Origin: Methanothrix sp.
GTDB taxonomy: Archaea > Halobacteriota > Methanosarcinia > Methanotrichales > Methanotrichaceae
DNA: 37,483 nucleotides
Assembly (NCBI GenBank): GCA_030611205.1
Contig: JAUWQF010000007.1
Coordinates: forward strand, 1 to 37,483
Reading direction: 5' to 3'
The translations under genes and the position numbers were made by a program. Positions within the stretch are counted from its first letter, which is position 1; every line of letters starts with the position of its first letter. The notes under the pieces were generated by a model. The model saw only the letters and a list, made by a program, of their open reading frames with translations, ran no database searches and was not told where the DNA came from. Positions 1-37,483 of the stretch are shown here, one piece after another.

Positions 1-47
1 TGGTTCAGTCTTGACCCTTTTAAACCTTACCAGGCCGATGACCCCCT

Positions 48-2027
48 CTACCCCTTCACCCTCGACCCCCCCGGCGGCAGGATCCTCACGATCTGCTCGG
101 TCGAGGCCACCGACTTGAGGAACCGTCGGTCATCCTCTTTCCCGGCGAAGATCCGGTAGATCCGCTTGGCCAGATCATCAGAGTTGTACTCCCCAGGTTC
201 TATCTCTACGACCGGCTTCGCTTCGGGCACCACCGCCGAGGAAGGCCCCCCGATCAACATGTCCCCGGCGACTCCCACGGCCACGCCCACCGGCACGTTC
301 CGGAAGTAGCGCCGCTCACCACGGATCACAAAGGCGCCCTTCTTGAGGAACTCGCCCGACTCGGGCGTCTTGGTGACCTGGTCCGCCTTGACCAGGTAGC
401 AATCTCCCTCGAAGAGACCCGCCTTCCAGACGCTGGAGTAGCTGACCGCGAACCGCGCCGCCTCTTCCAGGGTGGTATCGGGAACATCCTTGCCCTCGGT
501 CTTGATGACTGTCAAGGGCGCGCCGGGGGCGTCCGTGTGGAGCGCCAGATCCCGCTTTTCCAGGTACTTGGTGTAGATCTCCTCGTTGGTGCTGGCATCC
601 CTGCCGCCTATGACCAGGAAGTCGTCCGAGGAGCGGAACCACCGGAACCTCTCGTACCAACGGGGCTTTCTGCGCTTGATCGTGCGCCGGGTCTTGGGTT
701 TGGGCGCGGCCTTCTTCTCGATCAGCTTCTTCGTCTGCTCCAGCGCCCTTTTGGCGCCTTCCTCCTTTTTTGCCATCTCTTTGGCCCTGTCGTAGTAGCG
801 CTGGGCGTTCTGGGGGACGGACAGCCCGGCGTTCAGCTTCAGCTTCAGCTTCGGCTCCAGTTCTCGCTCCTGCTCCCGCCCCTGCTCCTGCTCCTGGTCG
901 TCCAGGCGGAGGACCACCTCGCCCTTGTAATCGATGGAGAGTATATTCTCCGCCACAGGCAGCCCGGACGTCTTGATCCTTGCCCAGATCTCCGAGTAGG
1001 TGAACCCCTTCTCCAGGGCACCGGATATCGCATTCAGGACGGACTCGATCTCCCCGTACCTCTCGTATATCAGCTCGCCGGTGCGGGCGTACTCCTCCTC
1101 CTTGCTGAGGAACTCCTCGATCGCCCCCTCCTGCATATCCCGCCTCCGCTCCAGAGCAGTCTTGGGCTTGGGACCGGGCTCTTTCTCCACGAAGTACTCG
1201 TCCAGAGCCTCGCTGAAGCTCTCGAAGACCTTCCGCCCCCGCCCCTCGTAGACCAGAAGCGGCGCCGGAACCACGTCTGTCGGCAGACCTCCTTCGTCTT
1301 CGTCTTCGTATACCAGATGAGGCTCCGGCGACTCCAGGTGGAAGACCTCCTGTAGCGCCCCATGAATCGCATCGACCTCCACCTCATCGAGAGACGCGGC
1401 AGGCCTGCCCTTATCGATACCGGCCCGGAGACAGACCTCCTCGCCGTAGACCCCACCCATGTTCAGTCCTCGTACCAGGGCCCTCACCAGGTTCGAATCG
1501 GAACGGGCCAAGAGCTCTCTCAGATCCTCCTTCAATAGGGACCGGGGATCGGTCTGACCCTCGTGGTAGAGGTATTTCTCCCCGGCGAGGATGCTCCTCC
1601 CCCGGAAGACCATAGGTCTCAGGGGCAGAATGATCTTTCCCGACTCGTCCAAGAGGACCACGTTCCCCTTGGGAAATAGCTCGGCTATGAGCAGATACCG
1701 CTCGCCACCCTTCTCCACCACGATCTCAATTACCCTGTCGAACTCGTGCTGGTTGACCTCCACGATCAGCCCCCCGGTGAGGCGCTTCCTCAGGAGGGTG
1801 GGAAACTGGGGCGGCATCTTGGAGACCTTCCTGGGCTTTTTGGTGAGATGAACCCGGCGACCTGCCTCCAAAAGGAGGTCGGCCTTCCCCCGGCCCGCGG
1901 ACTGGATGGTGATTATTACGGCCTCCGGCGACTGCTGGTAGGCCTTGCCCACGAAGCCGCCCACCAGCCGTTCCCGGAACTCGACCACAAGGGCGGCCAC
2001 GTCCACGTTGCTCATCGCCTTCTTCAT
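48..2027 (-). CDS. rqcH: Archaeal RqcH/NEMF-type ribosome quality control factor (NFACT protein)
   Basis: 659 aa from the ATG at 2027. The N-terminal NFACT-N domain opens with MKKAMSNVDVAALV, typical of archaeal members; helical and coiled-coil segments fill the middle, and a basic stretch (KPKTRRTIKRRKPRW) leads into the NFACT-R domain with WYERFRWF, RDASTNEEIYTKYL and SSVWKAG. Family members bind 60S/50S subunits carrying stalled nascent chains and the bacterial one recruits tRNA-Ala for tailing; that role is inferred here. An upstream in-frame TTG at 2048 would add 7 residues, but a TATA-like element lies about 27 nt before the ATG, so a leaderless start at 2027 is preferred. A charged low-complexity insert (Glu/Gln/Arg then Lys-Leu repeats) at about residues 374-399 is encoded by short tandem repeats. 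Transcribed divergently from the Mut7-C gene. Confidence 0.93.
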   Translation of the reverse strand: MKKAMSNVDVAALVVEFRERLVGGFVGKAYQQSPEAVIITIQSAGRGKADLLLEAGRRVHLTKKPRKVSKMPPQFPTLLRKRLTGGLIVEVNQHEFDRVIEIVVEKGGERYLLIAELFPKGNVVLLDESGKIILPLRPMVFRGRSILAGEKYLYHEGQTDPRSLLKEDLRELLARSDSNLVRALVRGLNMGGVYGEEVCLRAGIDKGRPAASLDEVEVDAIHGALQEVFHLESPEPHLVYEDEDEGGLPTDVVPAPLLVYEGRGRKVFESFSEALDEYFVEKEPGPKPKTALERRRDMQEGAIEEFLSKEEEYARTGELIYERYGEIESVLNAISGALEKGFTYSEIWARIKTSGLPVAENILSIDYKGEVVLRLDDQEQEQGREQERELEPKLKLKLNAGLSVPQNAQRYYDRAKEMAKKEEGAKRALEQTKKLIEKKAAPKPKTRRTIKRRKPRWYERFRWFRSSDDFLVIGGRDASTNEEIYTKYLEKRDLALHTDAPGAPLTVIKTEGKDVPDTTLEEAARFAVSYSSVWKAGLFEGDCYLVKADQVTKTPESGEFLKKGAFVIRGERRYFRNVPVGVAVGVAGDMLIGGPSSAVVPEAKPVVEIEPGEYNSDDLAKRIYRIFAGKEDDRRFLKSVASTEQIVRILPPGGSRVKG

Positions 2028-2048
2028 GACCGGAAGTGCGAAGCTCAA

Positions 2049-2060
2049 TCGATAAATAGT
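2049..2060. promoter_or_regulatory. Shared TATA region between rqcH and Mut7-C gene
   Basis: The AT-rich stretch TCGATAAATAGT sits 22-33 bases from the rqcH ATG (2027, minus) and about 25-35 bases from the ATG at 2084 (plus). Both distances suit archaeal TATA boxes of leaderless or very short-leader transcripts, so the same element may serve both directions. Inference from spacing only. Confidence 0.45.
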
Positions 2061-2083
2061 TGCGGCCGTTCTAATCGAGAGGA

Positions 2084-2554
2084 ATGTCGGACCGACGCTT
2101 TCTAGCAGACCACATGTTGATCAGGATGGCCAGATGGCTCCGGATGGCGGGCCACGACGTATCAAACCCACCCCAGGACGCCGATGACCTCGACCTGATG
2201 CAGATCGCCAAAGAAGAAGGAGAAGAAGGAGAACGGACCCTTATCACCAGGGACCGGGCCCTGGCCCAGAGGTGCAGAAGAGATGGAGTTGACTGCATCC
2301 TCGTGGGGTCCTCCGATCTGGATGACCAGCTCAGGGAGATGATCTTGCTGGGCATCGATCTGGAGATGAGACCGGAAAGATGCACGATCTGCAACGGCCC
2401 TCTTCGGGAGATGACCAAAACGGAGCCGATAGAGGTCGCATACCTGGCGGAGGACGAGCCTCTCTGGAGGTGCGAGAGCTGCGGCAAGCTTTACTGGGAG
2501 GGGTCGCACTGGGCAAGAATCAAAGAGCGGCTGGAGAGACTTCGAGAAGGATGA
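2084..2554 (+). CDS. Mut7-C RNase domain protein (PIN-like fold with zinc ribbon)
   Basis: 156 aa. The N-terminal half (RRFLADHMLIRMARWLRMAGHDV, then LITRDRALAQR) matches the Mut7-C/DUF82 family, a PIN-like nuclease fold with the first acidic residue in LAD and the second in TRDR. The C-terminal half is a zinc ribbon: CTICNGPL at about residue 103 and CESCGKLYWEGSHW at about residue 131. The family is a predicted RNA nuclease; substrate unknown. The ATG is preceded directly by GAGAGGA, too close for normal ribosome binding, so initiation is probably leaderless from the shared TATA. The next gene downstream is convergent. Confidence 0.88.
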   Translation: MSDRRFLADHMLIRMARWLRMAGHDVSNPPQDADDLDLMQIAKEEGEEGERTLITRDRALAQRCRRDGVDCILVGSSDLDDQLREMILLGIDLEMRPERCTICNGPLREMTKTEPIEVAYLAEDEPLWRCESCGKLYWEGSHWARIKERLERLREG

Positions 2555-2653
2555 CGATAACATGGAAGAACTCGGCCTCACCGTATCGGGGCTGATGCCG
2601 TCAGAAAGGATCCTTCGTGCAGAAGGAACGGCGCCCAGCGGACAAGGGGGCTC

Positions 2654-3085
2654 TCAACGCTGGCGGGCTCGGGAAAAGGCAGGTTCCGGTGCGGACTTGA
2701 ATATGTAGAAGCGAGCATCCCCCGTGTTGACCAGGGTTCTTCCGAACCCCGGAAGCGAGGCGATCTCGTCTTCCAGGGGCCTTATGATCATCTCCGCGCC
2801 GATCTCCAGGGCCAGCTTGCCCATGGCCAGCTGCATCTCCAGAGGCGGCCTGATGGAGTAGAGGAGGCTGGCGCCGCGGTAAAGGTCTTTTCTGGGCACG
2901 AATATGTCGTCGGCGATCACCGCCGGATGGCCGTCCCGCGCGACCCGATCGGTGACTACGACCTCCAGGCGCCGGGCCAGCATGGCCGCGACCTCGGTTC
3001 TATCGCCCGCGCCCACCTCCACCACCTTGCCCCTGTAGTGGTGAAGGATGAACTCGGCGAGGTCGGATCCACCCCTTACGATCAT
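2654..3085 (-). CDS. UPF0146 family protein (SAM-methyltransferase-like fold)
   Basis: 143 aa. The pattern GKVVEVGAGDRTEVAAML near residue 19 and VVVTDR near residue 41 match UPF0146, a small archaeal family with a methyltransferase-like Rossmann core that lacks most of the usual C-terminal elements. DDIFVPRKDLYRGASLLYSIRPP is also typical. No reaction is known. It starts 3 bases after thi4 ends, so the two are almost certainly co-transcribed and translationally coupled. This neighbourhood does not by itself prove a thiamine role. Confidence 0.8.
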   Translation of the reverse strand: MIVRGGSDLAEFILHHYRGKVVEVGAGDRTEVAAMLARRLEVVVTDRVARDGHPAVIADDIFVPRKDLYRGASLLYSIRPPLEMQLAMGKLALEIGAEMIIRPLEDEIASLPGFGRTLVNTGDARFYIFKSAPEPAFSRARQR

Positions 3086-3088
3086 TGA

Positions 3089-3868
3089 TTACAATCCCAG
3101 CATCTCAAGAGCGAGAAGTGCCGCCTTCTCCCCCGAGAGGAGCATCCCACCGAAGACGGGACCCATCCTGTGGCTGCCTGCCACCGCCGTTGCGGCCATG
3201 CCTGCGGCGATCAGGCCGGGATATACTTCTTTGGTAACCTCGACCACGGCCTTCTCGCCCACCTCGGCCCACATGGGCATCTCGCCCACGACGCCGGAGG
3301 GACCTACCCTGGCCCCTGGTATCTTTTTCTGGACGATCCTGCAGATGTAGGCATCATGACCCGTCCCGTCGATCACCACCTTGGCCCGGATCGAGAGGGG
3401 ATCTACATGGAGCCCGGTCCTCTCCACGGCGTTCCAGTTGATCACCAACCCCGAGACCCGCTCGTCCTCCCGGATCATGACGTCCTCTGCGGTGACCAGG
3501 TTGATTATCTCCGCACCGGCGTCGATAGCCCCCGCTGTCAGCTTAGAGACGGTCTCAATAGAGCTGGCAACGTAGTACCCGTCCTCATACTCACGGTACC
3601 AGATACCGAACTCGTCCAGTATCCTGCATCCCTCTTTCTGGACCACGATCCTGGGGAACATCATCCCGCCGCCCCAGATCCCGCCCCCCACGAAGAGATC
3701 CTTCTCGAAGACTACCGTCTTGGCGTCTGCCTCGGCCAGCCTCTTGGCGGCTACCAGGTTAGCGGGACCAGCGCCTACCAGAGCCACGTCCACGTCGGTG
3801 TACTTCAAAAACGTCTCCATGTAGGACTCAACTATCGCCCTGGTGATCGTAACCTCGTCTAGAGCCAT
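3089..3868 (-). CDS. thi4: Thiamine thiazole synthase family protein (archaeal Thi4)
   Basis: 259 aa from the ATG at 3868. It has the FAD/NAD-binding motif VALVGAGPANLVAAKRLAE, the FEKDLFVGGGIWGGGMMF segment and the C-terminal GSHRMGPVFGGMLLSGEKAA of Thi4 proteins. Yeast Thi4 sacrifices a cysteine as sulfur donor; archaeal enzymes with His at that place use sulfide. Here VVIDGTGHDAY carries His, so a catalytic sulfide-dependent enzyme is expected; some archaeal relatives make ribose-1,5-bisphosphate isomerisation products, so the exact reaction is less sure. A TATA box centred 30 bases upstream favours the start at MALDEVTITRA over in-frame upstream codons. UPF0146 follows in the same operon. 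Confidence 0.9.
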   Translation of the reverse strand: MALDEVTITRAIVESYMETFLKYTDVDVALVGAGPANLVAAKRLAEADAKTVVFEKDLFVGGGIWGGGMMFPRIVVQKEGCRILDEFGIWYREYEDGYYVASSIETVSKLTAGAIDAGAEIINLVTAEDVMIREDERVSGLVINWNAVERTGLHVDPLSIRAKVVIDGTGHDAYICRIVQKKIPGARVGPSGVVGEMPMWAEVGEKAVVEVTKEVYPGLIAAGMAATAVAGSHRMGPVFGGMLLSGEKAALLALEMLGL

Positions 3869-3892
3869 ATGAACGGGCATGACACCAGGGGT

Positions 3893-3903
3893 GATAAATA
3901 TAT
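3893..3903 (-). promoter_or_regulatory. TATA box of thi4
   Basis: On the minus strand this reads GATATATTTATC-like AT sequence, centred about 30 bases before the chosen thi4 ATG. It supports a leaderless or near-leaderless transcript. Confidence 0.55.
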
Positions 3904-3944
3904 CCTTCTTGGAAACTCTTATCTGCAACCGGATCAAGTCTTGA

Positions 3945-3987
3945 GTACATAATGTTATACATTATATGCATTATATGCATTATATTC
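3945..3987. promoter_or_regulatory. Dyad operator-like site A, with tandem 9-mers, between thi4 and ftsZ
   Basis: Left arm GTACATAATGT, spacer TAT, right arm ACATTATATGC (3945-3969); nine of eleven arm positions pair. The right arm continues into tandem 9-mers ATTATATGC, ATTATATGC, ATTATATTC (3961-3987). Three more copies of the dyad lie at 9884, 17907 and 30401. The site lies about midway between the diverging thi4 (77 nt) and ftsZ (75 nt) start codons. The AT-rich right part could also supply the ftsZ TATA box. The binding protein is unknown. Confidence 0.7.
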
Positions 3988-4044
3988 AATGGAAAACATG
4001 CCCACATCTTGCGCGACGCCGCGCCTTTCGGAGAGGTATAGGAG

Positions 4045-5064
4045 ATGAGCTTCGAAGAACCTTTCAGGTCTTTAGATAGGGAAAAAATTTACAATATCCA
4101 TGGGGAGGAGCTTGTCAGTCCCAAGATACTGGTGGTGGGATGTGGCGGTGCCGGGTGCAACATGGTCAACAGGCTGACCAACATCGGCATTGACGGTGCC
4201 GAGACCGTGGCCCTGGACACCGACAGACAACACCTGGCCATGGCCCAGGCCAACCGTAAGATCCCCGTGGGGACAAACGTGACCAGGGGTCTGGGCACGG
4301 ATGGCGACCCCGACCTGGGGCGACAGGCTGCGAAGAGGTCCCGGTGGTCTATTGAAGAAGCACTGGAGGGGAGTGACCTGATCTTCGTCGCTGCGGGGAT
4401 GGGTGGAGGTACGGGAACCGGCATAGCACCTATAGTCTCACAGGCCGCTCGGGACCAGGGATCGATAGCGGTCGGGATGGTATCGCTACCTCTTAGCGAG
4501 GAAGAAGCCAGGACATCTGCCGCAAAGAAGGGGATCGAGGAGCTGAATGCGAAAACGAATACCTTGATAGTCTTCGACAACAACAGGGTCCTGAGCCTCG
4601 CACCCCGCCTCACCCCGGAGCAGGTCTTCTCGGTGACGGACCAGCTCATCGCCGAGATCATAAAGGGCATCACGGAGACCGTAACCTTGCCCTCCCTCAT
4701 CAACCTGGACTACGCCGACGTCAAGACGATAATGAACAACGGGGGCTTATCCTTCGCCCTGATGAGCGAGGGCCACCTGGACGACGATCCCGAGCGGCTG
4801 GTCAGATCTGCCCTGAAAACCCCTCTCATGGAGGCAGACTACAGAGGTGCCGCCGACTGTCTGCTTCATGTGACCGGCGGACACGATCTAACACTGAGGT
4901 ACGCCGCTGCGGTCTCCAGCGCCCTCACCAGAGAGCTGGACCCAGGGGCGAACGTGATATGGGGCGCCAGGATCAGAAAGGAGCTCACAGGAAGGATCAG
5001 CATAATAGCCATAATGACAAAACTCAGACCGACCGAGGCCGAACCTAGAGGTAGCTGGTGGTAG
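4045..5064 (+). CDS. ftsZ: Cell division GTPase FtsZ
   Basis: 339 aa. It has VGCGGAGCNMVNRL at about residue 31, the tubulin signature GGGTGTG at 120-126, and the T7 loop NLDYADVKTIM at 220-230 with the catalytic-type acidic residues D222 and D225. These features mark a true FtsZ rather than CetZ. It forms the cytoplasmic division ring by GTP-dependent polymerisation. The C-terminal tail after the core is very short. Start ATG has GAGAGGT 7 bases upstream, so the transcript has a leader. In many archaea ftsZ neighbours secE-spt5; here spt5 is 9 kb away and no secE was found. The gene ends 7 bases from the convergent UbiD-type gene and uses TAG as stop. Dyad site A lies 75 bases upstream. Confidence 0.95.
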   Translation: MSFEEPFRSLDREKIYNIHGEELVSPKILVVGCGGAGCNMVNRLTNIGIDGAETVALDTDRQHLAMAQANRKIPVGTNVTRGLGTDGDPDLGRQAAKRSRWSIEEALEGSDLIFVAAGMGGGTGTGIAPIVSQAARDQGSIAVGMVSLPLSEEEARTSAAKKGIEELNAKTNTLIVFDNNRVLSLAPRLTPEQVFSVTDQLIAEIIKGITETVTLPSLINLDYADVKTIMNNGGLSFALMSEGHLDDDPERLVRSALKTPLMEADYRGAADCLLHVTGGHDLTLRYAAAVSSALTRELDPGANVIWGARIRKELTGRISIIAIMTKLRPTEAEPRGSWW

Positions 5065-5071
5065 CTCAGAC

Positions 5072-6340
5072 CTAGCCTTCACCAGGTAGCTTCGGCCTGA
5101 TCCGCAAGAACTTCTCCTCTTCCCCCAGGGTCATGGTGGCGTCTATCCCCACCTTGGTGGTGATGCCGTCTATGGACCTGGGATCCAACGTGCTCCCCCG
5201 GACGTTGGGACGGACCACCAGGTCCTCGTCACCCCGGAACCGGGTGGCTACGGCATACTCCAGCTCCAGAGGGTCGTGGATGTCGATGTCGGCGTCCACT
5301 ATCATCACGTGCTTCAGGCTTCGGTGGGCGTCCATGGCAGCGTCTATGGCTCGTCTGGGATCGGACTCATCTCTTTTATCTATCTGGACCACGGCATGAA
5401 GATAGCAGCAACCACCTTCCGTCAGGAGCACGTTCCTGACCCTGGCTACCTTGGATACCTCATTGAAGATCAGAGGCTCGTAGGGGAGGCCCATCAGCAT
5501 CTTGTGCTCGCGACCCGAAGGGAGGAGGGCATGGTATACGGGATCTTCCCGGGTCATCATCCTGGTGAGATGGATCACCGGCTCCATCCGGACGAGGTCC
5601 ATGGTCCCGGTTATGTCCACGAAAGGACCTTCAAAAGCAGTTTCACCGTCTATATACCCTTCGAGAACTATCTCGGCATGGGGAACCGCGACGCCGTTAT
5701 CCAGGGTCGTCAGCTCCACAGGCCCTCTGCGCAATGCGCTGGCATAAGAGAACTCCATGCTCATGGGAACCCTGGTGCTGGCCGCTATCAGGATCACCGG
5801 ATCGACGCCTATAACGACGGCCACCGGTAGGCGTTCATCTTGGTCCAGGGCCTTCTGGCGGAGCCGGTGGGTGTGCCTCCCGGGTACCAGCCTGGCGGCG
5901 AGCCTGTCCTTGCCCAGTACCATCAACCTGTGGACGGAGGCGTTGGTCTCGTCGCCTAGACGGGAGACCACGATGCCTGCGGTGATGTAGGGGCCACCGT
6001 CGCCCTCGAAGTGGGTGAGTATGGGCATTCTTGAGAGATCCGGCTCGGTGATCACCTCCAAGAAGGGCGAAGAGTCGACCTCTCTGGTCTGGCCGTCCTC
6101 GATCCTTATCCGGCCCAGCCTCTGCGCCATCTCGTTCTTCTCCATTCTCAGAGCCCTGACCAGGAGGTCTCTCGATCCCAGGACGTTCATGGCACAACGA
6201 TGGCCGTCCAGGTGATGAAAGAATAGGGGGCCACCGTGCCAGGAAAGAGCCGCGGCCTCCAGCACCGGTGAGATGGGACGGTCAATCTCCTCGATGAGGC
6301 CCGCATTCCCGAGCTCGTCGAGGAAGCCTCTGAAACTCAT
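5072..6340 (-). CDS. UbiD-family decarboxylase, probable anhydromevalonate phosphate decarboxylase
   Basis: 422 aa from the ATG at 6340 (MSFRGFLDELG). UbiD-family features include GPYITAGIVVSR, MSMEFSYASALRRGPVEL, VPHAEIVLEGYIDGE with the conserved glutamate, EGPFVDITG and the late TKVGIDAT. The family uses prenylated FMN to decarboxylate unsaturated acids. In archaea with the modified mevalonate pathway the roughly 420-aa single UbiD acts on trans-anhydromevalonate 5-phosphate for isoprenoid lipid synthesis; the length fits, but this assignment is by family, not by neighbours. A TATA-like TCTTTAAG lies at 6363-6370, about 26 bases before the chosen ATG; an upstream in-frame codon at 6379 is therefore disfavoured. 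Confidence 0.85.
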   Translation of the reverse strand: MSFRGFLDELGNAGLIEEIDRPISPVLEAAALSWHGGPLFFHHLDGHRCAMNVLGSRDLLVRALRMEKNEMAQRLGRIRIEDGQTREVDSSPFLEVITEPDLSRMPILTHFEGDGGPYITAGIVVSRLGDETNASVHRLMVLGKDRLAARLVPGRHTHRLRQKALDQDERLPVAVVIGVDPVILIAASTRVPMSMEFSYASALRRGPVELTTLDNGVAVPHAEIVLEGYIDGETAFEGPFVDITGTMDLVRMEPVIHLTRMMTREDPVYHALLPSGREHKMLMGLPYEPLIFNEVSKVARVRNVLLTEGGCCYLHAVVQIDKRDESDPRRAIDAAMDAHRSLKHVMIVDADIDIHDPLELEYAVATRFRGDEDLVVRPNVRGSTLDPRSIDGITTKVGIDATMTLGEEEKFLRIRPKLPGEG

Positions 6341-6380
6341 GTTGGTGAGAGGGGCGGGCCTTCTTAAAGATCTTTTCATC

Positions 6381-7091
6381 TTATACGATCAGGACCGCTA
6401 TCATGCCGCTCAGGAAGATGCTGTCGAAGGTTCCTGCCCCGCCGATGCTGGCCACCGGAGCCCCCAGATCGGCTATCAATCTCAGGTTGAGAAGGTCTGC
6501 TCCGACTAAGGTTCCCAGAACCCCGCCGGAGTATGCGGTAATGAAGAGGCATTCGTAGGAGGCGCAGAAGAAGTAGTGGGTCAGCAAAATCGCGGTGAGG
6601 GCGGAGGCCAGGGGCGGCACGAATACAGGGGTGGCGATGCCCATGCCTCTGATGGGCCTGGCCACGGCATAGGTTACCAAGGCGACGATGATCGTTCCTG
6701 CCGCCGCATAGGGGAGGGCCTGGGGGTACTGGAGCAGAAGGTAGACCGAGACCGCTACCGGTATTACTGCACCGCCCAGGTTGACGGCCAGGATGGTCTG
6801 GTTCCTCACCGTCTCCGTCACCGGTATCCTGTAGACCATCCCGAAACACCTCACGGCGGTCTCTTTCACCACCGGGGTCCTAGACTCTAAAGTCGTCAAA
6901 GGGATATTCACCCCGCCGCACACCAGAGAGGCCATGAGCAAGAGGAGCGCGTCCCCCCAGGAGAAACCCATCTTGGTGAAGCCGGTGCTGAACGCGCCCA
7001 GAAATAAGAGGGTCACGCAGAGCCAGAGGAGGATCACCAGGAAGATTATCGCCAGCAGACCTAAGGGGCTGTATACCAGCCGATCTCTCAT
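6381..7091 (-). CDS. DUF1614 multi-pass membrane protein
   Basis: 236 aa from the ATG at 7091. Hydrophobic segments include LGLLAIIFLVILLWLCVTLLFL, ALLLLMASLVCGGVNIPL, ILAVNLGGAVIPVAVSVYLLL, AGTIIVALVTYAVA, ALTAILLTHYFF and a glycine-rich end. SLVCGGVNIPL and VNLGGAVIP are hallmarks of DUF1614, an archaeal/bacterial integral membrane family of unknown function. A TATA-like GTTATACACC (7112-7121) is centred 26 bases before the ATG, so the in-frame TTG at 7109 is not preferred. It ends 40 bases before the UbiD-type start, which has its own TATA inside this gene's end. Confidence 0.82.
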   Translation of the reverse strand: MRDRLVYSPLGLLAIIFLVILLWLCVTLLFLGAFSTGFTKMGFSWGDALLLLMASLVCGGVNIPLTTLESRTPVVKETAVRCFGMVYRIPVTETVRNQTILAVNLGGAVIPVAVSVYLLLQYPQALPYAAAGTIIVALVTYAVARPIRGMGIATPVFVPPLASALTAILLTHYFFCASYECLFITAYSGGVLGTLVGADLLNLRLIADLGAPVASIGGAGTFDSIFLSGMIAVLIV

Positions 7092-7126
7092 GAGAAGTGG
7101 TCTACTCAATGGGTGTATAACTTTTG

Positions 7127-7582
7127 TTATGAGGACGCTCCGGCTTGCTTCTCTAGGGTCACCGCCCGACAGTGCCGGGCGTAGGAGTCATCGGGATCGA
7201 TGAGGATCGCCTTCTCGAAGGAGATCAACGCCGCATCCCACCGGCGCAGCCGCCAGAGGTTGAAACCCCGGTGCATCCAGGCATAAGGATCTCGGGGATC
7301 GATCTTCGCGGCCTTGTCCAGAGAGGCGATCGCCTCCATGTACCTCCCCATCATCCCCAGGACCAGACCTTCCTTCTTCCAGATCAGAGCACAGCCCCGG
7401 CCGGTCCGGCGGGCGGCCTGCCGGTAGCATCCCAGGGCTTCGTCGAGCTGTCCCTCCCGGAGGAACGAGTCCCCGCGCCGGATGATGGTGTCCTGATCCG
7501 AGCATGGCGCCCCTCGGCGCAGGAAGGACGCAGAAAAGATAGACCGGATCCTATCGACTGCGCGTGCATGCTCAAGGATCAA
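7127..7582 (-). CDS. Tetratricopeptide repeat protein
   Basis: 151 aa. Three to four TPR units: IIRRGDSFLREGQLDEALGCYRQAARR, LIWKKEGLVLGMMGRYMEAIASLDKAAKIDP, AWMHRGFNLWRLRRWDAALISFEKAILIDP, then a partial AYARHCRAVTLEKQ. No signal peptide or membrane segment, so a cytoplasmic scaffold is likely; the partner is unknown. The start is a TTG whose last two bases begin the TGA stop of endA (TTGA overlap); AAGGAGGAT stands 6-7 bases upstream, an almost perfect Shine-Dalgarno, which decides the start. Co-translated with endA. Confidence 0.8.
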   Translation of the reverse strand: MILEHARAVDRIRSIFSASFLRRGAPCSDQDTIIRRGDSFLREGQLDEALGCYRQAARRTGRGCALIWKKEGLVLGMMGRYMEAIASLDKAAKIDPRDPYAWMHRGFNLWRLRRWDAALISFEKAILIDPDDSYARHCRAVTLEKQAGASS

Positions 7583-8634
7583 GGCTTGATCCTCCTTATC
7601 TCCAGATACTTCACCCCGCCGTCCTCGTAGGCGAAGACCATCTCTTTTCTTACGCTGTGGGCCAGCCTGACCGACCGCGATATCCCCGGCAGATGAAAGA
7701 CGTAATCCTCTGGCACCGAATGGACGAGGTACTCCGAATGGGGCACCCGGTCCAGGCCCTTGACGTTTTTATACACCCGGAAATGACTGCCGAACTTGAA
7801 CCCGGTCTTCACCACCAGGTTGCGGTCGCGCAGATCCCGGTAGACCCGAAACTTCATATCGAAGTCCTTTTCTATGGACCGGGCCCGTTCCACGAACTCG
7901 TCTTGCATCAGCGGCGACCCCGATCGGTCTACCACCTCGATTACGCCCCTCTCCAGGAGGTAAGCCGACTCCACCAGGGAGAGCTGGAGCCTGCCTCCTA
8001 CCGGTTTACCGTAGAACCCTTCCTGGTGGAGACGCTCCGAGAACATTGGGTCCCAGAGAACTACCCGGCCTTCGAGAAGGGTAGCCACGCCTCCGGGCGG
8101 GGTCTCTCTCATCGCGCCGCGCAGCTCTTTCATCCTGGCCTCGTAGAAGGTGATGTCGCTCTCCTCGTCTACGATGGCCAGCATCAGCCTCTTTCTCATC
8201 TGGTGGGCGACCCTGACCGGCTCAAGGATATCGTTCAGGGAGAGCGGCAGCCTCTCCGATATCACGCGGACGTAGAACTCGGCTGGGGTCTTGCCGGGAC
8301 GGCCCCCCCGGGGGTAGACCCTGAAGTCGGTGATCCCCGGCTGGACGTAATAGCCCCGTTCTCTCAGGTCCTTGTAGACCACGTACCTGAACTCGAACCC
8401 GCTCTCTAAACCGGAGCATAGCTCGAAGAACGTCCTGAAGTCCAGGTCATCCCCGCCGTAACGTACCTCGATCTTTTCCCGGTCCAGGAGGTAGGCCGCC
8501 TCCACCAGGGTGAGTTCCAGGCCTCTCTTGACCGGCCTGCCGAAGCACCCCTGCTCGTAGAGCTCCTCGACCGCCGACCGTCCCAGCCTGACCTTCTTGC
8601 CGGAAAGTGTTCCGGATATGACGCATTCTGACAT
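7579..8634 (-). CDS. endA: tRNA-splicing endonuclease, two-repeat (homodimeric) type
   Basis: 351 aa, the length of the archaeal alpha-2 enzymes in which two endonuclease repeats are fused. It cuts bulge-helix-bulge motifs in pre-tRNA. The C-terminal repeat holds the catalytic triad: Tyr of HFRVY (about 288), His of PHSEYLVH (about 299) and Lys of RLAHSVRKEM (about 330). In the N-terminal repeat the matching segment reads FRVYPRG...AEFYVRV without the His, as expected for the structural repeat. It follows the GAPDH-like gene by 7 bases and overlaps the TPR gene, so all three form one transcription unit. Confidence 0.95.
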   Translation of the reverse strand: MSECVISGTLSGKKVRLGRSAVEELYEQGCFGRPVKRGLELTLVEAAYLLDREKIEVRYGGDDLDFRTFFELCSGLESGFEFRYVVYKDLRERGYYVQPGITDFRVYPRGGRPGKTPAEFYVRVISERLPLSLNDILEPVRVAHQMRKRLMLAIVDEESDITFYEARMKELRGAMRETPPGGVATLLEGRVVLWDPMFSERLHQEGFYGKPVGGRLQLSLVESAYLLERGVIEVVDRSGSPLMQDEFVERARSIEKDFDMKFRVYRDLRDRNLVVKTGFKFGSHFRVYKNVKGLDRVPHSEYLVHSVPEDYVFHLPGISRSVRLAHSVRKEMVFAYEDGGVKYLEIRRIKP

Positions 8635-8641
8635 AGAAAGG

Positions 8642-9787
8642 TCAGACGTTCAGATCGTCGGGCCAGATGCCGTGCACGCAGGTCAGCGCCTCGTCCACTG
8701 CACCATGGACCTTGTCTGCCGGGTAGCCCGCGCTCAGGAGGTAGGCCTCTACGTGGTTCGGCACGGCGATGGACATCTGCTCCACCATCATCGCCACCTG
8801 CAGGATGGTGTAGTCGCCGAGCTTGACCGGTATTATGGCGTCGGAGACCAGAAGCTCGTAGATCTCCGGGCTGATGGGCCTCTCGTACCCGGAGAGGAAG
8901 GCCTCCATGATCTCGCTGGTCCACTCGTGCTTTCTCCCCTCGTCCTCGTAGGGAACGACTACCACCTCTCTGGTCTTGGCCAGGCTCTCCACGAAATCCT
9001 CAGGCGTGGGGTCGCCCTCGAATACGAACTCCAGGAAGCTGGTGTGAGGCACGGTGGTGGGAGCTTTGCTGGCCCTGATGTTGTAGCTCACCTCTTCGAA
9101 GACCGTTCCCGCGTCGGTTCCCTGGTGGCCTACACCCTCGCCGATATCCATCGCGCCGGGTGACGCCCTGACCACGGTATGCGGATCGCCGTGCCTCCGG
9201 TCGATGTTCCCCATGATCATGCTCAGTCCCAGAGGCCTGGCCGCCAGAGACGCCCTGCAGATCCCCGTGGTGTTGCAGCTGGTGCACTGGACCACCTGGG
9301 GCCTGGCATCGAGAAAGATCTCGTAGTTCTCCAGCCCGAAGAAGAACTCCCGCCGGAAATCGTCCTCGAGCTTATCCGATATCTCCACGCCGTTCTTCTC
9401 AAGACCTGCCCGGATCTCCTCGCGGTGGGCACCACCCATCATGGCCACGAAGCAGTCGTGGGCCAGACCCGCCTCCACGTAGGGGGTCTCCTGATTGCCA
9501 GGGGAGCCTATCATCAAGAAGTCGGATGCCTCGAAGAAGGCATCGTAGCCGCCCCGGATCCGAAAGCCGTACTTCTCCCACTTTGCCTTATCCCCTTCGT
9601 CGCTCACGTAGGCGTTGACACCGCACATCCTGGACAATTTGTTCAGGGTGTGTCTCGCCCTGCCATGGGGCCTGCGCAGAAGCACGTTGAGGTCGCCCTC
9701 GATCCCTGCGGCCTTCTTGACCGTGTCCAGGGCGAGAATCGTTCGTTTGTTCTCCGTACCATCAAAGCCTACGAAGCCTGCGCTCAT
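8642..9787 (-). CDS. Divergent archaeal type II GAPDH-like protein, function unknown
   Basis: 381 aa from the ATG at 9787. The centre reads QCTSCNTTGICR (Cys at about 171), matching the catalytic cysteine loop of archaeal glyceraldehyde-3-phosphate dehydrogenase, followed by VGHQGTDAGTVF (His about 221), which aligns with the catalytic-histidine region, then APTTVPHTSFLEF and VAMMVEQMSIAVPNHVEA as in the C-terminal domain. The N-terminus has GFVGFDGTENKRTIL where true GAPDH has a glycine-rich GINGYGTIGKR nucleotide motif, and the protein is about 40 residues longer than usual. I infer a paralogue with a different substrate or cofactor. It precedes endA by 7 bases; dyad site B lies 97 bases upstream. 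Confidence 0.7.
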   Translation of the reverse strand: MSAGFVGFDGTENKRTILALDTVKKAAGIEGDLNVLLRRPHGRARHTLNKLSRMCGVNAYVSDEGDKAKWEKYGFRIRGGYDAFFEASDFLMIGSPGNQETPYVEAGLAHDCFVAMMGGAHREEIRAGLEKNGVEISDKLEDDFRREFFFGLENYEIFLDARPQVVQCTSCNTTGICRASLAARPLGLSMIMGNIDRRHGDPHTVVRASPGAMDIGEGVGHQGTDAGTVFEEVSYNIRASKAPTTVPHTSFLEFVFEGDPTPEDFVESLAKTREVVVVPYEDEGRKHEWTSEIMEAFLSGYERPISPEIYELLVSDAIIPVKLGDYTILQVAMMVEQMSIAVPNHVEAYLLSAGYPADKVHGAVDEALTCVHGIWPDDLNV

Positions 9788-9883
9788 TTTCAAGAGTTAA
9801 TTCCTCATGGGGAGTACGAAGTATTGCATATTAACCTTTCTAACCTATCGAGTAAATCCTCCCTCCGGTCGGATTCGCTCGGA

Positions 9884-9908
9884 GTATACAATGTTACACA
9901 TTATATAC
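9884..9908. promoter_or_regulatory. Dyad operator-like site B upstream of the GAPDH-like gene
   Basis: Arms GTATACAATGT and ACATTATATAC around spacer TAC; ten of eleven arm positions pair, the best of the four copies. It lies in the 139-base gap between the APS-kinase-like gene (ends 9927) and the GAPDH-like start (9787), 97 bases before the latter. Confidence 0.7.
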
Positions 9909-9926
9909 AACCAGATAACGCCTCCA

Positions 9927-10475
9927 TCAAGCCCCCGATCCGACGAAGGCGTCGAGGATCATGTCCACCACGACCTGGGCATTATGCTGGGGATCGAACT
10001 TCTCCGAATCTAAGACTATCTCCGGGTCCAGAGACTCTTCGTAGGCCACGTTGATACCAGGCACCGTCGCACCCTCTTCACCAGCTCTTTTGTAGATCTT
10101 CTTCGGCGAGTAGACCGCGTCTCTGGCAGACTCGCGCTCGATGCATACCGGGATGGATACCTTGACGTAGACCTCTGCGAAGTGAGGGATCTGGTCCCTG
10201 GCCAGGTCACGATACCTGCGATTGTTGGCGGTCGCGTCTATGATCACGTTATTCCCCGCCTCTGCCAGAAGCTTGGCCATATAAGCGAGACTGGCATAAA
10301 CGATATCTCTCTCCTCTTCGGAGTAGGTGGGGTTAGGAGTAACCACCCGCCTGATCTCGTCAAGCTGGAGATACTTTACAACGATGCCTTTTTCCTCCAG
10401 CAGGGTCCCTACGAGCTGGGCGATGGTGGTTTTGCCGCAGCCCGGCAGGCCTGTGAACCAGATTACCCAAGACAT
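9927..10475 (-). CDS. Adenylylsulfate kinase-like P-loop kinase
   Basis: 182 aa. Walker A is GLPGCGKTT at about residues 9-17; YLQLDEIRR, VYASLAYMAKLLAEAGNNVIIDATANNRRYRDLARDQI and the APS-kinase-like IPVCIERESARD follow. The fold is that of CysC-type kinases, which phosphorylate adenylylsulfate. A methanogen lacking sulfate activation may use it for another small substrate, so only the family is firm. It is the upstream-most gene before the GAPDH-like/endA/TPR group, but the 139-base gap with site B suggests separate promoters. Confidence 0.8.
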   Translation of the reverse strand: MSWVIWFTGLPGCGKTTIAQLVGTLLEEKGIVVKYLQLDEIRRVVTPNPTYSEEERDIVYASLAYMAKLLAEAGNNVIIDATANNRRYRDLARDQIPHFAEVYVKVSIPVCIERESARDAVYSPKKIYKRAGEEGATVPGINVAYEESLDPEIVLDSEKFDPQHNAQVVVDMILDAFVGSGA

Positions 10476-10587
10476 GACCGAAATAAGCTGCTAGATGACA
10501 GATATCCATTTCGCCCGTGAACCCCGTACCCCCACCAGGTTCTCCTGATGCTTCAACTCTTGAGGAAATATACGATCGAACAAAAGA

Positions 10588-10613
10588 TTAATATAAGTGT
10601 AGATGATATATAG
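10588..10613 (+). promoter_or_regulatory. TATA elements of the MC1 gene
   Basis: TTAATATAAG (10588-10597) and GATATATAG (10605-10613) are two candidate TATA boxes. They predict transcription starts near 10619 or 10636, giving a leader of roughly 30-50 bases that includes GAGGT before the MC1 ATG. Confidence 0.5.
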
Positions 10614-10667
10614 AGATCTAGTAAGCCATATTTGCTTCTGCATAGGGGTAATGCGAGGTATAAAAAT

Positions 10668-10940
10668 ATGAGTAATAAAAGAAATTTCGCGTTGCGAGAC
10701 AAAAACGGGGAAGAAATCGGGGTATTCAGCGGTAAACAGCCCAGACAAGCGGCTCTAAAAGCCGCAAACCGAGGTTACACCGATATAAGGCTGAGAGAAC
10801 GGGGAACAAAGAAGGTGCACATCTTCGAGGGCGAACGCAATGAAGTAGACAAGCCTGCCAACGCGCCCGACTGGATGCCCGATAAGATCTGGAAACCCAA
10901 CGTCAAGAAGACCGGTATCGAGAAGCTGGACAAGATCTGA
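10668..10940 (+). CDS. Chromosomal protein MC1
   Basis: 90 aa. The start MSNKRNFALRDKNGEEIGVFSGKQPRQAALKAANRG and the later IRLRERGTKKVHIFEGER and PDWMPDKIWKP are diagnostic of MC1, the small basic nucleoid protein of Methanosarcinales and relatives. It bends DNA sharply and compacts the chromosome. The ATG at 10668 rather than an in-frame codon at 10632 is chosen because it matches the family N-terminus and has GAGGT 9 bases upstream. Convergent with the ribosomal protein operon; a poly-A/T tract lies between the two ends. Confidence 0.96.
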   Translation: MSNKRNFALRDKNGEEIGVFSGKQPRQAALKAANRGYTDIRLRERGTKKVHIFEGERNEVDKPANAPDWMPDKIWKPNVKKTGIEKLDKI

Positions 10941-10946
10941 GTTACC

Positions 10947-10955
10947 AAAAAAAAA
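10947..10955 (-). terminator. Oligo-U terminator of the ribosomal protein operon
   Basis: Nine A on the plus strand give a U9 tract on the minus-strand transcript about 20 bases after the L12 stop. Archaeal RNA polymerase terminates at such U tracts without a hairpin. Confidence 0.6.
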
Positions 10956-10975
10956 TATAAGTGCGGCTGGGAAGT

Positions 10976-11269
10976 TTAGCCGAAGAGGGCACCCAGGCCC
11001 TCCATTCCGCTTTCCTCAGCCTCTTCTTCTTTATCTTCCTCAACTATCTCCTCTACTGCAGGCGCTGCTGCTGAGACAACAGGCGCCGACACGGTTGACG
11101 CCTGAGATAGGACGCTATCTACGTCTACGCCCTCGAGCGCGGAGACGAGTGCTTTGATCCTCACATCGTCTGGGGTGATGCCTGCGGCATCAAGTATCGT
11201 ATTGATGCCCTCTTCGCTCACATCTTTGCCAGAACTGTGAATCAATAACGCTGCATATACATATTCCAT
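10976..11269 (-). CDS. rpl12: Ribosomal stalk protein P1 (L12, archaeal)
   Basis: 97 aa. N-terminal [30 protein letters not shown] is the dimerisation domain of archaeal P1; an Ala-rich hinge, an acidic stretch ([14 protein letters not shown]) and the C-terminal GLGALFG that binds elongation factors follow. Multiple copies attach to L10 on the large subunit. GGTGATCTTAG before the ATG is a good ribosome binding site. Last gene of the operon. Confidence 0.97.
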
Positions 11270-11295
11270 CTAAGATCACCTCTTGACTTTAAGCC

Positions 11296-12279
11296 TTAAC
11301 CAAACAGTGAACCAAGACCGGCGGCCACCTCGGTCTCTTCAACCTTTTCATCCTCTTCGGGTTCTTCCTTTTCGGGTTTTGGTTCTTCAGCGACCGGTTC
11401 CGGCATCTCGGCGGCCTCGCCGCCCTCAGCAAGACCTGCCAGCGCTGAAGCATCCGCTGCTGCTTTGATAAGCAACACCTCTATCATACCAGGAATCGGT
11501 ATGGCACACTCCACCACCAAGGCCCTGGCCCTGGAAGAAGCCCTCTGGAGCAGGGGACCGATAGTAGCCTGTGTGGGGTAACCGATCTCCGTGGCGAACC
11601 CGACGGCCTGGGACGCAGCCATGCTCATCTGAGATAGCAAGCCCTCCACGTCCACAGTCAGATCCTCTGCCCTGAAGACCAAACCATCCTCGTAGACGGC
11701 CCGCGTGTCGAGGCCGACCATCTTGGGGTAGATCTCCATGAGCGCCAGCATCTCCGCTAGCTGGGATGATACCACATCACCTTCTTTGGCCACCACTTTC
11801 GTCTCGTTGATGACCACCTTTCCGCTCTTGATCGAAGCTGGAATGCCGGCGCTCTGGAGCTGTCCCACCACAGGACCGGGAGAAAAGGACGTATTGCCTT
11901 TTTCGATTACTATATCCTTAGGAGCCGTCCCTCCGGCACGGATGGCCATGGGACGTTTTCCTTCCCCCAACATCTTGTAGAGCTTGAAGGAATTCATCTC
12001 CGTAAATACGAACGCGGTCTGGCCCTCGATGTGATCGACCAGGGGTTTAACATCGTCAGAGCATTTCTCTATGGCCCTATGTGCGATGTTGTTCCGCACC
12101 ATCTTGAGTTCGGCCAAGCCCCTAAGCTCCGCCCGTATCTCCTGGAGCTGTTTCGCCGGGATCTCTGATAGACCCACCAGCCCCACGACGGAACTCTCGT
12201 TTATACGCCTGACCAGCTCTTCGACATCTCTGATCTTCCATTCCGGCACATGCTCTGTACGGCGTACCTCAACAGACAT
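11296..12279 (-). CDS. rpl10: Ribosomal protein uL10 (P0)
   Basis: 327 aa, normal for archaeal L10. VPEWKIRDVEELVRRINESSVVGLVGLSEIPAKQLQEIR at the N-terminus and TSFSPGPVVGQLQSAGIPASIKSGKVVI are typical. Helical spine segments near residues 240-285 bind P1 dimers, and the acidic tail ends with GLGSLFG, the same factor-binding signature as in L12. It binds 23S rRNA at the stalk base. Starts 1 base after the L1 stop, with GGTGATATAG upstream. Confidence 0.97.
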   Translation of the reverse strand: MSVEVRRTEHVPEWKIRDVEELVRRINESSVVGLVGLSEIPAKQLQEIRAELRGLAELKMVRNNIAHRAIEKCSDDVKPLVDHIEGQTAFVFTEMNSFKLYKMLGEGKRPMAIRAGGTAPKDIVIEKGNTSFSPGPVVGQLQSAGIPASIKSGKVVINETKVVAKEGDVVSSQLAEMLALMEIYPKMVGLDTRAVYEDGLVFRAEDLTVDVEGLLSQMSMAASQAVGFATEIGYPTQATIGPLLQRASSRARALVVECAIPIPGMIEVLLIKAAADASALAGLAEGGEAAEMPEPVAEEPKPEKEEPEEDEKVEETEVAAGLGSLFG

Positions 12280-12280
12280 T

Positions 12281-12919
12281 CTATATCACCTTCACAGCGG
12301 GGCCCATCGTAGTCGTCACGTAGACGGACTTCAAGTTCTGTTTGCCGTCCTTGAGAGTCTGCTCCAGCTTAGTTACGATAGCCTCTATATTTTCCGCGAT
12401 CTGCTGAGGTTCCATACCTATGCTTCCTACCGCCAGATGGAACGTGAGCCGGTCTCTCGACCTGATCCTTATCAGACCTCGCAACCGGTTGATTATGGAC
12501 GCGATATCTGCGGAGGGTGGGAGCGGTTGGGGCATCTTTCCCCTTCTGCCCAGGACAGGTCCCAGGTTCTTACCGATACTTGGCATGAGGTGCGTCTCGG
12601 CGATGAAAAAGCTGTACTCATCCGCTATAACCCTGGCATGTTTCTTATCCTCCGCCAGATTCTCGATATCCTCGGACGGTATTACCAGGTCTGCACCGGC
12701 CTGCTCGGCCAGGAGGGCGGTCTCCCCATCTGCGAAGACGGCGATCTTGGTTTGTCTGCCACGACCGTGGGGCAGGATTAGCTCCTCATCCACCCGGTTT
12801 GCTGGCTGCGACATATCTATGTTGTGCAGGTTTATGGCCAGATCGACGCTCTCCTGGAACTTCCTCGGTGGGGCTTCCGAGAGAGCTTTTCTGACCGCAT
12901 CTTCTATCATATTAGTCAT
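12281..12919 (-). CDS. rpl1: Ribosomal protein uL1
   Basis: 212 aa from the ATG at 12919. FQESVDLAINLHNIDM, ELILPHGRG, KNLGPVLGRRGKMPQPL and FHLAVGSIGM are L1 signatures. L1 forms the mobile stalk at the E site. In methanococci it also represses its own operon by binding an mRNA copy of its rRNA site. Here a hairpin ends just before the start codon and overlaps the GGGGGAT ribosome binding site, consistent with such control. A GTG at 12922 directly before the ATG could be used; an ATG at 12910 is less likely. Confidence 0.96.
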   Translation of the reverse strand: MTNMIEDAVRKALSEAPPRKFQESVDLAINLHNIDMSQPANRVDEELILPHGRGRQTKIAVFADGETALLAEQAGADLVIPSEDIENLAEDKKHARVIADEYSFFIAETHLMPSIGKNLGPVLGRRGKMPQPLPPSADIASIINRLRGLIRIRSRDRLTFHLAVGSIGMEPQQIAENIEAIVTKLEQTLKDGKQNLKSVYVTTTMGPAVKVI

Positions 12920-12928
12920 CACAATCCC

Positions 12929-12960
12929 CCGTAGTCTACGACATGTTATGTCTACTACGG
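12929..12960 (-). promoter_or_regulatory. Possible L1 autoregulatory mRNA hairpin
   Basis: On the minus strand: outer stem CCGTAGT/ACTACGG (7 pairs), asymmetric internal loop A versus GTAG, inner stem GACAT/ATGTC (5 pairs), loop AAC. Two stems joined by an asymmetric loop is the general shape of L1 sites on 23S rRNA and on L1 mRNA. The 3' GG of the outer stem belongs to the GGGGGAT ribosome binding site of L1, so stabilisation would block initiation. L1 binding is inference. Confidence 0.6.
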
Positions 12961-12961
12961 C

Positions 12962-12977
12962 TTCTCAAAAAAGAGAA
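12962..12977 (-). other. Small hairpin with T-rich loop between L11 and L1
   Basis: TTCTC, six A, GAGAA on the plus strand; on the transcript a 5-pair stem encloses a U6 loop. It lies immediately 5' of the L1 hairpin. It may be a weak pause or processing site; no other function can be read. Confidence 0.3.
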
Positions 12978-13004
12978 TCCAACTCCCATCTGATATGTTC
13001 TATT

Positions 13005-13484
13005 TTAGTCTTTCGCCTCTGCCAGGACGTCATCGAACTTGCCCTCTGCGATCGACACATGGGCATCTTTCCACGACATCCCTTCTACGCTAATGCCCAG
13101 AGACCCACAAGTTCCGACGATCTCCTGGACTGCGCTCTTCGGTGAGGCTGCAAGCAGATTATTTTCCTTGATCTTTGCTATCTTGAGCAGCTGTTCCATG
13201 GTCAAATCGCCCACGATCTCCGCGTCCGTGGTACCTTTTTCCACACCTGCTTCTTTCAGTATCAAGGCTGAGGTAGGCGGTGTGCCGACCTCGATCTCGT
13301 AATCTGTCTTGCTCTTCACGATCACCTTGACAGGCACCTGCATCCCGTTCAGGCTCTCTGTCATCTCGTTGATCTTCTTCACCACGTCTGCGACGTTAAC
13401 CCCCAGCGGTCCTAGTGCGGGGCCCAGCGGTGGACCTGCACTGGCTTTCCCGCCAGGTATCAATGATTCTATAATACTGGCCAA
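13005..13484 (-). CDS. rpl11: Ribosomal protein uL11
   Basis: 159 aa from a TTG at 13484 giving ASIIESLIPGGKASAGPPLGPALGPLG, the L11 N-terminus. GMQVPVKVIVKSKTDYEIEVGTPPTSALI and VQEIVGTCGSLGISVEG are also family features. It binds the GTPase centre of 23S rRNA. Upstream in-frame GTG/ATG codons (13523, 13508) would add non-family residues, while AGAGGTGA stands 7-8 bases before the TTG and includes the TGA stop of spt5. That decides the start and indicates tight coupling to spt5. Confidence 0.95.
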   Translation of the reverse strand: MASIIESLIPGGKASAGPPLGPALGPLGVNVADVVKKINEMTESLNGMQVPVKVIVKSKTDYEIEVGTPPTSALILKEAGVEKGTTDAEIVGDLTMEQLLKIAKIKENNLLAASPKSAVQEIVGTCGSLGISVEGMSWKDAHVSIAEGKFDDVLAEAKD

Positions 13485-13491
13485 AAATGCT

Positions 13492-13953
13492 TCACCTCTG
13501 AACCTCATCTTTGCTGAGTACACGCACGTGATCGCCCCTCACGGTTACGGGGATCGGAACCATCGCCTCAAAGAGCTCTATGGTAATCTCCTCTTTGGCG
13601 GCATCGACCCGCTTGACCCTTGCCATTTCGCCCTTGAAAGGTCCCGAGATAAGCTCCACTATAGCGCCCTCATCGATCCCTACCACAGCTGGCTTGGGTG
13701 TGAGAAAATGTTCAACCTCATCGAAGGTAGAAGATCCTTTTATAACGGTGCGTGCATGGGGTACCCCCTGGATGGCCTGCTCGATGATCTCCGGTGCAGG
13801 CGATTCTACGAGAACGTAGCCCTTCAGCACGTCAGGTACCAGCAGTGACCTGATATCGTATCTGTCTTTGCGCGCTATCTGAGCGATTAGGTTCGCCACA
13901 GAACGCTCCTGGTTTGCGGTGGTCTTCACGACATATATGCTGGTATCGGACAT
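13492..13953 (-). CDS. spt5: Transcription elongation factor Spt5 (NusG)
   Basis: 153 aa from the ATG at 13953 ([16 protein letters not shown]). The NGN domain includes [13 protein letters not shown] and RTVIKG; the KOW domain is [21 protein letters not shown] at about residue 100. Spt5 with Spt4 closes the RNA polymerase clamp and promotes processivity. A strong TATA centred 28 bases before the ATG indicates a leaderless first gene, so the ribosomal operon starts here. secE, commonly the upstream neighbour in archaea, is absent. Confidence 0.95.
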
Positions 13954-13954
13954 T

Positions 13955-13985
13955 CTGGCGAGAGACAAACGCCAGGATATATATA
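13955..13985 (-). promoter_or_regulatory. spt5-ribosomal operon promoter with flanking inverted repeat
   Basis: TATATATAT (13977-13985) is centred 28 bases before the spt5 ATG. Between it and the ATG lies an inverted repeat CTGGCG (13955-13960) and CGCCAG (13970-13975), separated by 9 bases, covering the predicted transcription start. It could be an operator. Confidence 0.6.
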
Positions 13986-14014
13986 GGTGTTGCGGATTTC
14001 ACCACGTTTGGCGG

Positions 14015-15835
14015 TCACCATCCTGCACCTGGGTGAAGCCTCATGCCCGCCGGCAACCGCGACCGGAACTCCTCCGACTTCAACGTCTCCACGAAGGTCC
14101 GGACGGGTTCTCGCTCCTCCGGGCCGACCAGGAAGTCGATCCGATCCTCGGCCACCTTTACGAACTCCAGGCCCGCCCTCTCCGCCACCGCCCGGACGGC
14201 GAGGCCAACATCGACACGACCCGCCGCCACCGAGGCCGCCACCGCAGAATGGGTCCTGGCCCGGCCCACGAGCCGGATCTCTTCGGCGCCCTTCTCGCTC
14301 AGGACCTCCGCCAGGACGCGACTCATCTCCGACTCCTGTGACCATCCCATCATCCGCTTGTCCAGGAGCCCGTCGAGCATCAGAAGATCGGGGTCCCTGG
14401 ACATCATCACCAGCTCCCTGATGTAGGCTTTCACCAGGCAGCCGGACCGGATCTGACCGATACCGGAGACGGCGGCCAGATCTGCCACACCGTCTTCTAC
14501 GGAGATGACGCCTCGCCTGGTGCCCGAAAAGACGAACCTTGTCGGGATGGGCAGAAGCTCTGCCAAGAGGTCCAGGGCGGGACAGTCTTCGCCCGTCACC
14601 AGCAGCTCGGGTGGGGAATAGTCTCCGAATAGCTGGACATCCACCTTCTCGCCGCGGTCCAGGTACTCCACATCGTCGGGGATCTCGATCACCCCGTCGG
14701 CCTGGGAGAGGGAGGTGATGGATCCGCTCCCCTTGTCCAGGGGGTAGACCCGGTCTCCTGCAAGCCCCACGGAGTACATCTGGCGGCGACCTTCGGACCG
14801 GACAGGCTTGGCCAGTCGCCCCATGGCTTTCGGGCTATGGCTATGGCCATGGCGCTCCGTTCCCATCGCCTTCCTGATCACAGGTGCCACCAGCTGGCCG
14901 AAGACGGTTAGGGCGCTGGTGGGATAGCCGGGAAGCCCGAAGAAGGGTTTGCTGTCGATGGCACCGAAGATGGTGGGCTTGCCCGGCTTGAGGTTGATCC
15001 CGTGAAAGACCGTCTCACCGATATCGTCCAGCACCCTGTAGATCACGTCTCCGATCCCGGCGGAGGTGCTCCCGCTGACCAGTACCAGGTCGCAGCCCTC
15101 GGCCATATTCCTCAGGCCTTGGGCCATCTCGTCGTAGTCGTCGGGCAAAATGCCGTAGATTAGGGGGGTTCCTCCGCATTCTCTCGCCGCCGCGGCTATG
15201 GAGTAGGAGTTTATGTCGTAGATCCTGCCCGGTCCCAGGACCCCGCCGGGAGGAACCAGCTCGTTGCCGGTAGAGGCAACCCCCACGGCGAGGTTCCTGA
15301 CTTTGACCTGCTGCTTGCCCACGGCGGCCAGAACCCCGATCTCCCTGGCGGTCAGCCGCACTCCCGGAGCGAGGACTATCTCTCCGAAGGCGATATCGCC
15401 GTCGGCCCGGTGGACGTTCTCTCCCACGTGGACCGGCCGCCTGACCAGGAGGGCGTCGTCTTCGACCTCGGAGTGCTCCACCATCACCACGGCGTTCGCT
15501 CCGGTGGGCATCATCGATCCTGTGGAGACCTCGGCGGCCTGGCTTACGCCCACAACCACATCCGGCGCCCTGCCCATGGGAACCTGGCCTGCGAGTTCCA
15601 GGGCGACGGCCCGGTCCTCCCTGGCCTCCAGGGTGTCTGCGGACCGGACCGCGTAGCCGTCCATGGCCGCCCGGTCGAACCCGGGGACGTCCACCTGGGA
15701 CAGAACTCTCTCTCCCAGGATGCGGCCGAAGGCTTCCTCCAGGGGCAAAGTCACTAATTCGACGCGGGGCAGGTGATCTAAGACCGCCGCCCGGGCATCG
15801 TCCAGGGATAAGAGGGTGCGGAACTCCTTGCGCAT
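14015..15835 (-). CDS. moeA: Molybdopterin molybdenumtransferase MoeA with C-terminal PBP-like domain
   Basis: 606 aa from the ATG at 15835. Residues 1-400 are MoeA: VPGFDRAAMDGYAVRS, the MPTGANAVVMVE segment, SGGSTS-like LVSGSTSAGIGDVIYRV and the catalytic-domain LKPGKPTIFGAIDSKPFFGLPGYPTSAL. MoeA inserts molybdate or tungstate into adenylylated molybdopterin, needed for formylmethanofuran and formate dehydrogenases. The last 200 residues (ELLVTGEDCPALDLLAELL, then THSAVAASVAAGRVDVGLAVRAVAERAGL) are a periplasmic-binding-protein-like domain often fused to archaeal MoeA and thought to sense a ligand. TATA at 15857-15865 supports a leaderless start; an in-frame codon at 15877 is disfavoured. 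Confidence 0.93.
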   Translation of the reverse strand: MRKEFRTLLSLDDARAAVLDHLPRVELVTLPLEEAFGRILGERVLSQVDVPGFDRAAMDGYAVRSADTLEAREDRAVALELAGQVPMGRAPDVVVGVSQAAEVSTGSMMPTGANAVVMVEHSEVEDDALLVRRPVHVGENVHRADGDIAFGEIVLAPGVRLTAREIGVLAAVGKQQVKVRNLAVGVASTGNELVPPGGVLGPGRIYDINSYSIAAAARECGGTPLIYGILPDDYDEMAQGLRNMAEGCDLVLVSGSTSAGIGDVIYRVLDDIGETVFHGINLKPGKPTIFGAIDSKPFFGLPGYPTSALTVFGQLVAPVIRKAMGTERHGHSHSPKAMGRLAKPVRSEGRRQMYSVGLAGDRVYPLDKGSGSITSLSQADGVIEIPDDVEYLDRGEKVDVQLFGDYSPPELLVTGEDCPALDLLAELLPIPTRFVFSGTRRGVISVEDGVADLAAVSGIGQIRSGCLVKAYIRELVMMSRDPDLLMLDGLLDKRMMGWSQESEMSRVLAEVLSEKGAEEIRLVGRARTHSAVAASVAAGRVDVGLAVRAVAERAGLEFVKVAEDRIDFLVGPEEREPVRTFVETLKSEEFRSRLPAGMRLHPGAGW

Positions 15836-15856
15836 GGTGGGGGAAAGGCGGGAGAG

Positions 15857-15865
15857 GTATAAAAG
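15857..15865 (-). promoter_or_regulatory. TATA box of moeA
   Basis: CTTTTATAC on the minus strand, centred 26 bases before the moeA ATG at 15835: the expected position for a leaderless transcript. Confidence 0.6.
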
Positions 15866-15948
15866 GTGAGGGAACATCGGTCCATTGGAACAAAGATCAT
15901 GGCAGAATTGGTCAAGGAGCTGAACCGAGACCCCGATCCTGGCGCGGA

Positions 15949-16758
15949 CTAAGGCGTCCCTATCTTCTCGACGAAACTGCCTATCGCCTCTAGGTAGTCT
16001 TCCAGCCCCAGAAGCATCAGCGTGTTGTGACCCGCACCCGGCACGATCAGGATCTCCTTGACCTCGTTCCGAGCGGCCCGGTAAAGGTCGAGGCCGTCCG
16101 ATACGGGTATGATCTCGTCCGCCTCTCCGTGAATGATCAGGATCGGCTGCGTAACTTTTTTCATTTTTTCCAGGTTGGACACCAGGTCCTCTTTCGACGG
16201 ATCCAGCAGACGAGGGTCCACCCCCAGGTTGACCAGGAGCCGATAGGTGTGGGCGAAGCCGCTCTCCAGTATGAGCCCAATGATCGGGTCCGGTCGGCGC
16301 ATGGCCAGCTCCAGTGCCGACGCAGACCCCAGGCTGCGGCCCATCAGAAACAGAGGTCCATTCAGGCCGCTCTCTTCGAGAAGATCGACGAACTGCTGGA
16401 GTATCTGGTGAGCATCTCCGATCATGGAAGAGTACGAAGGAGAACCGCCGCTGGTTCCGTAACCTCTGTAGTCGATCACCGAGAAGTTTATGCCTATACG
16501 TGTGTAGAGGGATCCGATCTCGTCGTAGTCGGCTGCCACCTCCCCGTTCCCGTGGAAGAGAAGTATGTTTGGGGCGGAGCGCCCGGCGAGGTGCATCACC
16601 CCGTCTACGTTGGTACCATCTTCCATGGAGAAGGAGAGAGACGACCTAGTCCCCGGCGTCTCCGTCATCGGTCTCGACCGACGGGGATAGAACAGGTACA
16701 CGAGGATCTCCGGACGGTCCAAGAAGGATGAATCCGGCAGGCTGGGCTCGTTCATCAT
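15949..16758 (-). CDS. Alpha/beta hydrolase
   Basis: 269 aa. The order of motifs is that of a serine hydrolase: oxyanion segment NILLFHGNGEVAADYDE, nucleophile elbow GRSLGS with Ser142, acid Asp214 in HGEADEIIPVSDG and His244 in VPGAGHNTL. SVIDYRGYGTSGGSPSYSS is typical of the YqkD/FrsA-like group. The N-terminal FLDRPEILVYLFYPRR is a short extension seen in this subgroup from my knowledge. Substrate unknown, cytoplasmic. An AT-rich CTATAATACTATAG stretch lies about 26 bases before the ATG. Confidence 0.85.
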   Translation of the reverse strand: MMNEPSLPDSSFLDRPEILVYLFYPRRSRPMTETPGTRSSLSFSMEDGTNVDGVMHLAGRSAPNILLFHGNGEVAADYDEIGSLYTRIGINFSVIDYRGYGTSGGSPSYSSMIGDAHQILQQFVDLLEESGLNGPLFLMGRSLGSASALELAMRRPDPIIGLILESGFAHTYRLLVNLGVDPRLLDPSKEDLVSNLEKMKKVTQPILIIHGEADEIIPVSDGLDLYRAARNEVKEILIVPGAGHNTLMLLGLEDYLEAIGSFVEKIGTP

Positions 16759-16849
16759 GTATGGCCTATCCTCTCTCTCTATAGTATTATAGTATTATCC
16801 TTTGGTGTACGATGCAGGACCCGGATATATCCGGACCCGATATTACATA

Positions 16850-17704
16850 TTACTTACCTGCCACGGGTACGTACTCCACCCCAGGCCTCTTTCTGCTTAC
16901 CTCCATCCGGTAGAGGTTCATCAGCTCGTAAACCTCGTCGGGCACGTCGGTACTGACACAGTCCCCCAGCAGCCTCTTGGTGTCCTGTGCCATGAAGGGG
17001 TGGTCGTGAGTGTACTTCCCGGAGACGAGCTCCTGGATTATCTCCTCGATCTTGGCGTCCTCGCACTTCTCTTCCAGGATGACGTTCACCAGTGATTCCA
17101 TCTGGTCGAGGGCCTTTTGGGCCTGGTCCGCCAGGACGATGGTCTTGTCGTCCACCTCGTTTATGTCCTTTCTTTCCATCAGCTTGACCAGCGACGTTGC
17201 AGCATAAGCTCCGGTATAGTCGCCGAGCTGGGGGTCGACGGGTCCCATGGCGGCGTGGGGATCCATGATTATCTCGTCTACCGCCAGGGCGATCAGGGTA
17301 CCTCCGCTCATGGCGTAGTGGGGGATGATCACCGTCTTCTTGGCAGGATGGGCCTTCAGGGCCAGAGCGATCTGGGTGGCGGCGAGGGCGAGCCCTCCAG
17401 GCGTATGAAGGATCAGATCTATGGGAACATCGTCCGGGGTCGTCCTTATGGCTCTCAGGACCGCCTCGCTGTCATCGACGTCGATGTACCTGGCCAACGG
17501 TATCCCCAAGAAGCTCAGGGTCTCCTGCCGGTGTATCAGGGTTATCACCACGGATCGTCTCTTCTTTCCCATCTTGACCAAAAGCCGTCTCCTGGTTATA
17601 TCCAGAACGCGCCTCTGGGTCATGGGGATGAGGAGGAGCAGTAGGATGAGAATTACCCAGATATTGCTGAAGAGGAACTCGGGGCCTATCTGGAGCAAGA
17701 ACAT
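16850..17704 (-). CDS. Membrane-anchored ClpP/SppA-fold serine protease (SDH/DUF114 family)
   Basis: 284 aa from the ATG at 17704 (MFLLQIGPEF). One N-terminal membrane span (FSNIWVILILLLLLIP) is followed by a basic stretch, then a crotonase/ClpP-like domain: DLILHTPGGLALAATQIALAL, IIPHYAMSGGTLIALAVDEIIMDPHAAMGPVDPQLG. The Ser of AMSGG (about 133) is the expected nucleophile. Family members are predicted membrane proteases related to SppA; substrates unknown. A TATA-like CTTTTATATT at 17721-17730 lies a little under 26 bases from this ATG; an alternative ATG is at 17713. Confidence 0.86.
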   Translation of the reverse strand: MFLLQIGPEFLFSNIWVILILLLLLIPMTQRRVLDITRRRLLVKMGKKRRSVVITLIHRQETLSFLGIPLARYIDVDDSEAVLRAIRTTPDDVPIDLILHTPGGLALAATQIALALKAHPAKKTVIIPHYAMSGGTLIALAVDEIIMDPHAAMGPVDPQLGDYTGAYAATSLVKLMERKDINEVDDKTIVLADQAQKALDQMESLVNVILEEKCEDAKIEEIIQELVSGKYTHDHPFMAQDTKRLLGDCVSTDVPDEVYELMNLYRMEVSRKRPGVEYVPVAGK

Positions 17705-17906
17705 ATCAGACATCCAAGGGAATATAAAAGAGGATTCTATTTAAAATTTGTTGATGCCTGGCAGTTTGGTCTTACGGCTTCCAGCATTTGTCACCCGCCT
17801 CGATCATTTCGCGCCACTTGGAGGACTGGTATCCATAAGATTTAAGTCTCCCTCATCATTACTCAGACCGCCAGAGACCACAAAACCCGCGAGAACAGAA
17901 ATACGA

Positions 17907-17931
17907 GTACATAATATTATACATTATATAC
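17907..17931. promoter_or_regulatory. Dyad operator-like site C directly before uvrA
   Basis: Arms GTACATAATAT and ACATTATATAC around spacer TAT. The dyad ends one base before the uvrA ATG. The nearest upstream TATA-like sequence, ATTTAAGTC near 17838-17846, would put transcription start near 17868, so a bound protein here would act as a roadblock in the leader and also cover the start codon region. Confidence 0.7.
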
Positions 17932-17932
17932 A

Positions 17933-20770
17933 ATGAAAAACATCATCATCGAAGGTGCCCGGGAGCACAACCTGAAGGAGATCACCGTAAAACTCCCCCG
18001 GGACAGGTTCATCGTCATCACCGGCGTCTCAGGTTCGGGCAAGTCCACCCTTGCGTTTGATACGATCTACGCTGAAGGGCAGCGCCGCTATGTGGAGTCC
18101 CTCTCTGCATACGCTCGCCAGTTCCTGGGGCTTATGAATAAACCGGACGTGGACACAATTGTTGGACTCTCCCCGGCGATCTCCATCGAGCAGAAAACAA
18201 CATCGAAAAACCCCCGGAGTACGGTCGGGACGGTTACCGAGGTTTACGACTACCTGAGGCTCCTCTTTGCAAGGGTCGGGACCCCCCACTGCCCGGTCCA
18301 CAATATCAAGATCGAGTCCCAGTATCCGGAAAGGATAGCAGACGGCATCGCAGAGGGCGCCAAGGGCATGGTCACCATCCTCGCCCCGATCGTCCGCCAG
18401 AAGAAAGGGACCTACCAGCAGCTTTTCAAGGACCTGAACAGCGAAGGCTTCACCCGGGTCCGGGCGAACGGGGAGATCCGTCGCACAGATGACGAAATTA
18501 CTCTAGATCGCTACAAAAAGCATGACATTGATGTGGTCATCGACCGGCTGGACCCTATCGAGGATCGGTCCAGGCTCGTCGAGGCCTGCGAAAACGCCCT
18601 TGAAAAAGCGGAAGGACTTCTGATTGCCATGAATTCGGAAGGATGCGACCGGCTCTATTCTTCGAACATGGCATGTCCCGTCTGCGGCATGGTCTTTGAA
18701 GAACTTCAGCCGCGGATGTTTTCGTTCAACAGCCCCTTCGGCGCCTGTGAAGCTTGTAACGGACTGGGAATCAAGATGGAGTTTGACCCGAACCTGATCA
18801 TCCCAAACGAAGAAAAGTGCATAGCGGACGGGGCGGTGGCGCTGTACCGAAACCACATCGACGGATACCGGAGCCAGCACCTGGGCGCCGTTGCAAAGCA
18901 TTTCGGCTTTGATATTTTCACTCCCATAAAAGACCTCACCGAGGGACAGTACAACGCTCTGATCTACGGGTCTGATGAGCGCATCCAGTTTCGCATGAGC
19001 ATGAAAAACGGGGATGCTCACTGGTCCCATAAAGGTGTGTGGGAGGGGCTCATCCCACAGTCCGAACGGCTCTACCAGCAGACGGAGTCCGAGTATCGAC
19101 GAAACGAACTCGAAAAATTCATGCGGATCCTCCCCTGCCCGAAGTGCGAAGGACGGCGGCTGAAATATAAGGTGCTCGCAGTAAGGATCGCGGATATGTC
19201 CATTGCGGACGTAACCGCTCTCTCCATCGCCGAATGCATCGACTTCTTCGAAAACCTGGAGCTTTCCGAAAAAAGCCTGGAAATTGCGCGGCAGGTCCTG
19301 AAAGAAATCCATTCCCGCCTGAGATTTCTGGAACATGTCGGCCTGGGGTATCTGACCCTCTCTCGAAGTGCGGGCACGCTTTCCGGTGGGGAAGCCCAGC
19401 GCATCCGGCTCGCCACGCAGATCGGATCGAACCTTATGGGTGTACTCTACGTCCTGGACGAGCCCACGATCGGGCTGCACCAGCGAGACAACGACCGACT
19501 GATCAAGACCCTGAAGACGCTCCGGGATCTTGGAAACACCCTGATCGTGGTCGAGCACGATGAGGAGACGATCCGGAGCGCGGACCATGTGCTGGACATG
19601 GGACCGGGCGCGGGCATCCACGGTGGATGGGTGGTGGCCGAAGGGACGCCAGAAGAGATCGAACAAAACTCCGAATCTTTGACAGGGCAGTACCTATCCG
19701 GGAAAAAAATGATCGAGATTCCGGCTTTTCGGAGAAGCAGCGAGGCTTTTGTCAGGATCATGGGCTGCCGGGAAAACAACCTGAAGGAGATCGATGCGAA
19801 GATCCCCGTCGGGGTCTTATCGGTGATTACAGGAGTCTCGGGCTCGGGCAAGTCCACGTTGATCTACGATACCCTTTACAAGGCGCTGATGAAGAAGATC
19901 AACAGATCTAACGTGACCCCTGGTGAACACGTTGACCTGGTCCTGGATTCCGAGATTGACAAGGTCATCGTTATTGACCAGAGCCCCATCGGCAGGACGC
20001 CTCGTTCGAACCCCGCCACCTACACCAAGGTCTTTGACCCCATCAGGAAGGTCTTTGCGGAGACAAGGGAAGCCAAGATCCGAGGATATAAGGCCGGGCG
20101 CTTCTCCTTCAACGTGATAGGAGGGCGCTGTGAAGCCTGCCGGGGCGACGGGCTGATCCGGATCGAGATGAACTTCCTCCCGGACGTCTATATCGAGTGC
20201 GAGGAGTGCAAGGGCACCCGTTACAACCAAGAGACCCTCGAGGTCAAGTACAAGGGCAGGACCATCGCAGAGGTCCTGGACATGACCGTCGAGGAGGCGA
20301 GAGAGCACTTCAAGAACATTCCTGCAATCAGAAACAAGCTCGACACCCTGATGAGGGTGGGGCTCGGCTACATCAAGCTGGGCCAGAGTTCGACGACCCT
20401 CTCCGGGGGGGAAGCCCAGAGGATCAAACTGACCCGGGAACTGTCCAAGAGAGCCACCGGAAAGACGATCTACCTCTTAGACGAGCCGACTACAGGCCTG
20501 CACTTCGATGATGTGAAGAAGCTGATCGCGGTCTTGAACGACCTGGTGGACAAGGGCAATACCGTGGTCGTGATCGAGCACAACCTGGACGTGATCAAGT
20601 CCGCGGATTACATTATCGATTTGGGGCCCGAGGGCGGGAACGCGGGCGGAGAGATCGTTGCATCCGGGACGCCCGAGGAAGTGGCGCAGGTTTCAAAGAG
20701 CCATACCGGGAGGTACCTCAAACAGAAGCTTTCTGGGCGCGTTAGTTCTGGCGTTCTGGCGGCCGAGTAG
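17933..20770 (+). CDS. uvrA: Excinuclease ABC subunit A
   Basis: 945 aa, full length. Starts MKNIIIEGAREHNLKEI as expected. Domains in order: ATPase I Walker A GVSGSGKST (31-39), UvrB-binding region, insertion domain with a zinc module (CPVCG...CEACNGLG), first ABC signature LSGGEAQRIRLA with VLDEPTIGLH, ATPase II GVSGSGKST near 636-645, second zinc module (CEACRGDG...CEECKGTRY) and second signature LSGGEAQRIKLT with LLDEPTTGLH. UvrA2 with UvrB finds DNA lesions. UvrABC in archaea is bacterial in origin; uvrB and uvrC are not in this window. Codon use in the first two thirds (more GAA, AAA and mixed third bases) differs from the GC3-rich end and neighbours. Stop is TAG. Confidence 0.97.
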   Translation: MKNIIIEGAREHNLKEITVKLPRDRFIVITGVSGSGKSTLAFDTIYAEGQRRYVESLSAYARQFLGLMNKPDVDTIVGLSPAISIEQKTTSKNPRSTVGTVTEVYDYLRLLFARVGTPHCPVHNIKIESQYPERIADGIAEGAKGMVTILAPIVRQKKGTYQQLFKDLNSEGFTRVRANGEIRRTDDEITLDRYKKHDIDVVIDRLDPIEDRSRLVEACENALEKAEGLLIAMNSEGCDRLYSSNMACPVCGMVFEELQPRMFSFNSPFGACEACNGLGIKMEFDPNLIIPNEEKCIADGAVALYRNHIDGYRSQHLGAVAKHFGFDIFTPIKDLTEGQYNALIYGSDERIQFRMSMKNGDAHWSHKGVWEGLIPQSERLYQQTESEYRRNELEKFMRILPCPKCEGRRLKYKVLAVRIADMSIADVTALSIAECIDFFENLELSEKSLEIARQVLKEIHSRLRFLEHVGLGYLTLSRSAGTLSGGEAQRIRLATQIGSNLMGVLYVLDEPTIGLHQRDNDRLIKTLKTLRDLGNTLIVVEHDEETIRSADHVLDMGPGAGIHGGWVVAEGTPEEIEQNSESLTGQYLSGKKMIEIPAFRRSSEAFVRIMGCRENNLKEIDAKIPVGVLSVITGVSGSGKSTLIYDTLYKALMKKINRSNVTPGEHVDLVLDSEIDKVIVIDQSPIGRTPRSNPATYTKVFDPIRKVFAETREAKIRGYKAGRFSFNVIGGRCEACRGDGLIRIEMNFLPDVYIECEECKGTRYNQETLEVKYKGRTIAEVLDMTVEEAREHFKNIPAIRNKLDTLMRVGLGYIKLGQSSTTLSGGEAQRIKLTRELSKRATGKTIYLLDEPTTGLHFDDVKKLIAVLNDLVDKGNTVVVIEHNLDVIKSADYIIDLGPEGGNAGGEIVASGTPEEVAQVSKSHTGRYLKQKLSGRVSSGVLAAE

Positions 20771-20982
20771 GGCTCACCTCCACGGCCGAGGTTCTGGAGG
20801 TATTCGGTCAGGAAGAATAACTTTCAGCAACGTTCAGAATATCTCCGGCGAAGACTGTCCGGACCTGGCGGGCCCGGCTAATCGTCTTGGCCGCCCGGTC
20901 GGCGTCCGTCTTGGATGCCCATCAGGACCGGCCGCAGGCCCTGGGCCCTGAGATTCACAAGGTCCGGTCCATCAATTCTCGA

Positions 20983-21828
20983 TCACTTCTTCCACCACAT
21001 CTTGATCCTGATAGAAGAGGCCGACAAAACCAGAGAGCCGTTCTCTTCCTTCAGAACGCGGCCGAGATGGTCCCGGAGGATGGATTCTTGTTCATCCGTT
21101 GCGATCTGGTATTGGGGCCGGAGGTTGTCCAAGGCCTCCTCCAGAGAGCCGAACCGCTGGTTATGTTGAAGCCGGAAGGTCCTCACGTTGGGGTAGATTC
21201 CCATCTGGTAGAGAACGTTGTATAGCACGTCGCTCTTGGGCCCAGGATGGTACTCCTTGCCGTGCAATTTGGGCCAAAGCTCTCGGGATTGCCGGTCCCA
21301 GTGGGTCTCTCCGGCAAAATGGTAGAGATAGACGTATTTGTTGGAGGCATCCATCATCTTCTCGATGGCCCCTCTGATGTCGGGCATCCCCAGGGAAAAG
21401 GAGGCCATCACCACATCGTAAGGCGGCTGCAAGTCTGCTTTTACATCCACGTCCTCCCAGCGCTTCTGTACCAGGGAGATGTTCTCAACTTCTTGCTCTG
21501 TCATCTTCTCCCGAAGTACGCTCACCATGCCCTCGGCTGGCTCCACGGCGGTGACGTGGGCGACTTTCTGGGCAAATGGGATGGCCAGGGATCCTGGCCC
21601 TGCACCTATGTCCAGAACTCGGGACTCGGGATTGATGTCCGTTCCCGCGATGGTCTTTTCTACACGGTCTTTGTTCTCCTGGGACATGTTCCAGAATTTC
21701 TGGGCGCTTTCCTTGCGGTCCCAGATGCGGGCGCAGTCTCGGCCTGGGGCCGGGCTGGCCCCTCTGTTCCTCTGCATCTGGGTCTTCCAGACCTCATTCC
21801 AATCGATGTCTATCAAGGGATCTGCCAT
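20983..21828 (-). CDS. Class I SAM-dependent methyltransferase
   Basis: 281 aa from the ATG at 21828, which has GAGGT 7 bases upstream; an in-frame codon at 21846 is not needed. SAM-binding motif I is SRVLDIGAGPGSLAIPFA near residue 70 and motif II VTAVEPAEGM near residue 93; YDVVMASFSLGM corresponds to motif IV. The N-terminal part contains IDIDWNEVWKTQMQRN and WDRKESAQKFW, common in methanogen methyltransferases of unknown substrate. The 212 bases between it and the convergent uvrA end hold no gene I can support. Confidence 0.85.
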   Translation of the reverse strand: MADPLIDIDWNEVWKTQMQRNRGASPAPGRDCARIWDRKESAQKFWNMSQENKDRVEKTIAGTDINPESRVLDIGAGPGSLAIPFAQKVAHVTAVEPAEGMVSVLREKMTEQEVENISLVQKRWEDVDVKADLQPPYDVVMASFSLGMPDIRGAIEKMMDASNKYVYLYHFAGETHWDRQSRELWPKLHGKEYHPGPKSDVLYNVLYQMGIYPNVRTFRLQHNQRFGSLEEALDNLRPQYQIATDEQESILRDHLGRVLKEENGSLVLSASSIRIKMWWKK

Positions 21829-21904
21829 GAAAAGGACCTCTATCAAATCGGCGGGGCGATTGGGTTTTGACCCCGTTATTTATGAAGTTTACGATTGCTC
21901 GTAG

Positions 21905-22260
21905 TACTATGATTACCGAAAGTCCTGAATGAGTATTTCGTCCGCAGGGAATAATGGGGTGATGGGTGGGAGCTGCGAGGAGCTCGAGGGCGTACAGACG
22001 AAGAAGGGCGCCGGGGCATGGCATGCAGTCATATCTTCCGGGCTGTGGGCTGTGGATGGCCTCTCGGCTTCGATGGGGCCACGGCTTTTCAGCCATGGAA
22101 GGCTCAACCGCCTCGGCTGCCTGGATCTCGCATACTCGGGTTCTCTCTGAGCATCGCCGTGCTGCCGCATGCGTACGAGGCGAAAGCACGCGCCAGAGCC
22201 TTCAGCTCCGGAAGGCGGCGCCGGGATCGTGCGTGGGCCGGGTATTTCGGCCACAGGGTG
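21905..22260. other. GC-rich block of unknown origin joined to a transposase relic
   Basis: About 355 bases, clearly GC-richer than the AT-rich sequence to its right. The frames that stay open show arginine-, proline- and serine-rich translations with no recognised domain, so I do not call a gene. The reading frame of the transposase relic runs into it at about 22260 and from there loses similarity, marking a recombination junction. It contains the hairpin-bearing repeat-like segment listed at 22067. Confidence 0.45.
22067..22107 (-). repeat. Possible solitary CRISPR-repeat-like sequence with hairpin
   Basis: On the minus strand the segment reads GGTTGAGCCTTCC, ATGGCTGAAAAGCCGT, GGCCCCATCGAAGC in succession. 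It contains the stem CCATGGCT/AGCCGTGG (one G:T) around GAAA, and ends in GGCCCCATyGAAGC, an ending I remember from some CRISPR repeats. There is no second copy in the window and no cas gene, so it is at most an orphan relic. Confidence 0.25.
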
Positions 22261-22737
22261 GAAGGGGTGCAACACGACGATAGCACCTGCTGTTAAGTTC
22301 CCGTTTCTGTGCTTGTGTGAAATCGTGTCGTTGATTGCTTGGATTGCCGCATCCATCAAAACTTTAAGCAAAAAGCGATTTCCCCTTACAATCAGCCACA
22401 GAGCATCTGGAATCGTGAGTACCGCATGTCGATGTGGCACATTGAACATTGTTTTCTTGAGGGACTTGGCCCATTTATCGGTGTGATTCTTGCCACAATT
22501 CGTACAGATGCGACTATTACACCCAAAGTGAACTGTTACAAAGGTCCCACAGGATTCACATCTGTATACGAAGAAGCCCCGACTCTCATCCTTGCAGGAT
22601 AGCATCTTCTCAACCTCTTTGATTTCAACATCGCGAAGGTTGGCACTTTCCGCTAGGCGAAACATATCCCAGTTATGATTGTCCTCGAAGATGCGTTTGA
22701 CTGTAAGAGGGCCACTGGTGAAACACGTTCCAGGCAT
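22261..22737 (-). mobile_element. Truncated IS91/Y2-type transposase relic
   Basis: 159 aligned residues from the ATG at 22737. A zinc-ribbon transposase N-terminus is visible: YRCESCGTFVTVHFGCNSRICTNCGK (C60, C63, C73, C78, C81), then KKTMFNVPHRHAVLTIPDALW and GAIVVLHPF. In complete relatives this continues into GRDxxxNPHxH and the catalytic tyrosine region; here homology stops after LHPF and the frame enters the GC-rich block. So only the N-terminal third remains and it cannot transpose. Inverted ends were not found. Confidence 0.75.
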
Positions 22738-22856
22738 AGAGACACCTGATTGCAACAGTACAATGTATAGATGGATATTATTAAAGGTTACTGTCTTATT
22801 GGGCAAAAGTTATAGTGTATATACGATTCAAAAAATATGGCTGTCGAGATGACAGT

Positions 22857-23084
22857 ATGACAGAGAAGAGGCTATTACCGGTATCGGGTAAACAGATGGT
22901 CAAGGTCTTTATAAAAACAGGGTTCCAAATAAACAGACAAAAAGGCGGTCATATAATAATGTAGAAGGGTGATATCATACTGGTAATACCCAACCATGAT
23001 ACTGTTGCTAAAGGGACAGAAAGAGAGCTAATAAAGGATGCTGGCCTCACCGTCGAGGAATTCAATAGATCGCTGAAAAAATAG
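22857..23084 (+). pseudogene. hicA: HicA-type toxin gene interrupted by one in-frame amber codon
   Basis: Reading from the ATG at 22857 gives MTEKRLLPVSGKQMVKVF, IKTGFQINRQKGGHIIM, then TAG (22962-22964), then in the same frame KGDIILVIPNHDTVAKGT and ERELIKDAGLTVEEFNRSLKK, stop TAG at 23082-23084. The two parts align end to end with HicA mRNA interferases: SGK helix, RQKGGHxIM with the catalytic His, VIPNH strand, and the AGLTVEEF end. The amber codon replaces what is normally Lys/Arg, one base from AAG. Since rqcH, ftsZ and uvrA here also end in TAG, TAG is an ordinary stop and the toxin is most likely inactivated; pyrrolysine readthrough is the alternative. No hicB was found; the transposase relic lies on the left. 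Confidence 0.8.
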
Positions 23085-23187
23085 AGAAATGCGAAGGGGG
23101 ACAGTTGTTGAAAACAGTTTCGCCTCAAAAATCCATTCCGAGCCGGTTAGGCGCGCAAATTTGTTATGGTGATAACACCCCTATAGG

Positions 23188-23682
23188 TTACTCTGCTGAT
23201 GGGCATTCTAAAGAGCTTGGTGCATCTTGGGAAGATCTACCAATCACATTCTTTTTTATTTGAATAAGAAACTTGCCTAAATCATCAAAGTTTCTAGCGA
23301 TCCTATTGTTCAGCACACCTACAATTAGCGGATTATCTAAGTCGGACATAAGGGCTCTTGTGTCTGTTTTCAGACCAATACATTCTTTTCCAATTGCACA
23401 AGCGTATCCGACTTCGACACAAGCACCTTCGTCGGGGACTCTACCATCCAAAACTAAAACCACAATATCTGATTTTTGAATCTCTTCTATGTCCCTGCTG
23501 AATATTTGGCTAGTAGCGAGTGGTATGGATAACCCATCATCTAATAATTCTGATAGCTTATAACCATCGCGTTGTGGCAGAAATGTTCGAAACCCTAGTC
23601 CTACAAGGAATTTATCTAAGTGCTTATTATATTGTATCTCAGCTTCTGAAAATAACGGCCCTGCAATATATATTCTTAGCAT
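23188..23682 (-). CDS. Nucleoside 2-deoxyribosyltransferase family protein
   Basis: 164 aa from the ATG at 23682. It begins MLRIYIAGPLFSEAE, the family N-terminus, and has SDIVVLVLDGRVPDEGACVEVGYACAIGK, which holds the Asp of LDG (79) and the probable nucleophile Glu90. These enzymes cleave or exchange the base of 2'-deoxynucleosides or monophosphates. The gene follows the dGTPase by 19 bases on the same strand, so the two likely form an operon acting on deoxynucleotides. Base composition is much AT-richer than the flanking core genes, a sign of transfer. Related folds occur in nucleotide-based defence systems; that role here is inference. Confidence 0.85.
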   Translation of the reverse strand: MLRIYIAGPLFSEAEIQYNKHLDKFLVGLGFRTFLPQRDGYKLSELLDDGLSIPLATSQIFSRDIEEIQKSDIVVLVLDGRVPDEGACVEVGYACAIGKECIGLKTDTRALMSDLDNPLIVGVLNNRIARNFDDLGKFLIQIKKNVIGRSSQDAPSSLECPSAE

Positions 23683-23701
23683 GATTGTCAAACAGCCCCC
23701 A

Positions 23702-24892
23702 CTAATGTGTTTCTTTATATGTACGAACTTTCTTAGGAAAAATAATTTCCTTAAGTACCATCTCGAAATACCTGTCTGTCATACCGGCTATATAATCTCT
23801 CACTTTTTCAGCATTGTTTGATTTGTCAAGATATTTCTCATCAATCCAACCTTGGGGATTGTTCTTTGATAAACAAACAAAATCACCATATATTCTAGAT
23901 TCGCGCCTCTTGTTTTCCAGATCATCTAAAAAGAATTTATAATGAATGTCATACATGGTCTTGATCCGATCCTTATCGGCCAACAATTTTTCATGTCTGT
24001 AAATTATATCATAGTTAAACTTTAGAAGCTTCCTCACACGATCTGAAACATCTCTCGAATATGAGATATAATTACATCCATAGCTATGTTCAATCAAGTC
24101 GATGATGAGTTTATTTATTATCGTTCTATTCATTTCTTCTTTGTTGTCTTGATCAGATATGCCAATAAGTTCTTTACAGTCCGTTGGTATATCTACACTT
24201 TCTATAAGTCCTATTTCCATCGCATCTTGGATATCTCTCCCCAAATATGCTATTGTGTCTGAAAATCTTACGACACATCCTTCCAGCGTCATAGGAACTA
24301 TGTCATTTATGTTTTTCTTGGTTATCGCATTAAATTCTTTATAGAAATCATCCCAATCTTTGCCACCATTTGGCACTAGTTTTTGTTTAGGCTGTTCACC
24401 ATTATGACATAAAATACCATCTAGAACCTGAAGTGTCAAATCGCGGTCTTCAATAACGTCAAGAAACTGAACACTTTGAGCATTGTGGGCAAAACACCCA
24501 ATATTATTTTTATTGCATAATTCTGATAAGACCTCTTCACCAATATGGCCAAATGGTACGTGACCTATATCATGACCCAAGGAGATCGCCTCGATAAGAT
24601 CTTCGTTCAACTTAAGAGCCCGGCCGATAGTCCTTGCTATCTTTGAGACAAGTTGGACATGAAGGACCCTGTGTGTAATGTGGTCATTATCCACCGCAAA
24701 AAATACTTGTGTTTTATCAATATATCTCGAATATGCGTGCGTGTGTATAATCCTATCACAATCTCTTGAGTACCTGGACCTGATATCATCGGGTTCTGCT
24801 AATTTTCGTAATCCGTCCTCGCTCTTAGATGCAAATTTTGATAAACAACGCTCCTCCCTCATCTTAATATAAGTTTTAATCTGTTCTTCCAA
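23702..24892 (-). CDS. dGTPase-like HD-domain deoxynucleotide triphosphohydrolase
   Basis: 396 aa. RSRYSRDCDRIIHTHAYSRYIDKTQVF, then THRVLHVQLVSKIAR (H78), SLGHDIGHVPFGHIGEEVL (H107, D108, H111, H116), FAHNAQS and VVRFSDTIAYLGRDIQDA match dGTPases, which release tripolyphosphate from dGTP. The start is a TTG at 24892 with GGTGA from the apgM end about 10 bases upstream; an ATG at 24862 is a possible alternative. The AT-rich composition begins exactly after apgM, so the gene is part of the island. Bacterial dGTPases can act in phage defence by draining dGTP; pairing with a deoxyribosyltransferase makes that plausible here. Confidence 0.87.
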   Translation of the reverse strand: MEEQIKTYIKMREERCLSKFASKSEDGLRKLAEPDDIRSRYSRDCDRIIHTHAYSRYIDKTQVFFAVDNDHITHRVLHVQLVSKIARTIGRALKLNEDLIEAISLGHDIGHVPFGHIGEEVLSELCNKNNIGCFAHNAQSVQFLDVIEDRDLTLQVLDGILCHNGEQPKQKLVPNGGKDWDDFYKEFNAITKKNINDIVPMTLEGCVVRFSDTIAYLGRDIQDAMEIGLIESVDIPTDCKELIGISDQDNKEEMNRTIINKLIIDLIEHSYGCNYISYSRDVSDRVRKLLKFNYDIIYRHEKLLADKDRIKTMYDIHYKFFLDDLENKRRESRIYGDFVCLSKNNPQGWIDEKYLDKSNNAEKVRDYIAGMTDRYFEMVLKEIIFPKKVRTYKETH

Positions 24893-24900
24893 TCATTGAT

Positions 24901-26085
24901 TCATTCACCCACCATCCTCCCCACAAGCTCCCACCCCATCATCCTCTCGCCCCCCCGCTCCTCGGCCTCCCTCTCGCTGAACCTCCGCATCTCGTCGGCC
25001 TCGACACCAGCGCCCACAATCGCAAAGGGCACCGGCTCCGCGGTGTGAGTCCTCAGAGCAACAGGCGTGGGATGATCGGGAAGGACGCAGACCCGCCACT
25101 CGTAGCCGGACCCTCTCAGCCCCTCCAGAACAGGCGCCACGACCCGGGCGTCGAAGCGCTCGATGGCCTCTATCTTCTTCTCCAGGTCGCCGTCGTGCCC
25201 CATCTCGTCCGGCGCCTCCACGTGCAGATAGACGAAGTCCACCCTGGCGAGGGCGTCCAGCGCCGCGCGCACCTTCCCCTCGTAGTTGGTATCCAAGAGA
25301 CCGGTGGCACCTGGAACATCTATGACCTCCATACCGGCGCTTTTTCCGATGCCCTTGAGCAGGTCCACCGCAGAGATCATCGCTCCTTTGATCCCCCGCA
25401 TCTCCCGGAACCGGGGCATATTGGGCGCTTTTCCCTGGCCCCAGAGCCAGATCATGTTCGCAGGACGCTTGCCCTCTGCGATACGCTTTTGGTTGACGGG
25501 ATGCCGGGCCAGCAGGGGCACCGACGCTTCCATCATAGCTCTCAGGATATCGGACCCTTCGCCTCTGGGAAGATGGTCCTTGATGGGCTGGCCCATTATG
25601 TCATGGGGCGGGGTGCACTCTGCGCTCTCGCCTTTCCTCAAGACCAGAAGGTTCCGGTAGCCTACCCCAGGGCGGAGCTCACCTTGAGAACATATCTCTT
25701 GCAGCGATGCTACGATCTTCCCGTTCTCCTCGGTGGTGATGTGACCTGCGCTGTAGTCCACCATCTTGCCGGTCTCCAGGTCCACGTTCACCAGGTTGCA
25801 CCTGAACGCCACGTCTTCCTCGCCGAGGATAACATTCATGGCCGCCGCCTCCAGCGGTGCCCTCCCGCTGTAGTACCGGCGAGGGTCGTAGCCCATCACT
25901 GATAGGTTGGCCACATCGCTCCCCGGCGGCATCCCCTCGGGCACCGTGGTTGCCAGCCCGCCTTTGCCCAGGGCCGCCACCTCATCCATACCCGGCGTAC
26001 GGGCCGCCTCCAGAGGCGTCTTCCCATCCAGAGACTCGATGGGATGGTCGGCCATCCCGTCCCCCAGTAGTATCACGAACTTCAT
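24901..26085 (-). CDS. apgM: 2,3-bisphosphoglycerate-independent phosphoglycerate mutase, archaeal type
   Basis: 394 aa from the ATG at 26085 (MKFVILLGDGMADHP). GSDVANLSVMGYDPRRYYSGRAPLEA contains the region of the phospho-accepting Ser; NMIWLWGQGKAPNMPRF, HVEAPDEMGHDGD and LPDHPTPVALRTHT are metal-site motifs of the alkaline-phosphatase superfamily. It interconverts 3- and 2-phosphoglycerate in glycolysis and gluconeogenesis. The same frame stays open upstream through the mcrC gene, but similarity begins at MKFV; an in-frame ATG at 26094 is possible. mcrC ends 14 bases upstream. Confidence 0.95.
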   Translation of the reverse strand: MKFVILLGDGMADHPIESLDGKTPLEAARTPGMDEVAALGKGGLATTVPEGMPPGSDVANLSVMGYDPRRYYSGRAPLEAAAMNVILGEEDVAFRCNLVNVDLETGKMVDYSAGHITTEENGKIVASLQEICSQGELRPGVGYRNLLVLRKGESAECTPPHDIMGQPIKDHLPRGEGSDILRAMMEASVPLLARHPVNQKRIAEGKRPANMIWLWGQGKAPNMPRFREMRGIKGAMISAVDLLKGIGKSAGMEVIDVPGATGLLDTNYEGKVRAALDALARVDFVYLHVEAPDEMGHDGDLEKKIEAIERFDARVVAPVLEGLRGSGYEWRVCVLPDHPTPVALRTHTAEPVPFAIVGAGVEADEMRRFSEREAEERGGERMMGWELVGRMVGE

Positions 26086-26099
26086 GTGCCCCATCCGGA

Positions 26100-26771
26100 T
26101 TAGACGAAGACGACCCCGGTCTGCTTCATCTTCTTCTTGGGCATCTCCTCCGATCGATCCTCCATCATGGCCAAATGACGGTTCAGCACCTTGGTCAGCT
26201 GGTTCAGCCTTGCCCGGGAGCAGGTTGCCCCCCTGGTGACCCCATAGACGATATCCACCACAGCACCCTTCGTCTCTACCTTGTTCCCGGTGGGCATCAC
26301 CAGCCTGGTCTTGACCCCCACCCTGGCGAAGTCCTCGAAGTCCACCGGGCACTGGCAGACCACCACCGCAGGGATGCCGACGAGAGCCAGTATCTCCTTG
26401 GCCTTGTAGACGACATGAGACCTTACATTGCCCAGATGTATCACCGCGATCTTGTGCCGTTTGATCTGTTCCACCTCCCGCGGCGTCATCCCGAAGGTGG
26501 GACCGAACCCCTTGGAGGCCTGAGGAAAACTGTCGGGCACGCCGGACCCTGCCTCCAGAACCAGGACGCTGGCCTGGATGCCCTCCCGCCTCAGCCCATA
26601 GGTGATCTCGCATACCGGCTTGGTTATGTGCCTCCGTCCCGGCGACATGGCGATGGCTATAACGTCCGGCCTCGACGCCTCGGAGAGCGTCCCCCGCTGG
26701 GCCAGCCCGCCGCCCTTGGCCAGGCCCATGCTCTCCCGGCAATCCACAACCTGGGTTGTCCTGCCGATCAT
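26100..26771 (-). CDS. mcrC: Methyl-coenzyme M reductase operon protein C (McrC)
   Basis: 223 aa from the ATG at 26771. MIGRTTQVVDCRESMGLAKGGGLAQRGT, DVIAIAMSPGRRHITKPVCEITYGLRREGIQ, VEQIKRHKIAVIHLGNVRSHVVYKAKEIL and VCQCPVDFEDFARVGVKTRLVMP are near-diagnostic of McrC. The protein is part of the component A3 assembly that activates methyl-CoM reductase. It is usually within the mcrBDCGA cluster but here stands beside apgM, as a detached copy. A TATATGCAT element centred 25 bases before this ATG favours it over upstream in-frame codons. The C-terminal tail is about 20 residues longer than I would expect. Confidence 0.92.
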   Translation of the reverse strand: MIGRTTQVVDCRESMGLAKGGGLAQRGTLSEASRPDVIAIAMSPGRRHITKPVCEITYGLRREGIQASVLVLEAGSGVPDSFPQASKGFGPTFGMTPREVEQIKRHKIAVIHLGNVRSHVVYKAKEILALVGIPAVVVCQCPVDFEDFARVGVKTRLVMPTGNKVETKGAVVDIVYGVTRGATCSRARLNQLTKVLNRHLAMMEDRSEEMPKKKMKQTGVVFV

Positions 26772-26791
26772 GCGGGAGATAAAGAGCTTCA

Positions 26792-26844
26792 ATGCATATA
26801 GCCTTTGCCAAAAATTTTTATAAAATTTGGCAAGCGTTTTAAAG
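26792..26844. promoter_or_regulatory. Divergent promoter region of mcrC and dphB
   Basis: TATATGCAT (26792-26800, minus use) is centred 25 bases from the mcrC ATG, and TTTTAAAG (26837-26844, plus use) 25-26 bases from the dphB ATG. Between them lies the self-complementary AT stretch AAATTTTTATAAAATTT, which could be a further TATA or an operator acting in both directions. Confidence 0.5.
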
Positions 26845-26865
26845 CCTGCGGCATCTACCCCCACT

Positions 26866-27660
26866 ATGCTTTTCTTTGTCGGTCTCGGCCTCTACGACGA
26901 GAAGGACGTCTCCGTGAGAGGACAAGAGGTGATCAGAGAGGCGGATCTGGTCTGTGCAGAGTTCTACACGTCCCGGCTGATGGGAGCCTCCAAGACAAAG
27001 CTGGAGCGGTTCTACGAAAGAGAGATTCGTCTTCTGAGCAGAGACGAGGTAGAGGTCGACCCAGGCTGGCTGGTCCAGGCTCGGGAGAAGAACGTGGCCT
27101 TTCTGGTGGGCGGCGACCCAATGGTATCCACCACCCACCTGGACCTGAGGCTCAGAGCCCTGGAGATGGGGATTAAGACAAAGGTGGTCCCCGCATCCTC
27201 GATAGTATCGGCGATATCCGGGCTTTCCGGCCTCCAGAACTACAGGTTCGGCAGGTCGACCTCCATACCTTTTCCTTATACCGCACGAGGAAAGAGGATC
27301 GTGGTGGAGACCCCCTACAGGGTCGTCATGGAGAACCTGAAAAGAGACCTTCATACCCTTCTATTCCTGGACATCCAGGAGGACGAACGATACATGACGG
27401 TGAACGAGGGCGCCCGGCTCCTCCTGGAGATGGAAGAGACTATGGGGGGAGACGTGCTACACAGATCCCTGGGCGTGGGGATAGCCAGGGCAGGGTCCGA
27501 AGACGCCTGCGTAGGGGCGGATCTGCTCCCCCGCCTGGTGGAATACGACTTTGGTGGGCCCCTTCATGTATTGATCATCCCGGCGAAGCTCCACTTCATG
27601 GAGGCCGAGGCCCTGGTGGCTCTGGCCGGAGCGCCTCCTGAGATCAAAGAAAGCTATTAA
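26866..27660 (+). CDS. dphB: Diphthine synthase
   Basis: 264 aa from the ATG at 26866 ([19 protein letters not shown]), chosen from the family N-terminus and the TATA position. [40 protein letters not shown] and the late [25 protein letters not shown] are typical of DphB/Dph5. It trimethylates the modified histidine of elongation factor 2 in diphthamide synthesis, using SAM. The next gene begins 43 bases downstream with its own ribosome binding site. Confidence 0.96.
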
Positions 27661-27702
27661 TAATACCCAGGTATTCTCCTGGCCCTACCGGAGGATTATT
27701 TT

Positions 27703-27873
27703 TTGCCCAAGGTATCCATAGACATCCCTCAACACATAATCGACGACATCAACGATCACGTGGGCGACGGCAAGAAGTTCGTGAACTTCTCCGACGCCGT
27801 GAGGACATCTCTGAGGAAGATGCTGGACCAGCTGGACGAGATCGACCGACTCAAGGGCAGGCTAGAACGATGA
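27703..27873 (+). CDS. Small ribbon-helix-helix (CopG-like) protein heading the que operon
   Basis: 56 aa: PKVSIDIPQHIIDDINDHV then KFVNFSDAVRTSLRKMLDQ. A beta-strand followed by two helices with the pattern V-S-I-x-I-P and F-V-N-x-S-D-A-V-R is typical of ribbon-helix-helix DNA-binding proteins. The start is TTG with GGAGGAT 6 bases upstream. Its TGA stop overlaps the queD ATG (ATGA), so it is the first gene of the RHH-queD-queC-queE operon and might regulate it; that role is inference. Confidence 0.78.
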   Translation: MPKVSIDIPQHIIDDINDHVGDGKKFVNFSDAVRTSLRKMLDQLDEIDRLKGRLER

Positions 27874-28217
27874 AGATAGGAATCGTCTCTCATTTCGACG
27901 CCGCCCACCGCCTACCCGGCTACGATGGCAAGTGCGCCCGGGTCCATGGCCATACATATTCCGTAGAAGTGGTGGTCAATGGTCCTGTAGGCGAGGACGG
28001 TTTCGTCATGGACTTCTACCATCTGAAAGAGGCCCTGAACGCAGTTTTGGAACAGTTCGACCATCGCGACCTGAACGAGATTTTGCCCAACCCCACCGCA
28101 GAGGCCATCGTCGTTCACATGAGACGGCTGCTGGAAGAGCGTCTCGACGCCTCCGCCGTCTGCCTGGTATCGATCAAGCTCTGGGAGGGAGAGAATAAAT
28201 GGGTGATGACGGACTGA
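27870..28217 (+). CDS. queD: 6-carboxytetrahydropterin synthase family protein (QueD)
   Basis: 115 aa. SHFDAAHRLPGYDGKCARVHGHTY holds the zinc ligands His13, His26 and His28 and the catalytic Cys22; FVMDFYHLKEALN and FDHRDLNEI follow, with SIKLWEGENKW at the end. QueD converts dihydroneopterin triphosphate to 6-carboxytetrahydropterin, the first dedicated step to preQ0. In archaea preQ0 is made into archaeosine in tRNA. Overlaps the RHH gene by 4 bases and queC by 19. Confidence 0.94.
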   Translation: MKIGIVSHFDAAHRLPGYDGKCARVHGHTYSVEVVVNGPVGEDGFVMDFYHLKEALNAVLEQFDHRDLNEILPNPTAEAIVVHMRRLLEERLDASAVCLVSIKLWEGENKWVMTD

Positions 28218-28909
28218 ACAGGCCGAATGCGACCAGGCCGAAGGCGGTCTGTCTCTGCTCGGGAGGCATGGACTCCACCGTCGCCACGACCATCGCCAAA
28301 GGCGAAGGCTACGAGATATATCTATTCCACGTCGGCTACGGTCAGAAGGCGGAAAGAAAAGAGCTGGAGGCCGTAATCCGGATAGCCGAGGTCCTGGAGG
28401 CGAGAACGATGAAGGCTGTGCATACCGACCTGTTCCAGAACATCTCCGCCCTGACCACCGCAGAAGCTCCTTTGCCCGTGGGCGACGAGGTAGACATCCA
28501 GAACCCCTCATCGACCCCTCCTACCTGGGTCTACTGCCGCAACCTGGTCCTGGGGTCGATGGCCGCGGCTTATGCCGAGGCCGTGGGGGCGGAAAAGGTC
28601 TACGTGGGATTCAACGCAGAAGAGGCGAGATCCTATCCGGACAACAGGCCCGAGTTCGTGGAGCGGTTCAACCTCCTCCTGGAGAAGTCGGTGGCCTCCT
28701 TCAGCAGACCGCCGGTCATCGAGGCTCCCCTGGTCCGTCTATTCAAGTCCGATATCGTAAGCCTGGGAGCAGGGCTGGGCGCGCCCCTGGAGCTGACCTG
28801 GTCCTGCTACCTGGAAGGGGAAACGCACTGCGGCGAGTGTGAGGCCTGCCAGCACAGGATGAGGGGGTTCGAGGAGGCGGGCGTGGTTGACCCCACGGAG
28901 TATAGATAA
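28199..28909 (+). CDS. queC: 7-cyano-7-deazaguanine synthase
   Basis: 236 aa. PP-loop SGGMDS at 21-26; FHVGYGQKAERKELEA, STPPTWVYCRNLVLGSMAAAYAEAVGA and a C-terminal zinc site C203, C211, C214, C217 (CYLEGETHCGECEAC). It converts 7-carboxy-7-deazaguanine and ammonia to preQ0 with ATP. The ATG overlaps the end of queD, with GGGAGAG upstream, so the start is coupled. Confidence 0.95.
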   Translation: MGDDGLNRPNATRPKAVCLCSGGMDSTVATTIAKGEGYEIYLFHVGYGQKAERKELEAVIRIAEVLEARTMKAVHTDLFQNISALTTAEAPLPVGDEVDIQNPSSTPPTWVYCRNLVLGSMAAAYAEAVGAEKVYVGFNAEEARSYPDNRPEFVERFNLLLEKSVASFSRPPVIEAPLVRLFKSDIVSLGAGLGAPLELTWSCYLEGETHCGECEACQHRMRGFEEAGVVDPTEYR

Positions 28910-29660
28910 CGGCGGCATCGTAGGTGAGATATTCTCCAGCTTCCAGGGGGAAGGTCCCCTGGTGGGAAGGAGACAAATCTTCGTCAGGACCGCAGGATGC
29001 AACCTCAGGTGTATCTACTGCGATACCCCCCGGTTCCGGTCCCGTCTCGATATTTGCAGGGTCGAGGATCAAGCAGGTTCGGGAAGGTTCAGACAGGTCG
29101 AAAACCCCCTCAGTCCGGAGATTGTGATGGACCTGATACGGCGCCTGAGAAGTCCCGGACTGCATAGCGTATCGATAACCGGCGGCGAGCCCCTCTGCCA
29201 ACCCGAGTTCGTGGAAGCGCTGGCCATAGGATGCAGAACAGCAGGACTGCCGGTCTATCTGGAGACCAACGGCTTCTCCTCAGACCGTTTCAGCCGCCTG
29301 ATAGACTGGATAGACTTCGCGGTCGTGGACCTCAAGCTCCCCAGCCACCGAGCATCTTCGCCGGAGGGCAGAAACGCGCTGGTGGAAAACGAGCTGACCT
29401 GCCTGGAGACCGCTTCTTGGTCAGGGGTCTTCACCATAGCCAAGGCGGTAATCCTGAACTCCACCGTCCCTGCAGAGCTGGAACCCATCTATCCCCGGCT
29501 GGAAGGACTGGACACCTTTCTGGTAATCCAGCCCGCCTCTGGAGAACACCGACCGGACCCAAAAAAGCTGATGCGACTCCATGAGGCTGCATCGATGCAC
29601 CTGGACCCTGAAAAGGTGATGGTCCTCCCTCAGGTGCACAAGATTATGGACATCCTCTGA
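28887..29660 (+). CDS. queE: 7-carboxy-7-deazaguanine synthase, radical SAM
   Basis: 257 aa. GEIFSSFQGEGPLVGRRQIFVRTAGCNLRCIYCDTP carries the CX3CX2C cluster ligands C38, C42 and C45; SITGGEPLCQPEFVEAL and VYLETNGFSSDRFS follow. It ring-contracts 6-carboxytetrahydropterin to 7-carboxy-7-deazaguanine. No ATG or GTG exists near the conserved start; a TTG at 28887 overlapping queC by 23 bases, with GGAGG about 10 bases upstream, is the best start. The GTP cyclohydrolase that feeds this pathway is not in the window. Confidence 0.94.
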   Translation: MTPRSIDNGGIVGEIFSSFQGEGPLVGRRQIFVRTAGCNLRCIYCDTPRFRSRLDICRVEDQAGSGRFRQVENPLSPEIVMDLIRRLRSPGLHSVSITGGEPLCQPEFVEALAIGCRTAGLPVYLETNGFSSDRFSRLIDWIDFAVVDLKLPSHRASSPEGRNALVENELTCLETASWSGVFTIAKAVILNSTVPAELEPIYPRLEGLDTFLVIQPASGEHRPDPKKLMRLHEAASMHLDPEKVMVLPQVHKIMDIL

Positions 29661-29675
29661 GGCGGTTACGGCGGT

Positions 29676-30020
29676 CTACTCTTCTTGTTTCTCGTCCTCT
29701 TTGGGATGGGTCTTGTGGTACATCTCCTTGTATCGCTCAGTCCTATCATCGCCCTCATCCCAGCGTTTGATCCTCCTGTCCAGGGCCTCGAACATGTACT
29801 TATTGGCGGCCATCACCGTATCCAGTTCGCCTCTGAGCACAAGGATCTCCCGTTCTTCCTCCTCGTCGTCTATCAGGCCCACCCTGGCGTTTCTCCTCAC
29901 CGGATCCAGCTCGAACTCGTCCACCAGCTCGTTGATGACGCTGACCGGCATGCCGATGGGTATCGCCAGGTCGTAGAGGCCTTTGATCTCTTCTTTGTTC
30001 TCCTTCCCAGGATCGGTCAT
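29676..30020 (-). CDS. Small acidic protein of unknown function
   Basis: 114 aa from the ATG at 30020 (MTDPGKENKEE), with GGTGA 8 bases upstream. The middle reads LYDLAIPIGMPVSVINELVDEFELDP, then VGLIDDEEEEREILVLRGELDTVMAANKYMFEALDRR, suggesting a helical, charged cytoplasmic protein. The C-terminus is strongly hydrophilic. I do not recognise the family with certainty. It follows the next small gene by 7 bases and converges with queE. Confidence 0.6.
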   Translation of the reverse strand: MTDPGKENKEEIKGLYDLAIPIGMPVSVINELVDEFELDPVRRNARVGLIDDEEEEREILVLRGELDTVMAANKYMFEALDRRIKRWDEGDDRTERYKEMYHKTHPKEDEKQEE

Positions 30021-30027
30021 CGTAAAA

Positions 30028-30234
30028 TCACCGGGCGTCCCTTGCCTCTTCACGATTTAAGACTTTTGGAACCGCGAATATTTCGTCTTTGGATGAAGCT
30101 TTGGCTATCATCTTTTCCTCAACGATCCCAACCTCAATCCCGACCGGTACCGGGCCGAAAGTCATCGATACCGGCTTCCCGCACCATCGGACTACTGCAT
30201 TTATAATCAATTTCTGCCTGTTTAAATAGACCAT
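30028..30234 (-). CDS. Small protein of unknown function
   Basis: 68 aa from the ATG at 30234. It contains VVRWCGKPVSMTFGPVPVGIEVGIVEEKMIAK and FAVPKVLNREEARDAR. A shorter version starting at the ATG at 30165 (MTFGPVPVG) is possible because TATTTAAAC around 30222-30230 resembles a TATA box. Likely in one operon with the acidic protein that follows 7 bases later. No family recognised. Confidence 0.5.
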   Translation of the reverse strand: MVYLNRQKLIINAVVRWCGKPVSMTFGPVPVGIEVGIVEEKMIAKASSKDEIFAVPKVLNREEARDAR

Positions 30235-30400
30235 GAATTCCAGGCATGTCCGGCACAAGTAAAAGTTTTCATACAAACAATCATTCTAGTGTATCGCATT
30301 CCAAGCGAAGGCTTAATTAAGTTCTGGTCCCATTAACCAGGTTGTTCACCAGTACGGAAGGAGGTCCGAGTAAATCCCCCTTTGGTAGGATGTACTCGGT

Positions 30401-30425
30401 GTACGTAATGTTGTACATTATATAC
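30401..30425. promoter_or_regulatory. Dyad operator-like site D upstream of nrdD
   Basis: Arms GTACGTAATGT and ACATTATATAC around spacer TGT, followed by further CAACATATACAAC. It lies 61 bases before the nrdD start. The right part could supply the TATA box, predicting transcription start near 30447 and a roughly 40-base leader, so a bound protein would occlude the promoter. Confidence 0.7.
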
Positions 30426-30486
30426 AACATATACAACAAAAAATTTGCCGCAATGTGGGGGTTGCTCGTTGAGCAGAAGGAATTTT

Positions 30487-32754
30487 ATGCATAAGTCCCA
30501 GCAGATTACGCTTGAGGGTGTATCCCTCTCTATCATGCCCAAGGTCAGGACCACCGACGGTCACCTCATGGACTGGAACCGAGAGGCGATAGTGAAACAG
30601 CTCCTGAAGGAGACAAAGTTATCCGAACAGTTCTACAAGGCGTCCGGAATCTCCGAAGAGGAGGCGAAAGAGATCGCCAAAGAGACGGAGCGCCGGATCA
30701 GGTGGATGGACGTGAAGTTCCTCAGCGGTCCTCTGGTCAGGGAGATCATGAACGTCATCCTCCTGGAAAGACACCACCTGGAATGGAGGAATATCTGCAC
30801 CCGGGTGGGCACACCGGTCTACGATGCCCATCTGATCGACGTGGGCTCGGGTTTCGAGGCCAACGAGAACGCCAACCTCCAGGAGAACGCCGAGACCAGC
30901 CACAAGAAGAAGGCAGACAAGATATCCAAGGAGCAGTACCTCCTGTTAATCCCGCCCTACCTGGCCGACCGCCACCTGACCGGAGATCTTCACATCCACG
31001 ACCTGGAATACTTTGGGACTCGCCCATTTTGCCAAGATTGGGACCTACGATATTTCTTTTATTACGGTCTAATGCCCGACGGGACGGGGACCAGATCGAG
31101 CGTGGCCGGTCCTGCCAGGAAGGCGGAGGTGGCCATCCTTCACGCGGTGAAGGCCCTGGGATCTGCCCAGACCAACTTCGCAGGGGGACAGGGTTTCTAC
31201 AACTTCCTGACCTTCATCGCCCCCTACTTCGAGAATCACTCCAAAGAGGAGATCTACCAGCTCATGCAGATGTTCGTCTACGAGATGACCCAGATGATGG
31301 TGGCCAGAGGCGGCCAGGTGGTCTTCTCCTCGGTCCAGCTCAGCCCCGGGGTTCCCAAGCTGTGGCGGGAGATGCCCGTGGTGTACAAAGGCAAGATCTG
31401 GAACGGTGAACAAGCGCCTCTGCGCACCTACGGCGAGTTCGAGCGCGAGGTGAGGCTGGGCTTTGAGGCCCTGATGAAGGTCATGCAGGCGGGAGATTAC
31501 TGGGGCAAGCCCTTCAACTTTCCCAAACCGGAGATCAGCATCGAGCCCGACTTCATAGAGGAGGACGAGGAGTTCAACGCCGCCAACCCTGACATGCCCT
31601 CTTACAGGGACCTGTACCTTCTCACCTTCGAGCTCGCCGCCAAGTACGGCACCCCCTATTACGACAACCAGCTCCCGGCCTATCGAGGTGCGGGCAAAGG
31701 GATATCATGCTATCAATGCTGTGCCTATCAGTTCGCAGCCAACTCCGATAACGACGACATGTTCGACGAAAAGATGCATTTCAAAGATGGCATGCACTTC
31801 TCCATGGGGTCCTGGCAGGTGGTATCCCTCAACTGTCCCCGGGCCGCCTACCTGGCCAGGGGGGACGACGAGCTCCTCTTCGAGTATCTGCGAAACCTCA
31901 TGGACGTCGCCGTGGACATATTCAAGGTCAAGAAAGAATGGATGGATCAGGTGGTGAGGAACAAGAGGATGCCCTTCGCCACCCAGCGACCGAAGGACCC
32001 CCACACAGGGCAGAAAGGGACCGTGGCCGTGGACCTCGACGGCCTGGTCTATACCATCGGCGTGGTAGGCGTCAACGAGATGGTCCAGTTCCATACCGGC
32101 CACCAGCTGCACGAGTCCAAAGATGCCTGGAAGCTGGCGGTCCGGGCCATGACCGAGATGGAGCTCTACTCCAAAGAGCTGAGCGCGCGCCATGGCATAA
32201 CCATCGTCCTGGCGAGAACCCCTGCCGAGACCACCGTCCAGAGGTTCGCCGTCTCGGACCTGATCCATGACGAGTTCAGGGAGCACGCCGAGAAGGTGGT
32301 CAAGGGTGACCTTGCGACCGCCCTGGCCTCCGTTCACAAGACGCGCGATCTGCCCGTCTATTACTCCAACGGGACCCATCTGCCACCCTCTGCAGAGGTC
32401 TCCATCTTCGAGAGGGCCCAAAAGGAGCACGTATTCTTCCCCATCGTGGACGGCGGAAATATATTCCACATATTCCTGGGCGAGGCCATGCCGGACCCTC
32501 AGGGCCTGATGGACTTCGCCATGAAGCTGGCCAAGAACACCCAGATCGGGTATTTCGCCTTCACCAGGGACATGACCGTCTGCCTCAACTGCTACCACGT
32601 GACTCCTGGCCTGAAGGAAGAGTGTCCCCGCTGCAGATCCGAGAACGTGGAGCAGATGAGCAGGGTGACCGGCTACATCCAGGCTGTCAGCGGCTGGAAC
32701 GCCGCCAAGAAACAGGAACTAAAGGATAGGAAACGATATTCAGAGCTGGCGTGA
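30487..32754 (+). CDS. nrdD: Anaerobic (class III) ribonucleoside-triphosphate reductase
   Basis: 755 aa from the ATG at 30487, preceded by AGAAGGAATTTT; an ATG at 30535 matches the conserved beginning too. The N-terminal 100 residues resemble an ATP-cone (VRTTDGHLMDWNREAIVKQLL, MDVKFLSGPLVREIMNVILL). The barrel includes DLHIHDLEYF, FYNFLTFIAPYFE and SCYQCCAYQF; the C-terminus has the zinc site CLNCYH...CPRC and the glycyl-radical loop RVTGY (Gly about 729). It reduces NTPs to dNTPs without oxygen. The activating radical-SAM protein NrdG is not adjacent. Site D lies upstream. Confidence 0.96.
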   Translation: MHKSQQITLEGVSLSIMPKVRTTDGHLMDWNREAIVKQLLKETKLSEQFYKASGISEEEAKEIAKETERRIRWMDVKFLSGPLVREIMNVILLERHHLEWRNICTRVGTPVYDAHLIDVGSGFEANENANLQENAETSHKKKADKISKEQYLLLIPPYLADRHLTGDLHIHDLEYFGTRPFCQDWDLRYFFYYGLMPDGTGTRSSVAGPARKAEVAILHAVKALGSAQTNFAGGQGFYNFLTFIAPYFENHSKEEIYQLMQMFVYEMTQMMVARGGQVVFSSVQLSPGVPKLWREMPVVYKGKIWNGEQAPLRTYGEFEREVRLGFEALMKVMQAGDYWGKPFNFPKPEISIEPDFIEEDEEFNAANPDMPSYRDLYLLTFELAAKYGTPYYDNQLPAYRGAGKGISCYQCCAYQFAANSDNDDMFDEKMHFKDGMHFSMGSWQVVSLNCPRAAYLARGDDELLFEYLRNLMDVAVDIFKVKKEWMDQVVRNKRMPFATQRPKDPHTGQKGTVAVDLDGLVYTIGVVGVNEMVQFHTGHQLHESKDAWKLAVRAMTEMELYSKELSARHGITIVLARTPAETTVQRFAVSDLIHDEFREHAEKVVKGDLATALASVHKTRDLPVYYSNGTHLPPSAEVSIFERAQKEHVFFPIVDGGNIFHIFLGEAMPDPQGLMDFAMKLAKNTQIGYFAFTRDMTVCLNCYHVTPGLKEECPRCRSENVEQMSRVTGYIQAVSGWNAAKKQELKDRKRYSELA

Positions 32755-32831
32755 AGACGCCAGCGTTCTGGCACATATATTTCGGTCGTTTCGAAATCCT
32801 CTTCTATCATCGCAGACACATATACTATCGC

Positions 32832-34226
32832 ATGAGACCGATATCCTCTGCTGAGATGAGTGCCGTGGATGCCAACTGCGAATATTTCGGCCTGCTTCCT
32901 CTCCAACTCATGGAGAATGCAGGCGCAGCGCTGGCCCGCCAGATCAGGACTAGAGCCGCTGGAGACAAGATAGTCATCGTGGCCGGCCGAGGCAACAACG
33001 CCGGCGACGCCTTCGTGGCCGCACGCCATCTCGGCGACCTCCAGGTCACGGTCCTCCTATTGGGCAGGTCCAGGGATATCGCCACCGAAGAGGCGAGACG
33101 GAACTGGAGGATCCTGGACGAGATGGGTTTCGATCTGAGGGAGGTACGGGATCCCGAGGATCTCGAGGCACTCTCCAGCTACGATATTGTGATCGATGCA
33201 GTATTCGGTACCGGGGTGCGGGGGACCATTCACGGTATCGAGGCCTCGGCCATAGAGGCTATGAACTCCTGCAAAAAGACCGTAATATCGGTCGACGTGC
33301 CCAGCGGCATGGGGACCGATAAGGAGGTCAAACCGGAGCTCACCGTGACATTCCACCGACCAAAGGTCGGGATGTCCGGCGAGGTCGAGGTCGCCAGCAT
33401 AGGCATACCACCTGCCGCCGAGTTTCTGGTGGGGCCCGGTGACCTCATCCCGGTGACATTTCGCTCCGACCAGAGCCACAAAGGAAATAACGGGAGGGTG
33501 CTGGTGATCGGGGGTGGGGCCTACAGCGGCGCCCCGGCCCTCTCTGCCATGGCCGCCCTCCGGGCAGGTGCCGATATCGTGACCGTAGCCACCCCGTCCG
33601 CCGTCTCCAAGACCGTGGCCGGTTTCTCACCCAACCTTATCGTGAGGGAACTCTCCGAAGACCGCCTTTCTCCCGACGATCTAGAGGTCCTGAGGAAGCT
33701 GATACCTCTTCATGATGTCGTGGTGGTGGGCATGGGGTTGGGTCGCGACCCCAGGACCGAAGATGCCCTATCCCGGCTCGTCCCCCTCTGCGAGAATGTG
33801 GTAATGGATGCCGATGCTCTCTTGCCCGGCGTCCCCTTGAAAGGCGTGATCACCCCACACGAGGGCGAGTTCAGGAGGATCTGTCCCGTTTTGATCTCGC
33901 CGGGAAAGGTACCCTTGGATATGGTGAAGAACGTCGCCAGGGATCTGGAGGTGACCGTCCTCCTCAAGGGGAAGACCGACCTGATCTCCGACGGGCTGGT
34001 CGTCAGAGGCAACAAGACCGGGAACCCGGGGATGACCGTCGGCGGCACCGGCGACGTCCTGGCAGGAATCACCGGGGCCTTCTACTGCAGGACGTCCGCG
34101 CTCCAGGCGGCGGTCGCTGCCGCTTTCGTCAACGGCAGGGCGGGCGACATCGCCTGCGCCGAGAAGGGGTTCGGCCTGACGGCCACGGACGTCATCGAGC
34201 AGATCCCCGCGGCGATGAGGCGGTGA
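32832..34226 (+). CDS. nnr: Bifunctional NAD(P)H-hydrate repair enzyme (epimerase and dehydratase)
   Basis: 464 aa from the ATG at 32832 (MRPISSAEMSAVDANCEYFG). The N-terminal YjeF-N/epimerase domain has MENAGAALARQI, IVIVAGRGNNAGDAFVAARHL and VIDAVFGTGVRG; the C-terminal dehydratase domain has RVLVIGGGAYSGAPALSAMAALRAGADIVTVAT, GVITPHEGEFRR and the nucleotide loop NPGMTVGGTGDVLAGI. It repairs damaged NADH and NADPH hydrates. It begins 77 bases after nrdD. An in-frame codon at 32751 overlapping nrdD adds non-family residues and is not used here. Confidence 0.95.
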   Translation: MRPISSAEMSAVDANCEYFGLLPLQLMENAGAALARQIRTRAAGDKIVIVAGRGNNAGDAFVAARHLGDLQVTVLLLGRSRDIATEEARRNWRILDEMGFDLREVRDPEDLEALSSYDIVIDAVFGTGVRGTIHGIEASAIEAMNSCKKTVISVDVPSGMGTDKEVKPELTVTFHRPKVGMSGEVEVASIGIPPAAEFLVGPGDLIPVTFRSDQSHKGNNGRVLVIGGGAYSGAPALSAMAALRAGADIVTVATPSAVSKTVAGFSPNLIVRELSEDRLSPDDLEVLRKLIPLHDVVVVGMGLGRDPRTEDALSRLVPLCENVVMDADALLPGVPLKGVITPHEGEFRRICPVLISPGKVPLDMVKNVARDLEVTVLLKGKTDLISDGLVVRGNKTGNPGMTVGGTGDVLAGITGAFYCRTSALQAAVAAAFVNGRAGDIACAEKGFGLTATDVIEQIPAAMRR

Positions 34227-34230
34227 TCGC

Positions 34231-34683
34231 GTGAGGGCTCGTTCTCAGGGGATGGTGGACATAACCGAGAAGCCTGTGGTGAAGAGGACGGCCACCGCCG
34301 CCGGGGTGGTGAGGCTCAAACGGTCTACGGTGGAGGCTATCGGTTCGGGAAAGGTGAAGAAGGGCGATGTCCTCTCTACCGCCAGGGTAGCGGCCATCCT
34401 GGCGGTGAAGGAAACCCCCAGAACGGTGCCGATGTGCCATCCCATCCCCGTCACCAGCGTCGTGGTCGAGTTCGATCTCCGGCCGGAGACTGTGGAGGCC
34501 ACGGTTGCCGTCACCTCCGTGGGCAAGACGGGGGTGGAGATGGAGGCCCTCACCGGGGTCTCGGCGGCGCTCCTGAACGTCTGGGACATGGTGAAGTCGC
34601 TGGAAAAAGACGAGACCGGGAACTACCCCACCACGGCGATCGAGGCGATAAGGGTGGTGGAGAAGAGGATGGAAGCGATCTGA
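34231..34683 (+). CDS. moaC: Cyclic pyranopterin monophosphate synthase MoaC
   Basis: 150 aa from a GTG at 34231, with GGTGATC upstream; an ATG at 34252 is a weaker alternative. MVDITEKPVVKRTATAAG, the active-site TVPMCHPIPVT (C69, H70) and GVEMEALTGVSAALLNVWDMVKSLEK are MoaC signatures. It completes the cyclisation to cyclic pyranopterin monophosphate after MoaA, in molybdopterin synthesis, a pathway shared with the moeA in this window. It starts 4 bases after nnr. Confidence 0.96.
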   Translation: MRARSQGMVDITEKPVVKRTATAAGVVRLKRSTVEAIGSGKVKKGDVLSTARVAAILAVKETPRTVPMCHPIPVTSVVVEFDLRPETVEATVAVTSVGKTGVEMEALTGVSAALLNVWDMVKSLEKDETGNYPTTAIEAIRVVEKRMEAI

Positions 34684-34733
34684 TGGGGCATGTCGGGTCC
34701 ATCTTTCGGTCTTACCCACATCTTCAACTGAGT

Positions 34734-34940
34734 TCATTTTAGGTCTTCCTCCTCGAATATGAAGACCTCGTCAATAGTCGATTGGAGAGCCGTGGCCACC
34801 TTGTAGGCCAGCTTGAGAGAGGGGTTGTATTTTCCCTTCTCCAGGAAGAGTATGGTCTCTCTCCTGACGCCTACCATAGAGGCTAGATCGGCCTGGGTGT
34901 GGTTGTGCCTGGCCCGCAGCTCCTTGATTCTGGTTTTCAT
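34734..34940 (-). CDS. XRE-type helix-turn-helix transcriptional regulator
   Basis: 68 aa: [25 protein letters not shown] then [27 protein letters not shown], a compact Cro/CI helix-turn-helix with acidic end. GGAGGAGATGGG before the ATG is a very strong ribosome binding site. Such small regulators usually sit next to a short two-span membrane protein (DUF2178 type); the remnant of one lies directly upstream and would have been co-transcribed. Convergent with moaC. Confidence 0.9.
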
Positions 34941-34954
34941 CCCATCTCCTCCCG

Positions 34955-35131
34955 TTATTCCACGTCGCCCTTGCGGAAGAGGTACCACTTGAATATCATC
35001 GAGCTGATGGTCATCACCAAGATGGTCGCCCCGAGAACGTCCTGGACTGAAAGGGTCAAAAGGTGCAGGTAATCCACCCAGAAGAGGCATAAAGCCAGGA
35101 ACAGAGTGAGAAACCAGGAGTAGGTTATACC
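34955..35131 (-). pseudogene. 5'-truncated two-span membrane protein (DUF2178-like)
   Basis: An open frame of 58 codons between an upstream TGA and the TAA at 34955: [19 protein letters not shown], then [27 protein letters not shown]. Two membrane segments and the RKGDVE end fit the membrane partner commonly paired with small XRE regulators. There is no ATG at the head, and the frame +1 upstream ([10 protein letters not shown]) suggests a frameshift or 5' deletion. The preserved end overlaps nothing, and the regulator starts 14 bases later. I call it a decayed gene. Confidence 0.55.
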
Positions 35132-35302
35132 TCACTTTCAGCAGTAAAAAAGTGATGACTTGAGAATTTTTAACATCCCATAAAGATGTATGTATTCCAT
35201 AATCACACATCACAATAAATACAATAATTTAAACCCGATAAATACATTGGGATTGTTTGGGCGAAGTGAACCGAAGCCGCAAAGCCCGTGTTAGGCGACG
35301 TT

Positions 35303-35707
35303 TCAGCTACCTATTTCTGGAAACCTTTCTACATAGGGTTGCACAGTTTTCAATTTAGGGATGGCTGCATAATGCTTCTGGTTGAAAGTGCATAGAGGTA
35401 AATTCAAAGCCACCGCTATCTGACCAATCAGGGCATCGAGAATCCCAAGCCCGTCGCTAAGATGATAACGGGCAAATACAGACAACGCCTCATCACACAT
35501 CTCCGGTGAAGGCCAAGCCACGCCATAAGCTCCCAAGATCCTTTTCACCTTCTCTTGCTCAGCCTTGTTTCTACAGCCCTGAACCAGCTCCATGACCACA
35601 AATCCGGGCAGAATGATCTCCACTCCACCGAGGGAATTCAACCAAGCCACAGCAGGCAGGTATTCACGCAAAAGGTCGACCATCACATCGGTATCTACAA
35701 GAATCAT
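35303..35707 (-). CDS. vapC: VapC-type PIN-domain ribonuclease toxin
   Basis: 134 aa. MILVDTDVMVDLLR gives the first acidic residue (D5), VVMELVQGCRN the second (E40), and ILDALIGQIAVALNLPLCTFNQKHYAAI the third (D91) and the C-terminal pattern with Asn109 where Asp is often found. PIN toxins cut specific tRNA or rRNA. The ATG is 3 bases after the antitoxin stop, with GAGGATAAGG upstream. Lower GC than the core genes, within the right-hand accessory stretch. Confidence 0.9.
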   Translation of the reverse strand: MILVDTDVMVDLLREYLPAVAWLNSLGGVEIILPGFVVMELVQGCRNKAEQEKVKRILGAYGVAWPSPEMCDEALSVFARYHLSDGLGILDALIGQIAVALNLPLCTFNQKHYAAIPKLKTVQPYVERFPEIGS

Positions 35708-35710
35708 ACC

Positions 35711-35968
35711 TTATCCTCGCCGCCGTTGTGCTTGCTCACGGAGTTGACGTGCATAAGCTGCACTATCCTCGATATCCTCGCGATCTCTCCAAAGCCCAAT
35801 CAGTCCGGAATGGATCATCTGACGGGCTGTCAAATGAGGATGCCTAAGCACAGCCGATGGTTCAATCAGCACGATCATCTCTACATACTGTCCTTTCTTA
35901 CAGGGCAATCCTGTTACAAAGATTTCACCATCCCTCTCAACAACCTTGTTAAGACGAATTGCTTCCAT
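35711..35968 (-). CDS. vapB: VapB-type antitoxin
   Basis: 85 aa. Located just upstream of vapC on the same strand, the normal order. EIFVTGLPCKKGQYVEMIVLIEP is a short strand-rich N-terminus, and a charged helical C-terminus (WRDREDIEDSAAYARQLREQAQRRRG) would bind the toxin. The DNA-binding type is not clear from sequence. GGAGGTGAGGG before the ATG is a strong ribosome binding site. Confidence 0.8.
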   Translation of the reverse strand: MEAIRLNKVVERDGEIFVTGLPCKKGQYVEMIVLIEPSAVLRHPHLTARQMIHSGLIGLWRDREDIEDSAAYARQLREQAQRRRG

Positions 35969-36070
35969 AATCCCTCACCTCCATCGTTGTTAAAACATGA
36001 CTTTCGGCGATTACCATGTTATCGACAGGTCAGATTAGACAATATTAATCTACCAAAACATGAAGATATT

Positions 36071-36618
36071 ATGAGAAAGTTAGAATCGGCACTAAGCGCC
36101 CCTCCAACCAACTGCATGGGAATGAAATACTTAATCGGGTACAGTACAATTTCAAGCTTGTCCGATTTAATATGTCGCTATAATCTATATGGCCGAAAGT
36201 CATGTATTACTATCACAAAAAAGCGATTACGTACTTTACAAATCAGCTACATGACATTCTTTCAAATACAGAAGAATATGTAATCTGTGTTATGCCAACA
36301 CACGCAATAGGGACAGCACCATCAGGCATAAGAACAATCGCGAGACAATTATCCTCGCCTCCAATAATTGATGGGACAGATGTTTTGTCAAGAGTTTTTG
36401 AGATAGCAAAGAAGGCAATGGGTGGAAGCCGCGATCTACAGCTAGAAATAAAATCACTTACTGTGATAAATGAAAGTGCAGTCAAAGGTCGGCAGGTACT
36501 CCTATTGGATGATGTGGCAACAACTGGTACATCCTTAAAGGCAGGAAAATATCTGATAGAGCGAGCCGGAGCTAAAATGGTCGTATTACTTGCACTCGCC
36601 AAAACTCAAAGAGAATAG
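36071..36618 (+). pseudogene. Phosphoribosyltransferase-like (ComF-type) gene with probable frameshift
   Basis: The second part, 138 aa from an ATG at 36202, has VICVMPTHAIGTAPSGIRTIARQL, SSPPIIDGTDVLSR, MGGSRDLQLEIKSL and the PRPP loop VLLLDDVATTGTSL: a ComF-like PRTase. It lacks the N-terminus. In the adjacent frame the ATG at 36071 begins MRKLESALSAPPTNCMGMKYL and IGYSTISSLSDLICRYNLYGRK, which fits as the missing N-terminus joined at about 36198-36201, a two-base frame offset. An AATATTAAT box at 36041-36049 is centred 26 bases before 36071, supporting that start. Either a frameshifted gene, a sequencing error, or two genes. The next gene, DprA-like, starts 11 bases on. Confidence 0.6.
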
Positions 36619-36629
36619 GAGTTCATAAA

Positions 36630-36692
36630 ATGGAACCAATATCTATACTGGCATTGGAGAAAACACCCAACGTTGGATCGAAAACTATATAG
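36630..36692 (+). pseudogene. DprA-like gene start cut off by insertion sequence
   Basis: From the ATG at 36630: MEPISILALEKTPNVGSKTI, then TAG formed at the edge of the insertion element. LALxKTPNVGSKTI is the helix-hairpin-helix type beginning found at the N-terminus of DprA/Smf proteins. TAGGAG overlapping the PRTase stop is a ribosome binding site. Only 20 residues remain, so the family call rests on this motif and on the neighbouring ComF-type gene; ComFC and DprA work together in bacterial transformation. Confidence 0.5.
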
Positions 36693-36711
36693 GACTTACG
36701 TAGGACTTACG
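36690..36711. repeat. Tandem 11-mer at the edge of the IS701-type element
   Basis: TAGGACTTACG occurs twice in direct succession (36690-36700, 36701-36711), followed by CAGTTGAG. GGACTTACGCAGTTGA is probably the element's terminal repeat, and the transposase stop codon lies inside the second copy. The first copy may be a duplication made during insertion or end slippage. Confidence 0.55.
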
Positions 36712-37483
36712 CAGTTGAGTCTGTAGGCAACAAATAACGTGGATACTTTATATATGATTGTATGGAATCTCTTATAATCGATCTCTTGCTTTCGAACCAA
36801 CTCTTTTTCGTTTTCAGTCTCTCTAATTCTAACCTCAGAAATGCTCTCAGCGAGAACATTATATGAGCCCTCTGAGATTGAGCCCTTCGCGACTGACAGC
36901 GTTCTACGCCACAGAACTGCTTAATCCCTCTGTGATACTCTTCTATTTTCCAGGAGTTCTTTGCTAGATCTTTTCGATCTGTTTCTTTCATATCCAGTGC
37001 ATCAGTTGCCCAGTGTTCTGTGTCACTTTCTTTAGAGACTATCCGGAAAACCTTTACGAATCCATAAGCTTTCAGATGTACTGTCCCTCCTTCCGGAGGA
37101 ATTTCTACAGTATTGATCTGTACGTTCTTTGTATCGTCCGGGTTCACCAGACGGTTGCACTTCAACCTCGTCAACCAATTCCATCCAAATTTTCTAATAG
37201 TTTTGAGGTTATTCAGGCTAGTATACCAGCTGTCGAACATAACAAACTTCGGCTGGAAACCACGCTCTTTTGCACTGTGTAGCATATCCTGAAAATGATC
37301 GTTCTTGGTTTTTCCATCATTATGTATGTCGTAGATACGGAAATCAACAGGAATTATGGCATAGCCATCTGTCCAGACCAATGTAATCAAGTTGATACCA
37401 TTCACCGTCCGATGGTGCTTTCCACTCCAATGGCGATATACAAGATCCATCTTCTTGGCATAAGGCTTGTCCAAGGTTGTATC
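36707..37483 (-). mobile_element. IS701-type transposase, 5' part outside the window
   Basis: 256 codons plus more beyond the window edge, where the frame continues upstream as DTTL. RHWSGKHHRTVNGINLITLVWTDGYAIIPVDFRIYD, VMFDSWYTSLNNL with a catalytic Asp, NWLTRLKCNRLVNPD and WKIEEYHRGIKQFCGVERCQSRRAQSQRAHI with the catalytic Glu show a DDE transposase of the IS701/IS4 superfamily common in methanosarcinal genomes. The stop lies inside the terminal repeat. The visible part is intact, so the element may be active. It interrupts the DprA-like gene. Confidence 0.88.

Follow-up and report, generated by a model that had tools for sequence, protein, structure and literature searches.

A linked gene pair for a predicted dNTP triphosphohydrolase and a nucleoside deoxyribosyltransferase-fold protein in Methanothrix and other Halobacteriota

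The Methanothrix locus and its two predicted enzymes

The DNA analysed here, called the window throughout, is a stretch of 37,483 nucleotides from Methanothrix sp. Two genes lie on its minus strand behind the core gene apgM, in the order apgM, dNTPase, NDT (nucleoside deoxyribosyltransferase) (Table 1). The end of apgM is 8 bases upstream of the dNTPase, and the gap between the dNTPase and the NDT is 19 bases, counted from the ATG start of the NDT. GC content is 0.36 in the dNTPase and 0.39 in the NDT, compared with 0.56 in the window and 0.63 in apgM. This agrees with the original prediction, made from the letters of the DNA, of two AT-rich reading frames on one strand, 19 bases apart, between apgM and a zone of transposase and toxin relics; an IS91-type transposase, a HicA relic and apgM were all found. 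Part of the transposase sequence recurs at other places in the sister genome G237. At its low-GC end the window carries a PIN-domain protein gene, preceded by a small partner gene, and also a DDE transposase gene, which runs off the window end.

Table 1. Features of the gene pair and of its surroundings in the window
Feature	Position	Strand	Description
Truncated IS91-type transposase	21913..22806	-	Zinc-binding domain only; PF14319, 2.3e-21
HicA toxin relic	22896..23084	+	In-frame TAG at 22962; PF07927 matched by both halves
NDT-fold gene	23188..23691	-	167 aa from TTG 23691; likelier start ATG 23682
dNTPase gene	23702..24892	-	396 aa, TTG start; predicted HD-domain dNTP triphosphohydrolase
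apgM/dNTPase junction	24893..24904	-	ATG overlapping apgM stop, in-frame TGA (24893-24895), TTG
apgM (archaeal phosphoglycerate mutase)	24901..26085	-	Core flanking gene; PF10143/PF01676
nrdD	30445..32754		Anaerobic ribonucleotide reductase
PIN-domain protein and small upstream partner gene	35303..35968	-	Low-GC window end
DDE transposase	36707..37483	-	Low-GC end; runs off window end

The first protein contains the Pfam domains HD (PF01966) and HD_assoc (PF13286). Its closest PDB chain is 2dqb, the T. thermophilus dNTPase (2.2e-32), which is also the top Foldseek match of a predicted model of moderate quality (pLDDT 68). Residues H78, H107-D108, H116, E119 and D212 are intact, align with those of 2dqb and are invariant across 14 sequences; the HD metal-binding motif, the H..E catalytic dyad and the distal Asp of the dGTPase/TtdNTPase type are thus all present. 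The protein had been proposed to be a dGTPase. Membership of the HD dNTPase family holds, but specificity for dGTP does not follow. All NCBIfam dGTPase models match under their curated cut-offs, including NF041026 (antiphage_dGTPase) with 105.4 bits against a cut-off of 400, and the dGTPase model of PADLOC, which matches at 1.8e-50, is given without a cut-off. Because of the NCBIfam scores and the nearest solved relative, dNTPase is the safer name. The enzyme is predicted to convert dNTPs to deoxynucleosides and triphosphate.

The second protein matches PF05014 (E 1.9e-21) and the NDT of Desulfotalea psychrophila, 7o62, both by sequence (6.5e-23) and as the top Foldseek match (TMt 0.87-0.91). 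Y8, D67, D87 and E93 are kept and are invariant across 16 sequences, so that the protein has both the fold and the catalytic Glu, Asp and Tyr of PF05014 nucleoside 2'-deoxyribosyltransferases. Asp87 stands six residues before the catalytic Glu93, with the same spacing as in 7o62, 7m5h and 6evs, and an Asp at this position points to nucleosides, rather than monophosphates, as substrates. The NDT would be expected to cleave deoxynucleosides to base and deoxyribose, or to swap bases. Many relatives also carry NDTs that are roughly 40% identical and lie outside the group of paired NDTs in the tree, and both kinds are present in many paired genomes. The paired NDTs form a group of their own, with weak deep support, and a copy of the ordinary archaeal NDT placed next to the dNTPase is therefore not favoured as their origin. 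Reverse transcriptase, as in a retron with an NDT-like effector, was absent from the ORFs scanned around the window pair.

Recurrence, transfer and decay of the pair

A search for the pair in other genomes had been proposed with the original prediction, and the idea that it occurs in the window alone can be rejected, since about 20 Halobacteriota genomes carry it, mostly with a 4-nt stop/start overlap. The same gene order in so many other genomes puts the adjacency far beyond chance. In Methanosarcinia, the class of the window, the dNTPase subfamily is present, intact or broken, in about 19 of 238 genomes, and an NDT lies directly downstream in nearly all carriers at 50-72% identity. Four genomes of family f11, which belongs to another class, also carry the dNTPase with a downstream NDT. 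In the class-wide set, G188 alone has an intact subfamily dNTPase without a downstream NDT, and a DDE transposase occupies its place. Conversely, all NDT copies at least 50% identical to that of the window (P0001) adjoin this dNTPase in the 48 genomes searched, and a broader search of the class found one orphan NDT, a decayed copy in G313. The overlap of 4 nt is seen at 12 of 15 dNTPase/NDT junctions, and translation of the two genes is therefore probably coupled. The dNTPase and NDT gene trees correlate with r = 0.91, a value reached in none of 2000 permutations.

In G011 (L058:7541-8485, minus strand) and G009 (L063:10662-11612, plus strand), the pair is followed on its own strand by a gene for a protein of 314-316 aa with a SEC-C tail, possibly a third component in this clade.

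The pair has moved between families and between classes. G025, of family f4, falls among copies from f5 in both the dNTPase and the NDT trees, G183 (f7) is placed with f6 in both, and the f11 copies are placed with the clade of the window in both. The distribution is patchy, even within a genus: in the family of the window the pair is absent from all other genomes searched, and in the class of G414 the NDT was found in 5 of 58 genomes. At all 13 other loci measured, the GC content of the pair is lower than that of its flanks, and the flanking genes vary between lineages. Searches of viral contigs, phages and plasmids gave no copy of the pair. Bacterial and archaeal species contigs scanned with P0002 gave one fragment of 48%, in a scan too insensitive to serve as a negative, and in a sample of 399 genomes of the phylum to which a Clostridia MAG belongs, the NDT alignment, run with no positive control, had no matches.

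Intact copies are under purifying selection, with dN/dS of 0.08-0.27 between close pairs of them, and decay is frequent. Breaks or truncations affect the dNTPase in G025, G120, G182, G031, G050 and the second copy of G183, and in the first four of these genomes the NDT beside it is intact. In G067 the NDT has a stop and in G188 it is replaced by the transposase, while the dNTPase of both is intact. A one-way toxin-antitoxin logic is not supported, because decay strikes either gene.

The window copy itself shows signs of decay, and it may be asked whether it is a passenger without present function, a question that concerns this copy, not the family, and is compatible with any reading of the family. 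In G237, whose apgM is 96% identical, all that remains of the dNTPase behind apgM is its 5' end, a short stub followed by unrelated sequence, and the contig stops 267 bases past apgM. Counted from the ATG that overlaps the apgM stop, codon 4 of the dNTPase is TGA in the window and CGA in the stub of G237, and the TTG immediately after the TGA is the only start left. Expression of the window dNTPase is uncertain because of this in-frame TGA. Its N-terminus is also shorter than those of its nearest relatives, and the transposase and HicA relics adjoin the pair. However, the 396 remaining codons are open and keep all catalytic residues, the NDT too is undamaged, and translation can start at TTG. 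We regard loss of function of the window copy as unlikely.

Neighbouring genes and the solo dNTPase

Several pair loci have neighbours of the defence type. The flanks of the pair hold DNA methylase and HerA-like genes in G048 and G067; HsdM, a DUF1016-like ORF (assigned by eye) and a HerA-like ATPase are present at the locus of G465; G060 has a HerA-like gene and G013 an AbiEi-like gene. HerA is a repair gene too in archaea. At other loci the neighbours are housekeeping genes, namely ilvD, hisS, fen1 and apgM. In a PADLOC tally, 122 neighbours of the pair matched 144 families compared with 97 for 122 neighbours of the solo dNTPase described below, a comparison in which single proteins match many models and many of the 97 control matches come from four kinase-like proteins, so that the difference cannot be read as enrichment.

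In three unrelated genomes, those of the window, G048 and G382, no more than about 7 kb separates nrdD from the pair. Linkage to nrdD as a rule was rejected, as it holds at these three loci only, and in most other paired genomes nrdD is far away or on other contigs. The nrdD genes of G239, G369, G380, G027 and G028 have open frames of 1170-1704 codons that match in pieces, probably because of inteins.

A homologue of the dNTPase, mostly 50-60% identical, is common in Methanomicrobia, where it was found in 83 of 135 good genomes. No NDT adjoins it at any Methanomicrobia locus checked, and no close NDT was found anywhere in the 28 solo-dNTPase genomes checked. Its sites are conserved within genera. 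The solo form thus looks housekeeping, in contrast to the paired form, which is patchy and mobile. Stable housekeeping contexts had been named as an observation that would count against the original prediction; they are seen at the genus-conserved sites of the solo dNTPase, not for the pair. Three paired clades are interleaved with solo lineages in the dNTPase tree, with weak deep support, and pairing may have had a single origin followed by losses or may have arisen repeatedly.

The original prediction of a defence role is borne out in part. The pair is recurrent, co-inherited, mobile and often degraded, and has defence-type neighbours at several loci. However, since the solo form is widespread, lacks the NDT and has genus-conserved contexts, the dNTPase per se is no defence marker in these archaea.

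Possible functions and comparison with known systems

We interpret the pair as an accessory module of two genes that moves horizontally and is most likely a nucleotide-depletion (antiviral) system, a reading to which we give a probability of roughly 45%. In the proposed mechanism, the HD enzyme, with its intact catalytic residues, would hydrolyse dNTPs, and the NDT, judging from its fold and active-site residues, would split the released deoxynucleosides into free base and deoxyribose or swap their bases. The substrate for rebuilding of dNTPs by virus or host kinases would thereby be removed. The product of the dNTPase would belong to the substrate class predicted for the NDT and would be handed over to it, which would account for the fixed order and coupling of the genes; the stop/start overlap implies that both enzymes would be synthesised together. 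By analogy with CloA and SAMHD1-type enzymes, activation on infection would probably be through allosteric sensing of raised dNTP, and depletion of the pool would then protect against the virus. It had been suggested that the NDT would make depletion irreversible. This is a matter of chemical reasoning only, because the NDT can swap bases besides hydrolysing.

The main rival is a mobile salvage module, an accessory cassette that is not under antiviral selection: its dNTPase would remove excess dNTPs, and its NDT would serve either to recover bases and deoxyribose or to restore the balance among deoxynucleosides. The solo housekeeping form of the same dNTPase and the proximity of nrdD at three loci, which fits a role in dNTP balance, favour metabolism, as do the ordinary neighbours at many pair loci. 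In Caulobacter, a homologue adjusts dNTP pools so that the cell cycle can progress (PMC12186491). In favour of defence are the mobility of the pair, its patchy distribution, its low GC and its decay; frequent decay, low GC and strong patchiness within genera are more typical of defence genes. Restriction or HerA-like genes beside several pair loci, and the distance of nrdD from the pair in most other genomes, likewise speak against salvage. We consider the salvage module a serious possibility, if a doubtful one.

A further reading takes the dNTPase as an effector that is held off or switched on by a small nucleoside signal which the NDT makes or removes. Clover provides a precedent, as it couples a dGTPase with an enzyme producing an inhibitory nucleotide (PMC12265719). 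A two-gene unit of a related NDT and a SIR2-family protein, found on an Eleftheria plasmid and a phage contig, suggests that NDTs of this type can partner different effectors, and the intact NDTs beside broken dNTPases in G025, G120, G182 and G031 are consistent with a regulatory partner. However, the intact dNTPases of G188 and G067, where the NDT is lost or broken, indicate that the NDT is no essential antidote there, and we think regulation of this kind improbable. Its boldest form would be regulated nucleotide-depletion immunity, with an archaeal dNTPase controlled by a nucleoside that the NDT makes, swaps or erases, by chemistry unlike that of Clover, as part of a wider theme of NDT-fold enzymes working with different effectors (dNTPase; SIR2-family). 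This we offer as speculation with a small chance of being right.

Nucleotide depletion is an antiviral strategy common to animals (SAMHD1) and bacteria (dGTPase, Clover). If the mobile dNTPase module of methane-cycling archaea is antiviral, it would extend the strategy to archaea and bring in a second enzyme, which may prevent the products from being salvaged or may regulate the dNTPase. The solo, apparently housekeeping form in Methanomicrobia and the paired, mobile form in Methanosarcinia and another class provide a natural comparison in which the effect of the NDT can be tested. The pair had been put forward as one not known as a described system, and the literature searched, with most subscription papers outside its scope, likewise contained no description of it or of a dGTPase or triphosphohydrolase operon with a deoxyribosyltransferase.

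Related NDTs occur in other gene neighbourhoods. In an IMG/VR contig (L154:6341-8456) and in the Eleftheria terrae plasmid NZ_CP106953.1 (L156:4280-6438), a gene for a SIR2-family protein overlaps the NDT gene that follows it. An alignment of the two SIR2 proteins covers about 515 residues at 34%, the records being distant, and PADLOC gives weak ThsA/LmuA matches alone for these units, which look like a separate two-gene conflict module. In the actinomycete plasmids L158 and L159, a related NDT is clustered with homologues of QueD, QueE and QueC (7-deazaguanine chemistry), which suggests a nucleoside natural-product pathway. Fusions of NDT domains to N-terminal domains of the Abi type have been predicted to be toxins (PMC3710099).

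The NDT of the window shares with other PF05014 enzymes (DpNDT 7o62, CtNDT, E. faecalis 7m5h) the fold, the nucleophilic Glu, the Asp at -6 and the N-terminal Tyr, and differs in belonging to a clade linked to a dNTPase. In bacteria, both an anti-phage dGTPase alone and a dGTPase with a partner enzyme (Clover) are proven defence systems (PMC12265719). The window dNTPase has the HD and H..E residues in common with anti-phage dGTPases (for example SpdGTPase of Shewanella putrefaciens CN-32; PADLOC dGTPase), as a member of the same HD superfamily of dNTP triphosphohydrolases, and the paired archaeal form is likewise accessory and patchy. Unlike them, it is shorter, nearer to 2dqb of T. thermophilus, archaeal and partnered with an NDT, and its antiviral role is putative. 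Clover, composed of the dGTPase CloA and the nucleotidyltransferase CloB, is also a two-gene operon of a dGTPase-type enzyme and a small partner acting on nucleotides or nucleosides, and CloA is a distant homologue of the window dNTPase (6.5e-10). However, CloB is a Pol-beta nucleotidyltransferase, whereas the dNTPase of the window has as its neighbours apgM and an NDT-fold (PF05014) enzyme of the glycosyl-transfer type.
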